Shown piece after piece: positions 1 through 64,000 of a stretch of 64,000 nucleotides of DNA (position 1 is its first letter; the number at the start of each line of letters is the position of its first letter). This stretch comes from Deltaproteobacteria bacterium (GTDB taxonomy: Bacteria; UBA10199; JACPAL01). The position numbers and the translations under genes were made by a program. The notes below the pieces were generated by a model. The model did no database searches. It was not told the origin of the DNA and saw only the letters and a program-made list of their open reading frames with translations. The DNA lies in the NCBI GenBank assembly GCA_016180855.1, contig JACPAL010000003.1, positions 1-64,000 on the forward strand. Direction: 5' to 3'.

Positions 1-65
1 GATGTCGTCCCGCAGCCGATCAGTCCCAGGATCAACAGAAAAAGACAGGAAAAATATTTCTTCAT
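1..65 (-). CDS. Lipoprotein, N-terminal fragment (cut by window edge)
   Basis: Only the first 21 codons or so are present. They read as a lipoprotein signal peptide: Met-Lys-Lys, a run of Leu/Ile/Phe, then the lipobox L-I-G-C at about residues 16-19 followed by G-T-T. A G-rich stretch (GGGGGGTGGGG) just upstream of the ATG on the minus strand can serve as ribosome binding site. The mature protein lies outside the window, so no function can be given. It follows the nuclease gene on the same strand after about 220 bases. Confidence 0.7.
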   Translation of the reverse strand, partial: MKKYFSCLFLLILGLIGCGTT

Positions 66-289
66 AACCCCACCCCCCTATTTTTGTAGTTCTCCCCCAC
101 CAAACAGAGCAATACCGATGCCAATACCCTCTATTCTTATCCCCATAAAATCAATCAGAAAATTGAGGGGGAAGAAAAGAAAATGGGTGGAAATGAACCC
201 GATGGGTGTTGGGGGGGTGACGGTGAGATCACCATTCCCGCCTAGAATAAGAGTGCTCTCAGATTCTTCGGTAAGCTGAAAGGCGTGTA
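66..289. other. Intergenic stretch with no convincing gene
   Basis: This stretch separates the nuclease gene from the partial lipoprotein gene. It allows a 73-codon minus-strand reading frame, but its product is low in complexity (G-I-G-I-G-I type runs), has no domain and overlaps the nuclease stop, so I treat it as noncoding. I see no clear terminator or RNA gene here. Confidence 0.4.
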
Positions 290-1201
290 CTAACTCCACT
301 TTGGACAGGCCTTTTTAAAAAAGCACCAATGGCAGGTCTGTTCGTTTTCGGTAAACGGAAAGTCTTCTTCTTGGGCGATATTTTTCTCCGGATTTCTTAA
401 AAGCTTTTTCATCCCGTTAATCGAATTCCGGATGTAGTGCTTGGCAAAGTCCATCTTCGCCTCAATCATCCTCCGGGCGGTCTGTTTACCGGTATTGACA
501 TTGCTTTCAATCGTCTCAATCTTTTCCGTCGGTATCTTGAAAAAGTCGCGGGAGAAGAGACCATAACAATCCAGTTGGATCTCATTATCAACGTCTTCCG
601 AGCTTCCGGTTTTCCAGTCGACAATTTTCAGCCCTTCTTCATTCATGTAGGCAAAGTCTATTTTCACGTAAACCAGTGTCCCCTCAAAATGGAAGTTCTG
701 CATTGTTTCAATGAGTTTCCAATTCTCTAATGGGACCGGTTTGACCCGCTCGGGGAAGATGATGTTGGTAAAAGTCGTAAAGCACCGCTTGGCCGTCTCA
801 TGAACAGCAACCCACTTTTCATCCGGGATGTTTTTTTCATACTCATGTTCATAGAGCCCCAATAACTTTCCCGGCCTCTCACGATATTTTTTGTCGCGAG
901 ATTCCTTAAATTCACGGCGCATCCTCTGTGTTAATTGAGTCAGAAAATTCTCCGCGGGCAGCTCTTTTGTTTGTTGATAATGCTTCAAGGTATTCTCAAT
1001 CGTGTGGTGAACCACCTCGCCCAACCACATATGGCGGCTTTTGAGGTTTTTAAGAATGTAGAGCTCACGACTTTTTGGGTTCGCAGAGGCATCCCACCCT
1101 CCCCAGGAGCCATAATGATGATAGTAATACTGCCTCGGACATTCCCGGAATTTCTCATCCCGCGACTTGGACCAGGAAAATTGGTTTTGCAGGATTCCCA
1201 T
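290..1201 (-). CDS. PD-(D/E)XK nuclease, RecB/Cas4-like, with Fe-S cysteines
   Basis: A 303-residue stand-alone nuclease of the RecB/Cas4/AddB type. Visible motifs are the N-terminal S-W-S-x-x-R segment with Cys21, the GEVVHH histidine (about 65), Asp182, the D-W-K core at Asp195-Lys197, and a Q-x-x-x-Y motif at 209-213. The C-terminal C-x2-C-x5-C (290, 293, 299) with Cys21 makes the four-cysteine 4Fe-4S set known from Cas4 and AddB. The catalytic residues look intact. The family cuts DNA ends, but no helicase partner, cas gene or repeat array is near. It is divergently transcribed from the methyltransferase gene. Function inferred from motifs; its biological role (repair or defence) is open. 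Confidence 0.82.
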   Translation of the reverse strand: MGILQNQFSWSKSRDEKFRECPRQYYYHHYGSWGGWDASANPKSRELYILKNLKSRHMWLGEVVHHTIENTLKHYQQTKELPAENFLTQLTQRMRREFKESRDKKYRERPGKLLGLYEHEYEKNIPDEKWVAVHETAKRCFTTFTNIIFPERVKPVPLENWKLIETMQNFHFEGTLVYVKIDFAYMNEEGLKIVDWKTGSSEDVDNEIQLDCYGLFSRDFFKIPTEKIETIESNVNTGKQTARRMIEAKMDFAKHYIRNSINGMKKLLRNPEKNIAQEEDFPFTENEQTCHWCFFKKACPKWS

Positions 1202-1261
1202 CTAAAAAGTCATACAAACTTTAAGTTGTCTAGGCAACCCCGGTTTGATATCGACCTGTTA

Positions 1262-1828
1262 ATGGATTTTCTGATCCTCCTCGCCACATTGATCTGGCTC
1301 CCGCTCGTTCCCCTTCGCCTCTTTTTGCACAGCGGGATCGGCTTCTGGAAAGACAAAGGAGGGAAATCGTATCTCTTCTTTCTGGTTTACTGGGTCCTCT
1401 TCGGTCTGTTGCTGCTGATCTTTGCCCCAAAATTCGTCGCGTGGAAGTTTGCCCCTTTTCACGGGAGTTTTGAGACGGGCCTGCTCCTGGTCGTCTCGGC
1501 CCTCCTCTTTCATCTCTGGACAATCCGAACACTGGGTCTTAAAACATTCTCAACCCGTCCCGAAGTGACGCCGGAGAAGGTCAAGGCAACACTCGTGGCA
1601 ACCGGCCCTTATCGCCTCGTCCGACATCCGTTTTATTTCATGGAGTGGTTCCTCCTCTTGGGGATCGCCCTCGTGACCTCCTCCTGGATGATGGTCAGCA
1701 TCCTGGTTGCGAACATACTGACAATCCCCTGGGTCACCACCTTTGAAGAGAAAGAACTCACCCAAAGATTCGGTGAAAGTTATCGGGAATACCAGAGACA
1801 GGTTCCCAGACTGATCCCATTCATTTAA
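1262..1828 (+). CDS. Isoprenylcysteine/phospholipid methyltransferase-like membrane protein
   Basis: A 188-residue integral membrane protein with four or five hydrophobic segments. The C-terminal half carries the signature of the ICMT/PEMT family: L-V-A-T-G-P-Y-R-L-V-R-H-P-F-Y (residues about 111-125), then E-E-K-E-L and Y-x-x-Y-x-x-x-V-P-R near the end. These residues form the S-adenosylmethionine and substrate pocket in the family. The substrate is not predictable; bacterial members methylate lipids or small thiols. I chose the ATG at 1262 because the longer reading frame upstream runs antisense through the nuclease gene. It lies two bases before the acyl-CoA dehydrogenase gene, so the two are probably cotranscribed. 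Confidence 0.75.
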   Translation: MDFLILLATLIWLPLVPLRLFLHSGIGFWKDKGGKSYLFFLVYWVLFGLLLLIFAPKFVAWKFAPFHGSFETGLLLVVSALLFHLWTIRTLGLKTFSTRPEVTPEKVKATLVATGPYRLVRHPFYFMEWFLLLGIALVTSSWMMVSILVANILTIPWVTTFEEKELTQRFGESYREYQRQVPRLIPFI

Positions 1829-1829
1829 T

Positions 1830-2981
1830 ATGCCTTCGTATGATTTGACATCCGAACAGGAGCTCCTTCGAAAAACGGTCCGTGATTTTTCCGAGAGAGA
1901 GATCAAGCCGATTGCCCAAAAACTGGATGAGAAGGAGGAATTCTCTTATGAGCTCGTCTCCAAAATGGGGGGGCTTGGGCTCTTTGGGATGACCGTTTCC
2001 CCCGATTACGGCGGTCAGGGGCTGGATGCCTTGTCCTACATCATTGCGGTTGAGGAACTGGCAAGGGTCGACGGCTGTCAGGCGGCAACAGTTGCCGCCG
2101 AAAATGGACTGGGCATTGGACCTATCTACAATTTTGGGAGTGAGGCGCAGAAGAAAAAATATCTGCCGGATCTCTGTGCGGGAAGAAAACTGTGGGGATT
2201 CGGCCTGACAGAACCAAACGCGGGCAGCGACGCTGCCAATTCTTCCACCCGTGGTGAGTTGAAAAGCGGACAGTGGATCATCAACGGCTCCAAGATTTTT
2301 ATCACCAATGGGGCCTCCCGGGTTACCGCCGGTGCAACCGTTCAGTGTGTGACCGGCATTCAGAAAGATGGGAAGAAGGAGCTCTCCTGCATTATCGTGG
2401 AAACGGGAACGAACGGTTTCACCACCCAAGAGATGCATCACAAGATGACCTGGCGATCGACCAATACCGGCGAGCTCTACTTTGACAATGTAAAGGTGCC
2501 CGAGGGGAATCTTCTGGGCAAAAAGGGAGAAGGGTTCAAACAGATGTTGGCAACCCTCGATGGAGGACGTCTCGCCATCGCTGCCCTCGGCGTCGGTGGA
2601 GCCCAGGGGGCATTTGAGGCCGCCTTGCGCTACGCGAAGGAACGAAAGACCTTTGGAGAGACCTTGTCAAAGCATCAGTCAATCGCCTTCAAGCTGGCCG
2701 ATATGGCAACCGAAATTGAACTGGCGCGAACCCTTCTTTACAAGGCCTGTTGGCTCAAGGATCAAGGCCGGCCCTTCAAAAAAGAGGCAGCCATGGCCAA
2801 ACTGTATGCCTCGGAGATGATGGGACGTGTTGCCGATGCCGCCGTCCAGATCCATGGCGGTTACGGCCTCATGGAAGAATACCCCGTCGCCAAGTTTTAC
2901 CGGGACCAGAGACTTCTCGAGATCGGTGAAGGAACCTCAGAAGTACAGCGGATCGTCATATCCCGGGAATTGGGTTGCTAA
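1830..2981 (+). CDS. Acyl-CoA dehydrogenase
   Basis: A full-length (383-residue) FAD-dependent acyl-CoA dehydrogenase, the first oxidative step of beta-oxidation or branched-chain amino-acid breakdown, passing electrons to ETF. Seen in order: an N-terminal helical domain (F-S-E-R-E-I-K-P), the middle-domain signature G-L-T-E-P-N-A-G-S-D (about 130-139), the W-I-N-G-S-K-I-F-I-T-N-G flavin segment, and a C-terminal domain with Q-x-x-G-G-Y-G and I-x-E-G-T-S-E-V-Q-R. The E-E-Y-P segment after G-G-Y-G has acidic residues in the usual place for the catalytic glutamate. Short-chain specificity is plausible but not shown. It is flanked by a methyltransferase-like gene and an alpha/beta hydrolase. Confidence 0.93.
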   Translation: MPSYDLTSEQELLRKTVRDFSEREIKPIAQKLDEKEEFSYELVSKMGGLGLFGMTVSPDYGGQGLDALSYIIAVEELARVDGCQAATVAAENGLGIGPIYNFGSEAQKKKYLPDLCAGRKLWGFGLTEPNAGSDAANSSTRGELKSGQWIINGSKIFITNGASRVTAGATVQCVTGIQKDGKKELSCIIVETGTNGFTTQEMHHKMTWRSTNTGELYFDNVKVPEGNLLGKKGEGFKQMLATLDGGRLAIAALGVGGAQGAFEAALRYAKERKTFGETLSKHQSIAFKLADMATEIELARTLLYKACWLKDQGRPFKKEAAMAKLYASEMMGRVADAAVQIHGGYGLMEEYPVAKFYRDQRLLEIGEGTSEVQRIVISRELGC

Positions 2982-2986
2982 AACTG

Positions 2987-3751
2987 ATGATCACCTTCCT
3001 GGTGACAAAACTGCTCTTTTTCCCCGTGAAGCCGATTGCCGTTCTCCCTTCCCAATCTGAAATCCCGTACGAAGAGGTCCGTTTTCGCAATGAGGAAGGA
3101 CTGTTGCTCCATGGATGGTTCTTTCCCGGAAAGATACCACGACGCACTCTCCTTTTTTGTCATGGAAATGCGGGAAACATCGGGGACCGGCTTGAGAAGA
3201 TCAAGTTCCTGTATCGGATCGGATGGAATATTTTTATTTTTGATTACCGAGGTTATGGTGGCAGTGAAGGTTCTCCGACGATTGAGGGGCTCCAAAGAGA
3301 TACCGACGCCGCCTATCGTTGGCTTGTTTCAGGAAAAGAGACCACAAAAATTCCGCCGGAGCAAATCATCCTGTGGGGTGAATCCCTCGGAGGGGCATTA
3401 GCCACTGACCTCGCAGCGCGGGAAAATATCGGAGGTCTTATTCTGCAAAGTACCTTCACCTCCCTTCATGACATAGGAAAGAGACACTACCCCTTTGTCC
3501 CTTCCTCGCTCGTCCCCGACGTTTACCGTTCCATCGACACGATTCGAAAAATCCGCACCCCCTTGCTTGTGGTCCACGGAACAGAGGATGAGACGGTCCC
3601 GTTTGGTATGGGGAGACAACTTTACGAGTCAGCCCCGCATCCCAAACGTTTTTACGAGATCAAGGGGGGGCACCACAATGACTGCACCGCGGTGGGAAAA
3701 GGGGAATACCTCCGACAAATCGAGGAGTTTCTAAATGAGATCGGCGTTTAA
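2987..3751 (+). CDS. Alpha/beta hydrolase (serine hydrolase)
   Basis: About 254 residues with a hydrophobic N-terminus that could be a membrane anchor, then an alpha/beta-hydrolase fold of the BEM46/YfhR kind. Visible are the oxyanion-loop segment F-C-H-G-N-A-G-N, D-Y-R-G-Y-G-G-S-E-G, the nucleophile elbow G-E-S-L-G-G (Ser about 133), the acid in H-G-T-E-D-E (Asp about 201) and the C-terminal K-G-G-H-H (His about 229). The triad is complete; the substrate is unknown. A TTG at 2975 in the same frame, overlapping the dehydrogenase stop, is an alternative start. Probably the last gene of the acyl-CoA dehydrogenase unit. Confidence 0.8.
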   Translation: MITFLVTKLLFFPVKPIAVLPSQSEIPYEEVRFRNEEGLLLHGWFFPGKIPRRTLLFCHGNAGNIGDRLEKIKFLYRIGWNIFIFDYRGYGGSEGSPTIEGLQRDTDAAYRWLVSGKETTKIPPEQIILWGESLGGALATDLAARENIGGLILQSTFTSLHDIGKRHYPFVPSSLVPDVYRSIDTIRKIRTPLLVVHGTEDETVPFGMGRQLYESAPHPKRFYEIKGGHHNDCTAVGKGEYLRQIEEFLNEIGV

Positions 3752-3797
3752 ATAGCCAAATGCCTTATCCCGTGGATATTTTGACTAAGTGTCACAG

Positions 3798-3897
3798 AAA
3801 TTCTCTTTAAGCCAGGAGCCCTGAGAAGGGCACCGGAGGCGTACTTGGAAGTACGTCGAGGATGCCCGACGAAGGGCGACGCCGCGTAAAGGAATTT
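3798..3897. repeat. Palindromic dispersed repeat, copy A
   Basis: About 100 bases with imperfect inverted ends (AAATTCTCTTTA left, TAAAGGAATTT right) around a perfect core palindrome CGTACTTGGAAGTACG at 3840-3855. The core and its flanks resemble the other copies in this window (8322, 10848 and 19245), though this copy is a divergent subtype. It lies in the gap of about 350 bases between the hydrolase and the exported-protein genes. That gap otherwise holds short hairpins and the sigma-54-like promoter, but no gene. Confidence 0.6.
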
Positions 3898-4050
3898 ATG
3901 GGGCACGACACTGGAGCCGACTGAAATTCGGTCGATACCAACCAAAAAGTAGACGGTCGCACTCCTACAGTAAAAACGACCCGATGGTCCCCAAGACAAA
4001 AACCAATATTTTATCAACGGGTTTTTAGAAAAATCCCGATAACCCGATCT

Positions 4051-4067
4051 TTGGCACAAATGTTGAA
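4051..4067 (+). promoter_or_regulatory. Sigma-54-type (-24/-12) promoter
   Basis: TTGGCAC-N5-TTGA matches the sigma-54 consensus TGGCAC-N5-TTGC with exact spacing and one mismatch (A for the last C). It is 32 bases upstream of the first exported-protein gene, whose ribosome site AAAGGAG is at 4084-4090. An inverted repeat (ACGGGT ... ACCCG) lies just upstream at about 4018-4046. A sigma-54 activator gene lies in the same gene block, which supports the assignment. Confidence 0.6.
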
Positions 4068-4098
4068 TAGGCCGACGATACAGAAAGGAGATTCAAAT

Positions 4099-4524
4099 AT
4101 GAATCACAAACTAACGGGTTTCGCTGCTGTGGCCCTGATCATGGCAGCAACAACGACAATCCACGCCTGGACGATCAACAGCAGGATTGGAGACAATCGA
4201 CAGATTGACAACGCCAACCGCCAAAGGGTCGGTGGGAACGCCTATCAAGACTCGTACAACACGAATCATTCCAATAATCAAAGCACGACCCATCGGAATG
4301 ACAATCGCTCCTGGAGCGATAGCCGTAACATGAGTGATAACCGTCAGGACCATCAGCGTCACCAGTCCCATAACCTCGGTGACAACTCGGTCATGATCAA
4401 CGGTGCCTATCAAAGTCAGGTTGGACACAAAGGGGTCGGTGTTGTCGGTCTTCAGGGATCTAATAACCTTATCGACAACTCCATCTCCGGAAATTTCGGA
4501 CTCGGTCATACTATTGTAAAATGA
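4099..4524 (+). CDS. Small exported Asn/His-rich protein, first of three
   Basis: A 141-residue protein of no recognised family. The N-terminus is a Sec signal peptide (M-N-H-K, then a hydrophobic stretch ending T-I-H-A-W, cleavage near residue 24). The mature part is very rich in Asn, Ser, Asp, His and Gln, has no Cys, and ends in a beta-prone segment: H-N-L-G-D-N-S, Q-V-G-H, N-N-L-I-D-N-S-I. That segment recurs in the next two genes. The start at 4099 has a good AAAGGAG nine bases upstream; the frame is open further upstream without support. Its composition and the CsgG-like pore gene downstream suggest an exported surface or fibre-forming protein. This is inference, as classical curli repeats are not present. 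Confidence 0.75.
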   Translation: MNHKLTGFAAVALIMAATTTIHAWTINSRIGDNRQIDNANRQRVGGNAYQDSYNTNHSNNQSTTHRNDNRSWSDSRNMSDNRQDHQRHQSHNLGDNSVMINGAYQSQVGHKGVGVVGLQGSNNLIDNSISGNFGLGHTIVK

Positions 4525-4850
4525 ACCGTTCAATCAAAACAGTGTTTCTCACCATCTTGTCCCTCCTCCTTTCCCCATCTCTTTTCGCCTTCTGTTTACA
4601 GGAGTGTGAAAGAGGATCCGCAGGAAGAAAAGGGCCATCAGCGATTGGATCGGTCGGCTCCATCGGATGGCAGAGCAATGATAATCGTCTTCGTAGCCAT
4701 AATTTTGGCAACAACAGCACAGCCATCCTGGGGGACATGAATATCCGGGTGGGACACGAAAGAATCGAGATCAACGGCATGAGGGACTCGCAAAACAGTA
4801 TGATCGACGCCTCCATCACGTCGATTGTTAATTTGGGAGGTTCGCAATGA
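4521..4850 (+). CDS. Small exported protein, second of three
   Basis: A 109-residue protein beginning with a signal peptide (cleavage near L-F-A-F, residue 23), followed by a short Cys-containing segment (C-L-Q-E-C) and a beta-prone region. The region H-N-F-G-N-N-S, R-V-G-H-E-R-I-E-I-N-G, Q-N-S-M-I-D-A-S-I aligns with the end of the preceding protein, so the two are distant paralogues. Its ATG overlaps the previous stop (ATGA), which indicates translational coupling. Likely exported through, or assembled with, the CsgG-like protein encoded two genes downstream. No known family recognised. Confidence 0.72.
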   Translation: MNRSIKTVFLTILSLLLSPSLFAFCLQECERGSAGRKGPSAIGSVGSIGWQSNDNRLRSHNFGNNSTAILGDMNIRVGHERIEINGMRDSQNSMIDASITSIVNLGGSQ

Positions 4851-5230
4851 AGAAAAAATCAGGCCGGCCCGTTCTCGGTGTCATCGTCATCAAAATGTTG
4901 CTCGCGGCAACAGCAATCGCCCTTGATCCCAATCCAAAAGATCCCGTTCTCTTAAACAACCTTCATGAGGCAAGGGTTAAGCAGGAGGATCATGAAAATG
5001 TCGTTCGGGTTATCCAACAACCGATCCAGATGATGCAGGGGAATCTCTGTCAACCGATTGAGATGGCACGGCAAAGGATCCGGGACTTGGGTTCCAGCAA
5101 GAAATGGGGTGACGGAACAATCAACGTGGAGGCGGGACACGGGGAGATTAACGTCGAGAGTAATGCCGGGACGATTAATAACAGTGTCAATGTCCAGATG
5201 GTGACCCAAAATGATCGCCGATGTTTCTAG
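4847..5230 (+). CDS. Small exported protein, third of three
   Basis: A 127-residue protein with a basic N-terminus (M-K-K-K-S-G-R) and a hydrophobic signal segment ending near A-I-A-L (about residue 26). The middle is helical (N-L-H-E-A-R-V-K-Q-E-D). The end, G-T-I-N-V-E-A-G-H-G-E-I-N-V then G-T-I-N-N-S-V-N-V, has the same G-H ... N-x-I-[DN]-x-S pattern as the two preceding proteins. It overlaps its neighbours at both ends (ATGA with 4850; about 20 bases with the CsgG-like gene). No family recognised; the role is inferred from context. Confidence 0.7.
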   Translation: MKKKSGRPVLGVIVIKMLLAATAIALDPNPKDPVLLNNLHEARVKQEDHENVVRVIQQPIQMMQGNLCQPIEMARQRIRDLGSSKKWGDGTINVEAGHGEINVESNAGTINNSVNVQMVTQNDRRCF

Positions 5231-6209
5231 ATTCTTTGCCGTTCTCTTTTTGTTTCTCCCGCTATCCCTCCCGGCCTCCAATTTCCCCAAACAGGGGCCC
5301 AAGGCGCGCGTGGCTGTCGCCCAGTTTGGAACAACCGACCGCTTCGCCTCGGTCTATGGGGGTTGGAATATCGGCGGGGGATTGGCCGCCCAACTGGTGA
5401 CCTCCTTGATTGATTCAAGGCGCGTTGTTGTCGTTGAGCGTGCCATCTTGTCACGCGTCCTCATGGAACAGGAACTCGGTCAGGCCAACCTCTCTTCCCC
5501 TTTTACCCAAATTCCTGCCGGACACCTTCTCGGTGTTGACTATCTCATTGTTGGCGAGGTGACCGAGTTTGAAGAGAAACAGATGGGAGGGGGGGGTGGC
5601 TTGTCGATCATGAAGGGGTTCGGCCCAAAAATCAGCAGTGACATGGTGGCGGCCCATGTTGGGATCGATCTACGGGTGATTGACACGCGAACCGGAGAGA
5701 TCCTCCATTCCCACCGGGCCCAAGGACGTGCCTGGGAAAAGGCATTCGGGGCAAAGATCAATTACAAATTCATCGAGTTTGGTGGCGACCTGTTCCATAA
5801 AACCCCCCTCGGAAAGGCAACCCGCAGGGCGATTGAAAACGCACTGCTCTTCATTCTAGAGGTCATCGAAAAAAGGACTGCCGATTTTTCCTGGATGGCC
5901 CGTGTCATTGAGGTTGAGGAGAATCGGGTCTATTTTGATGCCGGCAGCGAACAAAAAATCAGAGAAGGAGACCGGTTTCGTGTCAGCACGGTCCAAAAGG
6001 TTTTGACCGATCCTGAGACCAATGAAGTGCTAGGACTCTTGGAGAAGGAGATGGGGAAAATCGTCGCTATCCAGGCATTGCCCAAATTTACGAAGGCGCG
6101 GATCGTCGGATCTTTTCGACCTAAAATAGGAGATCTGGTGCGTCTGGAGGGAGACAGCCAATATGATTCGGGTGATCTTCATCCCGAAGGTTACCAGATC
6201 TTGGATTAG
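5211..6209 (+). CDS. CsgG-like outer-membrane export protein without lipobox
   Basis: A 332-residue protein whose first half matches the CsgG/curli export family. After a signal peptide come R-V-A-V-A-Q-F-G, a G-G-W-N-I-G-G-G-L-A-A-Q-L segment, V-V-V-V-E-R-A-I-L-S-R-V-L-x-E-Q, G-V-D-Y-L-I-V-G-E-V-T-E-F and D-L-R-V-I-D-T-R-T-G-E-I-L. CsgG forms the outer-membrane pore for curli subunits. Unlike canonical CsgG, the signal region ends P-A-S-N with no lipobox cysteine. About 100 extra C-terminal residues (V-Y-F-D-A-G-S-E-x-K-I-R-E-G-D-R-F and onward) resemble a small beta domain of the FlgT C-terminal kind. It overlaps the third exported gene and is followed by a TPR lipoprotein. Confidence 0.8.
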   Translation: MIADVSRFFAVLFLFLPLSLPASNFPKQGPKARVAVAQFGTTDRFASVYGGWNIGGGLAAQLVTSLIDSRRVVVVERAILSRVLMEQELGQANLSSPFTQIPAGHLLGVDYLIVGEVTEFEEKQMGGGGGLSIMKGFGPKISSDMVAAHVGIDLRVIDTRTGEILHSHRAQGRAWEKAFGAKINYKFIEFGGDLFHKTPLGKATRRAIENALLFILEVIEKRTADFSWMARVIEVEENRVYFDAGSEQKIREGDRFRVSTVQKVLTDPETNEVLGLLEKEMGKIVAIQALPKFTKARIVGSFRPKIGDLVRLEGDSQYDSGDLHPEGYQILD

Positions 6210-6219
6210 AGGTTCCCTC

Positions 6220-7008
6220 ATGAAACGTTGGCCTGCCATTCTTCTTGTCGCTGTTTTAATAACCGGCTGTGCAAGCTCGCGCCACTCCCTCTGGCGGGGT
6301 GTTTTTCAGGAAGAGATTCAAGAGGCAAAGCGGCAGATTCAGATAGGACAATCACGTCAGGCGATCGATGAATTATCGATGCTCCTGGAGATCGATCCTG
6401 ACAACCTCGAGGCACTTTTCTTGAGGGCATCGGCCTACCAGAGGTTTGAAGAATTTCATCTGGCCATTTTGGACTATCAACACTCGCTTAAAAAAGATCC
6501 CGATTTTGAAAAGGCCCACTTCAATCTCGGAATGATCTATGCTTTTAAATTGAGAGACCGGGAAAAAGGGCTTGCCCACCTGGATCAATTTCTCTCCTTG
6601 AATCCGGATCACCCGGCTGCATTTGCCGCTGCCAAGGCGATGCGTTGGCTCGATCAAGAAACTGAGGCGGCGGAAATAGAGACTTCTTTTGAAAAAGTTG
6701 AATCGATCCCCGATGAAAGCCAAAAAAGAATACTGCTTGAAAAATGGATTGAAAAACATCCCGACTCGGCGAGGGGTCACTACCTCCTGGCAACGGTCCT
6801 GCTGACCAATCATGAGGAGGAAAAGGCACTGCAAGAATATAAAATGACCGTCCGCCTTTCACCGACCTTCGCCGAGGCCCACCGGTCCCTGGGACAATTG
6901 CTGCTCAAGAGAAAAAAAGAGGAAGGAAGAATTCATTTGAAAAAAGCAGCCCTTTTCGCCCCTCATGAAACGGCAGGGTCGATTGACAGAAGTGATTCCT
7001 CCTTTTAG
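6220..7008 (+). CDS. TPR-repeat lipoprotein
   Basis: A 262-residue lipoprotein: M-K-R-W, a hydrophobic stretch and the lipobox L-I-T-G-C (Cys about 17). The rest consists of tetratricopeptide repeats, for example A-I-D-E-L-S-M-L-L-E-I-D-P-D-N-L-E-A-L, A-I-L-D-Y-Q-H-S-L-K-K-D-P-D-F-E-K-A and A-L-Q-E-Y-K-M-T-V-R-L-S-P-T. TPR lipoproteins of this kind act as periplasmic scaffolds for outer-membrane assembly. I chose the ATG at 6220 because the signal peptide starts there; the frame is open further upstream inside the CsgG-like gene. It sits 10 bases after that gene, so it probably works with it. Confidence 0.8.
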   Translation: MKRWPAILLVAVLITGCASSRHSLWRGVFQEEIQEAKRQIQIGQSRQAIDELSMLLEIDPDNLEALFLRASAYQRFEEFHLAILDYQHSLKKDPDFEKAHFNLGMIYAFKLRDREKGLAHLDQFLSLNPDHPAAFAAAKAMRWLDQETEAAEIETSFEKVESIPDESQKRILLEKWIEKHPDSARGHYLLATVLLTNHEEEKALQEYKMTVRLSPTFAEAHRSLGQLLLKRKKEEGRIHLKKAALFAPHETAGSIDRSDSSF

Positions 7009-7022
7009 ACTCCACGAGCTTT

Positions 7023-8303
7023 ATGGCCCAGCTTCTCTTCTTAAAAGATGGTCGTCAGGCAATCCGTTTTCCGCTCTCTCAGGGAATAACAACGATCGGC
7101 CGTCAAGCGGACTGTGCCATCACGCTGGAAGGGACACAGGTCTCCCGAATCCACGCAGAAATCTCCTATGAAGGGGGCTATTATTACCTGAAAGACAGGA
7201 GCAAGAACGGAACATCGGTCAATGAAAAGAATGTGAAAAAGGCGAAACTGCTCCACAAGGACATTATCCGAATAGGCGATTGGCGGCTTCAGTTTCTGGA
7301 GAATCTTTCGTCAGAAAAGCAAGAAACGATCACCGTCACTTCCCTGGATCGTCAGCACGTTGCCAAGGGAGAGACGGGATTGGCCAACATGGTGGGTCAA
7401 TCGGAGCCGATGAGAAGGCTTTTTGGTCTCATCAGAAAAGTGGCGGCGAACGATACTCCTGCCCTGATCCTGGGAGAGACCGGAACAGGAAAGGAACTCG
7501 TTGCCAATGCCTTGCACCAGCTCTCGAAGCACTCTCCGTACATGTTCTGGGCCATGAATTGCGCAGCCATTTCGCCGCAACTCGTGGAGAGTGAGTTGTT
7601 TGGCCACGAAAGGGGGGCATTTACCGGTGCCACGGATCTTCGCCGTGGGGCATTTGAGCAAGCGGGACGAGGCACTCTGTTTCTGGATGAAGTGGGAGAA
7701 CTTTCACTGGATGTCCAATCCAAACTTCTGCGGGTCCTTGAAACACAAAAGATCCGGCGGGTGGGGGGTGGCGAAGAGATACCGGTCAAATGCCGGATCG
7801 TCGCGGCAACCCATCGCCACCTTATAGAAGAAGTGCAGAAGAAAAGATTTAGAGAAGATCTCTACTACCGTCTCTTTGTGATGCCGATTGAAGTCCCTCC
7901 TCTAAGAAACAGGAATGGGGATATTCTTTCAATCTCCGAACGTTTTCTCCAAGAGATGTCACCTGAAAGACCGCCTTTGCTGACGGAAGAGGCCAGACAA
8001 AAACTGCTTTCCCACCGTTGGCCGGGAAATGTCAGAGAGCTCAAAAATGTTATTCTGAGGAGTGTCATGCTTTCCGAGGGAGAAACGATCAATCCCCACC
8101 ATCTTGTTTTTCTCCCGCATTCTATGGAGTCGGGGGAGAGTCCTCAAGAGGTCCCTGCTCGTACAATGGAAGAGATGGAGAGAGAGATGATTCTTCAGAA
8201 GCTCAAGGAGACTGAATGGAACAAGGCCAAGGCAGCCCGAAAACTCGGGATCGCCACCTCCACCATTTTCAAGAAGATCAAGGAATACGGACTGAAGGAA
8301 TAG
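7023..8303 (+). CDS. FHA-domain sigma-54-dependent transcriptional activator
   Basis: A 426-residue enhancer-binding protein. An N-terminal FHA domain (about 20-92; I-G-R at 25-27, S-R-I-H at 41-44, N-G-T at 62-64) binds phosphothreonine. The AAA+ domain has Walker A G-E-T-G-T-G-K-E (151-158), the sigma-54 contact loop G-A-F-T-G-A (198-203) and Walker B L-F-L-D-E-V-G-E (219-226). A Fis-type helix-turn-helix (K-A-A-R-K-L-G-I-A-T-S-T-I) ends the protein. The GAFTGA loop shows it can work with sigma-54. It lies 14 bases after the TPR lipoprotein gene and just before a Ser/Thr kinase, a likely source of its phosphothreonine signal. Its obvious candidate target is the promoter at 4051. Confidence 0.93.
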   Translation: MAQLLFLKDGRQAIRFPLSQGITTIGRQADCAITLEGTQVSRIHAEISYEGGYYYLKDRSKNGTSVNEKNVKKAKLLHKDIIRIGDWRLQFLENLSSEKQETITVTSLDRQHVAKGETGLANMVGQSEPMRRLFGLIRKVAANDTPALILGETGTGKELVANALHQLSKHSPYMFWAMNCAAISPQLVESELFGHERGAFTGATDLRRGAFEQAGRGTLFLDEVGELSLDVQSKLLRVLETQKIRRVGGGEEIPVKCRIVAATHRHLIEEVQKKRFREDLYYRLFVMPIEVPPLRNRNGDILSISERFLQEMSPERPPLLTEEARQKLLSHRWPGNVRELKNVILRSVMLSEGETINPHHLVFLPHSMESGESPQEVPARTMEEMEREMILQKLKETEWNKAKAARKLGIATSTIFKKIKEYGLKE

Positions 8304-8321
8304 CGCCCTTTCTCCCTAGCA

Positions 8322-8409
8322 GTTTGTTGACAAACCCCTTTTCACCAAAGGATGGTGAGAAAGGTCCAGATGCAAGGCGCCCGCGAAGCCGCAACCGGAG
8401 CGTACTTTC
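8322..8409. repeat. Palindromic dispersed repeat, copy B, abutting a start codon
   Basis: It begins with the palindrome GTTTGTTGACAAAC (8322-8335). A hairpin TCACC ... GGTGA follows, then a segment GATGCAAGGCGCCCGCGAAG and half of the core (GCGTACTTTCG). It fills the whole gap between the sigma-54 activator and the kinase gene and ends at or within the kinase start codon. The right half of the expected palindrome is missing, so this copy is truncated or decayed. Confidence 0.5.
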
Positions 8410-9762
8410 GTGGGGAAATATGAGATCTGCAACAAAATTGCCCAAGGAGGAATGGCGGAAATTTACCGTGCCAAATTGTGCGGCGCCGAGGGATTCGAAA
8501 AAGAGGTCGTTATAAAAAAGATCCTTCCCGAATGGTCCTCGCATAAAGATTTCATTTCAATGTTGGTCGACGAGGCCAAGCTGGCGGTCCTGCTCACGCA
8601 TTCCAATATCGTTCAGGTATTCGAGTTAGGGAGAGAGGGTGAGAATTGCTACATCGCCATGGAATATGTGCCAGGAGTCGATCTCAAAAAACTCTGGGAA
8701 CATACCACGGCGGAAGGGAAGGTCCTTCCCCTCGGGATCTCTCTCTTCATCATGGAACAGGTTCTGGAGGGATTGGCATACGCCCATTCCAAGAAAAATA
8801 GTGCCAACGAGAGCTTAAGAATCATTCATCGTGATATCTCTCCTCAAAATATCCTGCTCTCCTGGGATGGGAATGTAAAACTGACCGATTTTGGTATTGC
8901 CAAGGCAACCCTGACCCGCACTGAAACAGCCTCGGGGGTTCACAAAGGAAAATTTTCCTACATGTCCCCCGAACAGGCAAATCTCGAGAGCGTGGGACAG
9001 GCAACCGACCTGTTCTCTCTAGGAATTATTTTTTACGAGATGGTAACGGGCCGACGGCTATTCGGCGGGGGATCGGATCTTCAGTCATTAGACCGGATAC
9101 GTCGATGTGAAATTGATTTTCGTGACACTGAAAACCAATGGCCACGCGGACTGAAGTCCATCCTTCTTAAGGCGCTCCAGAGAAGGCCGGAGGACCGCTT
9201 CCCCAGCGCATTACATTTTCTCAAAGAACTGGAGGAGCTGTCACGAAATATCGGCAGGCCAACAGGAAGGAAGGAGTTCGCCCTCTTTTTGGAAAAAAGT
9301 CTTTCCGGGAAGAGGATCGACATTGACTTCAAGAAAGACCAGACGGTCCCGCTGGCCACCCCCTTCAATTTTGTTCAAACAGCGAAAAAATTCCGCCCCT
9401 TTTTCCTGGGGGGTGTTGCCTTGTTGGCCTTCTGGCTGCTCTCCAGCCATTTCATGAAAACCTTCCCTTCCCTCGATGAGACGACCTTGCCATCCTCTCC
9501 TTCAACGGTCTCCTCAGGCCTATCTGATACAGGCCATTTAAGTGTTCTTCTCCTCCCGTGGGGACAAATCTCCGTCGATGACAATTTAAAAAAGGAAAGC
9601 CCCTTGAATCATCTCTCCCTACCGGTGGGAAACCATCGGGTGACCGTTTTTTATGAGCCAAAAAAGATAAAGGAAACGGTAGAAATAAGTCTCAAAGGGG
9701 GTGGATTCATCCGTTGCACGGCCAACTTTGGGGAGAGGCCAGAACCGCTCACCTGCCGTTAA
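8410..9762 (+). CDS. Transmembrane Ser/Thr protein kinase with PEGA-like C-terminus
   Basis: A 450-residue eukaryote-like kinase. Seen in order: glycine loop I-A-Q-G-G-M-A-E-I-Y (10-19), catalytic Lys36 in V-V-I-K-K, E-Y-V-P-G-V-D-L hinge, H-R-D-I-S-P-Q-N (140-147), D-F-G (160-162), and the activation and APE region M-S-P-E-Q. All catalytic residues are intact. A single membrane segment follows at about 330-350, then a short outside domain of PEGA type (L-P-V-G-N-H-R-V-T-V). The start is GTG at 8410, directly at the edge of repeat copy B and without a clear ribosome site. It most likely phosphorylates the FHA activator or exported-system proteins encoded upstream (inference). It converges with the MqnD-like gene, overlapping by four bases. 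Confidence 0.9.
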   Translation: MGKYEICNKIAQGGMAEIYRAKLCGAEGFEKEVVIKKILPEWSSHKDFISMLVDEAKLAVLLTHSNIVQVFELGREGENCYIAMEYVPGVDLKKLWEHTTAEGKVLPLGISLFIMEQVLEGLAYAHSKKNSANESLRIIHRDISPQNILLSWDGNVKLTDFGIAKATLTRTETASGVHKGKFSYMSPEQANLESVGQATDLFSLGIIFYEMVTGRRLFGGGSDLQSLDRIRRCEIDFRDTENQWPRGLKSILLKALQRRPEDRFPSALHFLKELEELSRNIGRPTGRKEFALFLEKSLSGKRIDIDFKKDQTVPLATPFNFVQTAKKFRPFFLGGVALLAFWLLSSHFMKTFPSLDETTLPSSPSTVSSGLSDTGHLSVLLLPWGQISVDDNLKKESPLNHLSLPVGNHRVTVFYEPKKIKETVEISLKGGGFIRCTANFGERPEPLTCR

Positions 9763-10820
9763 GACTCAAACTTTTCGTCGTCCTCTCCCTCACCCCCATC
9801 ACCGTCCGTATCATAAAAAGCCTCTTCAGCTTCCGGAGCTGTCTTGGAGGTTGAGGAGCTGTCGACCTGTGGAAGATCCGGCTTGATCAGGGAGAGAGGT
9901 CTTTTGGAACGGCCCGCTTCTGGAGAGACCGATGGAAGGGACGGCCCGGCGGGCGGGACCTCCGGATCAAAAAGGGCCTCCTTGAGATCAATCTCTTCAA
10001 TCATAAGGCCACTTTCATACCCCCGTTCAAACAGGGTCTTGATCGCCTTCCGTCCTTGCCGGTCAATCTGGAGTGTCGCTTGGTTAACGTACATCCCAAT
10101 AAACTTTTCCGCCTTTTCCTTGTCCAGCCCACGGGCGTACGGAAGTGCCGCCTGAACCGCCTCCTCACGATGATCGAGGGACCACTGGACACTCTCCCGA
10201 ATCATCCTACAAATCTGTTTTTGGACTTCAAAATCAATATCTCGCCGTACGACAACGGCACCCAGAGGAACAGGCAGTTTTGTCTCCTTGTGCCACCATT
10301 CACCGAGGTCAACTACTTTAAATAATCCTTTCTCTTCATAGGTCAGCTGCCCTTCATGAATCAGGAGTCCTAAATCGAGTTTGCCTTCTGTCAGACGGCC
10401 AATAATCTGGTCAAAAGGGACCTCCGTGTGGGACATCCCGGATCTCCCCTCGGCCGTCGTCGATCTTTCCCACAGCTTAAGGAGGAGAGAGGCCGTAGTA
10501 TTTTTGCCGGGGATACCCGTCCGAAGTCGCAAGACCTGACGCGGCTTGAGTTTCTTGTTTGAAACAAGGACCGGACCAAACTTCTCTCCAAAACAGGCAC
10601 CGGTCGGAAGAAGCAGATACCGGCGCAAAACAGAAGGATAGGCATTAAAGGAGAGGGCCGTAACCTCATAGGCCCCTTCCAGGGCCCGTCGATTCAGCGT
10701 CTCTATATCCTCCCGAACCTCTTCAAGCTCAATTCCCCCTGTCGCGATCTTTCCTGAAAAGAGGGGGTAAAACATAAAGGCATCGTCGGCATCGGGGCTG
10801 TGGGCTATGGTGATCTTCAT
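9759..10820 (-). CDS. MqnD-like menaquinone-pathway protein with acidic tail
   Basis: About 353 residues. The first 270 form a periplasmic-binding-protein-like fold of the MqnA/MqnD family: M-K-I-T-I-A-H-S-P-D-A-D-D-A-F-M-F at the start, L-S-F-N-A-Y, P-L-G-A-V-V-V-R-R-D and so on. MqnD cleaves cyclic de-hypoxanthine futalosine to 1,4-dihydroxy-6-naphthoate. Sequence alone does not prove which step this member performs, and many such proteins are annotated only as substrate-binding. The last 80 or so residues are a Ser/Pro/Asp/Glu-rich low-complexity tail not expected in the family. I chose the ATG at 10820; the frame upstream runs into repeat copy C. Confidence 0.65.
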   Translation of the reverse strand: MKITIAHSPDADDAFMFYPLFSGKIATGGIELEEVREDIETLNRRALEGAYEVTALSFNAYPSVLRRYLLLPTGACFGEKFGPVLVSNKKLKPRQVLRLRTGIPGKNTTASLLLKLWERSTTAEGRSGMSHTEVPFDQIIGRLTEGKLDLGLLIHEGQLTYEEKGLFKVVDLGEWWHKETKLPVPLGAVVVRRDIDFEVQKQICRMIRESVQWSLDHREEAVQAALPYARGLDKEKAEKFIGMYVNQATLQIDRQGRKAIKTLFERGYESGLMIEEIDLKEALFDPEVPPAGPSLPSVSPEAGRSKRPLSLIKPDLPQVDSSSTSKTAPEAEEAFYDTDGDGGEGEDDEKFES

Positions 10821-10847
10821 GGAAACCTGCCTTTCTATTGCAGTAAT

Positions 10848-10944
10848 GGGACTGTTGAAAAATGCCATCTGCTGCGTTCCCCTCGTCGCCGGCTCCTCGA
10901 CGTACCCTCAAGTACGCCTGCGTCGCGGCTCCTCGGGGTGCCTT
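10848..10944. repeat. Palindromic dispersed repeat, copy C
   Basis: It has one inverted-repeat end (GGGACTGTTGAAAAATGCC) and a core ACGTACCCTCAAGTACGCC. On the minus strand, 56 bases (10889-10944) are identical to the copy inside yidC (19272-19327), and the first 37 bases are identical to the reverse complement of 57993-58029. It lies between the transporter gene and the MqnD-like gene. Combining copies, the full element appears to be about 110 bases with inverted ends, in the style of a MITE or large REP element. Confidence 0.8.
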
Positions 10945-10989
10945 AATACGAGGAAAGCGGCTGACATTTTGCAAAGTTGAGGTGAAAGA

Positions 10990-12474
10990 TCAAGGAGGAA
11001 AAGAGAGTCCCCGCGGGGTCAACCATCTTTCAATCCCCTCAAAAAGGATCTCCGTTATGATCGCCAAAAGGGCAGCCGGAATCGCGCCCGACAAAACCAG
11101 CTTGGTATCATTCATAGCAAGTCCGGTCACAATCGGGACCCCCAATCCCCCCGCCCCAATAAAGGCGGCGAGCGTTGCTGTTCCAATATTAGTTACGGCA
11201 CTGATCCGGATCCCGGCCAAAATAAACCTTCGTGCGAGCGGCAACTCAACATGGAGGAGCCGCTGAAACCGGGTCAATCCGAGCCCATCCGCCGCCTCAA
11301 GCAATACCGGGGAAATCTCCTGAAGACCGGTACAGGTGTTTCGGAGGATTGGGAGGGTGGCGTAAAGGATCAGGGCGGCCAAGGCCGGCAAAATCCCGAT
11401 GCCAAAGACGGGAATCATAAAGACAAGGAGGGCGATGCTGGGGATTGTCTGTCCGATCCCTGCGATAGAAATGACGAGATGGGCGAGTCTCTTGCGGCGA
11501 CTGATGAGAATCCCCAGCGGGACTGCCAGTAACGCAACAAGCCCCGTCGAGGCAAAGGTCAGGAAGAGATGGGTTAGAACCCGATCAAGGAGGGTCGGAC
11601 CTGTCAAGGAAGCCTTCCCTTCCAAGAGCTTTTCTTCGACCAAAAATTGTCGGGCGACCTCAACAACCGATTTTTTCTCCAGTTCAACCGCCGCATTCAG
11701 CCGTCTCATCTTTTCTTCGGTCAAACGACCGGCCAATTGATTCAAGAGCGGTTTCAGAGAGGGATGACGGACCAGGAGTTCATCGCGAACAATCGTTGCT
11801 GCAAGATACTTTGGAAAAAAGGACCGATCATCTTCGAGGAGTTTCAAATGAAAAAGATCAATCTTGGCATCGGTCGTGTAGGCATCGATGATATCTGTCT
11901 CACCGGTACCAACCGCCTCGTAGGCCAGTCCATGTTCGAGACCGGTCACACGTTGAGGAGACAAATGATACGCCTCCACGAGACCGAGCCAACCATCGCG
12001 ACGATTTAAAAACTCATGACTGAGCCCGTAACGAAGGGCCGGATGTCCGACTAAATCTGAGAGGGTCCGGATCCCCTTCTTCTCCGCCAACTGCTCCGTG
12101 AGCGCCAACGCGTAACTGTTGTTGAACCCAAGCGGCTTTAACCAAACGAGCCCGAAACTGCTCTTGAAAATCTTCTGCAGGCTTTCCCAATCGGAACTCC
12201 CCTGCCCCTTGAGGATCACCTCAACGGCCGTTCCGGTGTATTCGGGATAAATGTCGATTTCACCCCGCCGGAGCGCCTCAAAACAGATCATCGTCCCCCC
12301 CAGACCAAAACGGCGCTCCACCGGCAAGTTCCCTTTTTCTTCGATCAATTGGGCCAATAGTTCGGACACCAGATACCCTTCGGTGAATTTCTTGGAACCG
12401 ACTCGCACCGAGTCCCTCCCCTCGGCAATGGTGGCAAAAAGAAAAAACAGAAGAATGAAGACAATTTTTCTCAT
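10990..12474 (-). CDS. Osmoprotectant-type ABC transporter, fused binding protein and permease
   Basis: A 494-residue fusion. After a signal peptide, residues about 20-290 are an OpuCC/OsmF-type substrate-binding domain (V-G-S-K-K-F-T-E-G-Y, G-G-T-M-I-C-F-E-A-L, D-I-Y-P-E-Y-T-G-T). Residues about 300-490 are a BPD permease (P-L-G-I-L-I-S-R-R, the EAA-type loop E-A-A-D-G-L-G-L-T, A-F-I-G-A-G-G-L-G). The family imports glycine betaine, choline, carnitine or ergothioneine-like compounds; the binding-pocket aromatics were not checked. Its ATG overlaps the stop of the ATPase gene (ATGA), giving a two-gene importer. The order binding protein then permease is noteworthy, since EgtU-type fusions have the permease first. 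Confidence 0.87.
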   Translation of the reverse strand: MRKIVFILLFFLFATIAEGRDSVRVGSKKFTEGYLVSELLAQLIEEKGNLPVERRFGLGGTMICFEALRRGEIDIYPEYTGTAVEVILKGQGSSDWESLQKIFKSSFGLVWLKPLGFNNSYALALTEQLAEKKGIRTLSDLVGHPALRYGLSHEFLNRRDGWLGLVEAYHLSPQRVTGLEHGLAYEAVGTGETDIIDAYTTDAKIDLFHLKLLEDDRSFFPKYLAATIVRDELLVRHPSLKPLLNQLAGRLTEEKMRRLNAAVELEKKSVVEVARQFLVEEKLLEGKASLTGPTLLDRVLTHLFLTFASTGLVALLAVPLGILISRRKRLAHLVISIAGIGQTIPSIALLVFMIPVFGIGILPALAALILYATLPILRNTCTGLQEISPVLLEAADGLGLTRFQRLLHVELPLARRFILAGIRISAVTNIGTATLAAFIGAGGLGVPIVTGLAMNDTKLVLSGAIPAALLAIITEILFEGIERWLTPRGLSFPP

Positions 12475-13196
12475 TTTGAAAAGAAATCGGCGACAAAATC
12501 TGTTTTTGGATTTTTTTGAATCTCGCCTGCCGTACCGATCTGAACGATCTGTCCCCGATCCATCACAACAATCCGGTTCGCCATGAGGACCGCCTCTTCC
12601 ATGTCGTGGGTCACGAAGACGATCGTCTTGCGGCCGGTGAGACGGCCCTGGAGCTTCAAGAAATCGTTCTGGATCCCACGACGCGTGATCGGATCGAGCG
12701 CTCCGAACGGTTCGTCCATCAGAACGATCGGAGGATTGAGCATCAGGGCACGCGCCACTCCAACCCTCTGCTGCTCTCCTCCGGAAAGCTCCGAGGGAAA
12801 TTTTGATTCGTATCGTCCCGAGGCCAAACCGACCAACTCTAAAAGTTGGCGGACCCTCTCTTGAATTTTGCCCTCAGACCATTTTTCCAGACGCGCCAGC
12901 AACGAGATGTTCTGAAAGACCGTGAGGTGCGGAAAAAGTCCCCCCTGCTGGATCACGTAACCGATCTGACGACGAACAGGGATCAGGTTATCGTACGGAA
13001 GTGGCTCTTTCCGAATAAGGACCGTCCCTTCGTCCGGCCGAATCAGGCCATTCACCATCTTGAGAAGCGTCGATTTTCCACAGCCGCTGGTGCCAACGAG
13101 GACGAGACATTCTCCTTCCTGTATCTGAAGCGAGAGGTCCTCAACAACGACACCATGACCCGAATACGATTTTTTGAGATGACGTACTTCGATCAT
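12471..13196 (-). CDS. ABC transporter ATPase, OpuCA-like
   Basis: About 241 residues with a complete ATPase: Walker A G-T-S-G-C-G-K-S-T, Q-loop V-I-Q-Q-G-G-L-F-P, signature L-S-G-G-E-Q-Q-R-V-G-V-A-R-A, Walker B I-V-L-M-D-E-P-F-G-A-L-D and the H-loop V-T-H-D-M-E-E-A. This matches the ATPase of glycine betaine/choline importers. The C-terminal CBS domains of OpuCA are absent, so the regulatory part is missing. I chose the ATG at 13196; six more codons are open upstream. It is the first gene of the importer operon. Confidence 0.92.
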   Translation of the reverse strand: MIEVRHLKKSYSGHGVVVEDLSLQIQEGECLVLVGTSGCGKSTLLKMVNGLIRPDEGTVLIRKEPLPYDNLIPVRRQIGYVIQQGGLFPHLTVFQNISLLARLEKWSEGKIQERVRQLLELVGLASGRYESKFPSELSGGEQQRVGVARALMLNPPIVLMDEPFGALDPITRRGIQNDFLKLQGRLTGRKTIVFVTHDMEEAVLMANRIVVMDRGQIVQIGTAGEIQKNPKTDFVADFFSK

Positions 13197-13255
13197 ACAA
13201 TGAAACCTAAACACCCATAACCTGACTGTACAACGGAAAACACCTCAATTCTCTC

Positions 13256-13279
13256 CGTACTCCCCCAGAGTACGTTTTT
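13256..13279 (+). terminator. Intrinsic-terminator-like hairpin
   Basis: Perfect 7-bp stem CGTACTC / GAGTACG with a 5-base loop, directly followed by TTTTT. The T run is on the plus strand, so it would stop plus-strand transcription entering from behind the minus-strand transporter operon. It lies about 100 bases upstream of the membrane-protein gene at 13380. The stem shares its CGTAC...GTACG centre with the dispersed repeats, so it may be a decayed copy used as a terminator. Confidence 0.55.
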
Positions 13280-13379
13280 ATCTGTCCAAAGCCGCAAAAG
13301 AGGGCAACTTTAAGTTGTCCAGGTCGACAATCCCTCATCGACTATTACAGTAAGTAGGCAAAAGCCAAAGGAGGACATC

Positions 13380-13898
13380 ATGTCAGGAGCAACAGGTCGG
13401 ATCGATCAGCCCGTTCCAAATAGCACCACTTCGCCCAATGCCCCCGAAATAATTCACGATGAGATAGTAGTCCGGGAGTGTACCTATGACGATTTTCTCA
13501 AGGATATTTATTTTGCGGCCGGAAAGGCAACTTTAGTCGTTGGCCTACCGTTAACTGCCCTGTTTTATTTTGGTTCTCGCAAGCTCCTGCCTCTGGAGGA
13601 TCGTACCGCATTAAGATTTTTTGGGGCATTCGCCAGTTTGGCCGGGGCCGGTGCTAGCTCCTCTAGTTATGCGCAAAAGAGAAATGTCCTCAGCGAAGAG
13701 CTGAGCCCTGTAAACGCCGCATTGGTGGGAGGGCTTTTTGCAGTATGCCTGTCAGTTATCGCTAGTTTTACAACCAATTACAGGGATGTGGCAGGAAGTC
13801 TCGGAATTGCGGCCGGGGCGGTCGGGGCAGTTTCGGGATGGGTAGCTGCCCACCTGACCGAATTCCTTTACCAGGGTCGTCCTCCATCATCCTGCTAA
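13380..13898 (+). CDS. Small hypothetical membrane protein
   Basis: A 172-residue protein of no recognised family. The first 45 residues are polar and acidic (E-I-I-H-D-E-I-V-V-R-E-C). Four hydrophobic segments follow, at about 50-70, 80-97, 115-133 and 140-160, rich in Gly, Ala and Ser. There is no signal peptide, so the N-terminus is probably cytoplasmic. An AAAGGAGG site seven bases before the ATG is strong. It stands alone between the transporter operon and the aconitase gene. It is similar in size and layout to the unknown membrane protein at 43092, but I see no convincing sequence match. Confidence 0.7.
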   Translation: MSGATGRIDQPVPNSTTSPNAPEIIHDEIVVRECTYDDFLKDIYFAAGKATLVVGLPLTALFYFGSRKLLPLEDRTALRFFGAFASLAGAGASSSSYAQKRNVLSEELSPVNAALVGGLFAVCLSVIASFTTNYRDVAGSLGIAAGAVGAVSGWVAAHLTEFLYQGRPPSSC

Positions 13899-13975
13899 CA
13901 AAACCTGTCTGGCGTTCATCAAGCGCCACGAAAAGGATCTAGACTTGGCAAGGCGGTTTTAGATAAGGTTTCCCC

Positions 13976-16258
13976 ATGGAAACCAATCAGGTCGAAACGA
14001 CGCCCGAGTTGGTTACAAAGATCTATCAGCAACTCGAAGCGAATCTCAAAATCATCCGAAAACGGCTTTCGCGTCCCCTCACACTCGCTGAAAAAATCCT
14101 GCTCGGTCATCTCTGGGATCCTGAAGGGCAGGAGTTGACCCCGGGGCAGGCACTCTTAAATCTCCATGTCGACCGGGTTGCGATGCAGGATGCGACCGCC
14201 CAGATGGCCCTTCTGCAATTTATGACGGCCGGGATGCCGTCGACTGCCGTCCCCACCACGGTTCATTGTGATCATCTCATTCGTGCCCGCAAAGGGGCAA
14301 AAGAGGACATGAAGGTGGCGCTCCGCGAGAATCAGGAGGTCTACGAGTTCCTCAAAACCTGTTCCCAAAAATATGGGATCGGTTTTTGGGGGCCGGGGGC
14401 CGGGATTATTCATCAAGTCGTCCTGGAACAGTATGCCTTCCCGGGTGGTTTGATCATCGGGACCGACTCCCATACCCCGAACGCCGGGGGACTTGGGATG
14501 ATTGCGGTCGGTGTTGGTGGGGCCGATGCGGTTGATGTGATGGTCGGGATGCCGTGGGAGGTGCTTCAACCGAAATTGATCGGGGTCCGTCTGACCGGTG
14601 AGCTGAATGGCTGGACCGCCCCGAAGGATGTGATCCTGAAGGTTTGCGAGATTCTCACGACCAAGGGGGGGACCAACCGGATAGTGGAGTACTTTGGACC
14701 TGGTGTCCGCTCCCTCTCCGCCACCGGGAAGGCAACGATCACCAATATGGGGGCCGAGCTGGGGGCAACCACCTCAATCTTCCCCTATGACCTGTCGACA
14801 CGAGAATATTTGAAGGCAACCGGCCGTGAGAAGATTGCCAAGCTCTCTGATGCCTCTCAATCACTCCTTGGCGCCGATCCGGAGGTAGAGAAAAGCCCGG
14901 AGAAATTTTTTGAACGGGTCATCGAAATCGATCTCTCCTTGTTGGAGCCACATGTTGTCGGTCCCCACTCGCCCGATCTTGCCCGTCCGATCTCCCGATT
15001 GAAGGAGGATGTCTCTAAAAACAGATACCCGGAGCGACTCACCTACGCCCTTATTGGAAGTTGTACCAACTCCTCCTACGAGGACATTGATCGGGCGGCC
15101 GACGTCGCCCGGCAGGCAAAGGAATTGGGCCTGAAAGTTGCCGTACCACTCGTGATTACCCCCGGTTCTGAACAGGTCAGGGCAACGTTGGAACGGGATG
15201 GTCAACTTCAGATCCTGGAAGAGATTGGCGGGACCGTCCTCGCAAACGCCTGTGGCCCCTGTATCGGTCAGTGGCAGAGGGATGATATTAATAAAGGAGG
15301 GCCGAACGCCATCCTGACTTCTTACAATCGAAACTTCCCAAAAAGGAATGACGGCAATTCAACCACGATGGCGTTCATTGGAAGTCCGGAGCTCGTCGTC
15401 GCCATCAGTCTGGATGGAAGGCTTACATTCGACCCACTCCATGACTCGACAACGACAAAAAATGGACAAAAGGTGAAGCTTCGTCCCCCCAAAAAGGGGG
15501 CTGCCCTTCCCCCAAAGGGGTTCATTTTTTCCAAAGAGGGGTATCTGGCCCCTGCAAAGAGCGGGGCTGGGCTCCCTGTGGTGGTTGATCCAAAGAGCGA
15601 CCGATTGGAACTTCTTAAACCGTTTGGGCCATGGGATGGAGATGATTTTGAAAATCTGCCTGTCCTTGCAAAGGCAAAGGGAAAGTGCACAACGGATCAT
15701 ATCTCACCGGCCGGCCCCTGGCTTAAATATCGCGGACATCTCGACCGGATTAGTGATAACGCCTTTTTGGGTGTGGTGAATGCGTTCGGAACGGAGGCCG
15801 GAAGAGGCCTCAACCTCCTGACAGGTGAAGGAGAACAGGAGATCCCGAAGATCGCCCGGTACTACAAAGATCATGGGGTCCGCTGGGTAATGGTCGGAGA
15901 CGAAAATTACGGTGAAGGCTCGAGCCGGGAACATGCCGCGATGTCCCCTCGCTACCTGGGTTGTGCAGCCGTTATTACCCGGAGTTTTGCGCGAATCCAC
16001 GAGACCAACCTCAAGAAACAGGGGATCCTGCCACTCACCTTTGCGAATCCCAAAGACTATGACAAGGTTCAGGCAACCGACCGGATAGGCATCAAGGGTT
16101 TAAAAGATTTACAGCCCGGCAAGTCGTTAAAACTCTCTCTCCGACATGAAAATGGTGCTGTGGAAGAACTGCCGGTACTCCACAGTTTTACGAAGAATCA
16201 AATCGAATGGTTTAGGGCTGGTTCGGCCTTAAATGCGCTGCGATCGCAAAAAGATTAA
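13976..16258 (+). CDS. acn: Aconitate hydratase (mitochondrial type)
   Basis: A 760-residue aconitase, TCA cycle, converting citrate to isocitrate via cis-aconitate with a 4Fe-4S cluster. The length and the motifs fit the mitochondrial-type bacterial family. Seen are H-C-D-H-L-I, G-T-D-S-H-T-P-N-A-G-G-L-G, the cluster cysteines in G-S-C-T-N-S-S-Y-E-D and A-N-A-C-G-P-C-I-G-Q-W, Y-N-R-N-F-x-x-R-N-D-G-N, and the swivel domain G-D-E-N-Y-G-E-G-S-S-R-E-H-A. All key residues are present. It appears monocistronic, and converges with the P-loop kinase gene, four bases from its stop. Confidence 0.95.
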   Translation: METNQVETTPELVTKIYQQLEANLKIIRKRLSRPLTLAEKILLGHLWDPEGQELTPGQALLNLHVDRVAMQDATAQMALLQFMTAGMPSTAVPTTVHCDHLIRARKGAKEDMKVALRENQEVYEFLKTCSQKYGIGFWGPGAGIIHQVVLEQYAFPGGLIIGTDSHTPNAGGLGMIAVGVGGADAVDVMVGMPWEVLQPKLIGVRLTGELNGWTAPKDVILKVCEILTTKGGTNRIVEYFGPGVRSLSATGKATITNMGAELGATTSIFPYDLSTREYLKATGREKIAKLSDASQSLLGADPEVEKSPEKFFERVIEIDLSLLEPHVVGPHSPDLARPISRLKEDVSKNRYPERLTYALIGSCTNSSYEDIDRAADVARQAKELGLKVAVPLVITPGSEQVRATLERDGQLQILEEIGGTVLANACGPCIGQWQRDDINKGGPNAILTSYNRNFPKRNDGNSTTMAFIGSPELVVAISLDGRLTFDPLHDSTTTKNGQKVKLRPPKKGAALPPKGFIFSKEGYLAPAKSGAGLPVVVDPKSDRLELLKPFGPWDGDDFENLPVLAKAKGKCTTDHISPAGPWLKYRGHLDRISDNAFLGVVNAFGTEAGRGLNLLTGEGEQEIPKIARYYKDHGVRWVMVGDENYGEGSSREHAAMSPRYLGCAAVITRSFARIHETNLKKQGILPLTFANPKDYDKVQATDRIGIKGLKDLQPGKSLKLSLRHENGAVEELPVLHSFTKNQIEWFRAGSALNALRSQKD

Positions 16259-16262
16259 GCCC

Positions 16263-16910
16263 TCAGCCCAACTTCTCCAGGATCTCCTCCAGAAAACGGT
16301 CGATCGTTACCTTGGGATCGATAGAAAGTTCCCCTGAAACTGAAATATCGGCTAGCTGTTTATATTTGCCAAGACGGAACTGGAGCCACTCCGGATAACA
16401 ACGACGGTAGGCGACCTCCACCGCCTCTTTGGGCCCCCGCTCAAACATCCCCCCCCAAACAACCGACTTTGGACGGGTAAAAAACTTATCCGTCATGAGT
16501 GGAATCATTGATTCGACCACCTCCAGGTGAACGATCAAATAATTGCCCTTAAGCGTTTCCAAAATCTTGTTCCCCAAATAAATGAGGCTTCCGGTAGAAT
16601 CGACAACGAAATTCTTCCCTTGAGGGAGTTTAAGATTCTGCATCATCGCCTGTTCCGTTTGAAGATAGACTTTTTCCTTGGGCGCATAACCGCCCTGATG
16701 TGGAAAGCCCATCCAGGAGGCGAGTGCCTCTAGCCCAGCAAGTCCCAGTTTTTTCTCAATCTCCTCATCAATCGAGACCATCCCGAATCCCTTTTCATCA
16801 CGGAGTTGTCTTGCCCGAAAACTTTTACCGACGTTGGACATACCGATTAAAAGGAGAGGAAGCGCTCCATTTTCTATTCTCTGTTCAAATTCGAGGCGTG
16901 TCAGCTTCAT
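16263..16910 (-). CDS. P-loop NTPase, shikimate-kinase-like
   Basis: A 215-residue protein with Walker A G-M-S-N-V-G-K-S (about 23-30), followed by R-A-R-Q-L and V-S-I-D-E-E-I-E-K, where shikimate kinases have the substrate-binding Asp. The region F-V-V-D-S-T-G-S-L-I-Y resembles the later part of the fold. The usual shikimate kinase G-G-G motif is not visible, and the protein is some 40 residues longer, so it is more likely a small-molecule kinase relative with another substrate. Its ATG overlaps the ptsP stop (ATGA), so the two are translated together. Confidence 0.65.
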   Translation of the reverse strand: MKLTRLEFEQRIENGALPLLLIGMSNVGKSFRARQLRDEKGFGMVSIDEEIEKKLGLAGLEALASWMGFPHQGGYAPKEKVYLQTEQAMMQNLKLPQGKNFVVDSTGSLIYLGNKILETLKGNYLIVHLEVVESMIPLMTDKFFTRPKSVVWGGMFERGPKEAVEVAYRRCYPEWLQFRLGKYKQLADISVSGELSIDPKVTIDRFLEEILEKLG

Positions 16911-19204
16911 GAGGCTAGTTGTGTTAAAAGATGTTGATAAGGGGCCAGTTTTTCCCGAACTTCACTCGCGGTCGCCAGTTTCAGAACCTCCACGGCCATT
17001 TTCCTTACCTCGGATAACCGAACCTGACGAATGATATTTTTGACCTGTAGAATGCTGACCGGGATCATCGAGAGCCCTGTAATCCCTAAGCCTACCAGAA
17101 GGGGGGCCACAAGGGGGTCTCCCGCCATCTCACCGCAAATCCCAACCGGTTTCTTGGCCTCCACGGCTACAGCGGCCACATGGGCGATCGACTTTAGAAC
17201 GGCCGGATGAAGAGAATCGAAGAAGGTGGCAACCCTTTCGTTGTTTCGATCAACGGCGAGGGTATATTGGGTCAGGTCATTGGTCCCGACACTGAAAAAA
17301 TCGACATACCGGATTAAATAATGGGCCATCTGGACCGCCGAGGGGACCTCAATCATCATCCCGACAGGAATCTTCGGATCAAATCGGGTACTTTCATTGG
17401 TTAGCTCATCCTGCACCTTTTTTAGAATCTCTCGAACACGCCGGATCTCATCCACTCCCGAGATCATCGGAATCAGGATACGGATCGGCCCCAAGGCTGA
17501 TGCCCGGAGCATTGCCCGAAACTGGACCTCCAGGATCTCCGGTTGGGCGAGACAGAGACGGATCGATCGGTATCCCAGAAAAGGGTTGGCCTCCGGCGCC
17601 TCGAAGTTGAGGGAGGCGATCGGCTTGTCTCCTCCAGCATCGAGGGTTCGAAAGGTCACTGGCAGGCCATTCGCCTCTTCAACAATTGTCTTGTAGAGAT
17701 CAAACTGCTCCTCTTCATTGGGAAGACGTTTCCGGATCATGAATGGATATTCCGTCCGGTAGAGACCGATCCCTTCGGCGCCATACTCCCTTAAGGAGTG
17801 AAGGCTTTCGAGCATCCCAACATTCGCCTCCAGGAGAATCTTCTTATGGTCGAGTGTCTCCGCCGCAAGATGAACGATCGATTGAAGATGAACCAGTCGG
17901 TCCACAAACTGGTCCTGGATCCGTTCATACTCTCGGATCACCTCCCGGCTCGGGTTAACGATAATATTGCCGGAATCCCCATCAACAATGATAGCTGCCC
18001 CGGGACTTACCCGGTTTCGGACACCACTGACCCCCATGACAGCCGGTATCCCCAACGATCGCGCCAGGATGGCGGCGTGCGAAGTGACGCCTCCACGCTC
18101 GGTAATAATCCCTTGAACCTTAGACGGATCGAGCCGTGCGGTATCGGAAGGAACAAGGGTTTCGGCGATCAAGACCCCCTCCCAGGATTCCTTCACTCTC
18201 CATTTTCCGCCAATCAGGTGCTCCATGAGCCGTTGCCGGATATCCTCCAAATCACCAGCCCGCTCCTTGAAATGAGGGTCTTCTATCTTCTCAAACTCCC
18301 TCAGATATTCTCCAATAACATCGCGGACTGCCTGAATAGGCCCTTTTCCCCTGTCGATCATCATCTTGAGCTTCTTCTGAAAGCTGCGGTCGGAGAGAAT
18401 CATCCGGTGGCTGTAGAAAATATCTGATTCCTGCTTCGAAAACTTTTTAAGAAGCTTTTTTTCCAGGCGTAAAAGATCAGTTGATGTCTTGGCTATCGCC
18501 TCACGAACTCTCTTCCATGACTGGGCGTGGGTTTTTTTCCCCCCCTTCCCAGGTACCAGGATGACAGGATCGACTCCGGGGGTAAGAAAAAAGGCGGTCC
18601 CTATCCCGAACCCGGGGGCGACAGGAATCCCCTTTAGTCTCATCTGATGCCCTTCCCTGCGTACCTGAGACTGAACCGTTTCCAGTGCCACCAATTTGTA
18701 AACAACGCCGGCCAGCTGAAACGAGATCACCTTGAGAGTTTCCATCTCGGCCGATGTAAATTCCTTTGGCCCTACTGTCTGGAGGGTTAAAACTCCGACG
18801 ATATCCTCCCTCTCCATAAGGGGAAAGGCAGCAAAAGAGTGGAATTTCTCTTCCCCGGTTTCCGGAAAATACTTGAAGCGGGGGTGACGGGCTGCATCTT
18901 TAACAACAACCGGCTGGCGTTTTTCTACAGCGAGACCCGTTAAGCCCTCCTCTATTGTCATTCGAACATGACCAACCGAGGACGGTTCAAGTCCATCGGT
19001 GGCAACCAAAAGGAGTGTCCTCCCCTGTAAAAGATAGAGGGAACAGACGTCGACCGCCATTTCATGGCGAACCAAGGTTACAATATGAGAGAGCGGGTTC
19101 TCCTCTGGCCGGGACTTTTGAAGAATCCGGGTGACATTAGCGATTGTTTCAAGGTGTTTAGCCACGCCTGCCCTCAGTGTGGCACAGACCTCAATTTGCT
19201 TCAA
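16907..19204 (-). CDS. ptsP: PtsP, GAF-containing PEP-protein phosphotransferase (EI-Ntr)
   Basis: Up to 765 residues. An N-terminal GAF domain (about 20-165, V-D-V-C-S-L-Y-L-L) precedes enzyme I: the G-I-P-V-A-P-G-F-G-I-G start, the phospho-histidine segment G-G-V-T-S-H-A-A-I-L-A-R, V-D-G-D-S-G, L-Y-R-T-E-Y-P-F-M, R-T-L-D-A-G-G-D-K-P and the active-site G-I-C-G-E-M-A-G. It starts the nitrogen-type phosphotransfer relay, passing phosphate from PEP to NPr. No ptsO or ptsN lies in this window. The first possible start is TTG at 19204, overlapping the yidC stop. A GTG at 19165 with GAGGG upstream is an equally plausible start. Confidence 0.93.
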   Translation of the reverse strand: MKQIEVCATLRAGVAKHLETIANVTRILQKSRPEENPLSHIVTLVRHEMAVDVCSLYLLQGRTLLLVATDGLEPSSVGHVRMTIEEGLTGLAVEKRQPVVVKDAARHPRFKYFPETGEEKFHSFAAFPLMEREDIVGVLTLQTVGPKEFTSAEMETLKVISFQLAGVVYKLVALETVQSQVRREGHQMRLKGIPVAPGFGIGTAFFLTPGVDPVILVPGKGGKKTHAQSWKRVREAIAKTSTDLLRLEKKLLKKFSKQESDIFYSHRMILSDRSFQKKLKMMIDRGKGPIQAVRDVIGEYLREFEKIEDPHFKERAGDLEDIRQRLMEHLIGGKWRVKESWEGVLIAETLVPSDTARLDPSKVQGIITERGGVTSHAAILARSLGIPAVMGVSGVRNRVSPGAAIIVDGDSGNIIVNPSREVIREYERIQDQFVDRLVHLQSIVHLAAETLDHKKILLEANVGMLESLHSLREYGAEGIGLYRTEYPFMIRKRLPNEEEQFDLYKTIVEEANGLPVTFRTLDAGGDKPIASLNFEAPEANPFLGYRSIRLCLAQPEILEVQFRAMLRASALGPIRILIPMISGVDEIRRVREILKKVQDELTNESTRFDPKIPVGMMIEVPSAVQMAHYLIRYVDFFSVGTNDLTQYTLAVDRNNERVATFFDSLHPAVLKSIAHVAAVAVEAKKPVGICGEMAGDPLVAPLLVGLGITGLSMIPVSILQVKNIIRQVRLSEVRKMAVEVLKLATASEVREKLAPYQHLLTQLAS

Positions 19205-20919
19205 GAATTTCTAGGATTTAAGGGTATGTTGAAAAATGGCTTTTGGGGACTGTTCAAAAATGCCCAGCTGCAAGGCACCCCGAGGAGCCGCGACGCAGGC
19301 GTACTTGAGGGTACGTCGAGGAGCCGGAGATCCCGGAGACGTATATCCTTCTGGTAGCTATATTGCTGGGCAACCGACATAACGGTATTAACAAAGAAAT
19401 AGAGAACCAGCCCGAGTGGAAGAAATAGCATAAAAGCCGTGAACATGAGTGGCATGATCATCATCATCTGTTTCTGAACTGGATCGGTTGTCGTCGATGG
19501 TGTCAGTTTCTGCTGGAGAATGGTAACAACCCCCGAGAGGATCGGCAGTATAAAATAAGGGTCGGGGGCTGAAAGGTTACGGTAGAACCAGAAGAATGGG
19601 GCATTGTAGAGCTCAATCGAATTGTAGATCACCTTCCAAAGGGCAATATAAATAGGTATTTGGAGAAGCATCGGAAGGCAACCTCCCATCGGATTGACCT
19701 TATGGGATTTAAATAGTTGCATCGTCTCCGTATTGAGCCGTTGTCGATCCTCTTTATACTTCTCCTTGAGCTCCTGGAGACGTGGTTGAATCTTTTGCAT
19801 CTCCTTCATCTGCCTAAATGACTTGACTGAAAGGGGATTCAAAAGAATTTTTATAAAAATCGTCAGAAGGATAATCGCAAAGCCCCAGTTGTGTATCAGC
19901 TTTTGAAAAAAGATCAGTAGCCAGAAGAGTGGGACAGCAAGGAATGAAAAGTAGCCGTAATCAATCGATTTCTCGAGTCCGACGCCTATTTTTTGTAAAT
20001 GCCCACGATCTTTCGGCCCCGCATAGATCGTAAATTTCTCTTCATGTCTCCCACCAATGGAGAGCCCAAACTTTCCAGGAGAGAGAATAAGAGAGGTTTC
20101 TCCCTCACCGCTCATCATCTTCAGAGAGGTCTCTGACGTAACACGGCGATTTACCAGCGCCATAACGAAGTAACGATCCTTGATCTCCGCCCAGGTAACC
20201 GATCCGGCTATCGATGATGTCTCACCTTTTTTATAGTTTGCCCTCTTTGTCTGATTACCTATTTGATAAAGAAAATCCCTGAGATCTGCAGGCCCCTTTA
20301 ATGACTGGAGAAATCCTTTTGGTGGCTCTTTTTTTTGAGCTGCTTTCCATACAAGCCCGATCGCTCCTGTCAATCCTGTAGTGGACCTGTTTTCTAGAGA
20401 AATCTCCAGCTCAAACGGGTAGTTATCAGAGGACGGAAAAATAAATTTCTTCCTGACCAGAAGATCGTTGTTTTGCCCTTCATAGATGATCTCTTGATCG
20501 GTTTTAGAAATAACCTGGTAGGAAGATTCTTGCGGCAAGGCAAAATTGCACTGATCACAAACGAGGGTCAACACCTGGTCCTGTTCCGACAAAATCAGAT
20601 TGATAGGACGCGATTCTTTATGAATTCCTTCATGATAATCATGGAGGATGATTTTGTGTAGCTGCCCACCATGAGAAGTGAGCTCCCAGGTAACCTTTCC
20701 ATTCCGGAATGTCGTCTTCTCTTCCGGTAGCAAATGGGGGGTGCCCTGAGTCGCCGCTTGCTCAAGAACTGCCGGTGGTTCGCTCGTAGAGACGATCGGT
20801 GGAGGAGGCTGCGAGACCTGTCCCGAAGGAGGTAGCCGGCTCCCATAAAAATGATACCAGGCTATAAAAATGACGAATGAAATTCCCGCCGCCAGTAATG
20901 CTCTTTGTTCCTGATTCAT
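19201..20919 (-). CDS. yidC: YidC membrane protein insertase with a repeat-derived tail
   Basis: A 572-residue YidC/Oxa1 insertase that places proteins in the inner membrane with or without SecYEG. Seen are the N-terminal anchor (A-L-L-A-A-G-I-S-F-V-I-F-I), a periplasmic beta domain (about 60-330), and the five-helix core including N-P-M-G-G-C-L-P-M-L-L-Q-I-P-I-Y and the last helix L-G-L-V-L-Y-F-F-V-N. The normal protein should end shortly after Q-Q-Y-S-Y-Q-K. Instead, the last 40 or so codons are encoded by dispersed repeat copy E and flanking bases, adding a foreign tail. It follows yidD, overlapping by four bases. Confidence 0.95.
   Translation of the reverse strand: MNQEQRALLAAGISFVIFIAWYHFYGSRLPPSGQVSQPPPPIVSTSEPPAVLEQAATQGTPHLLPEEKTTFRNGKVTWELTSHGGQLHKIILHDYHEGIHKESRPINLILSEQDQVLTLVCDQCNFALPQESSYQVISKTDQEIIYEGQNNDLLVRKKFIFPSSDNYPFELEISLENRSTTGLTGAIGLVWKAAQKKEPPKGFLQSLKGPADLRDFLYQIGNQTKRANYKKGETSSIAGSVTWAEIKDRYFVMALVNRRVTSETSLKMMSGEGETSLILSPGKFGLSIGGRHEEKFTIYAGPKDRGHLQKIGVGLEKSIDYGYFSFLAVPLFWLLIFFQKLIHNWGFAIILLTIFIKILLNPLSVKSFRQMKEMQKIQPRLQELKEKYKEDRQRLNTETMQLFKSHKVNPMGGCLPMLLQIPIYIALWKVIYNSIELYNAPFFWFYRNLSAPDPYFILPILSGVVTILQQKLTPSTTTDPVQKQMMMIMPLMFTAFMLFLPLGLVLYFFVNTVMSVAQQYSYQKDIRLRDLRLLDVPSSTPASRLLGVPCSWAFLNSPQKPFFNIPLNPRNS
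19245..19327. repeat. Palindromic dispersed repeat, copy E, inside the yidC 3' end
   Basis: It starts with GGGACTGTTCAAAAATGCCC, one inverted end of the element, and runs through GGCGTACTTGAGGGTACGTC. The 56 bases 19272-19327 are identical to the reverse complement of 10889-10944. The repeat is read through in the yidC frame without a stop. A second repeat-end-like string (ATGTTGAAAAATGGC) occurs just left of it at about 19227-19240. Confidence 0.82.
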
Positions 20920-21164
20920 AAATGATCCGCGGCTTCTCTCTCACAAGAGGAGTAGGGATGACAACTTGCAATTCTCTTCAATAAAAAAAACAGCCCCCTC
21001 GGGAATGAGTGATTTTTGAGAGACCAGATACCGAAATCAGAACAGCTCACTTTAAAACGGCAGGAGCCCCCTAAAAATGGGGAGAGGGAAAATTGATAAA
21101 GACGGATGAGGAATAGAGCTGTTCGGCGGAGTAAAATATCGCATAAAAACAACGTCTTGCTCAA
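20916..21164 (-). CDS. yidD: YidD, membrane protein insertion efficiency factor
   Basis: An 82-residue member of the YidD family: L-I-R-L-Y-Q-F-S-L-S-P-F-L-G-G, then S-C-R-F-K-V-S-C-S-D-F-G, L-K-N-H-S-F-P-R-G-L and L-K-R-I-A-S-C-H-P-Y. The Cys pattern and the C-H-P-Y end are typical. An amphipathic N-terminal helix puts it at the inner membrane, where it helps YidC. The start is a TTG with AGGAGG eight bases upstream. It lies between rpmH and yidC, but rnpA, normally between rpmH and yidD, is not there. Confidence 0.88.
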   Translation of the reverse strand: MSKTLFLCDILLRRTALFLIRLYQFSLSPFLGGSCRFKVSCSDFGIWSLKNHSFPRGLFFLLKRIASCHPYSSCEREAADHL

Positions 21165-21303
21165 TTTAACCTCCTGCTCAAAAAACTAAAATCGGGCTTA
21201 CGCAGCCGGACGCCCTCACGATCTCTTGCCAACTAATTTGAGGCTAAAATTCAAAAATGATTTCCGAATTTTTCTCCCCAACTCGTGAAGAGAACAAAAG
21301 ATC

Positions 21304-21441
21304 TTAAAGAACACTGAGTCGCGCTCTTTTTTTCTGGCGGCGCCTTCGCAAGACGTTTCGTCCGTTGGGGCTCCTCATTCTTTTTCTGAAACCGTGCGTC
21401 CGCGAACGCTTGATTTTACTTGGTTGGAAGGTGCGTTTCAT
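21304..21441 (-). CDS. rpmH: 50S ribosomal protein L34
   Basis: A 45-residue, very basic protein: [12 protein letters not shown] at the start, R-T-H-G-F-R-K-R-M in the middle, [10 protein letters not shown] and A-R-L-S-V-L at the end. This is full-length bacterial L34. It is divergent from dnaA, the classical arrangement at many bacterial origins. A promoter candidate lies 50-80 bases upstream. The roughly 140 bases after its stop hold no rnpA; a weak hairpin with a T-rich tail lies at about 21178-21215. Confidence 0.97.
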
Positions 21442-21490
21442 TTTTGTTCCTTTGTTTTGTTGGCTTGGCGCCGTTTTTTTTCAAAACAAG

Positions 21491-21519
21491 AATTAAGAAT
21501 CAATTTTGATTTGCGTCAA
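21491..21519 (-). promoter_or_regulatory. Promoter candidate for rpmH
   Basis: On the minus strand, TTGACG (21514-21519), a 17-base spacer and TTAATT (21491-21496). It is in the AT-rich part of the gap and points toward rpmH, with a leader of about 45 bases. Confidence 0.5.
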
Positions 21520-21582
21520 GCAAAAATTTATTTCTTTTTTTTCAACGACTTTCATTTTTTTCAAAAAAAAATATTAATTTTT

Positions 21583-21610
21583 TTGACATGCTTCTTCGAT
21601 CTGTTATGAC
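21583..21610 (+). promoter_or_regulatory. Promoter candidate for dnaA
   Basis: A perfect -35 TTGACA (21583-21588), a 16-base spacer and TATGAC (21605-21610). It points to dnaA, leaving a leader of about 175 bases. Confidence 0.5.
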
Positions 21611-21791
21611 ACAGCACACTTTTGTAGATGTCACCCCTTAGAGTGTCATTTTGGATCATTCGGGGATCACTCTTGGGGCTGGACTTAAAATGGAGTGGGT
21701 TAGCTGTTGGAGAAGGTCTCTAACTGCTTGAAATTTTGTCTTTTTTTCAACCATTAGCCCTTGTTGATATGGTTGTGGGTAGTTTGTACCT

Positions 21792-23126
21792 ATGGGGAAT
21801 TCTCGCGTCTTTTCTCTCGATCAAATCAAGGAAAATCTCAAAGAGGTTTCCTTATCCCCTTCCGTTGCAGGTCAGGTTGAAGTCCTCGCTTATAATGATG
21901 AAGAGGGCCTGACACTCTCTGTAAAGAACAAATTCGTCCGCGACTGGGTTAGGGAGTACCATCTTGAGTCTATTTCGGCCCAGCTGTTTGCCTTGACGGG
22001 AAAAAAGGTTCCTATCCGTTTGGTCCTGACACAGGAAACAGGGGAGTCGCCTCAACCTAACGTAGTAGAAGTCCAACCCGTTGTGGTGGAGGATCGATCT
22101 TCGTTTTACGGACTGAACCCGAAATATACCTTTGAGAACTTTGTGGTCGGTTCTTCCAATCAGTTTGCCCATGCGGCAGCTCAAGCTGTTTCACGACAAC
22201 CGGTGAAGAGTTACAACCCGTTGTTTCTCTACGGGGGGGTCGGACTGGGTAAAACACACCTCCTCAATGCCATAGGCCATGCCCTGCTCAAGAATGATCC
22301 CCAAACCAAGATCCTCTACCTATCCGGAGAAAAATTCGTCAACGAGCTGATTCAGTCCCTCCGCTTTGAAAAAATGGGGGATTTCAGAAAAAAGTACCGG
22401 GAAACCTGCGACGTTTTGCTCGTCGATGACGTTCAGTTCATCGGTGGGAAGGAAAAAAGCCAGGAAGAGTTTTTTCATACATTTAATCAGATCCACGAGT
22501 CGGCCAGGCAGATTGTTTTAACCTCAGACCGTGTTCCCAGGGAGATCCCGGGCATTGAAGACAGACTTCGCTCCCGTTTTGAATGGGGTTTAATTGCGGA
22601 TATCCGACTTCCGGATCTGGAAACCCGCGTCGCTATTCTGAAAAAAAAGGCGGACCAGGATAAGATCGATTTGGGTGATGACGTCGCACTCTTTCTGGCG
22701 ACCCATATCACCTCCAATGTGCGTGAGCTGGAAGGTGCCCTCATTCGGGTTAACGCCTTCGCTTCCTTGGCAAACGTTCCAATTACGATACCGTTCGCTA
22801 AGGAGGTTCTCAAGAATGTGATCGGAAAGATTGGCCATGTCGTTACCGTCCTCCAGGTCCAAAAAGCAGTATCGGAGTTTTTTGGGATTCGGATGAACGA
22901 CTTAACCGGAAAAAGACGTATCCGTGGCTTTGCCAATCCACGCCAGATTGCGATGTATCTCTGCCGAAAACACGTGAAGGCCTCCTTCCCTGAGATCGGA
23001 TCCCAGTTTGGTGGAAAAGATCATTCCACCGTCGTCCATGCCGTCGCCAAGATCGAGAAGAAATTGCAGGATGACGAACAATTGAGAGATCAGCTTAAGG
23101 CCCTCGAACAACAGCTAACCCTCTAA
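21792..23126 (+). CDS. dnaA: Chromosomal replication initiator DnaA
   Basis: A 444-residue DnaA, which opens the origin and loads the helicase. Seen are N-terminal domain I; Y-T-F-E-N-F-V-V-G at the domain III start; Walker A G-G-V-G-L-G-K-T-H-L (about 147-156); Walker B D-V-L-L-V-D-D-V-Q-F; and sensor regions R-L-R-S-R-F-E-W-G-L. The DNA-binding domain IV has the signature G-G-K-D-H-S-T-V-V-H-A. Domain II is short. It is the first gene of the dnaA-dnaN-gyrB run. Confidence 0.98.
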   Translation: MGNSRVFSLDQIKENLKEVSLSPSVAGQVEVLAYNDEEGLTLSVKNKFVRDWVREYHLESISAQLFALTGKKVPIRLVLTQETGESPQPNVVEVQPVVVEDRSSFYGLNPKYTFENFVVGSSNQFAHAAAQAVSRQPVKSYNPLFLYGGVGLGKTHLLNAIGHALLKNDPQTKILYLSGEKFVNELIQSLRFEKMGDFRKKYRETCDVLLVDDVQFIGGKEKSQEEFFHTFNQIHESARQIVLTSDRVPREIPGIEDRLRSRFEWGLIADIRLPDLETRVAILKKKADQDKIDLGDDVALFLATHITSNVRELEGALIRVNAFASLANVPITIPFAKEVLKNVIGKIGHVVTVLQVQKAVSEFFGIRMNDLTGKRRIRGFANPRQIAMYLCRKHVKASFPEIGSQFGGKDHSTVVHAVAKIEKKLQDDEQLRDQLKALEQQLTL

Positions 23127-23360
23127 CAACCCTGCTGAAATCACTGTGAATAAATCAACTGTTCACTGTTGGTTTCTCTCTACTGCCTGTTATCCCCCAC
23201 TTTTACCGGCATCTGAGTCGGCCTTACCCCAAGAGATTTCCTTGTTTCTTTGTCCCTATTTCACAATCACTTGACTCATTTTTCCACAGATTCTATGGGG
23301 CACTAGGACGACTACTATTTATGTTAATTACATAATCTTACTAATAGAGAGGGAGGAAGT
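23127..23360. other. dnaA-dnaN intergenic region, possible oriC
   Basis: A 233-base gap. It holds two matches to the relaxed DnaA-box consensus TTWTNCACA: TTATTCACA on the minus strand (23145-23153) and TTTTCCACA on the plus strand (23280-23288). There are also several near matches (GTTATCCCCC at about 23190, TATTTCACA at about 23259). The right end (23310-23340) is AT-rich and could unwind. This fits an origin next to dnaA, but the box number is modest. GC skew over the genome would decide. Confidence 0.45.
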
Positions 23361-26932
<3,572 letters not shown>

Positions 26933-26954
26933 ACCACCCCAGTTATCCCCCCAA

Positions 26955-26983
26955 TTGACTTCTGCTTAGCGGTAAGCTAAATT
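26955..26983 (+). promoter_or_regulatory. Promoter with hairpin operator, likely leaderless
   Basis: TTGACT (26955-26960), a 17-base spacer and TAAATT (26978-26983). The spacer holds a perfect inverted repeat GCTTA-GCGG-TAAGC (26964-26977). The ATG at 26990 is only six bases after the -10 box, so the transcript would start at or near the start codon. No ribosome site is visible, which fits. Confidence 0.55.
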
Positions 26984-26989
26984 GACCGC

Positions 26990-27238
26990 ATGTCGATTCA
27001 TCATATAGCAAAGGTATTGGGGAGGCGAGGGGGACGGGAGAGAGCCCGACGCCTTTCGTCCAAGAGAACAAAAGAAATCGCTTCATTTGGAGGGCGGGTC
27101 CGGGCCGAATCCCTGAAGATCGCCAAGCGGATTGAGGAAAATTTTCGTTATGTTCAAGTGATACGGCAATTGACAGAATCGCCCCCAGCTCAATCCTTAA
27201 AAACAGCCCAGGGCAAGCTCCCCGAGATTCATGGCTGA
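26990..27238 (+). CDS. Small basic protein upstream of a nucleotidyltransferase
   Basis: An 82-residue, strongly basic protein with repeated G-R-R-G-G-R-E-R-A-R-R-L-S and A-S-F-G-G-R-V-R-A-E-S-L segments, then a helical R-I-E-E-N-F-R-Y-V-Q. Small proteins of this look often precede nucleotidyltransferase genes, possibly as antitoxin-like or DNA-binding partners. That is recollection, not proof. Its stop overlaps the start of the nucleotidyltransferase gene by eight bases. Confidence 0.6.
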   Translation: MSIHHIAKVLGRRGGRERARRLSSKRTKEIASFGGRVRAESLKIAKRIEENFRYVQVIRQLTESPPAQSLKTAQGKLPEIHG

Positions 27239-27758
27239 CCCATCTTCCTATATTGAACAGACAGGACAAATCATTTCCGAGCTGGAAAAGTTTGGTTTGG
27301 CCCCAGTCCTCATTGGTGGTATGGCCCTTGTTATCCTGGGCTCACGGCGTGTCACACGAGATTTCGATTTTCTGGTTTCCAAAGAGGCACGCGATCAAGA
27401 GGGGATCATCAAGGTCTTTTATAAAAATGGCTTCGAACTGGCCTCGAAGATTGATCAACAAGGAGAGATTGTTTCGACCATCGACAATGAGCGAGTTGCC
27501 TCTATCCGCCTGAAGCTGGATGTTCCTTCAAGCGCCCATTTTTTGAATCGACAAACAGGGTTACGCATTGACCTTCTTTTTGATTTTCCGTTTCCAGCCG
27601 ATGAAATCGCCTTGCGTGCCAGAAAGAAAAAAATACATTCATATTGCTTTCGCGTTGCCTCCCGAAAAGATCTTCTTCGCCTGAAAGAAGTAGCACGAAG
27701 GAAGAGAAATCTCGCGGCAGATGTTCAAGACGTGGAGTTCTTGAAGAAACTTCGATGA
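27231..27758 (+). CDS. Nucleotidyltransferase (AbiEii/MNT-like)
   Basis: A 175-residue protein of the polymerase-beta nucleotidyltransferase superfamily. The signature is L-I-G-G-M-A-L (about 28-34) then R-V-T-R-D-F-D-F (41-48), giving the metal-binding pair Asp44 and Asp46. A third acid in R-L-K-L-D-V or L-R-I-D-L-L-F-D fits the fold. A C-terminal helical part (R-K-D-L-L-R-L-K-E-V-A-R-R-K) is typical of the family. Such proteins serve as toxins of the AbiE kind or as antitoxins. It overlaps both the upstream small gene (8 bases) and the downstream kinase gene (ATGA), implying translational coupling of all three. Confidence 0.8.
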   Translation: MADPSSYIEQTGQIISELEKFGLAPVLIGGMALVILGSRRVTRDFDFLVSKEARDQEGIIKVFYKNGFELASKIDQQGEIVSTIDNERVASIRLKLDVPSSAHFLNRQTGLRIDLLFDFPFPADEIALRARKKKIHSYCFRVASRKDLLRLKEVARRKRNLAADVQDVEFLKKLR

Positions 27759-30700
27759 GGCGGATCACAAAATTGGGTGAGGGGCTTGGTGGCGTTGTTT
27801 CTCTTGTCGAGGCAAAGGGTCAACGCGTTGCCCTCAAACAACTAAATATTGATCAGGGAAAACTGACCCCGGAAGAAGTTTTAGAGAACTTCAAACGGGA
27901 GTTTACGACACTCAAAAGACTTAATCATCCACACATTGTCCGTATCATCGATTTCGGGAGGGACGATGAAGGCAGATATTTTTTTACGAGCGAGTACATT
28001 GAGGGGAAAAACATCTTTGAGGCAACAAGGGAGTGGTCACCTGAAGAGGTGAATTTACTCTTTATACAGGTCTTAAGGGCCCTCGGTTATTTACATCGGG
28101 AACGAATCTATCATTTCGACATTAAACCTCAAAATATACTCGTTACGGTATCGACTTCCGGCGAGAAAATAGCCAAATTGATCGATTTTGGACTTGTTGC
28201 GTTTCGTAAGGAGGGGATTCTTGCTGGAACACCCGCCTATATGGCCCCAGAAAACCTTCTTGGGGGAGGCTCTGATGGTCGCGCCGATCTCTATTCGTTG
28301 GGCATTACCTGGTACGAGTGCCTCGCCGGCCAGAATCCGTTTCGAACAGCCAATTTAATGGAGACTCTTGAAAGGCAGCGCCACTGGACACCACTACCTA
28401 TTTCGCAGCAATATTCGGATATTCCTTCCTACCTCGACCCCATTTTTGAAAAAATATTAAGAAAGAATCCGTCGGAGCGCTACCATACAGCCCATCAAGT
28501 GATTCGCGATCTGAACTGGCTGGGGCAGAAAAACTATCCGTTAGAGACAGAGGCAACGGCCCTTGCTTATATTCCGGGAGAAGGTCGGTTGATCGGTCGA
28601 GAAATAGAATGGAAAAATCTGCTGCATTTCTATGGTCAGATTTTCCAATCTCATACGATTCCTCAAGGAGGTCTCTTTATCACAGGAGAGATTGGAACAG
28701 GGAAGTCACGTCTTTTAAGCGAACTCAAGTATCACGCCCAACTTCAAGGTGTACAGGTCCTACCCCTAACGGAGGTCAAGAGAGAGGATATTCGGGGAGA
28801 TACCTTGCTTCTAGCAGACAACGCGGACAATGAAACAGTTAATTTAGCAAGAAAATGGCTGAGCCAATTTTATCCCTATTCAATTATGATCTGTCTCGCA
28901 GGCCCTATCGATTTACAGGTTGATTCTTTACATAAAATTTCATTGGACAACTTTGACAAGAAAGAAGTCGGAGAATTCGTTTCTTCCGTTCTGGGCATTG
29001 AGAATCCGCCCGATTTGATCGTGGCTCCCTTTAACTCAAGAAGTGGAGGAAATCCCCTCTATCTGACAGGCCTTTTACAGGCGCTGATCCACGCCCAACA
29101 AATATTCGACGAACATGGGCAATGGAATGCAGAACTGATTGAGGGACTTCCTCTTGCGGAGGAAAAATGGGATCTCCCTTTGAAACTAAAAAATTATCAT
29201 AAAGAGACGTTTTCTCGCTTATCCCTTCCTGCGAAGAAGCTTTTGATCGGCATAGCCGTTTCAAAAACTCCACTGACCAGAACTCTTGTTGACAAGCTAG
29301 GTTTTAAGATTAGCTCCCGGGATTGGGAATCTCTCTTGGCTGCACAGTTGGTTTTATGGAAACCAAAAGAAGAAACGCTGGAATTCAAAAATGTCAGTTT
29401 AAAAGACTGGGTTTCAGGGCATGTCGATTCCTCTTTGTTGGCCTCGGTTCATCAGGCCTTGGGTGAGTTGTTTTCTCAACTTCAAGATACCAAAGAGGTG
29501 GCATGGTATCATCTTGGCTTGGGCAAAGGAAGGTCTTCGGAACGTTTTCAACTTATTTTACAATATGCAGAATATGTGGTGTCTCGAGACGACTGGGTAG
29601 AGGCGCTCCATGTCTTTCGGACAGCTCGGCTTTTTTCTTCAGAAATTCAAGATCGAATCAAGGCCTCTCTTGGTGAGGTGCAGGCCCTGTTTTTTACCAA
29701 CAACCACAAACAGGCGCTTGATCTCCTAAAGGAGACCCACAAACTTCTCAAAGAAAATCCTTCGGCCCATTGGGAATGGGTCGAAGAATGCCTTCGTGAA
29801 ATGACGATGATTTATATCAAAATGAGGGAATTTGACTCTGCCAAAGAGGTTCTGGAGGGAGCGATGTCTCTTATGGAGAGTCAAATCCGAGAACAGGTGG
29901 ATCCAAGGATCCTCTTTTTGCGTAATCTGCAGGCCAGTATCAAAATGAGGGAAGGATTTATTGATGAAGCGGCGAGGGTTTTCGATGAGAATTATAAAAA
30001 GTGGAAATCCCTTTCAAATGATCAGCAACGGAAGGTTTTGAATAACGAACTGGGGCTTACTTGGCTGGCACAAAACAAGGTAGAAGAGGCGATTCAGGTT
30101 TTTGAAGAAGAGATAAGTTATTATAAAAAAATAGGTAATATCAGAAAGCAGGCGTATGCATTTTATGGGCTTGCACAATGCTACGTTACTCTCGAACAAT
30201 GGGAAGTGGCAAGAAAATATTACGAGACATGCCTCAATTTAAGCTTGAAAAGTAGTGCCAAGGAATATCTATTTTATGCCCACAACGGCCTGGGAAAGAT
30301 AGCTCATCTTCAGAATGATTGGGAGACCTCTAAAAATCATTATCAGCATGCCTTAGAGTTGGCACAACACCTGGGAGATGAGGAGAGTAGTCTCGCTATT
30401 GCCCTCAATCTGGCGATGATTTATCGGAACCAGGGGGATCGATCCAATGCCTCCCTTTTTCTTCGCCATCTCATCAGTATCTTGGAGCAACTGAGCAATC
30501 GTTCGTTAACCTTGACACAGTATTTATGCCAAGCTTACCTTGAATCGGGCAGACTGAATTTTGAAAAAGGTGATCGGGGTGGAGCGTGCATCGCCTACCG
30601 TGAGGCGATCCGGTTGATAGATCATTGCAGCAGGTTGGAGTCCCTTCGTGCAGACGCCTTGTTGGGTTACGAACAAGCCTCTGCCACTGTAGAAGAAAAG

Positions 30701-30802
30701 GTGGAATCGAAGGTTGTCTCAAGCAAAAACGATTTAAAAACATCAAAGATCACCGAAAAAGATGTGAAGACCTTAATGGAGACACAGCTCCTAAAGAAAT
30801 GA
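27755..30802 (+). CDS. Large Ser/Thr kinase - AAA/STAND-like ATPase - TPR protein
   Basis: A 1015-residue protein. N-terminal kinase (about 5-255): glycine loop L-G-E-G-L-G-G-V-V, Lys28, H-F-D-I-K-P-Q-N (Asp122; Phe replaces the usual Arg, a non-RD kinase), D-F-G (144-146), G-T-P-A-Y-M-A-P-E. Then a P-loop ATPase with G-E-I-G-T-G-K-S (311-318) and Walker B-like D-T-L-L-L-A-D-N. The C-terminal 450 residues are helical TPR-type repeats (A-Y-A-F-Y-G-L-A-Q-C, F-Y-A-H-N-G-L-G-K-I). This order resembles PknK/STAND signalling kinases. No membrane segment is seen. I chose the ATG at 27755, overlapping the nucleotidyltransferase stop; the frame is open a further 37 codons upstream. It is coupled to a lipoprotein gene downstream. 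Confidence 0.87.
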   Translation: MRRITKLGEGLGGVVSLVEAKGQRVALKQLNIDQGKLTPEEVLENFKREFTTLKRLNHPHIVRIIDFGRDDEGRYFFTSEYIEGKNIFEATREWSPEEVNLLFIQVLRALGYLHRERIYHFDIKPQNILVTVSTSGEKIAKLIDFGLVAFRKEGILAGTPAYMAPENLLGGGSDGRADLYSLGITWYECLAGQNPFRTANLMETLERQRHWTPLPISQQYSDIPSYLDPIFEKILRKNPSERYHTAHQVIRDLNWLGQKNYPLETEATALAYIPGEGRLIGREIEWKNLLHFYGQIFQSHTIPQGGLFITGEIGTGKSRLLSELKYHAQLQGVQVLPLTEVKREDIRGDTLLLADNADNETVNLARKWLSQFYPYSIMICLAGPIDLQVDSLHKISLDNFDKKEVGEFVSSVLGIENPPDLIVAPFNSRSGGNPLYLTGLLQALIHAQQIFDEHGQWNAELIEGLPLAEEKWDLPLKLKNYHKETFSRLSLPAKKLLIGIAVSKTPLTRTLVDKLGFKISSRDWESLLAAQLVLWKPKEETLEFKNVSLKDWVSGHVDSSLLASVHQALGELFSQLQDTKEVAWYHLGLGKGRSSERFQLILQYAEYVVSRDDWVEALHVFRTARLFSSEIQDRIKASLGEVQALFFTNNHKQALDLLKETHKLLKENPSAHWEWVEECLREMTMIYIKMREFDSAKEVLEGAMSLMESQIREQVDPRILFLRNLQASIKMREGFIDEAARVFDENYKKWKSLSNDQQRKVLNNELGLTWLAQNKVEEAIQVFEEEISYYKKIGNIRKQAYAFYGLAQCYVTLEQWEVARKYYETCLNLSLKSSAKEYLFYAHNGLGKIAHLQNDWETSKNHYQHALELAQHLGDEESSLAIALNLAMIYRNQGDRSNASLFLRHLISILEQLSNRSLTLTQYLCQAYLESGRLNFEKGDRGGACIAYREAIRLIDHCSRLESLRADALLGYEQASATVEEKVESKVVSSKNDLKTSKITEKDVKTLMETQLLKK

Positions 30803-31197
30803 AGACGAGGCATCTGCTTTACGTTTTATTATTTGGGCCCTTGCTGACGGGTTGTCTTGGTGGGGAAGCAGCCCCTGTGGATCTGCCAAATCCTTTTACG
30901 CCGGGAGCCCCTCCCGTTGGAAATTGTACAGAGACGGTTACGGAAAAATCTGGGGTAAGATCCTTGATTCAAGGATACGATACAAATCCTTTGCCTGATA
31001 AGGCGGTTGATGCCTTGAAAGCGGCGTGTAATGTTTCAACAAGTGACTTAGGGTCCTTTATGGAAGGGTTTCTTTGTCAGATCGAGGCCGATATCTCCTT
31101 GGCGTCCGATGCAGAGGTGCAGGGTGATGTTGATAATCTGGAGCACGTTGACCTCTCCGACCTTACCGGCTCTTGTACAGAGATCAATCTGCTTTGA
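30799..31197 (+). CDS. Small Cys-containing lipoprotein
   Basis: A 132-residue protein with a lipoprotein signal (M-K-T-R-H, hydrophobic stretch, lipobox L-L-T-G-C at about residue 19). The mature part starts with a Pro-rich linker and has four further Cys residues spread along it, which suggests disulfides. No family recognised. The ATG overlaps the kinase stop (ATGA), so it belongs to the kinase operon. A terminator-like hairpin follows directly. Confidence 0.75.
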   Translation: MKTRHLLYVLLFGPLLTGCLGGEAAPVDLPNPFTPGAPPVGNCTETVTEKSGVRSLIQGYDTNPLPDKAVDALKAACNVSTSDLGSFMEGFLCQIEADISLASDAEVQGDVDNLEHVDLSDLTGSCTEINLL

Positions 31198-31199
31198 AC

Positions 31200-31229
31200 G
31201 TACCTTGGGTAGGGTACACTTCTTTTTTC
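31200..31229 (+). terminator. Intrinsic terminator after the kinase/lipoprotein operon
   Basis: A stem GTACCT / GGGTAC (31200-31205 with 31212-31217, one G-T pair) and a six-base loop, followed by CACTTCTTTTTTC. It directly follows the lipoprotein stop. Confidence 0.55.
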
Positions 31230-31257
31230 ATAACAGGATCATTCAGGCCTTTTTCAT

Positions 31258-31286
31258 TTAACTTCCTTTAGTTTTGGAGCTATAAT
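31258..31286 (+). promoter_or_regulatory. Promoter for the exported-protein genes
   Basis: TTAACT (31258-31263), a 17-base spacer and a perfect TATAAT (31281-31286). The start would be near 31293, just before an AAGGAGG ribosome site (31296-31302) and the ATG at 31307. This separates the next three genes from the kinase operon. Confidence 0.6.
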
Positions 31287-31306
31287 GACCCCCTTAAGGA
31301 GGTTTT

Positions 31307-31735
31307 ATGCGAAAGATTCTCGTTTTTGTAGTGAGTATCATTGGTATTGGATTAACTACCTCATTTCCCACAGAGAGTTTGGGGGATCGAGGCTCTGGGT
31401 ATAACCCGTTTGGTGGTCTCTCACAAACTGTTCGACGTGCTATTGACCAATGTGAAGACGATTTCAAGGCCCAGCAGGAGATCTGGTTTATTCTGGAGCA
31501 GGCCCAATTGGGCGCCTGTTCCCTTGAAGGGCGCCAAAGGAAGGCTTATCTCTACGTCGATGAGGAAGCATCGATGTCCGAACTCGCCTCGGGTGCCATG
31601 TCTTATGTCGATGATGTTATCCGAGAAATTCTTTGTCGGTGTCGTGGCTTGTGGGAGCCTACGCTAGATGCAACGGTCCATGTTCCCCGAAACTTTCGTT
31701 ATCAGAGCTGTCCCAGACCTAGCCTGCCGGGATAA
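31307..31735 (+). CDS. Exported Cys-containing protein, unknown
   Basis: A 142-residue protein with a signal peptide (M-R-K-I-L-V-F-V-V-S-I-I, cleavage near residues 25-27). The mature part has about five Cys (D-Q-C-E-D-D, G-A-C-S-L, L-C-R-C-R-G, Q-S-C-P-R), suggesting a disulfide-stabilised periplasmic or surface domain. No family recognised. Strong AAGGAGG and promoter upstream. It is the first of three genes for exported proteins. Confidence 0.75.
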   Translation: MRKILVFVVSIIGIGLTTSFPTESLGDRGSGYNPFGGLSQTVRRAIDQCEDDFKAQQEIWFILEQAQLGACSLEGRQRKAYLYVDEEASMSELASGAMSYVDDVIREILCRCRGLWEPTLDATVHVPRNFRYQSCPRPSLPG

Positions 31736-31780
31736 TCGACGAAAGATCAGGTGTGGGACAACGTGTCTACAGGAGACATT

Positions 31781-32179
31781 ATGAGCAACCAATCCAGAAA
31801 TCATCGCAAGACAAAAAGGGCAATCTTTCTGATCGGGCTTTTTTTGTTAGCCCTCTCAACGCCTCATCTCGTTGAGGCCAAGAGCAAGTGGAAAAAAGGA
31901 CTTCTCATTGGCACCTTGACGGGGGCCGTGGTGGGAACGGGTGGAGGGCTTTTATTTGCCAATATCGTCTGCGAACAGCCTTCTCCCTGTGAATACGCAG
32001 GATGGGCATTGGGAGGGCTTGCCGGTGGAGCCGCCGTCGGTGCTGGTCTCGGTCTCTTTATTGGATTATTGATTGAAGAGGACCCAAAAACAGCCCATCT
32101 GGATGAAATCCCAACCCTTGAGCTGAGGCCCGGCATGACACTCGCCCAGCGCTGGCAATACCAGGGGAGAACTCCCTAA
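31781..32179 (+). CDS. Exported glycine-zipper membrane protein, unknown
   Basis: A 132-residue protein. After a basic N-terminus comes a signal-like hydrophobic segment (residues about 14-30, ending V-E-A). Two Gly/Ala-rich hydrophobic segments follow (L-I-G-T-L-T-G-A-V-V-G-T-G-G-G and L-G-G-L-A-G-G-A-A-V-G-A-G-L-G), spaced by a short loop with two Cys. This glycine-zipper pattern is found in outer-membrane and pore-forming proteins. The function is unknown. I chose the ATG at 31781 with AGGAGA upstream. It precedes the putative metallopeptidase gene by three bases. Confidence 0.7.
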   Translation: MSNQSRNHRKTKRAIFLIGLFLLALSTPHLVEAKSKWKKGLLIGTLTGAVVGTGGGLLFANIVCEQPSPCEYAGWALGGLAGGAAVGAGLGLFIGLLIEEDPKTAHLDEIPTLELRPGMTLAQRWQYQGRTP

Positions 32180-32182
32180 ACT

Positions 32183-34576
32183 ATGAGGATGATCAAGATA
32201 GCCTTACTCCTGATCTCGTTTGTTGGGCTTCTTGGTTTTTCAAGTCACGCCGGTCCGATCAAGCTCCCCGATAAACAGAAGGTAGAATCGTTGAAGAAGT
32301 CGGAGAAGAAGTGGGTTAAACCGAAAAAAAATGAATTTCATTTCGTCAATTTTTTTTCCGAAGTTCCCCTTTGGGAAAAGGAATGGGCAAAGATCAGGGA
32401 AGATGTTTTGAACCGTTTTTACACCGATTGCATGGTCAAATTCGCCGATGACCCCGCCTGCAAATCAGACCCGATCAAACAGGATGTTGTCCTGAAATAC
32501 GGGCGCGCCATCAACAGGGGGAATTATGAAGAGGCCATGAGGCAATATGCGGCTTGGGTGAGTTACGAGCCCCTCATCAGTTTAAATACGGCCCGTGTTT
32601 ATGATTTAGCCCTCTCCGCCTTGGCCAAGGCGGTCATCACCAAGGGGAACGTCGACGAATCCAAGGAGGGGCTCAAGGCTGTCTTAAATCTGGGGATCGC
32701 CACGTGTGATGTCTTGCTTCCAACTCAAAAAGGCTGCCTTTTTCAACGAATGGTCAAGAACAATTGGTCTTTCTTTGTGGCCGCCGTGCGCGATTATCCC
32801 AATAAAGATATCGGTCTGGCCTGCGTCGATTTTGAACAAAACGAGGTGCGCCGCTACAAAAGCGGTTGTCGCGAGAAGCCGGGAGAAAAGGGAAAGAAGG
32901 TTTGTGTCTCGGCCATGGCCGGATATTTAAATACCTACAAAAACCCAGAACTTCAGGGCCCCGTCTGGGGTTGTTCTTCCTGTGAAATGGTCGAAAACGA
33001 TTTCTTCTGCGGAAAGGGTCTCCCCCCTTGTCTTGAAGCGGCGGCAGGTCCCGAGGGAACGGCCGGAATGATGCGACAGGGATCTTCCATAAGTGGGGAG
33101 AACAAAACCACTCCCTTTCAAGGCTTGACGGGTCAGGGACCCAATATCTCGCAGGGTATTGAAGGTATTGTCGGCAATGCCGAAAATCCGATGACCCAGT
33201 GCAATCCCTCAAAGAGTCTTGGATCCGGCATGAAAGGGGGTGGGGGATTTTCCATCCCCGCCGCCTGCTTCGCCCTCAAAAGAGGAGATGTGAGGTCGGA
33301 TAAAGTGCTTCAATGTGGGTATGCCTTTGCCTCTACCAAGAAATGGATCAGACTCCCCAAAACAGGCAGTCCGTGGAAAGTAACCCGGGATCCGGGATGC
33401 CAGTATTCCCAATCGGCTCGAATATCCACCGCTGATGCGATAAAGGCTAAATGCGCTCAACTAACGAGATTATGCAGTATAACCGAAGAATTGACGGACC
33501 AGGAAAGAACGCAACTCAGCACGATTACCCACAATGCCGTTGATCTTATCAGGGATAATTTAGATCTCTTCAATAAAGCCTGTTCCGCAGCACAGACCAA
33601 CGCTTGTGCGGGAACCGACTGGGGATTATTGGCTGAGGCCATTGGAGAAACGCTGATCTCCGACCCCCTTGCTGTTCAGATGAGTACAATTGAGACGGGA
33701 AAATTTGCTTTTGCTCCGGCTGTGGACCCTCAAGGTATGGGCGAATTGACGAATGCTGCGATTGTAGTTACACCGTATATGTTTCAATCAAGGGATCAGT
33801 TGAAGGCACAGGGTATTGGTAACTCTCCTAGCGGATCTTTGGCGCATGAAATTGGGCACATCATGTTAGCACAGATGGGTGTGCCAACAACCCTTATGGA
33901 GGGAAGCAAGTCGATTCACCACATATCATTGGATGAACTGTCGTGCAGGGCCCCGGATGACGAATCAGCGGGATGCCAGAATGCCGAGTCTTCCAAAGCA
34001 AAGGACACCAAAAAGGAAGACCCATGTCAAGACACGAGCGAGTACGGCCCGGATACACGAGAGTGTTGTGAAAAAAAGGGGGACTGCCAACCGGATGACA
34101 AAAAGGATGGGACAAAAAAAGATTGTGACCCGGACAGCACCGACTGCGGTTGTTCTGCTTTAAACACGGCCCAACAGCAGCTTCTTGATTGCACCAGCGA
34201 AGAAGAAGTGCATCCACGCGACCCCATCGGTCCGGTTTTCCGACCTCATGAGGAAGGAGGTGGTGATCCGCTTCTTCCCGATTACTCTTCTTGTGCGAGG
34301 GAACTTGTGGGTGAGGAGAGATCAGTACCCAATCTCTACAGATTTTCATTCGGACCCGGTGTGATCGATTGCATTGATGATCCAACAGACCCCTGCAAAT
34401 GTTACGGTTGCGGAGCTGGCGGCTCCACTCTTACCCCGGCCACTCTTTGTGGAAATGTCACCTGTCTGGAGGGAAGCTCCTGCAATCCTGCCACCGGCCG
34501 CTGCGAATCGGGTGACGGAGGGGGGGGAGGCCCAAGAACTCCCGGCGAAGGTCCAATGAGGCGACCCCTCAATTAG
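32183..34576 (+). CDS. Large exported Cys-rich protein with HExxH motif (putative metallopeptidase)
   Basis: A 797-residue protein with a signal peptide (cleavage near S-S-H-A, residue 24). The N-terminal third is helical with paired Cys; the middle is Gly- and Cys-rich (C-S-S-C, C-F-A-L-K-R-G). At 555-559 lies H-E-I-G-H within S-L-A-H-E-I-G-H-I-M-L, the zinc-binding HExxH of metallopeptidases. A possible third ligand is the D-E-L-S-C segment about 25 residues on. The C-terminal 200 residues are a Cys-, Asp- and Lys-rich low-complexity stretch and a Pro/Gly end. The whole protein matches no family I know. The motif argues for a secreted zinc protease, but a full active site is not proven. It is cotranscribed with two other exported proteins. 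Confidence 0.7.
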   Translation: MRMIKIALLLISFVGLLGFSSHAGPIKLPDKQKVESLKKSEKKWVKPKKNEFHFVNFFSEVPLWEKEWAKIREDVLNRFYTDCMVKFADDPACKSDPIKQDVVLKYGRAINRGNYEEAMRQYAAWVSYEPLISLNTARVYDLALSALAKAVITKGNVDESKEGLKAVLNLGIATCDVLLPTQKGCLFQRMVKNNWSFFVAAVRDYPNKDIGLACVDFEQNEVRRYKSGCREKPGEKGKKVCVSAMAGYLNTYKNPELQGPVWGCSSCEMVENDFFCGKGLPPCLEAAAGPEGTAGMMRQGSSISGENKTTPFQGLTGQGPNISQGIEGIVGNAENPMTQCNPSKSLGSGMKGGGGFSIPAACFALKRGDVRSDKVLQCGYAFASTKKWIRLPKTGSPWKVTRDPGCQYSQSARISTADAIKAKCAQLTRLCSITEELTDQERTQLSTITHNAVDLIRDNLDLFNKACSAAQTNACAGTDWGLLAEAIGETLISDPLAVQMSTIETGKFAFAPAVDPQGMGELTNAAIVVTPYMFQSRDQLKAQGIGNSPSGSLAHEIGHIMLAQMGVPTTLMEGSKSIHHISLDELSCRAPDDESAGCQNAESSKAKDTKKEDPCQDTSEYGPDTRECCEKKGDCQPDDKKDGTKKDCDPDSTDCGCSALNTAQQQLLDCTSEEEVHPRDPIGPVFRPHEEGGGDPLLPDYSSCARELVGEERSVPNLYRFSFGPGVIDCIDDPTDPCKCYGCGAGGSTLTPATLCGNVTCLEGSSCNPATGRCESGDGGGGGPRTPGEGPMRRPLN

Positions 34577-34605
34577 GTGACAGTCATATTATTGTATTGT
34601 ATAAT
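34577..34605 (+). promoter_or_regulatory. Promoter for the beta-helix protein gene
   Basis: GTGACA (34577-34582), a 17-base spacer and a perfect TATAAT (34600-34605). An AGAGGA ribosome site follows at about 34617, before the ATG at 34635. Confidence 0.65.
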
Positions 34606-34634
34606 TCCTAGGGAAAAGAGGATTCGAGATCGGG

Positions 34635-36083
34635 ATGAAGCAAAGAGTGATCAGCTATTGTAGTCTTTTGTGTCTTATGATCATTTTCGTCTCATTTCAT
34701 TCTGCTGCTAAATCAACACAAGGAGTTGCCCTTAAACAAATTAAGAACAAGAGTAGCCTCTGTTATCCTTTAGGATCTACGTTTAAGCCAGATCCCCATC
34801 CCCTTCCAGCTGTCACACCCACATCCGGAAGGATCTGGTATGTCAACGGGGCGAGTGGTGATGATGAAAATGGAGACGGAAGTGAGGCCCATCCCTGGAA
34901 GACGATCAGGAGGGCATCGGATGATCAAGAGCATGTGTTAGAGGGTGATACCGTTAGCATTTCCCCTGGAGTTTACAGAGAAATTATTACTTTTAATGGA
35001 GGTGAGTCCGGTTGTAGTGGGCAGCGGAACGTTCGTAATCATGTTACTTACAAATCCTCAATACCTGGTGAGTACATCATTATTGATGGGAGTGAATTCC
35101 CTAGGGGGACAAACGGTTTGTCGGTCCAATGTGGTATAGAAGGGATTGTTTTCGAATATTTCGAAGTACGAAATTGGTTGGGAATTTCCCCAGATTCTAA
35201 GCATCCAGGAGGACAAGGGGGTAAGGGGATTGATGTTTATCAAGCCCGGGATACTATCTTTCGCAATCTGAAACTTCACGATACCAGCCATGGCTTTAAA
35301 GAAACAGGTGGTTTCAACACCATTGTCGATACCTGTGAGGTTCATAACAACGGTATACCGGCCAGTAATCAAGGTCATGGCTTCTACATCCAGGGAGATG
35401 GCACAATTATTACAAACTGCCGAATTTATCAAAATGGTGGAGTGACTTTGGGAACTAATGATAATCCAGGGATGGGAATTCAAATCCAGTCAGGAACCTA
35501 CGAAGAAGAAGACAGGTCGAAGAATATGGTCATTTACAATAATCAAATTTATGAAAATGGAAATGGCGTTTCCATAGATGAGCGGAGTGAGAATATTGTT
35601 TTTCGTAATAATATTGTCTATCGTAATATGGGTCGGGGATTGAGAGTAGACTCTCGAGCCTCTGAAGTCAAAATACACAACAACACCTTTATTGATAACA
35701 GAGTTTCTGTCTATTTCTTACGCCTATCAGATCTCTCAGGAATCAGTCTAAAAAACAATATTTTGTATGGGCGAATTGGAATTTTTCTTGATCTTGGCAA
35801 ACCCATCGACGGCGATATTGGAACGTTTGATTACAATTATTATTGGTCTGATGAGGGGCTCGAGTTCGTTTATCCTGGGATCGGTGCACCCAGAGACTAT
35901 ATTGATTTTAAGCGATGGAAGATCATGACGGGTCAGGACAGGAATAGTTCAATAGCCAACCCCCTCCTCGATAAGCAATTTATGCCAGGTGACAAATCTC
36001 CGGTTATTGATCATGGTACCTATGTTGGCCTCCCCTGTAGCGGCTTAGCACCTGATGTTGGCGCATTCGAGTTTGGTCTATGA
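34635..36083 (+). CDS. Exported right-handed beta-helix protein
   Basis: A 482-residue protein with a signal peptide (about 1-26). The segment I-W-Y-V-N-G-A-S-G-D-D, then H-P-W-K-T-I-R-R-A, is the DUF1565-like start of parallel beta-helix proteins. Many N-x-I-Y-x-N-G-x-G and N-N-I-V-Y-R-N repeats form the helix rungs (about 170-400). Such proteins bind or cleave polysaccharides (pectate-lyase-like or alginate-epimerase-like); no catalytic set can be assigned. The gene has its own promoter and is more AT-rich than its neighbours, which may point to transfer. Confidence 0.82.
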   Translation: MKQRVISYCSLLCLMIIFVSFHSAAKSTQGVALKQIKNKSSLCYPLGSTFKPDPHPLPAVTPTSGRIWYVNGASGDDENGDGSEAHPWKTIRRASDDQEHVLEGDTVSISPGVYREIITFNGGESGCSGQRNVRNHVTYKSSIPGEYIIIDGSEFPRGTNGLSVQCGIEGIVFEYFEVRNWLGISPDSKHPGGQGGKGIDVYQARDTIFRNLKLHDTSHGFKETGGFNTIVDTCEVHNNGIPASNQGHGFYIQGDGTIITNCRIYQNGGVTLGTNDNPGMGIQIQSGTYEEEDRSKNMVIYNNQIYENGNGVSIDERSENIVFRNNIVYRNMGRGLRVDSRASEVKIHNNTFIDNRVSVYFLRLSDLSGISLKNNILYGRIGIFLDLGKPIDGDIGTFDYNYYWSDEGLEFVYPGIGAPRDYIDFKRWKIMTGQDRNSSIANPLLDKQFMPGDKSPVIDHGTYVGLPCSGLAPDVGAFEFGL

Positions 36084-36122
36084 CCTTGTCTCACCCTCAC
36101 ATTCCAGAAGAGTGCCTGTCAC

Positions 36123-36521
36123 TCAAGCAGCCGATTCGGTTATTTCCTTGACGATCGAAAAAAGCGCCTCTTCCTGGGCGAGATCCCCCTTTTCAATAAC
36201 CGCGAGGCATTCCCCCAAGGGGAATTCTTCGTGCAGAAAATCGGCAGGCTTCCCTGAAAGAATAACAATTCGTTTTGAGTCGATCCCTTTCTCGAGCGCC
36301 CTCCTCAAAAATTCACGTCCATCAAGACCGGGCATGAGCCAGTCGACGAGGATGAGCGAGAAATCTTTTCCAAGTTGATCGAGCGCTTCCTGTGGGTCTT
36401 GATAAGAAGAGACCTCAACTCTTGAACCGAATCGCTGCAGCAGGAGCCGTTTCCTTGCCTTGCAATACGAGGCGGAATCATCGACGATCATGACCTTAAT
36501 CGGAGGGGAATTTTCCGTCAT
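36123..36521 (-). CDS. Single-domain response regulator
   Basis: A 132-residue receiver domain with no output domain. The acidic pair is Asp14-Asp15, the phosphorylation site Asp60 in L-I-L-V-D-W-L-M-P-G-L-D-G, the Thr/Ser position in I-V-I-L-S-G-K-P and the conserved Lys in V-I-E-K-G. It could act by protein contact, as CheY does. It overlaps the radical SAM gene by four bases (ATGA), so the two are likely functionally tied. No histidine kinase is nearby. Confidence 0.9.
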   Translation of the reverse strand: MTENSPPIKVMIVDDSASYCKARKRLLLQRFGSRVEVSSYQDPQEALDQLGKDFSLILVDWLMPGLDGREFLRRALEKGIDSKRIVILSGKPADFLHEEFPLGECLAVIEKGDLAQEEALFSIVKEITESAA

Positions 36522-37489
36522 GCCTCCCCCCTTCCATTTCCAGGGTGACCCAGCCGGCGCCGAATTTCATGGTAGGTCGCCTTTAGGATAGTCTTCTTTT
36601 CGATACGGTGGTGGAGCCAGAATGGGACGACGCAGCCACACCGGTCGCAGTCGGCCTTGGGACCAAGCATGCATTTCTCCTTAGTTCCGCCCGTCGTTGT
36701 GAGCGAGTAGCCGTGTGTTGTAAAGATGCAATGATCGGTCACCTTTTTTGAATGCGTACTCTTCATAAGCTCGAGGACACGGTCCGGCATGGCGACGAAG
36801 TCGCCGTATTTCTCCTTTTTAAGACGAAGGAGCTGATCAATCAGTTCATCCCGCTTTTCCCAACCCATCCAGAGCTCATCCGAGAGTCCCTCAATCGGGG
36901 TGTAAAAGTCGAACATAAATCCCTTCAGGTGGGGTCGCCAGTCATCCAGGACCTCCTCAATCGTATTCATATTAATGGAGGTGATGCACATCGTCCCTGT
37001 CACGTGGAGATCAGGGCGACTCACGTTCTTCATCATCAACTGGTAGAGTCCTCGTTGCCGGCGCATCGTTTCGTGCGCCTCCTCATTTCCATCAATCGAG
37101 ACATGGAAGTAGACATCCGGCCAGTCCGGGAGCGGTGTTGTTCCGTTCGTGACGATGAGGTTATGCATGAAATGCCGTTTGCACCGTTCAATAATGTTTT
37201 TTCGAAGCAGCGGTTCACCACCGACCCACGTACAGCTATGAAGGAATTTCGATTTTGCCTTGAGGTCGAGGATCTTTTGTTCCCACCCGTCAACGTCGAG
37301 AACCCCCTCCTGCTCCTGCTCAAAGAAATAGCAGTGGGCACAGCGGAGATTGCACTGGTCCGTCACATCAACCGACATGAAGGAGCCTTTGGGAAACCCC
37401 TTCAGAAAGAAATAGATCTGGGGGATGAGGTGGTACCGGAAGAACGGTTTAATCTGCTGATCCGCGCCAGCGTAGCTCTCCTGCTTCAT
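36518..37489 (-). CDS. Radical SAM protein
   Basis: About 323 residues. The cluster motif C-x3-C-x2-C (Cys46, 50, 53) in D-Q-C-N-L-R-C-A-H-C-Y binds the 4Fe-4S cluster that cleaves SAM. T-W-V-G-G-E-P-L-L is the GGEP SAM-binding motif. Near the C-terminus, K-C-M-L-G-P-K-A-D-C-D-R-C-G-C may bind an auxiliary cluster. The substrate is not predictable. I chose the start at 37489; the longer frame to 37600 would overlap the channel gene by about 60 bases. It is part of a minus-strand run with the channel gene upstream and the response regulator downstream. Confidence 0.87.
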   Translation of the reverse strand: MKQESYAGADQQIKPFFRYHLIPQIYFFLKGFPKGSFMSVDVTDQCNLRCAHCYFFEQEQEGVLDVDGWEQKILDLKAKSKFLHSCTWVGGEPLLRKNIIERCKRHFMHNLIVTNGTTPLPDWPDVYFHVSIDGNEEAHETMRRQRGLYQLMMKNVSRPDLHVTGTMCITSINMNTIEEVLDDWRPHLKGFMFDFYTPIEGLSDELWMGWEKRDELIDQLLRLKKEKYGDFVAMPDRVLELMKSTHSKKVTDHCIFTTHGYSLTTTGGTKEKCMLGPKADCDRCGCVVPFWLHHRIEKKTILKATYHEIRRRLGHPGNGRGEA

Positions 37490-37541
37490 AAGGTTCGGAA
37501 TGGTAGTTAATTTGTTGGAGAAGGACAATAGCGTTTTTAAA

Positions 37542-38168
37542 CTATTCGAGATGCCTCTGAAAACGACTGACCGCCGAGTTAACCAGGAACACAAAGACAA
37601 AGACGCCTACAAAGGTTTCAGATATGGCGAGAAATTTACCAAGGGCTGATAGAGGGACGATATCACCGTAGCCGACCGTCATGAGGGTAATCATCGCAAA
37701 GTAAAGATGGTCAAAGAAGGAATCCGGAGAGACCGAGAGGACGCCGTAGAGGCGGTTAAAAAAGTGATAGAAGAATCCATAAAGAAAAAGGATATCCAGG
37801 ACAGAAAAGAAGATGGCAATAAAATGCCATCGCATCCTCTCTCGATCCGGCACCTCCGGAGAGAGGAGTCGGAGCCCAAAGAGGAGCGACATCGCATTGA
37901 TGCTGATCACCTGAAGGATGCGTGTTGAACCGAGAATGACAAGAATCCAACCAGCAAAATTCGAGGACCAACTCAGATAAATCAATAACAGGATCAGAAA
38001 AGTGGTGCTACAGAGGTAGATTTCCAGGTGGCGGATTTTTATCTGATCCCGCTTGACGCCGAAAAGGCGGAAAAGATCAAGCAGTGTTCGGCTTACGATA
38101 AAATCACAGACATGGAAAAGCAGAGAGAGGATCAGCGAATGATACTCCTCGGCCTTTTTGCGAAGCAT
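37542..38168 (-). CDS. Potassium channel-like membrane protein
   Basis: A 208-residue membrane protein with about five hydrophobic segments. The last two enclose the pore helix and the selectivity filter T-V-G-Y-G-D (about 166-171), the K+ channel hallmark. The upstream segments may form a reduced sensor-like bundle. There is no C-terminal RCK domain; the protein ends soon after the last helix. It lies between the cytidine deaminase gene (13 bases upstream) and the radical SAM gene. Confidence 0.85.
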   Translation of the reverse strand: MLRKKAEEYHSLILSLLFHVCDFIVSRTLLDLFRLFGVKRDQIKIRHLEIYLCSTTFLILLLIYLSWSSNFAGWILVILGSTRILQVISINAMSLLFGLRLLSPEVPDRERMRWHFIAIFFSVLDILFLYGFFYHFFNRLYGVLSVSPDSFFDHLYFAMITLMTVGYGDIVPLSALGKFLAISETFVGVFVFVFLVNSAVSRFQRHLE

Positions 38169-38181
38169 AGCGCAATGCCGT

Positions 38182-38769
38182 CTACTTTAATCGAAAGGCG
38201 TTGGGAAGAAGTTCTTTTAGGGTAAAAATGCCGGCCCCCTCAATAAGGATGGGGGTCTTGTCATCCATGAGCTCGATCATGACTTGCCGGCAGGCCCCAC
38301 AAGGGGTCCGAAGATTCAGAACAGCTTTTGGCGAGTTGTCAGGGGTCACCAAGGCAAGGGCCCTAATCCGTCTTGCCCCTTGTGCCGTGGCGCTTGTCAA
38401 GGCAACCCTTTCGGCGCATTGAGTCAGTCCATAGCTGGCATTCTCAACATTGCACCCAACAAATAGGCTTGCACCGTCCCAGGCGGCAGCACCAACATGA
38501 AAGCGTGAATAGGGACAATGGGCATTTTTTGAGGCACGATGGGCCGAGGCAAGCAGCTGCCTCATAACGTACCGAGACTCACTTAATGTAAATGGTCGAT
38601 GGGTTGAGCGTCGGATAAGCTGCGCAAAACGCTCCGCGTCGTCAAGCAGACGTTTGCAGCCTTTGTCAGGTCTCTTGGGGAGACGCATCAAAGGCAGCGG
38701 AGATCTAAAAATCCGGACAGCAGTCCTTAAGACAGCAGTCCTTAAGGTTGATTCAGAAATGCTCGACAT
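38182..38769 (-). CDS. cdd: Cytidine deaminase with N-terminal extension
   Basis: Up to 195 residues. The core of about 130 residues is a cytidine deaminase, which turns cytidine or deoxycytidine to uridine in pyrimidine salvage. Seen are C-P-Y-S-R-F-H-V-G-A-A, G-C-N-V-E-N-A-S-Y-G, C-A-E-R-V-A (zinc ligand and catalytic Glu) and P-C-G-A-C-R-Q-V (zinc ligands). The first 60 residues are extra and include a 15-base tandem repeat (L-R-T-A-V twice). The true start may be an internal ATG at 38688 or 38565; no start has a clear ribosome site. Confidence 0.88.
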   Translation of the reverse strand: MSSISESTLRTAVLRTAVRIFRSPLPLMRLPKRPDKGCKRLLDDAERFAQLIRRSTHRPFTLSESRYVMRQLLASAHRASKNAHCPYSRFHVGAAAWDGASLFVGCNVENASYGLTQCAERVALTSATAQGARRIRALALVTPDNSPKAVLNLRTPCGACRQVMIELMDDKTPILIEGAGIFTLKELLPNAFRLK

Positions 38770-38853
38770 CTCACCGGTGGCACTCGGTTCTTTATGGAAA
38801 TAGGTGCTAGAAATTAATCTTTCTATCTATTACACAGCTCATTAGCTCATTAG

Positions 38854-39864
<1,011 letters not shown>

Positions 39865-39908
39865 AGAAAAACTTTGCTTCTTCAATCGAGTCTGCTTAGT
39901 ACAGGCCC

Positions 39909-41717
39909 ATGAAGGGGATTTTTTCTCTCAAAAGTATCGAGTCGATCCTCAAAGAAGTCAGCAGTGGTCAGGCAACCCTTCGCCGGGTCTTGGGTCCCGT
40001 TCAATTAACACTCCTCGGTGTGGGGGCAATTATCGGTGCCGGCATTTTTGCGACGATCGGTACCGCGGCGGCAGGCGATGTCCACCGACTTGGCGCCGGA
40101 CCCGCCCTCATGCTTTCATTTGTCCTGACGGCGATTGCCTGTGGGTTCACCGCCCTCTGTTATGCCGAGTTTGCCTCTATGGTGCCGATCTCCGGCTCGG
40201 CCTACACCTATGCCTATGCCACATTGGGCGAAGTCGTCGCCTGGATTATCGGTTGGGACCTGATCATTGAATATGCCGTTGGCAATGTTGCCGTGGCGAT
40301 CAGCTGGGCCAATTATTTCAAGACCCTCGTCAGGCCGGTCTGGGCAATCCCCGATTGGTTGTCGACCGATTTTACAACGGCCCAGAAGATTCCGGGGCTC
40401 ATTGAAAATGCCCCTCATTTTTTGGGGATTCCAATCATTTTTAACCTCCTCTCCTTTGGGATTGTTGCCCTGATCACGGTTATTCTTGTCATCGGGATTC
40501 GGGAGAGTGCCTGGTTCAACGCCGTCATGGTCATCATCAAACTGGTCGTCCTGAGTTTTTTTGCCGTCGTCGGGATGAAATACATGAACACCGACAACTG
40601 GCAGCCCTTCATGCCGAACGGATGGGAGGGGGTGGCGTCGGGCGCCGCGGTTATCTTCTTTGCCTACATCGGTTTTGATGCGGTCTCGACGGTGGCAGAG
40701 GAGTCTAAAAATCCCCAAAGAGATCTCCCGATCGGGATCATTGCCTCGCTTATCATCTGTACGATTTTTTATATCCTCATTGCCGCCGTCTTCACTGGCA
40801 TCATCCCGTATCCTGATTTGGCAAAGACACTTTCAACCCAGCAGGCAGAGCCACTTACGCTCGCCTTTGAATATGCCAATATCGGGAAATACAAGGGGCT
40901 CTATGTTTTTATTATTGCCTTGGGATCGGTCATTGCCCACACCGCTGTCCTTTTTGTCTTTCAGCTGGGTCAGCCAAGAATCTTTTTTGCGATGGCACGA
41001 GACGGGCTTCTCCCCCCCTGGTTTGCCGGGATCCACCCGCGGTTTCGGACCCCTCACGTCACCACGATCCTGACCGGTGTCGGCGTCGGTGTCGCCTCGA
41101 TGTTTAGCAGCCTTGATGAGATGGTTGACCTGACCAATATCGGCACCCTGTTTGCCTTTATTCTGGTCTGTGTCGGGATCGTCATCCTCCGCGTCAAAGA
41201 TCCCCGGAGGGAGAGGCCGTTTAAGGTGCCTGGTGGGCTTCTTCTTCCAATCTTGGGGGCGCTCAGTTGTCTCGGTCTTATTTATTACCTGCCCCCCACC
41301 TCATGGCTTCGTTTTGCGAGCTGGCTCAATATCGGGCTCGTCATTTATATCTGCTACGGATCGGTTCATAGTCATATTTCGGGAAGGTCCAGGCACAACA
41401 ATCACCTGGAGCACAAAATTCTCAGCTCTTCGGCCGGCTCCTGGTTGACACTCATTGCGACGACCCTGCTCTTGATGACCCATATCGCTGATCTTGCTCG
41501 AGGGAAGGGGGCGTTGCTGACCGAAAACAGTCACACCTCCTGGTGGCTTCTCCTCCCCCTCATTTTAAATAGTGCTATCCTGATCCCAACAATTCTTTGG
41601 CGGCTACAAAAGAGCGATCAGCTCTCTGGTGATCTTCTGAGGCGAGCCTCTCGAGGAAAACAGATCGCCTGGGTGACACTGGCCGGGAATCTTTTCTATC
41701 TCTGGTATGTTTTTTAA
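39909..41717 (+). CDS. APC-family amino acid permease
   Basis: A 602-residue permease of the cationic amino-acid transporter type, with about 14 membrane segments. The first helix has G-V-G-A-I-I-G-A-G-I-F, the conserved substrate loop of the APC fold. G-F-D-A-V-S-T-V-A-E-E (about 255) and R-D-G-L-L-P-P-W-F follow. The likely substrates are amino acids moved by proton coupling; specificity is not predictable. It lies 44 bases downstream of obgE. It converges with the ATPase gene. Confidence 0.9.
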   Translation: MKGIFSLKSIESILKEVSSGQATLRRVLGPVQLTLLGVGAIIGAGIFATIGTAAAGDVHRLGAGPALMLSFVLTAIACGFTALCYAEFASMVPISGSAYTYAYATLGEVVAWIIGWDLIIEYAVGNVAVAISWANYFKTLVRPVWAIPDWLSTDFTTAQKIPGLIENAPHFLGIPIIFNLLSFGIVALITVILVIGIRESAWFNAVMVIIKLVVLSFFAVVGMKYMNTDNWQPFMPNGWEGVASGAAVIFFAYIGFDAVSTVAEESKNPQRDLPIGIIASLIICTIFYILIAAVFTGIIPYPDLAKTLSTQQAEPLTLAFEYANIGKYKGLYVFIIALGSVIAHTAVLFVFQLGQPRIFFAMARDGLLPPWFAGIHPRFRTPHVTTILTGVGVGVASMFSSLDEMVDLTNIGTLFAFILVCVGIVILRVKDPRRERPFKVPGGLLLPILGALSCLGLIYYLPPTSWLRFASWLNIGLVIYICYGSVHSHISGRSRHNNHLEHKILSSSAGSWLTLIATTLLLMTHIADLARGKGALLTENSHTSWWLLLPLILNSAILIPTILWRLQKSDQLSGDLLRRASRGKQIAWVTLAGNLFYLWYVF

Positions 41718-41721
41718 GGTG

Positions 41722-42852
41722 TTAGATAAAATTCTTTAACAAAGAAATGGCTGGGCCAACTCGAATTCCGTCTGGTGAGAGATAATCTTTTTTACCTGTT
41801 GCTGTAATCTGCCAGGCTTCGCATTGTGGAAATTTGGCCCTAAAATATTTTAGGCCTCCCGAAATGTCTGAGTCACTCCACTTGCACTCAATGGCAAGGA
41901 TCGGTTTTTTGCCCTCTACAATAACAAAATCAACTTCACGACCGTCAATATCTCTAAAATATCTCAATTCGACATTACTTCCTTCGGTGTCCTGCTTGAA
42001 CTCAACCCATTTTAGAAGGTGCGAGGCAACGAGATTTTCAAATCGATAAGGTAGCTCCGAGACAAGTGTCCAATCAAAATGGTAATGCTTCTGTTCTTTT
42101 TTAACGGCTCGGATTTTGGAACTCCCAAAGGGAGAGAGTCTGAAAATGGTATAAAGCCTTTCGAGGATCTGAAGCCATGTGGTGGCCGTTTTGTGACTCA
42201 CCTGGAGGTCTTCGCGAACGGCATTGATAGAAAGGGGTGAACCAACCAATTCTGGAAGACGAATCATCAGAAGCTCGAGGTTGCCCAGATCCTGAATCCT
42301 TTCCAATGAAGTCAAATCTTCTCTGATGAATCTTGTTCGGTATTCTCGTGACCAACGCTTAGCCTCTACTTCTGATCCTGAAAAGAAGGGCTCCGGAAAT
42401 CCACCTAGTTTGAGAAGGGATTGAAAATCTTCTTCTCTTTCAAGTTTAAGTTCGGCCACTGAAAGGGGGTGCAGTCGCAAATAATGATAACGGCCCTGAA
42501 GAGAATCCCCTCCTCTTCGGTAATAATCAAGTCGTGCGCTTCCTGTGACTAAAATCTTCTTCTTTTCACGATGAAGGTCATACAACCCCTTCAGATAGTT
42601 TCTCCACGAGCGATACTTATGGACTTCATCAAAAACCCAAAGTGATGTGGGAGGAAGCTCACGTCTCAAAATAAGCTCTCGATGTCCTGGAACATCCCAA
42701 TTGAGATATCCTGATTGGTCCTCCCCCATGATTTTTAAGGCAACGGTTGTCTTGCCGACCTGGCGTGGTCCCCCCACAAAAACCATCTTGCGTCTTAAAT
42801 CGGCCTCAATCTGATCTTGAAGGTAACGTTTCTGTAGATTCACAGTCACCAA
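41722..42852 (-). CDS. DUF4143-type AAA ATPase
   Basis: A 376-residue member of the AAA_14/DUF4143 family. Walker A is G-G-P-R-Q-V-G-K-T-T (about 28-37), Walker B is L-W-V-F-D-E-V-H-K-Y, with L-V-T-G-S-A-R-L-D and the DUF4143 part with L-A-I-E-C-K-W-S-D (an E-x-K nuclease-like remnant). The function of the family is unclear; such genes are mobile and patchy. The start is one of TTG 42852, GTG 42849 or GTG 42843. All lie at the predicted transcription start, so it is probably leaderless. Confidence 0.85.
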   Translation of the reverse strand: MVTVNLQKRYLQDQIEADLRRKMVFVGGPRQVGKTTVALKIMGEDQSGYLNWDVPGHRELILRRELPPTSLWVFDEVHKYRSWRNYLKGLYDLHREKKKILVTGSARLDYYRRGGDSLQGRYHYLRLHPLSVAELKLEREEDFQSLLKLGGFPEPFFSGSEVEAKRWSREYRTRFIREDLTSLERIQDLGNLELLMIRLPELVGSPLSINAVREDLQVSHKTATTWLQILERLYTIFRLSPFGSSKIRAVKKEQKHYHFDWTLVSELPYRFENLVASHLLKWVEFKQDTEGSNVELRYFRDIDGREVDFVIVEGKKPILAIECKWSDSDISGGLKYFRAKFPQCEAWQITATGKKDYLSPDGIRVGPAISLLKNFI

Positions 42853-42856
42853 ATGG

Positions 42857-42885
42857 ATAGTACGAGTTTTTTATACCACAGTCAA
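42857..42885 (-). promoter_or_regulatory. Promoter with repeated operator, likely leaderless
   Basis: On the minus strand, TTGACT (42880-42885), a 17-base spacer and TACTAT (42857-42862), ending four bases before the first start codon. The 14-mer GTATAAAAAACTCG occurs twice, 32 bases apart (42863-42876 and 42895-42908), about three helical turns. The second copy overlaps the palindrome TTTTATAC-TG-GTATAAAA (about 42901-42918). This layout fits a self-regulating operator. Confidence 0.6.
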
Positions 42886-43091
42886 ATTTAATCGCGAGTT
42901 TTTTATACTGGTATAAAAATAATTCGCTACGTCGCGTACCCCCGCAAGGTACGGAAAATCCCCTCAAAGAGTACTTTTTCGCACCGCGTGTGGCTTTCAG
43001 TCGAGAATAAACACGGAGGTATTGACCTAACAATGTCAGTTGAGAAGTTTATCGGTGGTAATTAAACCGCCTACAGGAGAGGAGCTTAGTC

Positions 43092-43571
43092 ATGATAGCA
43101 GATTCAATATTTAGCCCAGGTTCTTTCGGGTTCGTAGAAGACCGAGACCGGTCGTCTAACGCGGCAGTGATTGGTTCCTTTGTTATCATCGCTTGGGGTG
43201 GTGAAACTCTCAAGAGGGCCTTCATTCTTGGAGGGTCTGTTCAATTGGGGGCAAGCCTTATTCAAAAGGCGTTATTCTCTCCTTATCCCCCTTTAGAACG
43301 AACAGCCGATATTGGCATCGAATCGACTGTTGGGGTGATTGGAGGTGGCTTTTCAGCTATCCTCTTTAAAGGTATCGATTATCTGTTGGTTAAGCCCGTT
43401 TTGGATGAGAAGGATACATTTACAATAAGTCAAAGCATTGGTTTGAGTGTCGTTACCTATGCTGCCCTAATAGGGGGAATGATCCTAAGCGGCTGGATCC
43501 ATTCGGTGATTAACAAACCAACGTCCGAAATTGCTTTAGGTCATCCTAAAGAAGTCGTCAGTCTTTCTTAA
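43092..43571 (+). CDS. Small hypothetical membrane protein
   Basis: A 159-residue protein with about four hydrophobic segments (around 27-45, 48-62, 80-100, 115-135) and Gly-rich turns. No family recognised and no signal peptide. A GGAGAGGAG site precedes the ATG. The 200-base upstream gap has a CGTACC...GGTACG hairpin (about 42937-42954) that recalls the dispersed repeat core. It converges with the gene at 43558, overlapping by 14 bases. Confidence 0.68.
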   Translation: MIADSIFSPGSFGFVEDRDRSSNAAVIGSFVIIAWGGETLKRAFILGGSVQLGASLIQKALFSPYPPLERTADIGIESTVGVIGGGFSAILFKGIDYLLVKPVLDEKDTFTISQSIGLSVVTYAALIGGMILSGWIHSVINKPTSEIALGHPKEVVSLS

Positions 43572-44178
43572 ACCCATACTCATAGACGGGTAGATTGCCA
43601 TTGGAGTCGACTACCTCAATCCGGTGACCGGATTGCTCCTCCCATTTGCGAAGACCTTTCTCTAAGAGCGGTTGATTGAGCGACCAGAGTTCGGTGTTTT
43701 CACCCGGCAAGATGACATCGGAGAAAAGGGTGTAGCCGATCGAGAACGATTGAAAACCGGTCTCATCGGGTCCGCCCCATATAATAAAGGAGGTTGGTTC
43801 CTGGATCTGTAGCCGGATCAGATTCTGGGGATCGTGAGCCGTCCGTAAGAAACCGATGATGCCGAGCCCCAGGCGACAGGTCCAGATCGGCTCCTTGAGC
43901 TTCTTCAAGATCAGCATGAATTCGTCCAAGAAGGTCATCTGGTCGAGCCCCTTGCGTTCGATCCGCTGGGTGGCGTTGTAGGTGATCAGCTCGAGTGAGT
44001 CGGGGAGGACCAATCCGAAAAATGCGCGGAGGAAATTGAAAACCTGTTCAAAGAACCAGACGTTCGACTCCTCCGGACTCATCTTGGTAAAGTCGGTATG
44101 GGAATGAAATCCCCAGGCGCCGACCAAATGTCCCTGCTCGCGCCGTTCATCGAGATAATCATCGAGGTCTTTAAGCAT
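43558..44178 (-). CDS. Hypothetical protein downstream of nuoN
   Basis: A 206-residue soluble-looking protein, with no signal peptide or membrane segment and no family I recognise. It has a charged N-terminus (M-L-K-D-L-D-D-Y-L-D-E-R-R-E) and Trp- and Phe-rich segments (N-V-W-F-F-E-Q-V-F, I-I-W-G-G-P-D-E-T-G-F). It starts three bases after the nuoN stop, so it is the last gene of the complex I operon; whether it is linked to complex I function is unknown. Confidence 0.7.
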   Translation of the reverse strand: MLKDLDDYLDERREQGHLVGAWGFHSHTDFTKMSPEESNVWFFEQVFNFLRAFFGLVLPDSLELITYNATQRIERKGLDQMTFLDEFMLILKKLKEPIWTCRLGLGIIGFLRTAHDPQNLIRLQIQEPTSFIIWGGPDETGFQSFSIGYTLFSDVILPGENTELWSLNQPLLEKGLRKWEEQSGHRIEVVDSNGNLPVYEYGFKKD

Positions 44179-44181
44179 AAG

Positions 44182-45663
44182 TTAAAACAACATTCCTTTC
44201 ACCGATTCCTGCGCAATCACCATGAGACTTGTCGGAAGGAGCCCCAAATAAAGGACGGCAAAGAGACAGATGACGAGCCCGGCAATCAACAGCTTGGAAA
44301 CAGGCTGGGGTGTTAGCGGGTTTCCTTTTTGGAAATACATTTTTACGATCGGACCGAGATAGTAATAGACAGAAACGGCACTGTTTAACACCGCAACCAC
44401 GACAAGGCCTGTCAGACCTGCCTGAACCGCACCGGAAAAGAGATAAAATTTTCCGACAAAACCGATCGTTGGCGGGATTCCAATCAAGGAGAGGAGAAAA
44501 AAAGTCAGGCTGGCGGCCAAGACAGGCCGCTTCTCGGCTAGAGAGGCATATTCGGAAATTTCATCAGGCTCTGAGGAACCACGACCCAAGGCCACAACAA
44601 CGCCAAACGCCCCGAGTGTCATGAACGAGTAGGCAAAGAGATAAAACAGCACCGCAGCGAGCGTTGTCTCAAAAGAGGTCTTTTCCTGAAAGGCGGCGGC
44701 AACACCGACCAGGGCATAACCGGCATGGGCGATCGAGGAATAGGCGAGCATCCTCTTGATATTCGTCTGACGAAGCGCCATGAGATTTCCGACCGTCATC
44801 GTCAGCGCGGAGAGTGTCCAAAAGATGGGGACCCAAGGGACCTGGAGAGTTTCCATCAACGGCACAACAAGGCGGAGAAGGGCGGCAAATCCGCCGGCCT
44901 TGACCGCCGAGGCCATGAGGCCGGTGACTGGTGTGGGGGCCCCCTCATAAACATCAGGAGACCAGAATTGGAAAGGGACCGCCGCTATTTTAAAGGCGAC
45001 ACCAACGAGGAGGAGGAGAGAGCCAAGTCCCATCAGAATCCCCTCGGAGTCGGAGACCAGATCGGAGATCTTGGCGATATCGGCCAGATCGGTGGAACCG
45101 GTCGCACCGAACAAGAGCGCTATCCCATACAGCAGAAAACCGGAGGCGAAAGAACCAAGGATGAAGTATTTCAAGGCCGCTTCGTAGGAACGAACAGAAC
45201 CTCTTTGAAATCCGGCCAGGATATAGGCAGAGAGCGAGGCAATTTCAATCCCAAGAAAGAGGATGAGCAGGTCTGCCGCGTGCGCAATCAGCATGAGACC
45301 AGCGGTTGTGAGTAGCAGGAGGGTGTAATATTCGCCCCCCTCCAGACCTCTCTCCTTGAGGTAATCATGGGAAAAGAAGAGCGAGAGGAACAGGGCGATT
45401 AAAAAGATCGCATCGAGACAGAAGGCAAGCCGGTCGAAGGACAAGAGGGCAATCGAGGTCGGTTCCATCCTCCACCATCCCGCCCCGACAAGAAACAGCG
45501 AGGAGAGCGCCAGTAAAGCGGCAATAACCCAGTAAATCGAGTGAGGAAGCGTTTTGGCAACGGCAGAGAATATCAGGATGAGGATCGCCCCGGTCACCAG
45601 GAGCCATATCGGGAGGGCCGCAAAGATAAGCTGTGACCAGTCAGTTGTTTTGAGTATTTCCAT
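44182..45663 (-). CDS. nuoN: NADH-quinone oxidoreductase subunit N
   Basis: A 493-residue, antiporter-like complex I subunit with about 14 membrane helices. Family motifs seen are S-L-S-A-Y-I-L-A-G-F, L-K-Y-F-I-L-G-S-F-A-S-G, F-K-I-A-A-V-P-F-Q-F-W-S-P-D-V-Y-E-G, the Lys and Glu of the proton path and Y-S-S-I-A-H-A-G-Y. It moves protons across the inner membrane. It overlaps nuoM by 23 bases. Confidence 0.96.
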   Translation of the reverse strand: MEILKTTDWSQLIFAALPIWLLVTGAILILIFSAVAKTLPHSIYWVIAALLALSSLFLVGAGWWRMEPTSIALLSFDRLAFCLDAIFLIALFLSLFFSHDYLKERGLEGGEYYTLLLLTTAGLMLIAHAADLLILFLGIEIASLSAYILAGFQRGSVRSYEAALKYFILGSFASGFLLYGIALLFGATGSTDLADIAKISDLVSDSEGILMGLGSLLLLVGVAFKIAAVPFQFWSPDVYEGAPTPVTGLMASAVKAGGFAALLRLVVPLMETLQVPWVPIFWTLSALTMTVGNLMALRQTNIKRMLAYSSIAHAGYALVGVAAAFQEKTSFETTLAAVLFYLFAYSFMTLGAFGVVVALGRGSSEPDEISEYASLAEKRPVLAASLTFFLLSLIGIPPTIGFVGKFYLFSGAVQAGLTGLVVVAVLNSAVSVYYYLGPIVKMYFQKGNPLTPQPVSKLLIAGLVICLFAVLYLGLLPTSLMVIAQESVKGMLF

Positions 45664-47134
45664 GGCTAAAGTACACCGTATTTTCCAAAAGTTGGTTGAC
45701 GGCGTTATCCATTCTCTTCAGTAAAAACCCGGGGTAAAAACCGATCCAGAAAATCAGAAAGACCAGGGGAAGAAGGAGCCCGATCTCACGCGGTGTGAGG
45801 TCCCGAAGCATCCTGTTTTCCTTTTTGTTTAAAGGGCCAAAAAAGACGCGGCGAACCATCCAGAGAAGGTAGACGGCGGCAAAGATGATCCCAATTCCTC
45901 CAATCGCTGCGAAGAGCGGCCCCACCTTGTAGGTTCCCAGCAGGATGAGAAACTCTCCAACAAATCCGTTCGTTCCGGGCAGACCCAGGGAGGAGAGAGA
46001 GACGATCAGGAACAGCATGGCAAAGATCGGCATCGAAGAGGCAAGGCCACCGAAATCGGCTATCTGACGGCTGTGGCGTCGCTCATAGATCATTCCGACC
46101 AAGAGAAAGAGGGCGCCGGTGGAGATTCCATGGTTCACCATCTGAAGCGTTGCCCCGGCGATCCCCTGAGGGGTGAGAGAGAAAATCCCCAACATGACGA
46201 ATCCCAGGTGGGAAACGGAGGAATAGGCGACGAGCTTCTTCATATCTTCCTGGACCATGGAGACGAGTGCCCCATAAACAATCCCGATGACTGAGAGGAT
46301 CATAAACAGCGGGGCGAGGCGCTCCACGGCCTGGGGAAAGAGGGGAAGGGCGAAGCGTACAAACCCGTAAGTCCCCATCTTTAGAAGGACACCGGCCAGG
46401 ATAACGCTACCGGCGGTCGGTGCCTCGACGTGCGCATCCGGCAACCAGGTGTGAAACGGAAAAAGCGGGACCTTGACTGCAAAGGCCAAGGCAAAGGCAC
46501 CAAACAGGAGGAGCTGTTTGGTTTCACTGAGTCCCAGACGGTACAGATCCAGAAGATTGAACGTCTTCCCGGCCAAAGAATAGAGGGCGAGGATCGCGGC
46601 GAGCATCAAAAGACTTCCGACCATCGTGTACAGCACGAACTTCAGGGCGGCATAAACCCGCCTCGGGCCGCCCCAGAGGCCAATTAAAAAATACATCGGA
46701 ATCAACATCGCCTCCCAAAAGACATAAAAGAGAAACAGATCGAGGCTTGCGAAAACCCCCAACATCCCGGTCTGGAGGAGGAGAAAAAAGACCAGGAACT
46801 GGCGGATCTTCTTCTTGGGCTCTTCCCAGCAGGAGAGAAAAATGATCGGCATCAGAAAGGTGGTCAGTAGAACCAGTGGCAGGCTGAAGCCATCAAGCCC
46901 CAGACGGTAATAAACATTGAACAGGGGTAACCACGGGACGACTTCCTGAAATTCGAAGGGAGAGGTTCCCTGAAAAAGGGCCAAGAGACGCAGTGACAAG
47001 GCAAGCGGGATCAATGTGGTCAAGAAAGCGATCGAACGTTGAAGGCGGTCGTTTGAAACGAGAGAAAGGGGGAGGATGCCCGCGAGAGGAGAGAAGATGA
47101 GAAGCGACAAAAGATGGTTATCCAAAAAGTTCAT
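45641..47134 (-). CDS. nuoM: NADH-quinone oxidoreductase subunit M
   Basis: A 497-residue antiporter-like subunit. Seen are Y-Y-R-L-G-L-D-G-F-S-L-P-L, F-Y-V-F-W-E-A-M-L-I-P-M-Y-F-L-I-G, V-P-L-F-P-F-H-T-W-L-P-D-A-H-V-E-A-P and Y-S-S-V-S-H-L-G-F. The conserved Glu of W-E-A-M and the channel Lys are present. Full length; overlaps nuoL by four bases. Confidence 0.96.
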   Translation of the reverse strand: MNFLDNHLLSLLIFSPLAGILPLSLVSNDRLQRSIAFLTTLIPLALSLRLLALFQGTSPFEFQEVVPWLPLFNVYYRLGLDGFSLPLVLLTTFLMPIIFLSCWEEPKKKIRQFLVFFLLLQTGMLGVFASLDLFLFYVFWEAMLIPMYFLIGLWGGPRRVYAALKFVLYTMVGSLLMLAAILALYSLAGKTFNLLDLYRLGLSETKQLLLFGAFALAFAVKVPLFPFHTWLPDAHVEAPTAGSVILAGVLLKMGTYGFVRFALPLFPQAVERLAPLFMILSVIGIVYGALVSMVQEDMKKLVAYSSVSHLGFVMLGIFSLTPQGIAGATLQMVNHGISTGALFLLVGMIYERRHSRQIADFGGLASSMPIFAMLFLIVSLSSLGLPGTNGFVGEFLILLGTYKVGPLFAAIGGIGIIFAAVYLLWMVRRVFFGPLNKKENRMLRDLTPREIGLLLPLVFLIFWIGFYPGFLLKRMDNAVNQLLENTVYFSHGNTQNN

Positions 47135-49107
47135 AAAATCACGCAGGCGATCAGAAAAATCACTCCTACAATAAAGAAGAGGGCATAATTTTGAACAACC
47201 CCCGTTTGAAGAAGGTTTAAGGTTCGACCCATCAGACCGACCGTCTCCGCAGAGCCATGAACGAGAAGGCCATCGACCACCTTTTCATCATGAAACCGCC
47301 AGAGGACAACGCGCGAAAAGGACTCGATCGATCGGACAACAAGAAAATTGTAGATCTCATCCAGGTAATATTTCTCTTCCAGAATTTTATGGAGTCGTCT
47401 GAACCGTCCTGCCAGGCGATCCATGATGGCCGGCTTCTGGGCGTACAGAATCATGGTGATGAGGCCTAAGTGAAAAACCCAGAGGAGCGTCACAACGGAG
47501 AACAAAAGCTCAAGCCCATGCCCCGCCGCCTCGAGGAGATCGAAAAAATGCTCGTAAGGGAAGAGCGGGGCTAGCCACTTGAAGAAATGATCTCCTCCAT
47601 GAAGTGCCTCCGGAATTGCCATCCAACCCCCTCCCAGCGAGAGGAGCCCCAGAAGGATCAACGGAATCGTCATGCTGAGAGGAGACTCATGGAGATGCGC
47701 CAATTTCTCCTTCTCCGTTCGGTTGGATCCCAGAAAGACAACGGTCAAGAGACGAGACATATAAAAAGCGGTGAGCCCGGCGGTTACAAAACCGACGCCC
47801 CAGAGGATCTTGTGGTTTGTTGCAAAGGTCTGAAAGAGGATCGCATCCTTGCTGAAAAAACCGGCAAACGGAAAGAGGCCAACAATGGCGAGGGTCGCCA
47901 TAAAAAAGGTAGCAAAGGTGACCGGCATCCTCTTTCGAAGGCCGCCCATTTTCCAGATATCCTGTTCGCCCGAGAGCGCATGGATGACCGAACCGGAACC
48001 GAGAAAGAGACAGGCCTTGAAAAAGGCATGGGTGACCAGGTGGAAAATGGCGGCAGAAAAGGCCCCGACACCCAAGGCCAGAAACATGTACCCGAGCTGG
48101 GAAACGGTGGAATAGGCCAAGACTTTTTTGATGTCTCGCTGCACGAGTCCGATCGTGGCGGCAAAAAAGGCGGTGGAGGCGCCAATGACGGCGACAACCT
48201 CCATCGCAACGGGTGACAGCGTATAGAGGAAATGAAGGCGGGCGATCATGTAGATGCCGGCGGTCACCATCGTTGCGGCATGGATGAGGGCCGAGACCGG
48301 TGTTGGACCAGCCATCGCATCGGGAAGCCAGACATACAGGGGGATCTGGGCCGATTTTCCAACGGCCCCCGTGAACAGGAGAAGGCAGGCGAGTGTCGCT
48401 ACCCCTGAGAGCTCCGTGCGATACTGCTGGAGGATGTCAAAACTGAGCAGGCCATGCGGCGAAGCCACCCCCTTTTTGACGAGTACGGTGTAGAGAACGA
48501 ACATCCCGAGAAGGAAACCAAGATCTCCTATCCGGTTGACAATGAACGCCTTCTTGCCGGCATAAGCCTTGGCTGGGTCCTCGAACCAGAACCCAATCAA
48601 AAGATAGGAACAAAGGCCGACCCCTTCCCAACCGACGAACATCAAGGGAAGATTTCCCGCTAAAACGAGTACGAGCATCGAAAAGAGGAAGAGATTGAGA
48701 TACGAAAAGTAGCGGGCGAACCCCTTGTCGTGGGACATGTAACCGACCGAATAAAGATGGATCAGGGAGCCGACCCCTGTCACCACCAAAGAGAGGGTGA
48801 GTGAAAGGCGATCGACCTTGAAGGCGACGTGGGCCGCAAAATCATCAAAGGCAATCCAGGTCCAGAGGGGGGCCGTTGAAATCCCTTCAGCAGGATTTTT
48901 AGCAAGAGAAAAGAGGAGCAGGGTTAGTCCAAATGCCCCGAGCGGGAGTCCAACCCCGATCAATGAGACCAACGCCTTTGGGACCTCTCTTAAGCCGCTC
49001 CGGCAAAGAACCGCAACGATACCGTTTAAGAATGCCCCCAGGAGTGGCAGGAGCGGTAGCAATGCCACAAAGGCAGCCAGCGGCAGACCTAGAACGAGTG
49101 ATTCCAT
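47131..49107 (-). CDS. nuoL: NADH-quinone oxidoreductase subunit L
   Basis: A 658-residue subunit, the distal proton-pumping module with the long lateral helix at the C-terminus. Seen are F-V-G-W-E-G-V-G-L-C-S-Y-L-L-I-G-F-W, F-I-V-N-R-I-G-D-L-G-F, P-L-Y-V-W-L-P-D-A-M-A-G-P-T-P-V-S-A-L-I-H-A and Y-S-T-V-S-Q-L-G-Y-M. Full length. It starts six bases after the nuoK stop. Confidence 0.96.
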   Translation of the reverse strand: MESLVLGLPLAAFVALLPLLPLLGAFLNGIVAVLCRSGLREVPKALVSLIGVGLPLGAFGLTLLLFSLAKNPAEGISTAPLWTWIAFDDFAAHVAFKVDRLSLTLSLVVTGVGSLIHLYSVGYMSHDKGFARYFSYLNLFLFSMLVLVLAGNLPLMFVGWEGVGLCSYLLIGFWFEDPAKAYAGKKAFIVNRIGDLGFLLGMFVLYTVLVKKGVASPHGLLSFDILQQYRTELSGVATLACLLLFTGAVGKSAQIPLYVWLPDAMAGPTPVSALIHAATMVTAGIYMIARLHFLYTLSPVAMEVVAVIGASTAFFAATIGLVQRDIKKVLAYSTVSQLGYMFLALGVGAFSAAIFHLVTHAFFKACLFLGSGSVIHALSGEQDIWKMGGLRKRMPVTFATFFMATLAIVGLFPFAGFFSKDAILFQTFATNHKILWGVGFVTAGLTAFYMSRLLTVVFLGSNRTEKEKLAHLHESPLSMTIPLILLGLLSLGGGWMAIPEALHGGDHFFKWLAPLFPYEHFFDLLEAAGHGLELLFSVVTLLWVFHLGLITMILYAQKPAIMDRLAGRFRRLHKILEEKYYLDEIYNFLVVRSIESFSRVVLWRFHDEKVVDGLLVHGSAETVGLMGRTLNLLQTGVVQNYALFFIVGVIFLIACVIL

Positions 49108-49113
49108 CGTTAC

Positions 49114-49416
49114 CTAACCTCTCAAAAATTTGAAATGACCCAGATCGATCGTTCCCTGTTTTCTAAAAATGGCTACCACAATCGCAAGCCCTACCGTTGC
49201 CTCGGCGGCGGCCAGGGCAATAACAAAAAATGAGATTACCTGACCCTCAAGGAGACCATGAAACCTGGAGAATGCGACGAACGCAAGATTGCTCGCATTC
49301 AGCATCAACTCGATTGACATGAGGATGACAATTGCATTTCGGCGTGTGAGCACGCCGGCAACTCCGATGATAAAAAGAAGGGCGGAAAGCATCACGTAAT
49401 GACCGAGGGTGATCAT
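49114..49416 (-). CDS. nuoK: NADH-quinone oxidoreductase subunit K
   Basis: A 100-residue subunit with three membrane helices. G-V-L-T-R-R-N-A-I, the conserved Glu in [12 protein letters not shown], and [11 protein letters not shown] are the family marks and the proton-path acids. It overlaps nuoJ by four bases. Confidence 0.96.
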
Positions 49417-49907
49417 GCTCTTTTCCTCCCCAAAACGACCGCCCCGATCATTGCAATCAGCAACAGCAGGGAAATCGCCTCAAACGGGACCAGAAACTTT
49501 GAGAAGAGGAGCCTTCCAACTTCCTGGACCGATCCATAGTCCTTCGATAGGAACGGAGAGAACGGTTTTGAAATCATTCCTATCTTCAATATCAGGAGAA
49601 AACCGAAGTAGCTCGCAAATAGAATTCCCAGGACGGAGGAGTAGGAGAGTTTTAGTCGCAAAAGCTCCTCATGTCCCAGATTAAGAAGCATGATAATGAA
49701 GACAAACAGGACCATGACCGCTCCGGCATAAACCAGGACCTGGAGTACTGCCAAAAAGTGGGCTCCGAGCAGGACAAAGAGACAGGCGATTCCAAACAGG
49801 GTCAGAATAAGGGCGCAGGCCGATGAGAGTGTGTTTCTAAAGGTGATGACAAAAATAGCGGAAAGAACCGAAAGACCGGCAAAAAGATAGAATAAAATCA
49901 ACTCCAT
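49413..49907 (-). CDS. nuoJ: NADH-quinone oxidoreductase subunit J
   Basis: About 164 residues with five membrane helices and the family segment [21 protein letters not shown] chose the ATG at 49907; the frame is open 13 codons further upstream. It is the first nuo gene here: the next gene upstream on the strand is a DUF3047 gene, so nuoA to nuoI are not in this operon. Confidence 0.93.
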
Positions 49908-49989
49908 GCCGGCTGCGGTTCTAACGGTGCTTACGGGACAAATCAAGAAGTAAAAGGGGAGAAAAGGATAACCTTATTCCGACAGGCTC

Positions 49990-50673
49990 CTAGCTCCTTG
50001 AGACGGCAAAATCATCGTAATCACAGGCCGATGGAGAGTGGGTCGCATTGCCGTCGGTCAAGATTCCAAATCCGATTGGATTCGCCCTCGGTTTTTCCTT
50101 AAAAATTCTCTGGTAGTCGTTTAAGACATCCACCTTGATCTCCTGCCAGCTGCCGGGCGAACCTCGATTCATCACCACAAAATATGCCTTTCCCGGCTTT
50201 TTAACAGCGACGGTTCCTACGGATAAGGAACTGCTCCAGACATATTTCAGGCTGTTGCCGGTGTATCCGCCGAAAACGACGTAGACACCGCAGGCACTGT
50301 CATTTTTTGTCGGTTCGGATTCCTTCGCCCCTTGCGGGAGGAGACGGGCCCGCCAACGCCATTGGAAGATCGGGTGTTTTTCCAATTCCCAGTGAAACCG
50401 CCGAAAAATCTGGATGGAGATATCTTGGTCATCCTTTCCCGCCAGATAACGATTCCCGTTCTCTTCACGAACCTCATACACCTGCCGTGCCTTCCCCCCC
50501 TGAAACGGGAAGGTTCGAAAGTGCCTTGGAAATTTTTGAACGAAGCTGTTCGAAAAATTTTCTATTTGTAAAGGGGCGTTGGGGGGACCTGGATCTCTTT
50601 CTTCGGCGGGTAAATTGGAGCAAATTCCGCTCCAAAATGAGAAAGTCAAAAGAACAACAGTCGATTTATTCAT
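49990..50673 (-). CDS. DUF3047 exported protein
   Basis: A 227-residue protein with a signal peptide (about 1-22). The mature part has the DUF3047 look: W-R-W-R-A-R-L-L-P, the D-S-A-C-G-V-Y-V-V-F-G-G segment, Y-V-W-S-S-S-L, Y-F-V-V-M-N-R-G and the C-terminal G-I-L-T-D-G-N-A-T-H-S. The function of this family is unknown; the fold is probably a beta sandwich. It overlaps tonB by eight bases, the last gene of the cobalamin operon. Confidence 0.8.
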   Translation of the reverse strand: MNKSTVVLLTFSFWSGICSNLPAEERDPGPPNAPLQIENFSNSFVQKFPRHFRTFPFQGGKARQVYEVREENGNRYLAGKDDQDISIQIFRRFHWELEKHPIFQWRWRARLLPQGAKESEPTKNDSACGVYVVFGGYTGNSLKYVWSSSLSVGTVAVKKPGKAYFVVMNRGSPGSWQEIKVDVLNDYQRIFKEKPRANPIGFGILTDGNATHSPSACDYDDFAVSRS

Positions 50674-51208
50674 AATTCAACCAGACGAAGATGGGTTCCT
50701 TATAGAGGGGGTACGGCACCCCTTTTTGAACCGTTTTTAAGGCAGCCTCATCAAAAATCGTTTGACCGGAAGACTGCTCTACCACCAGCTGCGACAAACC
50801 ACCCTCCCCGTTAATTTGAAATCGAACACCAACCTTTCCGCTCTTTCCCATTTTCTGGGCGAGGTACGGATAATATCGGTTTTTTTCGATTTGTGTACGA
50901 ATCTTTGCAAGAAGCGGATCCGTACCCTCCGGGCCGGACCCGGTTGGATTTAATACACCTTCACGCCCTGCCTGGAGGGGACCACTTGTTTTATTTCCCC
51001 TCCCGCCACTCGTCGACCCACCTTCCGAAGGCCAAGGGGAGGGTGTTCCTCCGGATAAAACAACTTGAATTCGCTCCTCTCCACCGGCGAGCGGAGAGGG
51101 GGGAAAATGGAAAAACAGAGAGGCAACAAGGGCCCCACCACAGTGGAGCCCCAAAGAGATAACAATGAATCGAAAGAGTCGAATCAAACTAGGCTGTTGC
51201 CGATTCAC
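50666..51208 (-). CDS. tonB: TonB energy transducer
   Basis: A 180-residue TonB. There is one N-terminal membrane anchor (about 12-32), a Gly/Ser/Pro-rich periplasmic linker and a C-terminal TonB domain (about 100-180: R-Y-Y-P-Y-L-A-Q-K, G-K-V-G-V-R-F-Q-I, S-S-G-Q-T-I-F-D-E-A-A). The linker is short and lacks the typical Pro-Glu/Pro-Lys repeats. TonB passes the proton-motive force to outer-membrane receptors; here its natural partner is the receptor encoded at the head of the operon. ExbB and ExbD are not in the window. Confidence 0.88.
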   Translation of the reverse strand: MNRQQPSLIRLFRFIVISLGLHCGGALVASLFFHFPPSPLAGGEERIQVVLSGGTPSPWPSEGGSTSGGRGNKTSGPLQAGREGVLNPTGSGPEGTDPLLAKIRTQIEKNRYYPYLAQKMGKSGKVGVRFQINGEGGLSQLVVEQSSGQTIFDEAALKTVQKGVPYPLYKEPIFVWLNYE

Positions 51209-51704
51209 GAAGCGCCGACCAGGAGCGACTCAACAATGCGAAGCCGCTGAAGAGCGTTGCCGTGTACAGCAGATCTCCGATCAGGGTATTTTGGAAGAAC
51301 GGGATTGCTGCGATGTAACAGGTGACAAGGCCATCAACTGTTTTTGGATAGAACACCCCAACGAGCCAGACTCCGAGATTGGAGAGCAGAAAGAAGAGAA
51401 CGGAGCTTACAAGGGCAGCCCCCGTCACGCGGAAAAAGCTCTTCCGCTGTGAGACAAACTGACCGATTGCCACAATGAGCAGAAAGCTTAGATAGACCAG
51501 CGGCATCTCCGGATGAAAACCGAGTATGAGATCACTCAGAAACATCGCCACAAGCGGTAAACTATACGCCCACTGTTTCGGAAGGTGAGCTCCTCCGAAG
51601 AGGGCGATCGCCGTGATCGGTGCGAAATTCCAGGGATGTGGAATCAGCCGACTCAAGGCAGCCGCGAGGACGATAGCGATGACAGTCAGGATACGAGGTT
51701 TCAT
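51189..51704 (-). CDS. DUF6580-like integral membrane protein
   Basis: A 171-residue membrane protein with five or six hydrophobic segments, starting M-K-P-R-I-L-T-V. The segment N-F-A-P-I-T-A-I-A-L-F-G-G-A and the L-P-L-V-A-M-F-L-S-D pattern are typical of DUF6580, which resembles ECF-transporter substrate subunits. In a cobalamin operon it is a fair candidate for moving cobalamin or a precursor across the inner membrane (inference). I chose the ATG at 51704; the frame opens seven codons earlier. It overlaps tonB by 20 bases. Confidence 0.72.
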   Translation of the reverse strand: MKPRILTVIAIVLAAALSRLIPHPWNFAPITAIALFGGAHLPKQWAYSLPLVAMFLSDLILGFHPEMPLVYLSFLLIVAIGQFVSQRKSFFRVTGAALVSSVLFFLLSNLGVWLVGVFYPKTVDGLVTCYIAAIPFFQNTLIGDLLYTATLFSGFALLSRSWSALRESATA

Positions 51705-51737
51705 AATTTTCTCCTTTTCAATCAATTAATGATGAAC

Positions 51738-52985
51738 TCACTTTTCAGTAGCCACCGCCACCGGTGGATCGAGCCTTAAATAACGCCCCAATCTCCTACG
51801 TGTTTCAAGGTCATAAACAAAGGTTCCACTATTTTCAAGGGTTGAACCGCGATCGGCCACCATCAAGGTTGACCCAACAGCCAGGTCACCAATAAATCCC
51901 CCATCGCTGAAATGCCAAGGTTCTGGATCGAGGACAAGACGATCGACATCAAACGACCGGACTTCAGCCGAATGAGGGGTGAAATCGTCCTGATTGGTGA
52001 AATTCAAGGTGAAGAAACCTCGACGACCGCTAATTTCAATATCTCCGGGCGACCCGCTCATGAGGAACCGATTGTACAGTTCTTCATGTCCAATGAAGTA
52101 GCCCCCGACAATCCTCGCATTGAGATCAAAAAACCCGACGGCACGACCTTCCGGAGGGAAAAAATTGCCAGCGCAGCTAAAAAAGAGCTCTCCAGTCTCT
52201 GCGTGGGCGATGCCGACCGGATTGAGACATTCCGTAAGGGGAAAAACGCGCAGATTATCTTCATCCCCGGTGTAAATTTCCCCTAATTTTCCATCTGTGT
52301 TGGCATAATAGTCGGATTGAAGATCCCCCAAGAGGATGAAGAGCGTGCCCCCGACAGCGACCATGTTGCCGGCAAATGAGTGCATATCTCCATCTGGATT
52401 CATAAAAGAGGTGAAATCAAATCGATTTGGAGCAATCAGACCGGTTGCAAGATCGATCTTTACCACATCTCCCGAAATGGCTGGGTGGTTCAAGGAGACG
52501 TAGGCAAAACCGTCTTTCACGACGACCGCCTGTGGGTTGCTGTTATCCTCGAAGTCGATCTTTTCCACTCCCCCAAAGTTGAAGCAGGAGCTTCCGGTAT
52601 CCACATCCAGGCACTTCAGGGAATCCTCGCCCCACCGCTGGAGTAGATACGCCTTCCGGCCGTAAAGAAAAACGGTTGAATCGGAGTAGACCGGCATAGA
52701 CCGTCCATCGACGAATGAAGATCCCTTCTCACTAAATACCAGGGCATTTCCACGTGCGGCGACATAATCGCCCTCGACGACGACCGAGAGTTTTTCGGGA
52801 GCGGGCGGTGGATTGACAACTCCTTCATCTTTTTCAACCCCTCCATCATCCCGGGAGCGGTTCCCTCCGCCTCCCACAGGCCCGGTTCCCGGACGGGGTT
52901 CGTAATCGTCCTCTGAAAAGATTCCACAGGCCGCCAAGAGACCGGCGGCTGTAGAGGCTATTGCTGTGATGTGACGTGCTTGCAT
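51738..52985 (-). CDS. Surface beta-propeller lipoprotein, second of two
   Basis: A 415-residue lipoprotein: lipobox L-A-A-C at about residues 17-20, then a Gly-rich linker and a repeat-rich beta domain (about 65-410). It is homologous to the propeller lipoprotein encoded at 54589. Both have an E-C-x-N-P segment, T-G-[EK]-[IL]-F-[FV]-x-C-A and a final Y-x-L or F-L-D-x-x-T stretch. A propeller fold is inferred from that pattern. No enzyme motif is seen. By analogy with BtuG it may bind cobalamin at the surface. GAAAGGGGA precedes the ATG. Confidence 0.72.
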   Translation of the reverse strand: MQARHITAIASTAAGLLAACGIFSEDDYEPRPGTGPVGGGGNRSRDDGGVEKDEGVVNPPPAPEKLSVVVEGDYVAARGNALVFSEKGSSFVDGRSMPVYSDSTVFLYGRKAYLLQRWGEDSLKCLDVDTGSSCFNFGGVEKIDFEDNSNPQAVVVKDGFAYVSLNHPAISGDVVKIDLATGLIAPNRFDFTSFMNPDGDMHSFAGNMVAVGGTLFILLGDLQSDYYANTDGKLGEIYTGDEDNLRVFPLTECLNPVGIAHAETGELFFSCAGNFFPPEGRAVGFFDLNARIVGGYFIGHEELYNRFLMSGSPGDIEISGRRGFFTLNFTNQDDFTPHSAEVRSFDVDRLVLDPEPWHFSDGGFIGDLAVGSTLMVADRGSTLENSGTFVYDLETRRRLGRYLRLDPPVAVATEK

Positions 52986-53488
52986 GAATGTCCCCTTTCT
53001 AATGTTTGGTTAAGATCTTCAATCTTTTTTTCTAGCGCCTTTTGCCTTCCTAGAATTTCCTTCTCACGAAGATCGCTTTGATCAATAAAATGTTGCTGAC
53101 GATTTAGATTTTTATACGGGCTTTTGGCGTTGTAGTCCTGGAAGGAGGGGAAGTACTCGAGAAGGCCCCAGTAGTCGAGGCAAAAGGCGAGGTGCGGTTT
53201 TATGTGATCTGTATAGATGGGGGTGGAGATATCCCCCCAAAAGAGTTCAAAGAGACGGAGTACCCCATAAAAGAGGACGATACTGGAGATCCTCGGGTGC
53301 TCTTCCCAGAATTTCTTGATCGGCGAAAAAAGACTGGGCCACTTGGAGCCGTTTTCAAGTGCCTTGAGACCCTTATGGATCTCTTGGGCCAGTGAATCAT
53401 CAATGGCTATTTGAGCCAGCGGGAGCGGCAAGGATGTTCTGACAGGATAGGCCCCTGTGCGAGCAAGTTTTAAGCCGACCATGAACAT
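52958..53488 (-). CDS. Hypothetical protein in cobalamin operon
   Basis: A 176-residue protein of no known family. A hydrophobic segment lies at about 70-85 (I-S-S-I-V-L-F-Y-G-V-L-R-L). The C-terminus, about 125-170, is a charged coiled coil (L-R-E-K-E-I-L-G-R-Q-K-A-L-E-K-K-I-E-D-L). There is no signal peptide. It overlaps the propeller lipoprotein gene by 28 bases and ends the upstream lipoprotein gene by one base. It is real by operon placement; function open. Confidence 0.55.
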   Translation of the reverse strand: MFMVGLKLARTGAYPVRTSLPLPLAQIAIDDSLAQEIHKGLKALENGSKWPSLFSPIKKFWEEHPRISSIVLFYGVLRLFELFWGDISTPIYTDHIKPHLAFCLDYWGLLEYFPSFQDYNAKSPYKNLNRQQHFIDQSDLREKEILGRQKALEKKIEDLNQTLERGHSCKHVTSQQ

Positions 53489-54588
53489 TATGGCCTCCTC
53501 CCGTTCACAACCGCCACGGCATCAAGATCAAATCCATTTACAAGGATTGCCTGAAGTCCTGCATCCCGGATCCGGATGTATCGGGCGGAGTTGAGTCCAA
53601 TCTCGTCTAAATCAAAGGAATCCCCTCCTGCGACCGTTGGATCGGTTGGATCGATCTCATTTTCGTCCGGATTGGCAAAGACCGGGAGGATGCCGGCACA
53701 GCCATGATATTCAAGAACCCCAGTGTCACAACAGGGATAAAAAGGCCAATCAGAGACGTCGCATGGGAATTCATAAAAATTCTCCCCATCTTGGGAGAGG
53801 GCAACGCGGGCCGGTTCCGCAAAGGAGCGCGTGGTTGGTTGGCGGTTCGGCCCCTCAACAAAAAATGGGTTTTCAAAGACGATCAAATCCGGGCCGTCAC
53901 CGTTGCAAATCTCATAATCGGTCAACTCAAGGATAATTTCACCGCGGCCGAGATTGACAACGTCATGACCCCCCTGACAGCAACCCTCTCCCTTGGGAGG
54001 ACCCAAGGCCCGATCCAGATCCTGGTTTTCAGAAAAACCGCGACCCGGAGAGAATGAGACAACACGATCCGCATACGGATCGGCCGTTCGCGGAAGCGGA
54101 TCACAGTCGACGAACTCTCTTGGCTCTGCAGTTGTCGGGGTGCCAGCCGTTGTTGATTCCGTCGCAGAGGCGGCGGATGGGGTCTCCCGGATCACCAGAT
54201 AGGTAGAGCCGCTCTTGTTACCCGATGTTGCTCGTATAAAGGTTGCTCCCGTTCCACGGGCCGTGACAAGACCTTTTGTATCAACCGTTGCAATCGTCTC
54301 GTCGTCTGATTTCCAAATGACCCCCTCTCCCGCGGATGGAGAGGGTAACGAAGAAGGCTGTTCTAACGTGATTTCTGTCTGGAGTTGCCGTCTCGATCCG
54401 ATTCCCTCAAGCGCCAGATAGGGCGGTTTGGTAACCACCTTGGTGATCGTCTCCTCATCGGAATTCGACCCGGCTGAGGAGGGGGGAGAGGAGACAGGAG
54501 GGGACGGTGTTGTCTGGTTCTGCAGACGAAATTCCTCCCCAAGACAACCCGATAAGAAAAACAATGTTAGAATAAGCAACAACCTCAT
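53488..54588 (-). CDS. Surface lipoprotein with Ig-like (Big_2) domain
   Basis: A 366-residue lipoprotein, lipobox F-L-S-G-C at about residue 15. The segment G-V-I-W-K-S-D-D-E-T-I-A-T-V-D-T-K-G-L-V-T-A is a Big_2 Ig-like domain (about 65-135). A Ser/Thr-rich linker follows. The C-terminal domain (about 175-366: V-V-S-F-S-P-G-R-G-F, D-L-I-V-F-E-N-P-F-F-V-E-G) has the look of a surface-protein beta domain with D-rich, possibly Ca-binding, loops. It is likely displayed on the outer membrane in the cobalamin operon. Substrate unknown. Confidence 0.75.
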   Translation of the reverse strand: MRLLLILTLFFLSGCLGEEFRLQNQTTPSPPVSSPPSSAGSNSDEETITKVVTKPPYLALEGIGSRRQLQTEITLEQPSSLPSPSAGEGVIWKSDDETIATVDTKGLVTARGTGATFIRATSGNKSGSTYLVIRETPSAASATESTTAGTPTTAEPREFVDCDPLPRTADPYADRVVSFSPGRGFSENQDLDRALGPPKGEGCCQGGHDVVNLGRGEIILELTDYEICNGDGPDLIVFENPFFVEGPNRQPTTRSFAEPARVALSQDGENFYEFPCDVSDWPFYPCCDTGVLEYHGCAGILPVFANPDENEIDPTDPTVAGGDSFDLDEIGLNSARYIRIRDAGLQAILVNGFDLDAVAVVNGRRP

Positions 54589-55788
54589 TTATCTCTCCAC
54601 AAAAGCAATCGAAGACGGGGCCGCACCGACATTGATCGGCCCTTCCAAAACCGCTCCCGTTGCCGGATCTAAAAACAAGACACCACTCTGTTCGGGGTTT
54701 CGATCCCCCACCAGTAAATCCCCCTCATCGCTCACGGCGATCTCCTGAAGATAGGAGCCACTTCGGTACAGCACAGTAAATTCAGAATTCTCCTCATTCA
54801 TGGAAAAACGGACGATACGATTCTCGGAGTAGTCTGTGGCCCCAACCACCGCGAAACCATGTTCACCGGAAACCTCCAGGTCTCCGAGCCAGCCATCCAG
54901 AAACAGATCATCCAGAAAGATCCCCTCGGTCTCAAAAGGTTCGATACGTACCGCCTCCACCCCACCATAAGGGGAGCGGAGATCAAAAAAGTCGGCACAA
55001 CCGACAAAAATTTTCCCAGTCTTTGGTGAGGTGCTCATGGAGAAGGGGTTACGACATTCCAGCGTCAGGGCGGCATCAATCTGCTCATTTCGGGTATCGA
55101 GACGGAGCAGTTTGCCCGGTTGGTCGGGACGGAGCGCCAGATTTCCCGGCAGATCCTGGATAGCGATGTAAAGCTTGTTGTCGATCAATAAGAGGGAGGA
55201 GGCGCGCGCAAAACGATCTCCGTCATCCCACGTGAATGGTGTGAGGTCGATTGTCCGAGCGATCGTCCCGGTTGAAAGATCAATGATGAGCAGGTCGTCG
55301 ACGGTCAATCCCGGCGTCTGATTCTCCTCCGGTTCGTACAGCGTCACATACGCCTTAGAAGCGCTGACGACGGCGATATCTTGCGGATTGGTGGCAAGTC
55401 CCGTGGACAACTGAAGAACGGTTTTGAAATCGGAAGGGTCAATGATCTGAATATTGTCGGCCCCTTTCCGGTTGATCACATAAATGAGACCACTGAAGGA
55501 GCGAACGGTCGCGTCGCTATGCGTTGTTGTCAAATGGGTTGAAGCGGTTCGGGGCGATTGAAGGGGAATGACGTTGATCGTCCCGGTCGAATCCGTAAAG
55601 TTGGCCCCCAGGATGACGGCAACCTTGCCTTGTACGGCAGGCGTCGATTCCGCAGGGGAAGCGACCGGAGGATTTGGCGGTTGATGAGTCAGCTCCGAAA
55701 TCTCACCACAGCCGATACTTATGAAGAGCGACACAACCCCGATGACCGGGCAGGTGGTACGCTTAAATATTTGCTTCCAACCTTCCAT
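54589..55788 (-). CDS. Surface beta-propeller lipoprotein, first of two
   Basis: About 399 residues, with a lipobox I-S-I-G-C at about residues 22-26. It has a repeat-rich beta domain of propeller type: I-Y-V-I-N-R-K-G-A-D-N-I-Q-I-I-D, L-L-I-I-D-L-S-T-G-T-I-A, L-L-R-L-D-T-R-N, L-E-C-R-N-P-F-S-M, G-K-I-F-V-G-C-A. It is paralogous to the lipoprotein at 51738. Its ATG lies within the end of the receptor gene, with GGACGGAG upstream. Its position directly after the receptor gene parallels BtuB-BtuG pairs, though homology to BtuG is not shown. Confidence 0.75.
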   Translation of the reverse strand: MEGWKQIFKRTTCPVIGVVSLFISIGCGEISELTHQPPNPPVASPAESTPAVQGKVAVILGANFTDSTGTINVIPLQSPRTASTHLTTTHSDATVRSFSGLIYVINRKGADNIQIIDPSDFKTVLQLSTGLATNPQDIAVVSASKAYVTLYEPEENQTPGLTVDDLLIIDLSTGTIARTIDLTPFTWDDGDRFARASSLLLIDNKLYIAIQDLPGNLALRPDQPGKLLRLDTRNEQIDAALTLECRNPFSMSTSPKTGKIFVGCADFFDLRSPYGGVEAVRIEPFETEGIFLDDLFLDGWLGDLEVSGEHGFAVVGATDYSENRIVRFSMNEENSEFTVLYRSGSYLQEIAVSDEGDLLVGDRNPEQSGVLFLDPATGAVLEGPINVGAAPSSIAFVER

Positions 55789-57688
55789 AAAAACTCCGTC
55801 CCGGCAGGGGAAATCCGACGACATCAACCACCTGATCACTTAAGATATTTTTTACATCAAAACTGGTTGTGAGCCACTTAACGGGTGAGATTGAAATACC
55901 GCTTCCCCACAGAAAACGATTCTCCGTCCTGAGGATGTTCTGGGTATCGAGAAAATTGTTATCGAGATAAGTCAGATCGGTATAGATCTGGGCCATGCGA
56001 TAGCGATAATGGAGTCGCCCACTTGCCTCATGAACCGGTCGGCCGGGGAGAAATTTCCCCTCCGTGCCCGGAAACCCCGAGGCATCCTTGGCCCTTTGAA
56101 AGGTGTAATTCGCGGAAAAGGCTGCCTGTTCGGACAGCGGAATCCGCACATCGGTTTCTACCCCTTGAATCCTTGCCTTGGTCAGATTCTCGGCCCGGGC
56201 GGTTAGTTGGGAGGTCTGAAGAAACTGGATCATATCCTCCGTCTGGTTTAGAAAATAGGCGGTCGAGAAGGAGAGCGGGCTTGTTTCCCATGAAAAACCG
56301 ATATCTCCGTTCCATCCCTTTTCTGGCTGGAGGTCCGGATTTCCCAGGAGACTTCCCCGATCCCCGAATAGCTCGGAGAAGCTCGGGATCCGATAGGCCC
56401 TCGCAAAATTCGTCCTCAATACAACGGAAGGCGTTGCATGAAACCGTACTCCCATTTTTCCACTCACGGGATGGAAGTTCGTTTCTCCGGAGGAAAAGTT
56501 GTTCAGGATATGTTCGGTTCGCAGCGAAGGATTCAGGATGATTCTCTCCTCCAGAAGGACGATCTCGTCTTCCAGGCCGATCCCAAATTGGTTTCGGAGG
56601 CTGTTGACCTCCGGGGTGCTCGAAGAAAAATCCTCCGGCAAAAACTGCTCTCCGCGATAATTCATCACGAGCGTCCCTCGTTGAAACCGACCAATCATCC
56701 TCTCAAGACTTGAATCAAACCCATATCCCCAGGTGTTATTACTATTGTCCTGGATTCCGAGTCCGATCTCTCCCTCCTGATCTTTAAACCGTTGTTTTTC
56801 AAAATGGAGAAACGGGGCGAGTGACCATTCCTCCTGTTGCCACCGAAGTTGGGTAACGGTTCGTGTTGAAGAAAGGCTTGCCTTCTCCGAGGTCAATGCC
56901 CCCAATCCAGGGATTCCACGCTCCTCCCTCAAGAAATTTTCCTGGAACTCGAGCGATCCATTGGCGAGTGAACGTCCCATCTTCAAGAGAAGTTTATGGC
57001 GTGTGAGGTCATTATTTTCCCTCTTCTCTGTACGGTCGTCACTGGAATTAAAGGGGGTTCCGTTGTTGTTGAGAAAGGAAAAGTCCCCATCCGTTCGGGT
57101 GAGCGAATAGTTGGCCGCGTAATGACTCGATCGTAATTTTTGGGCCTGAAAAATGGAGGTTTCAAGCGTGTTGAAGGAGCCATAAGAGGTGGAGAGTCGG
57201 GTTGTGTGACCTTTCTTTAACTCTGCAGAGCGGGTTCGGATCAGAATGGCGCCTCCCAAGGCACTGGTCCCAAGACGTGCCGGTACGGCACCCCGGTAGA
57301 TTTCAATCCGCTCAATCTCATTGACGGGAATACTTGCCAGGTTGAAATCCCCTCCTTGCACCGTGTTTAAAAGGAGACCGTCCAGATAGACGGCGACCTG
57401 TTCAGAGGTGGACCCCCGGATGGAGGCGGTGGCGAAGGTATCAAGACCCCCGTACTGCCGTATCTGGAGTCCAGCGGTCTCCGACAGAACCTCTGGAAGA
57501 GAGGTCTTTTGGCCCTGAAGATCTTTTCCCTCAATAATGGTCGTTGAGACCGAAGAGTCGATGGGCGAAGAGGGTGTTGTTGAGGTCGGCTTCTGAACGA
57601 CGATCTCACCCAGCGAGGTTTTATACCCCTGGGCGGACGCCGATAGACAAACAAAAAACAGCACGGAAACGAAAGACTGTCGTCTCAT
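55763..57688 (-). CDS. TonB-dependent receptor, BtuB-like
   Basis: A 641-residue outer-membrane receptor. Signal peptide about 1-20; a short N-terminal segment G-E-I-V-V-Q-K-P that can serve as TonB box; plug domain about 45-150 (L-P-E-V-L-S-E-T-A-G-L, R-G-S-T-S-E-Q-V-A-V-Y-L-D-G, I-E-R-I-E-I-Y-R-G-A); 22-strand barrel to the C-terminal aromatic end. The length and the plug match vitamin B12 receptors. The cobalamin riboswitch upstream supports the substrate. First gene of the operon. Confidence 0.9.
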   Translation of the reverse strand: MRRQSFVSVLFFVCLSASAQGYKTSLGEIVVQKPTSTTPSSPIDSSVSTTIIEGKDLQGQKTSLPEVLSETAGLQIRQYGGLDTFATASIRGSTSEQVAVYLDGLLLNTVQGGDFNLASIPVNEIERIEIYRGAVPARLGTSALGGAILIRTRSAELKKGHTTRLSTSYGSFNTLETSIFQAQKLRSSHYAANYSLTRTDGDFSFLNNNGTPFNSSDDRTEKRENNDLTRHKLLLKMGRSLANGSLEFQENFLREERGIPGLGALTSEKASLSSTRTVTQLRWQQEEWSLAPFLHFEKQRFKDQEGEIGLGIQDNSNNTWGYGFDSSLERMIGRFQRGTLVMNYRGEQFLPEDFSSSTPEVNSLRNQFGIGLEDEIVLLEERIILNPSLRTEHILNNFSSGETNFHPVSGKMGVRFHATPSVVLRTNFARAYRIPSFSELFGDRGSLLGNPDLQPEKGWNGDIGFSWETSPLSFSTAYFLNQTEDMIQFLQTSQLTARAENLTKARIQGVETDVRIPLSEQAAFSANYTFQRAKDASGFPGTEGKFLPGRPVHEASGRLHYRYRMAQIYTDLTYLDNNFLDTQNILRTENRFLWGSGISISPVKWLTTSFDVKNILSDQVVDVVGFPLPGRSFYGRLEANI

Positions 57689-57690
57689 CC

Positions 57691-57709
57691 TCTCTCCCTC
57701 CTCGGGGAG
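57691..57709 (-). promoter_or_regulatory. Hairpin covering the ribosome site of the receptor gene
   Basis: On the minus strand, CTCCC (57705-57709) can pair with GGGAG (57694-57698) across a six-base loop. The GGAGGGAGAGAGG ribosome site lies in or beside this stem, just before the ATG at 57688. It could be the expression platform of the riboswitch, controlling translation. Confidence 0.45.
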
Positions 57710-57730
57710 TCATTACGAAACTATTCATTT

Positions 57731-57905
57731 GCCGGTAGGTCTCCTGACTTGTGGCTAATTCCTTAGAGGGGCCTTCCCATCCATCTTCGCCAGAGGCGCC
57801 GGTGGACAGTGGCCTGATTCCCGCGGCTGTCTAAAAGCCGCCCACTCACAGTGGCGGGACCGTGTTCGATTTACACGAACTTCCCTTGAACCGACGATCT
57901 GGCCC
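57731..57905 (-). ncRNA. Cobalamin riboswitch
   Basis: On the minus strand the leader holds conserved cobalamin-aptamer parts: a GGTCCCGCCACTGTGAGTGG segment (about 57841-57862), GGCCACTGTCC (about 57803-57813, the B12 box region), and the closing AAGTCAGGAGACCTACCGGC (57731-57750). The order and spacing fit Rfam RF00174. It binds adenosyl- or another cobalamin and shuts the downstream genes. Upstream is a TTGACA at 57927-57932 with a poor -10. Confidence 0.95.
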
Positions 57906-57992
57906 TTAAGTAGAGTTGACCAAGGCTGTCAACCCCGAAATTCTAAAAATCACTATTTTTTGTCCAAGCCCCCGTTAAACCTCCAAGGACAT

Positions 57993-58029
57993 GAGGGGAA
58001 CGCAGCAGATGGCATTTTTCAACAGTCCC
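57993..58029. repeat. Palindromic dispersed repeat, truncated end (copy G)
   Basis: 37 bases identical to the reverse complement of 10848-10884, ending in TTTTTCAACAGTCCC. Only the right end of the element is here, without the core. It lies in the gap of about 400 bases between the riboswitch operon and the aldo/keto reductase gene. That gap otherwise holds the riboswitch leader and no gene. Confidence 0.8.
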
Positions 58030-58086
58030 AGAAGGGATTGGCAACAAAGGTTTGCAGTTTAGATGAGGGGGTATTAATGGGGGCTT

Positions 58087-59064
58087 ATGAAATACCGACC
58101 GTTCGGCCGGACCGGCCTCAACATCTCAGAAATTGGTTTTGGTACCTGGGGAATCGGTGGCACGTGGTGGGGGGGACCCCAAGATCAGGGGGCATTGGCC
58201 GCGTTACGGGAGTCACTCGATTTGGGGGTCAATTTTTTTGATACCGCCTACGTTTATGGGGATGGCCATAGCGAAGAGTTGATTGGAAAGGTCGTGAAGG
58301 AGAAAAAGGTCCGATCCCAGGTCTATCTTGCAACCAAGGTTCCCCCTAAAAATTGGGGATGGCCGGCGGTTGAGGGAAGCGATGTCACAAAAATTTTCCC
58401 CGGCTCCTGGATCCGCCAATGTACCGAACGAAGTCTGAAAAAGCTCCATACTGATTATGTTGACCTTCAGCAGCTCCATGTCTGGGCCCCGAACTGGCTT
58501 AGGTCCGGTGATTGGCTTGAAACGCTCCAGAAACTTCAACAAGAGGGGAAGGTTCGGTGGTTTGGGATTTCGATCAACGACCATCAACCCGATTCAGCGC
58601 TTGAGCTCGTTCGCTCCGGACTGATTCAGTCGGTCCAGGTCATTTACAACATCTTTGATCAATCACCTGAAAAAAACCTCCTTCCGCTCTGCCGGGAATA
58701 TAAGGTGGGTGTTATTGTCCGAGTGCCGTTGGACGAAGGGGGGCTTTCTGGCAAGCTGACACCAACAACTCAATTTGCGGAAGGGGACTGGAGGAGGAAT
58801 TATTTTCGTGGAGACCGCCTTGGAGAAACCTGTGATCGGGTAGAAAAATTAAAAGAATTTCTTGGTGATGAGGAGAAGACAATTTCCGACCTTGCGTTGA
58901 AATTCACCCTGGCCCACCCGGCCGTTTCAACAGTGATACCCGGCATGAGACATCCTGAGCATCTGCGTTCCAATTCTGCCGTCTCGGACGGGAAACCGTT
59001 ATCCGACAAGAGATTGCAAGCCCTCAAACAACACGCCTGGCCGAGGAATTTTTATCTGGATTGA
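58087..59064 (+). CDS. Aldo/keto reductase
   Basis: A 325-residue member of the AKR superfamily (NADPH-dependent carbonyl reduction on a TIM barrel). Seen are the start M-K-Y-R-P-F-G-R-T-G-L, F-F-D-T-A-Y-V-Y-G-D-G-H-S-E (catalytic Asp and Tyr), A-T-K-V (Lys), L-Q-Q-L-H-V-W (His), G-I-S-I-N-D-H and V-I-P-G-M-R-H-P-E-H. The tetrad is complete. The physiological substrate is unknown. Single gene with a G-rich ribosome site. Confidence 0.93.
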   Translation: MKYRPFGRTGLNISEIGFGTWGIGGTWWGGPQDQGALAALRESLDLGVNFFDTAYVYGDGHSEELIGKVVKEKKVRSQVYLATKVPPKNWGWPAVEGSDVTKIFPGSWIRQCTERSLKKLHTDYVDLQQLHVWAPNWLRSGDWLETLQKLQQEGKVRWFGISINDHQPDSALELVRSGLIQSVQVIYNIFDQSPEKNLLPLCREYKVGVIVRVPLDEGGLSGKLTPTTQFAEGDWRRNYFRGDRLGETCDRVEKLKEFLGDEEKTISDLALKFTLAHPAVSTVIPGMRHPEHLRSNSAVSDGKPLSDKRLQALKQHAWPRNFYLD

Positions 59065-59099
59065 TAAAAGACAATAAAATAGTCAATTTGCCTATATTA

Positions 59100-59128
59100 T
59101 TGACTAATATAATATAACCTATTAATAT
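59100..59128 (+). promoter_or_regulatory. Promoter with palindromic operator, nearly leaderless
   Basis: TTGACT (59100-59105), a 17-base spacer and TAATAT (59123-59128). The ATG at 59138 is nine bases after the -10, so the leader is at most a few bases. The -35 is one arm of an inverted repeat AGTCAAT-N11-ATTGACT (about 59081-59105), a likely operator for the HTH domain encoded by the first gene. Very AT-rich. Confidence 0.6.
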
Positions 59129-59137
59129 ATAAATAGA

Positions 59138-59722
59138 ATGGATTATTGCATTAATAAGACTATTTTCAAAAGACGGCTGGTTGAGCTCGGTTTTCGTGGG
59201 GTGTCTGATTTTTCCAATAAAACGGGCCTTCATCGGAATACCGTTCAAAATCTTTTGGCGGGGCAAAGTGTTATCTCCTCCTCTTTTTTTAAGGTGGCGT
59301 CGACTCTTAGGGCCGATCCGCTAGAATTGATTCAGGCCAAGGCGGATTTGCCCCGTTCGATTAAGGGGGGAGATGAGGTCAAGGGGCTTGTTGGGCAGAT
59401 CATGAAAGAAGATAAAAAGATGGCGGTTTTTCTTCTGGGCTCCCGGGCCTTGGGTAAGGCCAAGAAGTACTCTGATTGGGATTTAGGTGTCATTCGCTAC
59501 CCCGAGCCGATTTCAGGCCGGGAGTTTTTACGGCTCAAGGTAAAGGTCGAAGAGTGGAGCGACTCACTCATTCGTACAGTGGACTTGGTCAATTTGAATG
59601 TGGCTCCCGAATGGTTTTTGGGAGAGATGCGGTCTCAACCGGTGTTTCTTGCAGGAAATACAGAGGCTGCTGCCTATTTTTTGGGGATTCTTGATGGAAT
59701 CAAAAAACGAAAAGTTGCTTAA
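59138..59722 (+). CDS. MNT-type nucleotidyltransferase antitoxin with N-terminal HTH
   Basis: A 194-residue protein. Residues about 8-68 form a helix-turn-helix of XRE type (G-V-S-D-F-S-N-K-T-G-L-H-R-N-T-V-Q-N-L-L). Then a minimal nucleotidyltransferase, with L-L-G-S-R-A-L-G (Gly101-Ser102) and D-W-D-L (Asp113, Asp115), the GS-x10-DxD motif. MNT proteins neutralise HEPN toxins by AMPylating or binding them. The fused DNA-binding domain would add autoregulation. It overlaps the HEPN gene by 29 bases. Confidence 0.87.
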   Translation: MDYCINKTIFKRRLVELGFRGVSDFSNKTGLHRNTVQNLLAGQSVISSSFFKVASTLRADPLELIQAKADLPRSIKGGDEVKGLVGQIMKEDKKMAVFLLGSRALGKAKKYSDWDLGVIRYPEPISGREFLRLKVKVEEWSDSLIRTVDLVNLNVAPEWFLGEMRSQPVFLAGNTEAAAYFLGILDGIKKRKVA

Positions 59723-60071
59723 AGCCATTCAGCATCTGGAAGAGGCGTTGTTACAGTACCGTAACAAAAAAACAGAACTTAATTTTCTCACAGTTTCAAA
59801 GGCATTTGAGACGCTTGTGGAATACGTTTGGCGTTTATTGAAACGGATTGTGGAGGATGAGGGATTGGAAGCTCCCTCGCCCAAAATGGCTATCAAGCAG
59901 GCGGCCAAACTTCATCTGATTTCGGATCCTGAAAAATGGCTCGAAGCGATTGAGGCACGGAATAACAGCGTTCATGATTATTTTGGGATCTCAGAGCAGG
60001 AATATTCTGAACTGGCCAAGGAATTTTTGAACTTGGTACGCGGTTCTAAAATTTTTCATTCAGTTGACTAA
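59694..60071 (+). CDS. HEPN-domain toxin
   Basis: A 125-residue all-helical protein with the HEPN RNase motif R-x4-H (Arg89-His94 in A-R-N-N-S-V-H-D-Y) near the C-terminus. In HEPN/MNT pairs this motif cuts RNA. I chose the ATG at 59694, inside the end of the MNT gene; the frame is open upstream, antiparallel to no known domain. It converges with the EF-hand gene, overlapping by four bases. Confidence 0.87.
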   Translation: MESKNEKLLKAIQHLEEALLQYRNKKTELNFLTVSKAFETLVEYVWRLLKRIVEDEGLEAPSPKMAIKQAAKLHLISDPEKWLEAIEARNNSVHDYFGISEQEYSELAKEFLNLVRGSKIFHSVD

Positions 60072-61615
60072 CGGTCAGCCGGAACACAATCGGTCTCAAC
60101 ATGAAGCATCCGGTCGACAGAGTCGTCATACTCCCAGACCATCTCGTTGTGGGCCTCAAAGAATTCCTCAAGAGAGGCATAAGAGTCATCAAAGCGCGGG
60201 AGGGCGGTGATGGAGGAGGATTCCGAGGCGTAATCTCCCTCCTGCACGGAGGAGCCGGCGACGTCGTAAGTTCCGCGAAGTCCCCATTTTTTGAGTGATT
60301 CCACGGCACGTTCAAGACAACGCCCCACATAGCCGCCTGAGAAGGTGAGCTGTTTTCCTTTGAGCCGTTTGGACACCTCCTCCCGATACGCCTCGATCAG
60401 GGTCCCGTCGGCGAACTGCTCAGACTCGATAAAATAGTAGTTCTGGTTCGTGCCAAAAATATCCCTTAAGAGGGCCGTGTATCGTCTCATCGTCTCTCCG
60501 GTCCCTTTAAGATAGCGGCCAAGGACAAAAAGGACAGGGGTTCCGCTCTTCTTCATTGCCTCAAGTCGCTTTAGCTCCTGGTAAAGATCGAGCGCCTGGA
60601 GGAATTTTCCCTCACGGGCCAATTTCTCAATCACCTTGATGAGCTCGGCCCTCGAGCTTGGGGGGTGACTCTCGATGATTGAGAAGAAGGGGTGGACATG
60701 GACAGCGACACTTTTGGCCTCTGATGGAATCCGATCGACAAAATGATGTCGCCCCAGATCCCGCACATATCCTTCGGTTGAGTAATAAAATCGTGCCCGC
60801 AGCCTGCTCACAAGATCAGGATCTTTCTGTTCAAGACAGGCACCATCCGCATCGGTCCCGTGGGCGAGAATGAGGTGCCCTATCATCTCCCGTTGATGCG
60901 GAGTCAGCGGTGTATCCAACAATGGTAGCGCTTCAAAGGGGCTCTCATTGAGGAACAATGAGACAGGATCGAGCAGGAGATTTTTACGATCACTCCCCAT
61001 ATTGGGAAATCGTTTCAGGAGTGCCATACCGATCCCGCCTGAATGAACGATCGGAACCGATGACAGAAACCAGTCGACGTAGAGATTACTTGCCTCCTCC
61101 GAGAGACGGGTGCCTTCAACCGATCGAAGATCGACCCCCCTTGACTTGAGGACCTCCTCAATTTTTTGGCGGGCCCCCTCTGCATCCCACTCCCTTTGGA
61201 TATCGGTGCTCTCCAGTTCCGAAATAGGATGGAAGAGGGGTAGGCGATCTTGGGAGGGTCGTACAAAAAGCTCAGTACCGATCTGCCAAGTTTCTGTCCA
61301 AGTTTCTTGTCCTGAGGCGCTTAGTGTATTCTTGAAATCGGCATCCCAATTTTTCCCAAGGAGTGCCTCGAGCTGTTTTCCAACGACGTCATTATAGTTC
61401 CACAGGGTGAGTCCTGAGAGAGGTCTCAATGTTGTAAAGATTTCCTGACCTGTGATCTGGCGATCCCCGTTCCGGTCAAAGAGGTCGGTTACCTCCTTGG
61501 ATGTCAGGACGCCATCGTTATTGACCTCGTCCGGATGGAGATAGGTGAGTTCCTGGTAGATCCGGACCGCCGTAGGATCCAGATAATATTCAACTTCATT
61601 GGCTTTGCCCATCAC
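60068..61615 (-). CDS. Large unknown protein with N-terminal EF-hand pair
   Basis: A 515-residue protein. The N-terminus has two EF-hand loops: E-V-N-N-D-G-V-L-T-S-K-E (30-41) and D-R-N-G-D-R-Q-I-T-G-Q-E (47-58), both close to the canonical calcium-binding pattern. The remaining 450 residues match no family I know. They include H-V-H-P-F-F and a helical part. There is no signal peptide or membrane segment, so it looks cytoplasmic. It is divergent from the lysine aminotransferase gene. Confidence 0.68.
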   Translation of the reverse strand: MMGKANEVEYYLDPTAVRIYQELTYLHPDEVNNDGVLTSKEVTDLFDRNGDRQITGQEIFTTLRPLSGLTLWNYNDVVGKQLEALLGKNWDADFKNTLSASGQETWTETWQIGTELFVRPSQDRLPLFHPISELESTDIQREWDAEGARQKIEEVLKSRGVDLRSVEGTRLSEEASNLYVDWFLSSVPIVHSGGIGMALLKRFPNMGSDRKNLLLDPVSLFLNESPFEALPLLDTPLTPHQREMIGHLILAHGTDADGACLEQKDPDLVSRLRARFYYSTEGYVRDLGRHHFVDRIPSEAKSVAVHVHPFFSIIESHPPSSRAELIKVIEKLAREGKFLQALDLYQELKRLEAMKKSGTPVLFVLGRYLKGTGETMRRYTALLRDIFGTNQNYYFIESEQFADGTLIEAYREEVSKRLKGKQLTFSGGYVGRCLERAVESLKKWGLRGTYDVAGSSVQEGDYASESSSITALPRFDDSYASLEEFFEAHNEMVWEYDDSVDRMLHVETDCVPADR

Positions 61616-61685
61616 CCGATATTATCGGTTCGAGGCTTCTTTTAGTTGCGCCACGGGCCCGGTTTGATTATCCTCGCCCTCGTTT

Positions 61686-63008
61686 ATGGGGGCCTACGTT
61701 TCACCAGGGGATGTCCACAAGATCTTATCGAAACACCTCCTTGCAGACGGGCTTGAGATCGTCTGTGATCTTGAGAAAAGCCGCGGCTCCTGGATCCATG
61801 ATGCCAGGAGCGGCCAAAAGTTCCTCGACATGTTCACCTGCTTCGCGATCCTCCCCCTGGGGTTCAATCATCCGTCGCTGGCCGATCCTGATTTTCAAAA
61901 GAGGCTTGGTCGTATTGCCGTCAACAAGATCTCCAATTCCGATCTCTACACCGTTGAGATGGCCGAGGCGCTTCAGGCGTTTGACCGGTATGCGATCCCG
62001 GACTATCTTCCCCACCTCTTTTTGATCTCCGGCGGGGCGTTGGCCGTTGAAAACGGACTCAAGGCGGCGTTTGACTGGAAGGTTCAGAAGAATTTCAGGA
62101 AGGGCCATAAGAGGGATAAAGGGCATCAGGTCATCCATTTCCGTCATGCCTTTCATGGGAGATCCGGATATACCCTGTCGCTGACCAATACGGCGGATCC
62201 CAGGAAGTATCAGTATTTTCCGAAATTTGATTGGCCTCGCATTGATCCTCCCGAGATGAGGTTTCCACAGAACGAACAAAATCTGAAGTCGGTGAAGGAG
62301 GCTGAAGAACGCGCCTTGGCCCAGATTCAAAAGGCGGCCTTGAACGATCCCGATGATGTCGCCTGCCTGATCCTAGAGCCGATCCTGGGGGAGGGGGGCG
62401 ACAAGCATTTCCGTCCGGAATTCTTAAAGAGCTTGAGAAGACTTGCGGATCAACACGAGTTTCTCTTAATCTTTGATGAGGTCCAGACCGGAATGGGAAT
62501 CACCGGGAAGATGTGGGCCCATGAGCATTGGGACGTACGACCGGACCTCATGGTCTTTGGAAAAAAATCACAGATTTGTGGGGTGATGGGGGGGGGGCGA
62601 CTCGATGAGGTGGAACGGAATGTCTTTGTGGAACCTTCCCGGATCAATTCCACTTTTGGTGGGAGCCTTGTCGATCTCGTCCGATTGGGCAAGATCCTCG
62701 AGGTGATGCATGAGGAAAAACTGCTCGACAACGCCAAGGTGGTTGGCCTGCACCTCTTGAAACGGCTTCAGGAACTGGAAGGGGATCTGGATGAGGTGAG
62801 CAACGCCCGTGGTTTGGGGCTCATGTGTGCCATTGATCTACCGACACCGGCGCGGCGAGATGAGGTCAAAAAGGAGTGTTATCGGCAAGGGATGATTATC
62901 CTCCCGTCCGGTACACATTCAATCCGGTTTCGACCGGCGCTTACCGTTACAAAAAACGAGATTGATCAGGCGGTTTCGATTTTGCGAGAGTCTATTTTAA
63001 AGAGTTGA
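61686..63008 (+). CDS. lat: L-lysine 6-aminotransferase
   Basis: A 440-residue class-III PLP aminotransferase of the lysine epsilon-aminotransferase family: L-L-A-D-G-L-E-I-V-C-D near the start, F-L-D-M-F-T-C-F-A-I-L-P-L-G, F-R-H-A-F-H-G-R-S-G-Y-T, E-P-I-L-G-E-G-G-D and D-E-V-Q-T-G-M-G. The PLP Lys is in F-G-K-K-S-Q. It moves the epsilon-amino group of lysine to 2-oxoglutarate, giving 2-aminoadipate 6-semialdehyde. The next gene encodes an aldehyde dehydrogenase that would oxidise that product. Confidence 0.92.
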   Translation: MGAYVSPGDVHKILSKHLLADGLEIVCDLEKSRGSWIHDARSGQKFLDMFTCFAILPLGFNHPSLADPDFQKRLGRIAVNKISNSDLYTVEMAEALQAFDRYAIPDYLPHLFLISGGALAVENGLKAAFDWKVQKNFRKGHKRDKGHQVIHFRHAFHGRSGYTLSLTNTADPRKYQYFPKFDWPRIDPPEMRFPQNEQNLKSVKEAEERALAQIQKAALNDPDDVACLILEPILGEGGDKHFRPEFLKSLRRLADQHEFLLIFDEVQTGMGITGKMWAHEHWDVRPDLMVFGKKSQICGVMGGGRLDEVERNVFVEPSRINSTFGGSLVDLVRLGKILEVMHEEKLLDNAKVVGLHLLKRLQELEGDLDEVSNARGLGLMCAIDLPTPARRDEVKKECYRQGMIILPSGTHSIRFRPALTVTKNEIDQAVSILRESILKS

Positions 63009-63021
63009 GGAAGGTAAGGTG

Positions 63022-63043
63022 GGGGCGCAGCAAGCAGCGCCCC
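63022..63043. repeat. Short palindromic hairpin repeat
   Basis: A perfect 7-bp stem GGGGCGC / GCGCCCC with an 8-base loop AGCAAGCA. The string matches, from memory, a widespread intergenic hairpin (GTAGGGGCGCTGCTTGCTGC type) found in many bacterial genomes. It lies between the lysine aminotransferase and dehydrogenase genes and has no T run, so it is not a terminator. Confidence 0.6.
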
Positions 63044-63071
63044 TACAAAGTGCGAAGGCAGAAAGAGGCCC

Positions 63072-64000
63072 ATGAAACAATTCATCGAAAAACTCGGGAT
63101 CAAGGAATCAAACTCCGGTGCCTGCGGCCCCAACGGCTGGCTCAAAAATCCGGGTGGTGCAAAAGTCATCTCCACGACGCCGATTGATGGGACGACTATC
63201 GCCTCGGTCCTGCAGGCCTCCCGGAAGGAGTACGACAGGATTGTTCAGGAAGGCGTCGAGGTTTTTAATCGATGGCGGATGCTACCGGCCCCGCAACGTG
63301 GTGAGATTGTGCGACAGATTGGAAATAAACTGCGTGAAAAAAAGTCGCTTTTGGGGCGTCTCGTCTCTCTCGAGATGGGAAAGCCGCTCGTCGAGGGGGA
63401 GGGAGAGGTCCAGGAGATGATCGACATGGCTGACTTTGCCGTCGGTCTCTCCCGTCAGCTCTATGGCATGACGATGCAAAGTGAAAGGCCGGAACACCGG
63501 ATGTATGAGCAGTGGCACCCGCTTGGTCCCGTTGGTGTGATCACCGCATTTAATTTTCCCGTTGCCGTATGGGCCTGGAACGCCTTTCTTGCGGCTGTTT
63601 GCGGTGATGTGGTCCTCTGGAAGCCATCCCACAAAACGCCACTCTGTGCGGTTGCGGTTCAAAACATCGTGAATGAAGTGATGGCAGGGCATAACTTTAT
63701 CGGGGTCTTCAATCTCATTATTGGAGAGACACATGAAGTCGGTCAGAGATTATTGGAGGATCGGCGTGTCCCGTTAATCTCCGCGACCGGTTCCTGCCGG
63801 ATGGGGAAGGTTGTTGGAGAGACGGTGGCCAGGCGATTTGGCCGGAGCCTCCTTGAACTCGGTGGCAACAATGCGATCATTGTCATGAAGGATGCGAACC
63901 TTACTATGGCGACCCGGGCGATCCTTTTTGGTGCCGTGGGAACGGCTGGCCAGCGTTGTACGAGTACACGTCGTATTATTATGGAAAAGGGGATCGAGGG
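63072..64000 (+). CDS. Aldehyde dehydrogenase, probable 2-aminoadipate semialdehyde dehydrogenase (3' end cut)
   Basis: 309 codons are present; the gene runs off the window. It is an NAD(P)-dependent aldehyde dehydrogenase: W-H-P-L-G-P-V-G-V-I-T-A-F-N-F-P-V-A-V-W, L-W-K-P-S-H-K-T-P-L, L-E-L-G-G-N-N-A-I-I (catalytic Glu) and the active-site Cys in A-G-Q-R-C-T-S-T-R-R. The N-F-P and N-N-A-I-I features match the family of ALDH7A1/AASADH. With the aminotransferase upstream it would complete lysine breakdown to 2-aminoadipate. Its GAAAGAGG site is close before the ATG. Confidence 0.9.
   Translation, partial: MKQFIEKLGIKESNSGACGPNGWLKNPGGAKVISTTPIDGTTIASVLQASRKEYDRIVQEGVEVFNRWRMLPAPQRGEIVRQIGNKLREKKSLLGRLVSLEMGKPLVEGEGEVQEMIDMADFAVGLSRQLYGMTMQSERPEHRMYEQWHPLGPVGVITAFNFPVAVWAWNAFLAAVCGDVVLWKPSHKTPLCAVAVQNIVNEVMAGHNFIGVFNLIIGETHEVGQRLLEDRRVPLISATGSCRMGKVVGETVARRFGRSLLELGGNNAIIVMKDANLTMATRAILFGAVGTAGQRCTSTRRIIMEKGIE

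What the first reader, a model, noticed from the sequence alone, without database searches (positions are those of the whole stretch)
26955..31229. Coupled unit: small basic protein, nucleotidyltransferase, kinase-ATPase-TPR giant, lipoprotein
Four genes overlap by 4-8 bases, have their own promoter with a hairpin operator, and end in a terminator. The nucleotidyltransferase keeps its D-F-D pair. The kinase is non-RD (H-F-D) and carries a P-loop ATPase and a long helical sensor region. Nucleotidyltransferase modules and STAND-like ATPases with TPR sensors are both typical of defence and toxin-antitoxin systems. A kinase-STAND plus nucleotidyltransferase plus lipoprotein is a combination I do not recognise; it may be a phage-sensing or envelope-stress unit.
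Basis: partly seen in the sequence, partly recalled or inferred. Interest (0 to 1): 0.75.

Follow-up and report, generated by a model that had tools for sequence, protein, structure and literature searches.

The report
New MenT-like toxin–antitoxin pair
The first two of the four genes are a conserved pair found in several bacterial phyla, most likely a tRNA-modifying growth-arrest enzyme and the small protein that controls it and switches the pair's own promoter off, while the big kinase and the lipoprotein gene sit beside the pair only in this genome.

Summary
The four genes, their overlaps, promoter and terminator are real, but they are not one conserved unit. Genes 1 and 2 form an obligate pair: all 42 distinct homologues of the nucleotidyltransferase, from UBA10199-type Deltaproteobacteria, Acidobacteriota, Planctomycetota and others, have the small protein directly upstream. 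The kinase and lipoprotein are never in that operon elsewhere. The nucleotidyltransferase's best solved-structure matches, by sequence and by fold, are the M. tuberculosis toxin MenT1, and it keeps MenT1's catalytic T, D, K and D. The small protein (82 aa, two helices plus a tail) matches no known antitoxin family or fold. A palindrome, CTTAGCGCTAAG, lies in its promoter, within two mismatches in 43 of 48 loci. In 193 Vicinamibacteria genomes the exact palindrome occurs 11 times: ten before this gene, and once before a solo gene for a protein with the same GGxARAxxLSxxxRxxIA segment and no nucleotidyltransferase. That points to the small protein as the DNA-binding partner. Where the pair decays, the small gene survives and the nucleotidyltransferase is lost, never the reverse. 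Best explanation: a MenAT/AbiE-like toxin–antitoxin module with a new, autoregulating antitoxin type. Toxicity and neutralisation are inferred, not shown.

The parts
26955..26983 (+). Promoter of the pair: TTGACT - 17 nt - TAAATT; the second hexamer ends 6 bases before the ATG, so the mRNA may start at or next to the start codon
   Evidence: same layout in the homologous loci
26965..26976 (.). Operator CTTAGCGGTAAG (family consensus CTTAGCGCTAAG, a perfect 12-base palindrome), between the -35 and -10 hexamers
   Evidence: only copy of CTTAGCGSTAAG in the 2.2 Mb genome; within 2 mismatches upstream of 43 of 48 homologous genes, 0.2% in shuffles
26990..27238 (+). Small basic protein, 82 aa; proposed antitoxin and autorepressor; two helices (3-21, 24-61) and a disordered tail
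   Evidence: no Pfam, NCBIfam, PADLOC, PDB-sequence or PDB-fold match
27231..27758 (+). Nucleotidyltransferase, 175 aa; proposed MenT/AbiEii-like toxin; catalytic T42, D44, D46, K152, D164, D167
   Evidence: Pfam AbiEii above its cut-off; MenT1 best in PDB by sequence and fold; residues conserved in 40-42 of 42 homologues
27755..30802 (+). Serine/threonine kinase - AAA ATPase - TPR protein, 1015 aa; in the operon here, not part of the conserved pair
30799..31197 (+). Small acidic lipoprotein of unknown function; not part of the conserved pair
31200..31217 (+). Terminator-like hairpin

Best explanation
Genes 1 and 2 are a two-gene toxin-antitoxin module. The nucleotidyltransferase is a MenT1/AbiEii-type toxin that most likely adds nucleotides to tRNA ends and so stops translation when free. 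The small basic protein is its antitoxin and the operon's repressor: its N-terminal GGxARAxxLSxxxRxxIA segment binds the palindrome CTTAGCGCTAAG lying between the -35 and -10 boxes, and the protein also binds and silences the nucleotidyltransferase. The kinase and lipoprotein genes were joined to this operon by chance in this lineage. Shown here by computation: the obligate pairing, the shared fold and catalytic residues with MenT1, the conserved and nearly exclusive operator and its association with the small-protein segment, and the asymmetric decay. Inferred: toxicity, the tRNA target, physical binding and neutralisation.
For: Pairing: 42 of 42 distinct homologues have the small gene directly upstream, and the two proteins' distance matrices correlate (rho 0.58; maximum of 2000 permutations 0.29). 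Enzyme: 8an4 (MenT1) is the best PDB sequence hit, E 6e-8; the five best fold hits are all MenT1 or MenAT1. MenT1 T39, D41, K137, D152 (PMC11375011, PMC10435456) align with T42, D44, K152, D167. Operator: within 2 mismatches in 43 of 48 upstream regions, 0.2% in shuffles; all 18 genomes of the class with an intact small gene have it upstream; of 11 exact sites in 193 Vicinamibacteria genomes, ten precede the small gene and one precedes, by one base, a solo gene with the same segment and no nucleotidyltransferase. Decay: intact small genes with the enzyme gone or a fragment in L068 and L154, and altered small genes with it gone or a fragment in L155 and L158; no nucleotidyltransferase without the small gene. 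Docking: a natural read-through of an adjacent pair is modelled with pLDDT 90 and pTM 0.81, more than expected if the small part were loose (inference).
Against: No toxicity, binding or tRNA assay exists. The small protein has no detectable similarity to MenA1 or any other antitoxin. Both proteins are basic (pI 11.6 and 9.6), unlike classical acidic antitoxins. The pair is absent from the phage, plasmid and viral collections searched, where many toxin-antitoxin modules occur. pTM is not an interface score and no coordinates or PAE were available. Decay cases are few and come from draft genomes.
Confidence: 0.72

Rival explanations
1. The pair is not a toxin-antitoxin system but a small regulatory unit: a DNA-binding autorepressor plus a nucleotidyltransferase that modifies a protein, RNA or small molecule for a housekeeping or antibiotic-modifying purpose.
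For: The fold is shared with LnuA and ANT(2''); many flanking genes are housekeeping; both proteins are basic.
Against: Closest sequence and fold hits are MenT1; patchy presence (17 of 46 genomes) in differing positions; loss of the enzyme but not of the small gene.
Confidence: 0.17
2. One reading: the kinase senses phage or envelope stress through its TPR part and acts with the nucleotidyltransferase and lipoprotein. A narrow form: the kinase phosphorylates T42 of the toxin, the position at which MenT1 is silenced by phosphorylation.
For: 4-base overlaps and a single promoter and terminator; T42 corresponds to MenT1 T39, whose phosphorylation silences MenT1 (PMC11375011).
Against: The kinase is never in the pair's operon elsewhere; MenT1 phosphorylates itself, needing only MenA1; one genome only.
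Confidence: 0.06
3. Roles reversed, as in HEPN-MNT: the nucleotidyltransferase is the antitoxin and inactivates the small protein, which is the toxic partner.
For: Nucleotidyltransferases act as antitoxins in HEPN-MNT (PMC7641770).
Against: The small protein persists without an intact nucleotidyltransferase; its segment occurs in solo genes with the same operator; the enzyme is closest to a toxin, MenT1.
Confidence: 0.05

Closest known systems
MenAT1 (MenT1 Rv0078A / MenA1 Rv0078B) of Mycobacterium tuberculosis
   Same: Small antitoxin gene upstream of an NTase of similar size; MenT1 is the best PDB hit by sequence and fold; T39, D41, K137, D152 conserved; antitoxin is small and helical.
   Different: The small protein shows no similarity to MenA1 by sequence or fold search; [quoted passage not shown]
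AbiEi-AbiEii (and MenA3/MenA4-MenT3/MenT4, COG5340)
   Same: Nucleotidyltransferase matches Pfam AbiEii PF08843 (17 of 17 scanned); antitoxin gene upstream; autoregulation proposed.
   Different: AbiEi is a two-domain COG5340 antitoxin; here there is an 82-residue helical protein with no match to it. The nucleotidyltransferase is 175 aa against a 238-position Pfam profile.
HEPN-MNT (HepT-MntA)
   Same: Two genes, one of them a nucleotidyltransferase.
   Different: No HEPN protein; the role of the nucleotidyltransferase appears reversed.
Solo proteins of the LGRxGGxARAxxLSAKxKxxIAxxAAxARW type (loci L161, L163, L164)
   Same: Share the GGxARAxxLSxxxRxxIA segment and the CTTAGCGCTAAG-type site next to the ATG.
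   Different: No nucleotidyltransferase; different N-terminus (MPxTPKGHKRP...). No Pfam family for the one tested (L161).

Membership tests
MenT / AbiEii nucleotidyltransferase toxins | NTase fold with the GG...T-x-D-x-D motif | tested here: met
   GG in 42/42, T42 in 41/42, D44 in 40/42, D46 in 41/42; fold hits to MenT1; AbiEii PF08843 above cut-off
MenT / AbiEii nucleotidyltransferase toxins | Conserved C-terminal K and D (MenT1 K137, D152) | tested here: met
   K152 and D167 in 42 of 42
MenT / AbiEii nucleotidyltransferase toxins | Growth arrest and tRNA nucleotidylation | not testable with these tools
   needs expression and tRNA assay
MenA1-type antitoxin | Sequence similarity to MenA1 | tested here: not met
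   profile of the small protein finds no MenA1 chain in the PDB at E <= 5; no fold match at E <= 0.001
AbiEi / COG5340 antitoxin | Two-domain AbiEi protein next to the nucleotidyltransferase | tested here: not met
   upstream gene is the 82-aa protein, no AbiEi match
Type II toxin-antitoxin systems | Two adjacent co-transcribed genes, antitoxin usually first | tested here: met
   42 of 42 pairs adjacent and in the same orientation; co-transcription itself is inferred from the spacing
Type II toxin-antitoxin systems | Operator in the promoter bound by the antitoxin | tested here: inconclusive
   conserved palindrome that tracks the small protein; binding not tested
Type II toxin-antitoxin systems | Antitoxin protein binds and neutralises the toxin | tested here: inconclusive
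   confident joint model of a natural read-through pair and one fused gene (L119) whose active site is altered; no assay

The most novel reading that the evidence does not exclude
The small protein defines an undescribed DNA-binding family (segment GGxARAxxLSxxxRxxIA) that reads the palindrome CTTAGCGCTAAG, used both as the antitoxin of a MenT-like toxin in several phyla and in solo self-regulated genes.
Probability: 0.5. Interest if true: 0.6.

Novelty: new variant of a known kind. Interest (0 to 1): 0.5.

Why it matters
It would add a new antitoxin type to the MenT/AbiEii family of tRNA-modifying toxins, in mostly uncultured phyla, and it comes with an unusually sharp prediction: a 12-base operator so specific that it alone finds the genes. 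The same segment with the same operator in solo genes suggests how an antitoxin could be drawn from an existing self-regulating DNA-binding protein.

Tried and rejected
Four-gene unit: rejected by co-occurrence. Kinase as a defence kinase: PADLOC hits are generic kinase-domain matches (PD-T4-6, MAD6, PglW). HFD as special: it is the commonest form in this class. Mobile-element origin: no hits in viral contigs, plasmids or phages. Small protein as KGG, RHH or known HTH: no significant Pfam match. Off-module copies of the palindrome as a regulon: the three examined in the class lie inside genes. The first genome-contig scan with one protein found nothing; an alignment query worked. A first fusion alignment (A4) was misaligned and not used. 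A literature search for the palindrome gave nothing relevant in the hits listed. The L119 fusion is weak evidence: low-coverage contig, divergent active site (T42P, D44H, D46E).

Full report
What was checked. They follow a gene read here as gyrB (24491-26932) by 57 bases; the genes before it are read as dnaA and dnaN (from size, order and sequence, not confirmed by a family search of the window). The window's genome is a 2.2 Mb draft whose class and phylum hold the same 46 genomes. Its nearest named relatives are 'Deltaproteobacteria' MAGs of the UBA10199 type; the placement is an inference.

Is it one unit? No. Among 46 genomes of the class, the nucleotidyltransferase has close homologues in 17, the window's own included (the other 16 at 51-65% identity), and the small protein lies directly upstream in all 17. 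Relatives of the kinase's AAA-TPR part occur in 35 of the 46 and, outside this genome, are never next to the pair. The own genome has six kinase matches. The lipoprotein has relatives in only three other genomes, not beside the pair. A scan of 84,980 species genomes gave 34 true homologues; all have the small gene directly upstream, including one fused gene in a Coatesbacteria MAG (L119) and one copy cut by a contig end (L120). Counting distinct sequences over all searches, 42 of 42 nucleotidyltransferases have the partner, and the two proteins' distance matrices correlate (rho 0.58; highest of 2000 permutations 0.29). Flanking genes differ from locus to locus and are mostly housekeeping, with a few possible defence genes, two SNF2 helicases and a DNA methyltransferase among them. 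Two pair loci have a kinase domain within about 1.5 kb, on the other strand and not in the operon (L095 and L157, the latter also held as L180).

What the enzyme is. It matches Pfam AbiEii above the curated cut-off (17 of 17 scanned members match). A profile of 17 members finds MenT1 of M. tuberculosis first among all PDB sequences (E 6e-8). The predicted structure's five best PDB fold matches are all MenT1 or the MenAT1 complex, followed by other nucleotidyltransferases such as LnuA and TM1012. MenT1's catalytic T39, D41, K137 and D152, and D149 (PMC11375011, PMC10435456), align with T42, D44, K152, D167 and D164. These are conserved in 40 to 42 of 42 homologues; the exceptions are the fused Coatesbacteria copy (T42P, D44H, D46E) and L113 (D44G). 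More remote nucleotidyltransferases in the same genomes lack the small partner.

What the small protein is. It is very basic (pI 11.6; residues 1-62 carry a median net charge of +11 across the family). It is predicted as two helices (3-21, 24-61) with a disordered tail. The tail carries an LPGIY-like motif in 35 of 48 members and is missing in others, so it cannot be the only essential part. No known family or PDB fold matches; the PHROGs and Xre-like hits are weak.

The operator. A 12-base palindrome CTTAGCGCTAAG stands in the promoter, between the -35-like TTG and a TATAAT-like -10 box that ends a few bases before the ATG. It is within two mismatches in 43 of 48 upstream regions, against 0.2% of shuffles, across phyla. 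In the class, all 17 genomes with the pair and the one with the small gene and a broken enzyme (G012) have it upstream; in G001 it lies about 90 bases before the modelled start. G000 has a single copy. Of the six other sites in the class, three were examined and lie inside genes. In 193 Vicinamibacteria genomes the exact palindrome occurs only 11 times. Nine are upstream of the small gene. A tenth (G184) is at a contig end, whose last bases read as the start of that gene. The eleventh (G166) is one base before the ATG of a solo protein with the same GGxARAxxLSxxxRxxIA segment and no nucleotidyltransferase. Two further solo relatives (L161, L164) have one-mismatch sites in the same place. So the DNA site follows the small-protein segment, not the enzyme.

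Decay and transfer. In G012 (L068) an intact small gene stands before a fragment of the enzyme, in a cluster with Phd/YefM and PIN genes. In G153 (L154) the enzyme is gone. In G103 (L155) the small gene runs in frame into a Phd/YefM-type antitoxin followed by a PIN toxin. In G077 (L158) a fragment remains. In G014 (L081) a shortened small gene remains alone. The reverse, enzyme without small gene, was not seen. The tree groups modules by phylum with some nesting between phyla, which allows but does not prove transfer. In L109 the pair lies between gyrB and dnaN in another orientation, a second insertion next to gyrB.

How it most likely works. By analogy with MenAT1, the free enzyme adds nucleotides to tRNA 3' ends and blocks translation; the small protein binds and silences it. 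The small protein also binds the palindrome and shuts the promoter. If the small protein becomes scarce, repression is lifted and the enzyme freed. The joint model of a natural read-through pair (pLDDT 90, pTM 0.81) is what one expects of a docked pair; this is an inference from pTM, without PAE. Nothing here tests toxicity, target or binding.

The kinase. It shares the operon in this genome only. Since MenT1 is silenced by phosphorylation at T39, the position of T42 here, a kinase acting on T42 is conceivable. MenT1 phosphorylates itself, induced by MenA1 (PMC11375011), and the arrangement is unique, so this is given a low probability.

Noticed in passing
L155:1168-1758 (-) and 754-1155 (-): The small-protein reading frame continues in frame into a Phd/YefM-type antitoxin followed by a PIN-domain toxin, with the palindrome upstream; the nucleotidyltransferase is gone.
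   Followed up: partly
L161, L163, L164: Solo genes (MPxTPKGHKRPADV...) carry the same GGxARAxxLSxxxRxxIA segment and a CTTAGCGCTAAG-type site one or two bases before the ATG; no Pfam family for the one tested.
   Followed up: partly
window 26978-26990: The -10 box of the pair's promoter ends about six bases before the start codon here, and similarly close in many homologues, so the transcript may be leaderless.
   Followed up: no
L109:3138-7764: Another genome of the class has the pair inserted between gyrB and dnaN, in the opposite orientation, while in the window it follows gyrB: two insertions next to gyrB.
   Followed up: partly
L119:2686-3432: Small protein and nucleotidyltransferase fused in one frame in a Coatesbacteria MAG, with the catalytic T-x-D-x-D altered to P-x-H-x-E; low-coverage contig, so a sequencing error is possible.
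   Followed up: partly
L068:72-2497: Cluster of toxin-antitoxin genes (Phd/YefM with a RelE-like neighbour, PIN, a DUF2204 nucleotidyltransferase) around an orphan small gene.
   Followed up: no
window 32183-34576: 797-aa secreted-looking protein with an HExxH-like motif (HEIGH) and a Cys-rich end, no Pfam match.
   Followed up: no

Follow-up and report, generated by a model that had tools for sequence, protein, structure and literature searches.

In Bacteroides thetaiotaomicron, the BtuB-BtuG system (PDB 8blw, 8bmx, 8p97; PMC6143338, PMC10404256) combines a cobalamin riboswitch, a TonB-dependent receptor (TBDR) and an adjacent seven-bladed beta-propeller lipoprotein, and the B12 face of BtuG2 is negatively charged (PMC10404256). 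In a 2018 survey of 313 gut genomes BtuG was confined to Bacteroidetes, and gut competition was given as the explanation (PMC6143338). The lipoprotein BtuH2 (PDB 7BIZ; PMC8941943) consists of an N-terminal Ig-like domain and a C-terminal globular domain, and a BtuG1-BtuH fusion is found in Bacteroides. The DUF4465 proteins (BtuJ; PMC13398666) are also surface B12-binding proteins, which are distributed over several clades. In their larger cluster 40% are near PF16819 propellers (PMC13398666), and thus propellers beside B12 genes outside Bacteroidota had already been hinted at. Many B12-dependent Gram-negatives have BtuB but no BtuCDF, and their inner-membrane transporter is mostly unidentified (PMC6072759). 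BtuM of Thiobacillus denitrificans (PDB 8ovv, 8c7p; PMC6072759) has the S-component fold and a size of about 20 kDa. The open-access literature that was searched contained no mention of DUF6580 and nothing relevant on BtuN, on BtuG together with Acidobacteria, or on propellers together with cobalamin riboswitches.

The window, i.e., the whole stretch of 64,000 nucleotides that was analyzed, contains an operon which is likely to be a corrinoid (vitamin B12) scavenging system of a B12-auxotrophic Gram-negative bacterium, although corrinoid binding and transport are inferred. It can be read as a variant of BtuB-BtuG-BtuH in which an uncharacterised protein resembling BtuM would serve the inner membrane, with binding and transport again being inferences. 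The operon would lie outside the phylum to which BtuG was confined in the survey. A search for 16S in the assembly gave no match. The genome is very probably not from Bacteroidota, because the nearest genomes are all listed as "same class" and the next ones as "same domain", without any "same phylum" rows, a pattern that fits a single-class phylum. The earlier note had also spoken of a non-Bacteroidetes genome, and this inference fits.

The operon is headed by a cobalamin riboswitch aptamer (RF00174, 57717..57910; all features lie on the minus strand), which was detected with cmscan over the full model (1-189) with 79.4 bits (gathering score 31.5, E 6.6e-18). It is the only RF00174 match in the whole 2.2 Mb assembly. 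Eight genes follow on the same strand, adjacent or overlapping, and the largest gap is 12-33 bases. Riboswitch and gene order are shown by computation (RF00174, open reading frames, Pfam), and the earlier claim of one riboswitch heading eight such genes held. The range given with it, 50666-57905, omitted nearly all of the last gene and was corrected. Pfam confirmed the identities of the TBDR, the Ig-like protein, DUF6580, TonB and the DUF3047 protein. Promoter and terminator scans of the operon were near chance, and RNA folding 3' of the aptamer gave a hairpin over the ribosome-binding region that was not clearly better than shuffles.

The first gene (55763..57688) encodes a TBDR with Pfam Plug and barrel domains. 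Its best end-to-end PDB match was BtuB1 of B. thetaiotaomicron (8blw_A, residues 24-633 of 641, E 5.5e-21). The score with the NCBIfam model for BtuB (TIGR01779, TonB-B12) was 131.9 bits, below the cut-off of 599.7, and the receptor is therefore filed as BtuB-like and not as BtuB. The siderophore-receptor model MxcH of NCBIfam scored it higher than the BtuB model, and over the plug CirA structures outscored BtuB.

The second gene (about 54589..55788, lipobox SIGC) encodes propeller lipoprotein 1, and the fifth gene (51738..52985, lipobox LAAC) its paralogue, propeller lipoprotein 2. Neither has a Pfam match of its own, including DUF5074, which matched six of the 34 members of the propeller family, and NCBIfam has no name for them. 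With single sequences, PDB searches gave nothing meaningful for either propeller, and only the family profile succeeded; the propeller label thus rested on profile and model, not on Pfam. With the profile of propeller 1, BtuGs were the top matches (E 4e-9 to 2e-7). The AlphaFold model (pLDDT 88.7, 28 strands) predicts a seven-bladed beta-propeller, and BtuGs were again the top matches in a fold search with VIA-align (Z 34.1) and in Foldseek (E 5.4e-15). Propeller 1 and BtuG share only about 17% identity, an archaeal surface-layer propeller (1l0q) follows closely with Z 31.9, and XusB propellers are among the Foldseek matches. Propeller 2 is homologous to propeller 1 (E 2e-16) and is regarded as a propeller on that basis alone. 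The earlier note had claimed two BtuG-like propellers, which is supported by three methods for propeller 1 and by homology only for propeller 2. B12 binding is inferred for both.

Two observations that would have refuted this reading had been named beforehand, i.e., that the proteins do not form propellers, or that homologues are found mostly outside riboswitch operons. The first did not apply, as propeller 1 was confidently predicted as a propeller. The second failed, because in 26 of 33 genomes a cobalamin riboswitch lies on the same strand as the homologue, no more than 8 kb upstream of it. In lineages beyond the phylum ("same domain") linkage was found in all nine cases, with an expectation of well under 1. 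In about 20 loci the TBDR and propeller genes overlap or are at most 100 bases apart, and in one family (f6; G007, G014, G023, G033) TBDR, propeller and DUF6580 genes occur together without a detected adjoining riboswitch. Both window propellers and most homologues have a lipobox, and the 34 homologues without exception have an acidic pI (4.1-5.1), as expected for a negatively charged face like that of BtuG2. The system differs from that of B. thetaiotaomicron in having two propeller paralogues, no BtuCDF and the low propeller identity.

The third gene (53488..54588, lipobox LSGC) encodes a lipoprotein with a Pfam Big_2 (Ig-like) domain. The label "Ig-like lipoprotein" held, but a possible BtuH relationship had been missed. 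The protein has the same architecture as BtuH2, whose Ig domain is of the PKD type and not Big_2. Its C-terminal domain (53497-54096) resembles the family that NCBI names LIC_13355, after Leptospira, although the NCBIfam match was sub-threshold. The profile of this domain (A4) had a sole PDB match, to the B12-binding domain of BtuH2 (7biz_A), which was weak (E 0.015, 80 positions). Homologues of the domain were found behind a cobalamin riboswitch in 38 of 50 cases, and in one genome (G103) the domain is fused to a propeller, mirroring the BtuG1-BtuH fusion. The lipoprotein is thus only a candidate BtuH relative, and its B12-binding role is inferred. A DUF4465 identity was rejected, as Pfam gave no match; in contrast to the BtuJ systems, no DUF4465 gene was found in the operon with Pfam.

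The fourth gene (52958..53488) encodes a small unknown protein of 176 amino acids without a family in Pfam or NCBIfam. It has one possible hydrophobic stretch and a coiled-coil-like C-terminus. The one homologue, in G001, is encoded immediately ahead of the riboswitch in front of propeller 2 of that genome. The two last genes encode TonB (50666..51208, TonB_C E 5.7e-14) and a DUF3047 protein (49990..50673, PF11249 E 7.8e-25), which NCBIfam does not name. The position of DUF3047 at the end of the operon is kept in two related genera.

The sixth gene (51189..51725, probable ATG 51704) encodes the DUF6580 membrane protein, a probable BtuM-like inner-membrane corrinoid transporter (PF20221, 193.5 bits, gathering score 27, E 3.6e-57; unnamed in NCBIfam). 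In the structure model (pLDDT 91.3) the protein is predicted to fold like an ECF S-component, and its best fold match in the PDB was the B12 transporter BtuM (Z 14.8, rmsd 2.8, 157 aligned, TM 0.72). The lead over other S-components (folate, biotin) was only about 1.3 in Z. No match to BtuM was found at the sequence level, and DUF6580 is another Pfam family. Assuming a simple offset, an invariant Tyr 13 residues after a conserved Asp would occupy the site of the cobalt-binding Cys80 of BtuM. A near-invariant Cys129 is located at a different place in the sequence, in the last helix, and its placement relative to the BtuM Cys is uncertain. DUF6580 and BtuM are alike in S-component fold and size, in their location next to BtuB-like genes, and in occurring in genomes without EcfT and BtuCDF. 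A complete ECF transporter was rejected, as EcfT is missing.

The earlier claim that no BtuC is present held for the whole assembly, based, like all genome-wide calls of presence or absence, on family searches. The single FecCD match was weak (41.6 bits, E 5.8e-11), lies outside the operon and is likely an ABC-3 metal permease. DUF6580 was found in 19 of 146 genomes, all of which lack a BtuC-type permease and EcfT, and no CbiQ/EcfT match was obtained in any of the 19. Strong FecCD matches were absent from all 19, compared with 92 of the 127 genomes without DUF6580 (Fisher p 6e-10). The same was seen within the class (0/13 versus 29/33, p 2e-8), although these tests ignore shared ancestry. In three relatives (G004, G013, G039) BtuC is encoded beside the propeller, where other relatives have DUF6580. 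Among 80 named DUF6580 loci, a same-strand upstream cobalamin riboswitch was found in 31 and a TBDR directly upstream in 20; many named loci have no nearby riboswitch. In three Patescibacteria loci (L155, L157, L182) the distance from the riboswitch to DUF6580 downstream of it is 400-500 bases, and there is no TBDR nearby. The exclusion of BtuC is thus shown by computation. The guess in the earlier note that DUF6580 is the inner-membrane step was strongly reinforced by the fold, the riboswitch linkage in named phyla and the lack of overlap with BtuC-type permeases, but transport remains an inference.

The genome encodes MetH, methylmalonyl-CoA mutase and a PduO adenosyltransferase, whereas family searches found none of the corrin-ring methylases of the cobalamin pathway. 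Corrinoid import is therefore required. A cobalt-uptake operon was rejected, since there is no corrin synthesis.

In the proposed mechanism, a low cobalamin level in the cell would cause the riboswitch to permit expression of the operon. Corrinoids would be captured at the cell surface, a location that is itself inferred, by the BtuH-like Ig lipoprotein together with one or both of the BtuG-like propellers. Propeller 1, whose gene overlaps that of the BtuB-like receptor, would act as the lid of the receptor and pass the ligand to it. The TonB encoded in the operon would power passage through the outer membrane. At the inner membrane, DUF6580 may substitute for BtuCDF and transport the corrinoid as a solitary protein.

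Three other readings were considered. The first is a refinement and not an opponent: propeller 1 would be the BtuG lid, and propeller 2 would be a carrier of its own, at the surface or in the periplasm, that may prefer other corrinoids. In its favor, propeller 1 is constant, unlike propeller 2, which is a much faster evolving paralogue. In the tree the latter groups, on a long branch, with the second propeller of G001, and its place shifts within the operon, being before the TBDR in G001 and G003 and near the end here. There are no data on location and specificity, and this division of labor is a possibility that falls slightly short of being favored.

According to the second reading, the operon serves corrinoids, but DUF6580 carries a related substrate (lower-ligand base, precursor, cobalt) or is an accessory, and an unrecognised transporter moves the corrinoid. 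In its support, the fold gives S-component membership and not a substrate, the margin of BtuM is small, and the defining invariant Cys of BtuM cannot be placed with certainty. Against it stand the strict non-overlap with BtuC-type permeases, which is the pattern of a BtuCDF replacement, and the Patescibacteria loci with riboswitch and DUF6580 but no TBDR; a cobalt importer would be useless for B12 without corrin-ring synthesis. This reading is thus unlikely. The third, that the propellers are ordinary YVTN/YncE-type proteins, e.g., for periplasmic BtuF-like binding or for a metal chelate as XusB, could draw on the low BtuG identity, the 1l0q and XusB matches, the fast evolution of propeller 2 and the merely inferred surface location, but is very unlikely in view of the first rank of BtuGs in all three comparisons, the riboswitch linkage, the gene overlap with the BtuB-like TBDR, the natural fusion to the LIC domain and the uniformly acidic homologues.

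The preferred reading of a BtuG- and BtuH-like capture system with DUF6580 as inner-membrane step makes DUF6580 a concrete candidate for the missing inner-membrane B12 transporter. According to a bolder version, the uncharacterised DUF6580 family is widespread, and its members stand in for BtuCDF as solitary B12 transporters in many bacterial phyla (Acidobacteria, Planctomycetes, Verrucomicrobia, Ignavibacteria, Patescibacteria and others). Surface capture by BtuG and BtuH would likewise not be a speciality of Bacteroidetes; it would be a design of Gram-negatives in general, combined with one or the other of the two inner-membrane steps. For both statements jointly, the balance tips only modestly in favor. 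If this is true, the presence of a lid-type propeller and a probable BtuH domain under cobalamin riboswitches elsewhere would reveal an older or more mobile design that is not bound to the gut.

The cobalamin riboswitch at the head of the operon is complete (57910-57717, minus strand, 79.4 bits), and no second one was found in the assembly (2.2 Mb, 96% complete). It is followed by eight minus-strand genes, which overlap or are separated by gaps of at most 12-33 bases. Riboswitch and gene order are thus shown, and the eight-gene, same-strand run that the earlier note had claimed from the sequence alone held; its range for the run held only partly, as the last gene, DUF3047 (50673-49990, minus strand), falls outside. 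DUF3047 is operon-terminal also in two comparison genomes (G001 and G005). The nuo genes start about 43 bases past it on the same strand, and read-through into these complex I genes is conceivable. Pfam names the receptor, Big_2, DUF6580, TonB and DUF3047, while a Pfam search of the operon proteins gave neither propeller a name. An unknown protein of 176 aa (53488-52958, minus strand) accompanies propeller 2; in G001, the riboswitch ahead of propeller 2 has a homologue of it directly upstream. Elsewhere in the window, a 1052-aa protein (27644-30802, plus strand) combines a Ser/Thr kinase domain, an AAA_16 ATPase and TPR repeats; such proteins are common in myxobacteria-like lineages.

Homologues of propeller 1 (about 55788-54589, minus strand) were detected in 33 of the 146 genomes searched, and propeller 2 (52985-51738, minus strand) matches propeller 1 with an E value of 2e-16. 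When a profile of 34 family members was compared with all PDB sequences, the Bacteroides BtuG structures were at the top (E 4e-9 to 2e-7), with YncE behind. Six of the 34 members match DUF5074, the propeller family PF16819 that recent work linked to B12 genes (2026; PMC13398666). The predicted model of propeller 1 has 28 strands (pLDDT 88.7). The first six Foldseek matches were all BtuGs (E 5e-15 to 1e-12; next match 5e-10), as were the top eleven in VIA-align (Z 34.1-32.1, rmsd 2.5-2.9), ahead of an archaeal surface-layer propeller (Z 31.9). The propeller fold and the likeness to BtuG, both proposed earlier, therefore held for propeller 1. In the tree, propeller 1 groups with orthologues from the same order, while long branches unite propeller 2 with its counterpart, the second propeller in G001. 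The two copies therefore probably arose before this family-level lineage, and copy 2 is fast-evolving, with the tool's warning that long branches may join falsely. Soon after its lipid Cys, propeller 2 has an acidic run (CGIFSEDD), as has the G001 copy after its lipobox (CGLLSDDD; L092:11711-12964, minus strand); the run resembles the Bacteroidetes surface export signal and is absent from propeller 1.

Linkage to the riboswitch is also shown. In 25 of the 33 genomes, a same-strand cobalamin riboswitch precedes the best propeller 1 homologue by no more than 8 kb, and a model built in this analysis adds one (G028), giving 26. Three of the unlinked cases (G005, G018, G039) are truncated by contig ends. 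In lineages outside the phylum (same domain) all nine homologues are linked; by our own estimate from genome sizes, well under one would be expected at random. That homologues occur mostly outside riboswitch operons, which would have refuted the earlier note, was not borne out. In about 20 loci the receptor gene adjoins or overlaps the propeller gene, several with a 4-base stop-start overlap.

The C-terminal 200 residues of the Ig-like lipoprotein form a separate domain, which matches the NCBI LIC_13355 model below the cut-off. The BtuH2 stretch aligned to its profile falls within the BtuH2 C-terminal domain, and the FEN motif's Asn, which is invariant in the family, aligns with chain position 299. 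We take this to be Asn399, a B12-phosphate contact, provided that the construct used for the crystal carries two additional residues at its N terminus, as inferred from its length. For 38 of 50 genome matches of the domain, a riboswitch is located at most 8 kb upstream. In genome G103 it is fused to a YVTN-type propeller in one 624-aa protein (L118:7934-9808, minus strand), mirroring BtuG1 of B. theta, a propeller-BtuH fusion (PMC10404256). Three genomes (G007, G018, G033) have it alone behind a riboswitch, with receptor, propeller and DUF6580 elsewhere. On balance, we lean towards a relationship of this domain to BtuH.

The gene set of this genome includes MetH, methylmalonyl-CoA mutase, several B12-binding radical SAM proteins and PduO adenosyltransferase, whereas the tetrapyrrole methylase family is represented only by a CobA-HemD fusion and by RsmI. 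Corrinoid import should therefore be needed, and the organism probably depends on it, although about 4% of the genome is missing.

The best PDB fold match of the DUF6580 model (pLDDT 91.3) was BtuM (TM 0.72, Foldseek E 0.019; Z 14.8, rmsd 2.8 over 157 residues), followed by ECF S-components. By sequence profile the top PDB match, 6fnp, was not significant (E 0.33); this entry is the ECF transporter whose S-component is CbrT, specific for B12 (compare PMC5997447). DUF6580 occurs in 19 of the 146 genomes. A strong FecCD (BtuC-type) permease is absent from all 19 but present in 92 of the 127 others (p 6e-10; within the class, present in 0 of 13 versus 29 of 33, p 2e-8); the p-values take no account of shared ancestry. 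Like the predicted folds, the absence of BtuC is shown by computation, and EcfT was not found in any of the 19 either. In BtuC-bearing relatives (G004, G013, G039), BtuC and the propeller can be neighbours within one operon.

A scan of named genomes yielded 80 DUF6580 loci in more than ten phyla. A cobalamin riboswitch was near in 43 (same-strand upstream in 31), and a TonB-dependent receptor was directly upstream in 20. A Neomarinimicrobiota locus (L158) has the same order of riboswitch, receptor, propeller and DUF6580. In three Patescibacteria loci (L155, L157, L182) the riboswitch is 400-500 bases ahead of DUF6580 and no receptor is near; DUF6580 is close to cobalamin riboswitches also in L190, L191, L175 and L180 of this group. 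Patescibacteria are thought to lack an outer membrane and to have small biosynthetic repertoires. In a Fibrimonadaceae MAG (L211:1-10644), DUF6580 and the gene of a BtuG-like propeller are surrounded by four cobalamin riboswitch matches within 9 kb.

In the proposed mechanism, low cobalamin would open the riboswitch, and surface lipoproteins would capture corrinoids, binding and location both being inferred. Propeller 1 would close on the receptor and hand over the ligand, also an inference, TonB would drive entry, and DUF6580 would move the corrinoid across the inner membrane; this transport is likewise inferred. BtuG has been reported only in Bacteroidetes (313 gut genomes; Wexler et al., PMC6143338), although in 2026 PF16819 propellers were described near members of the DUF4465 family, which extends across eight clades (PMC13398666), and no paper on DUF6580 was found in the open-access literature searched. 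The operon follows the design of BtuB-BtuG-BtuH and, as a whole, is a variant of this system that was not previously known. Its most valuable part would be the DUF6580 step, if confirmed.
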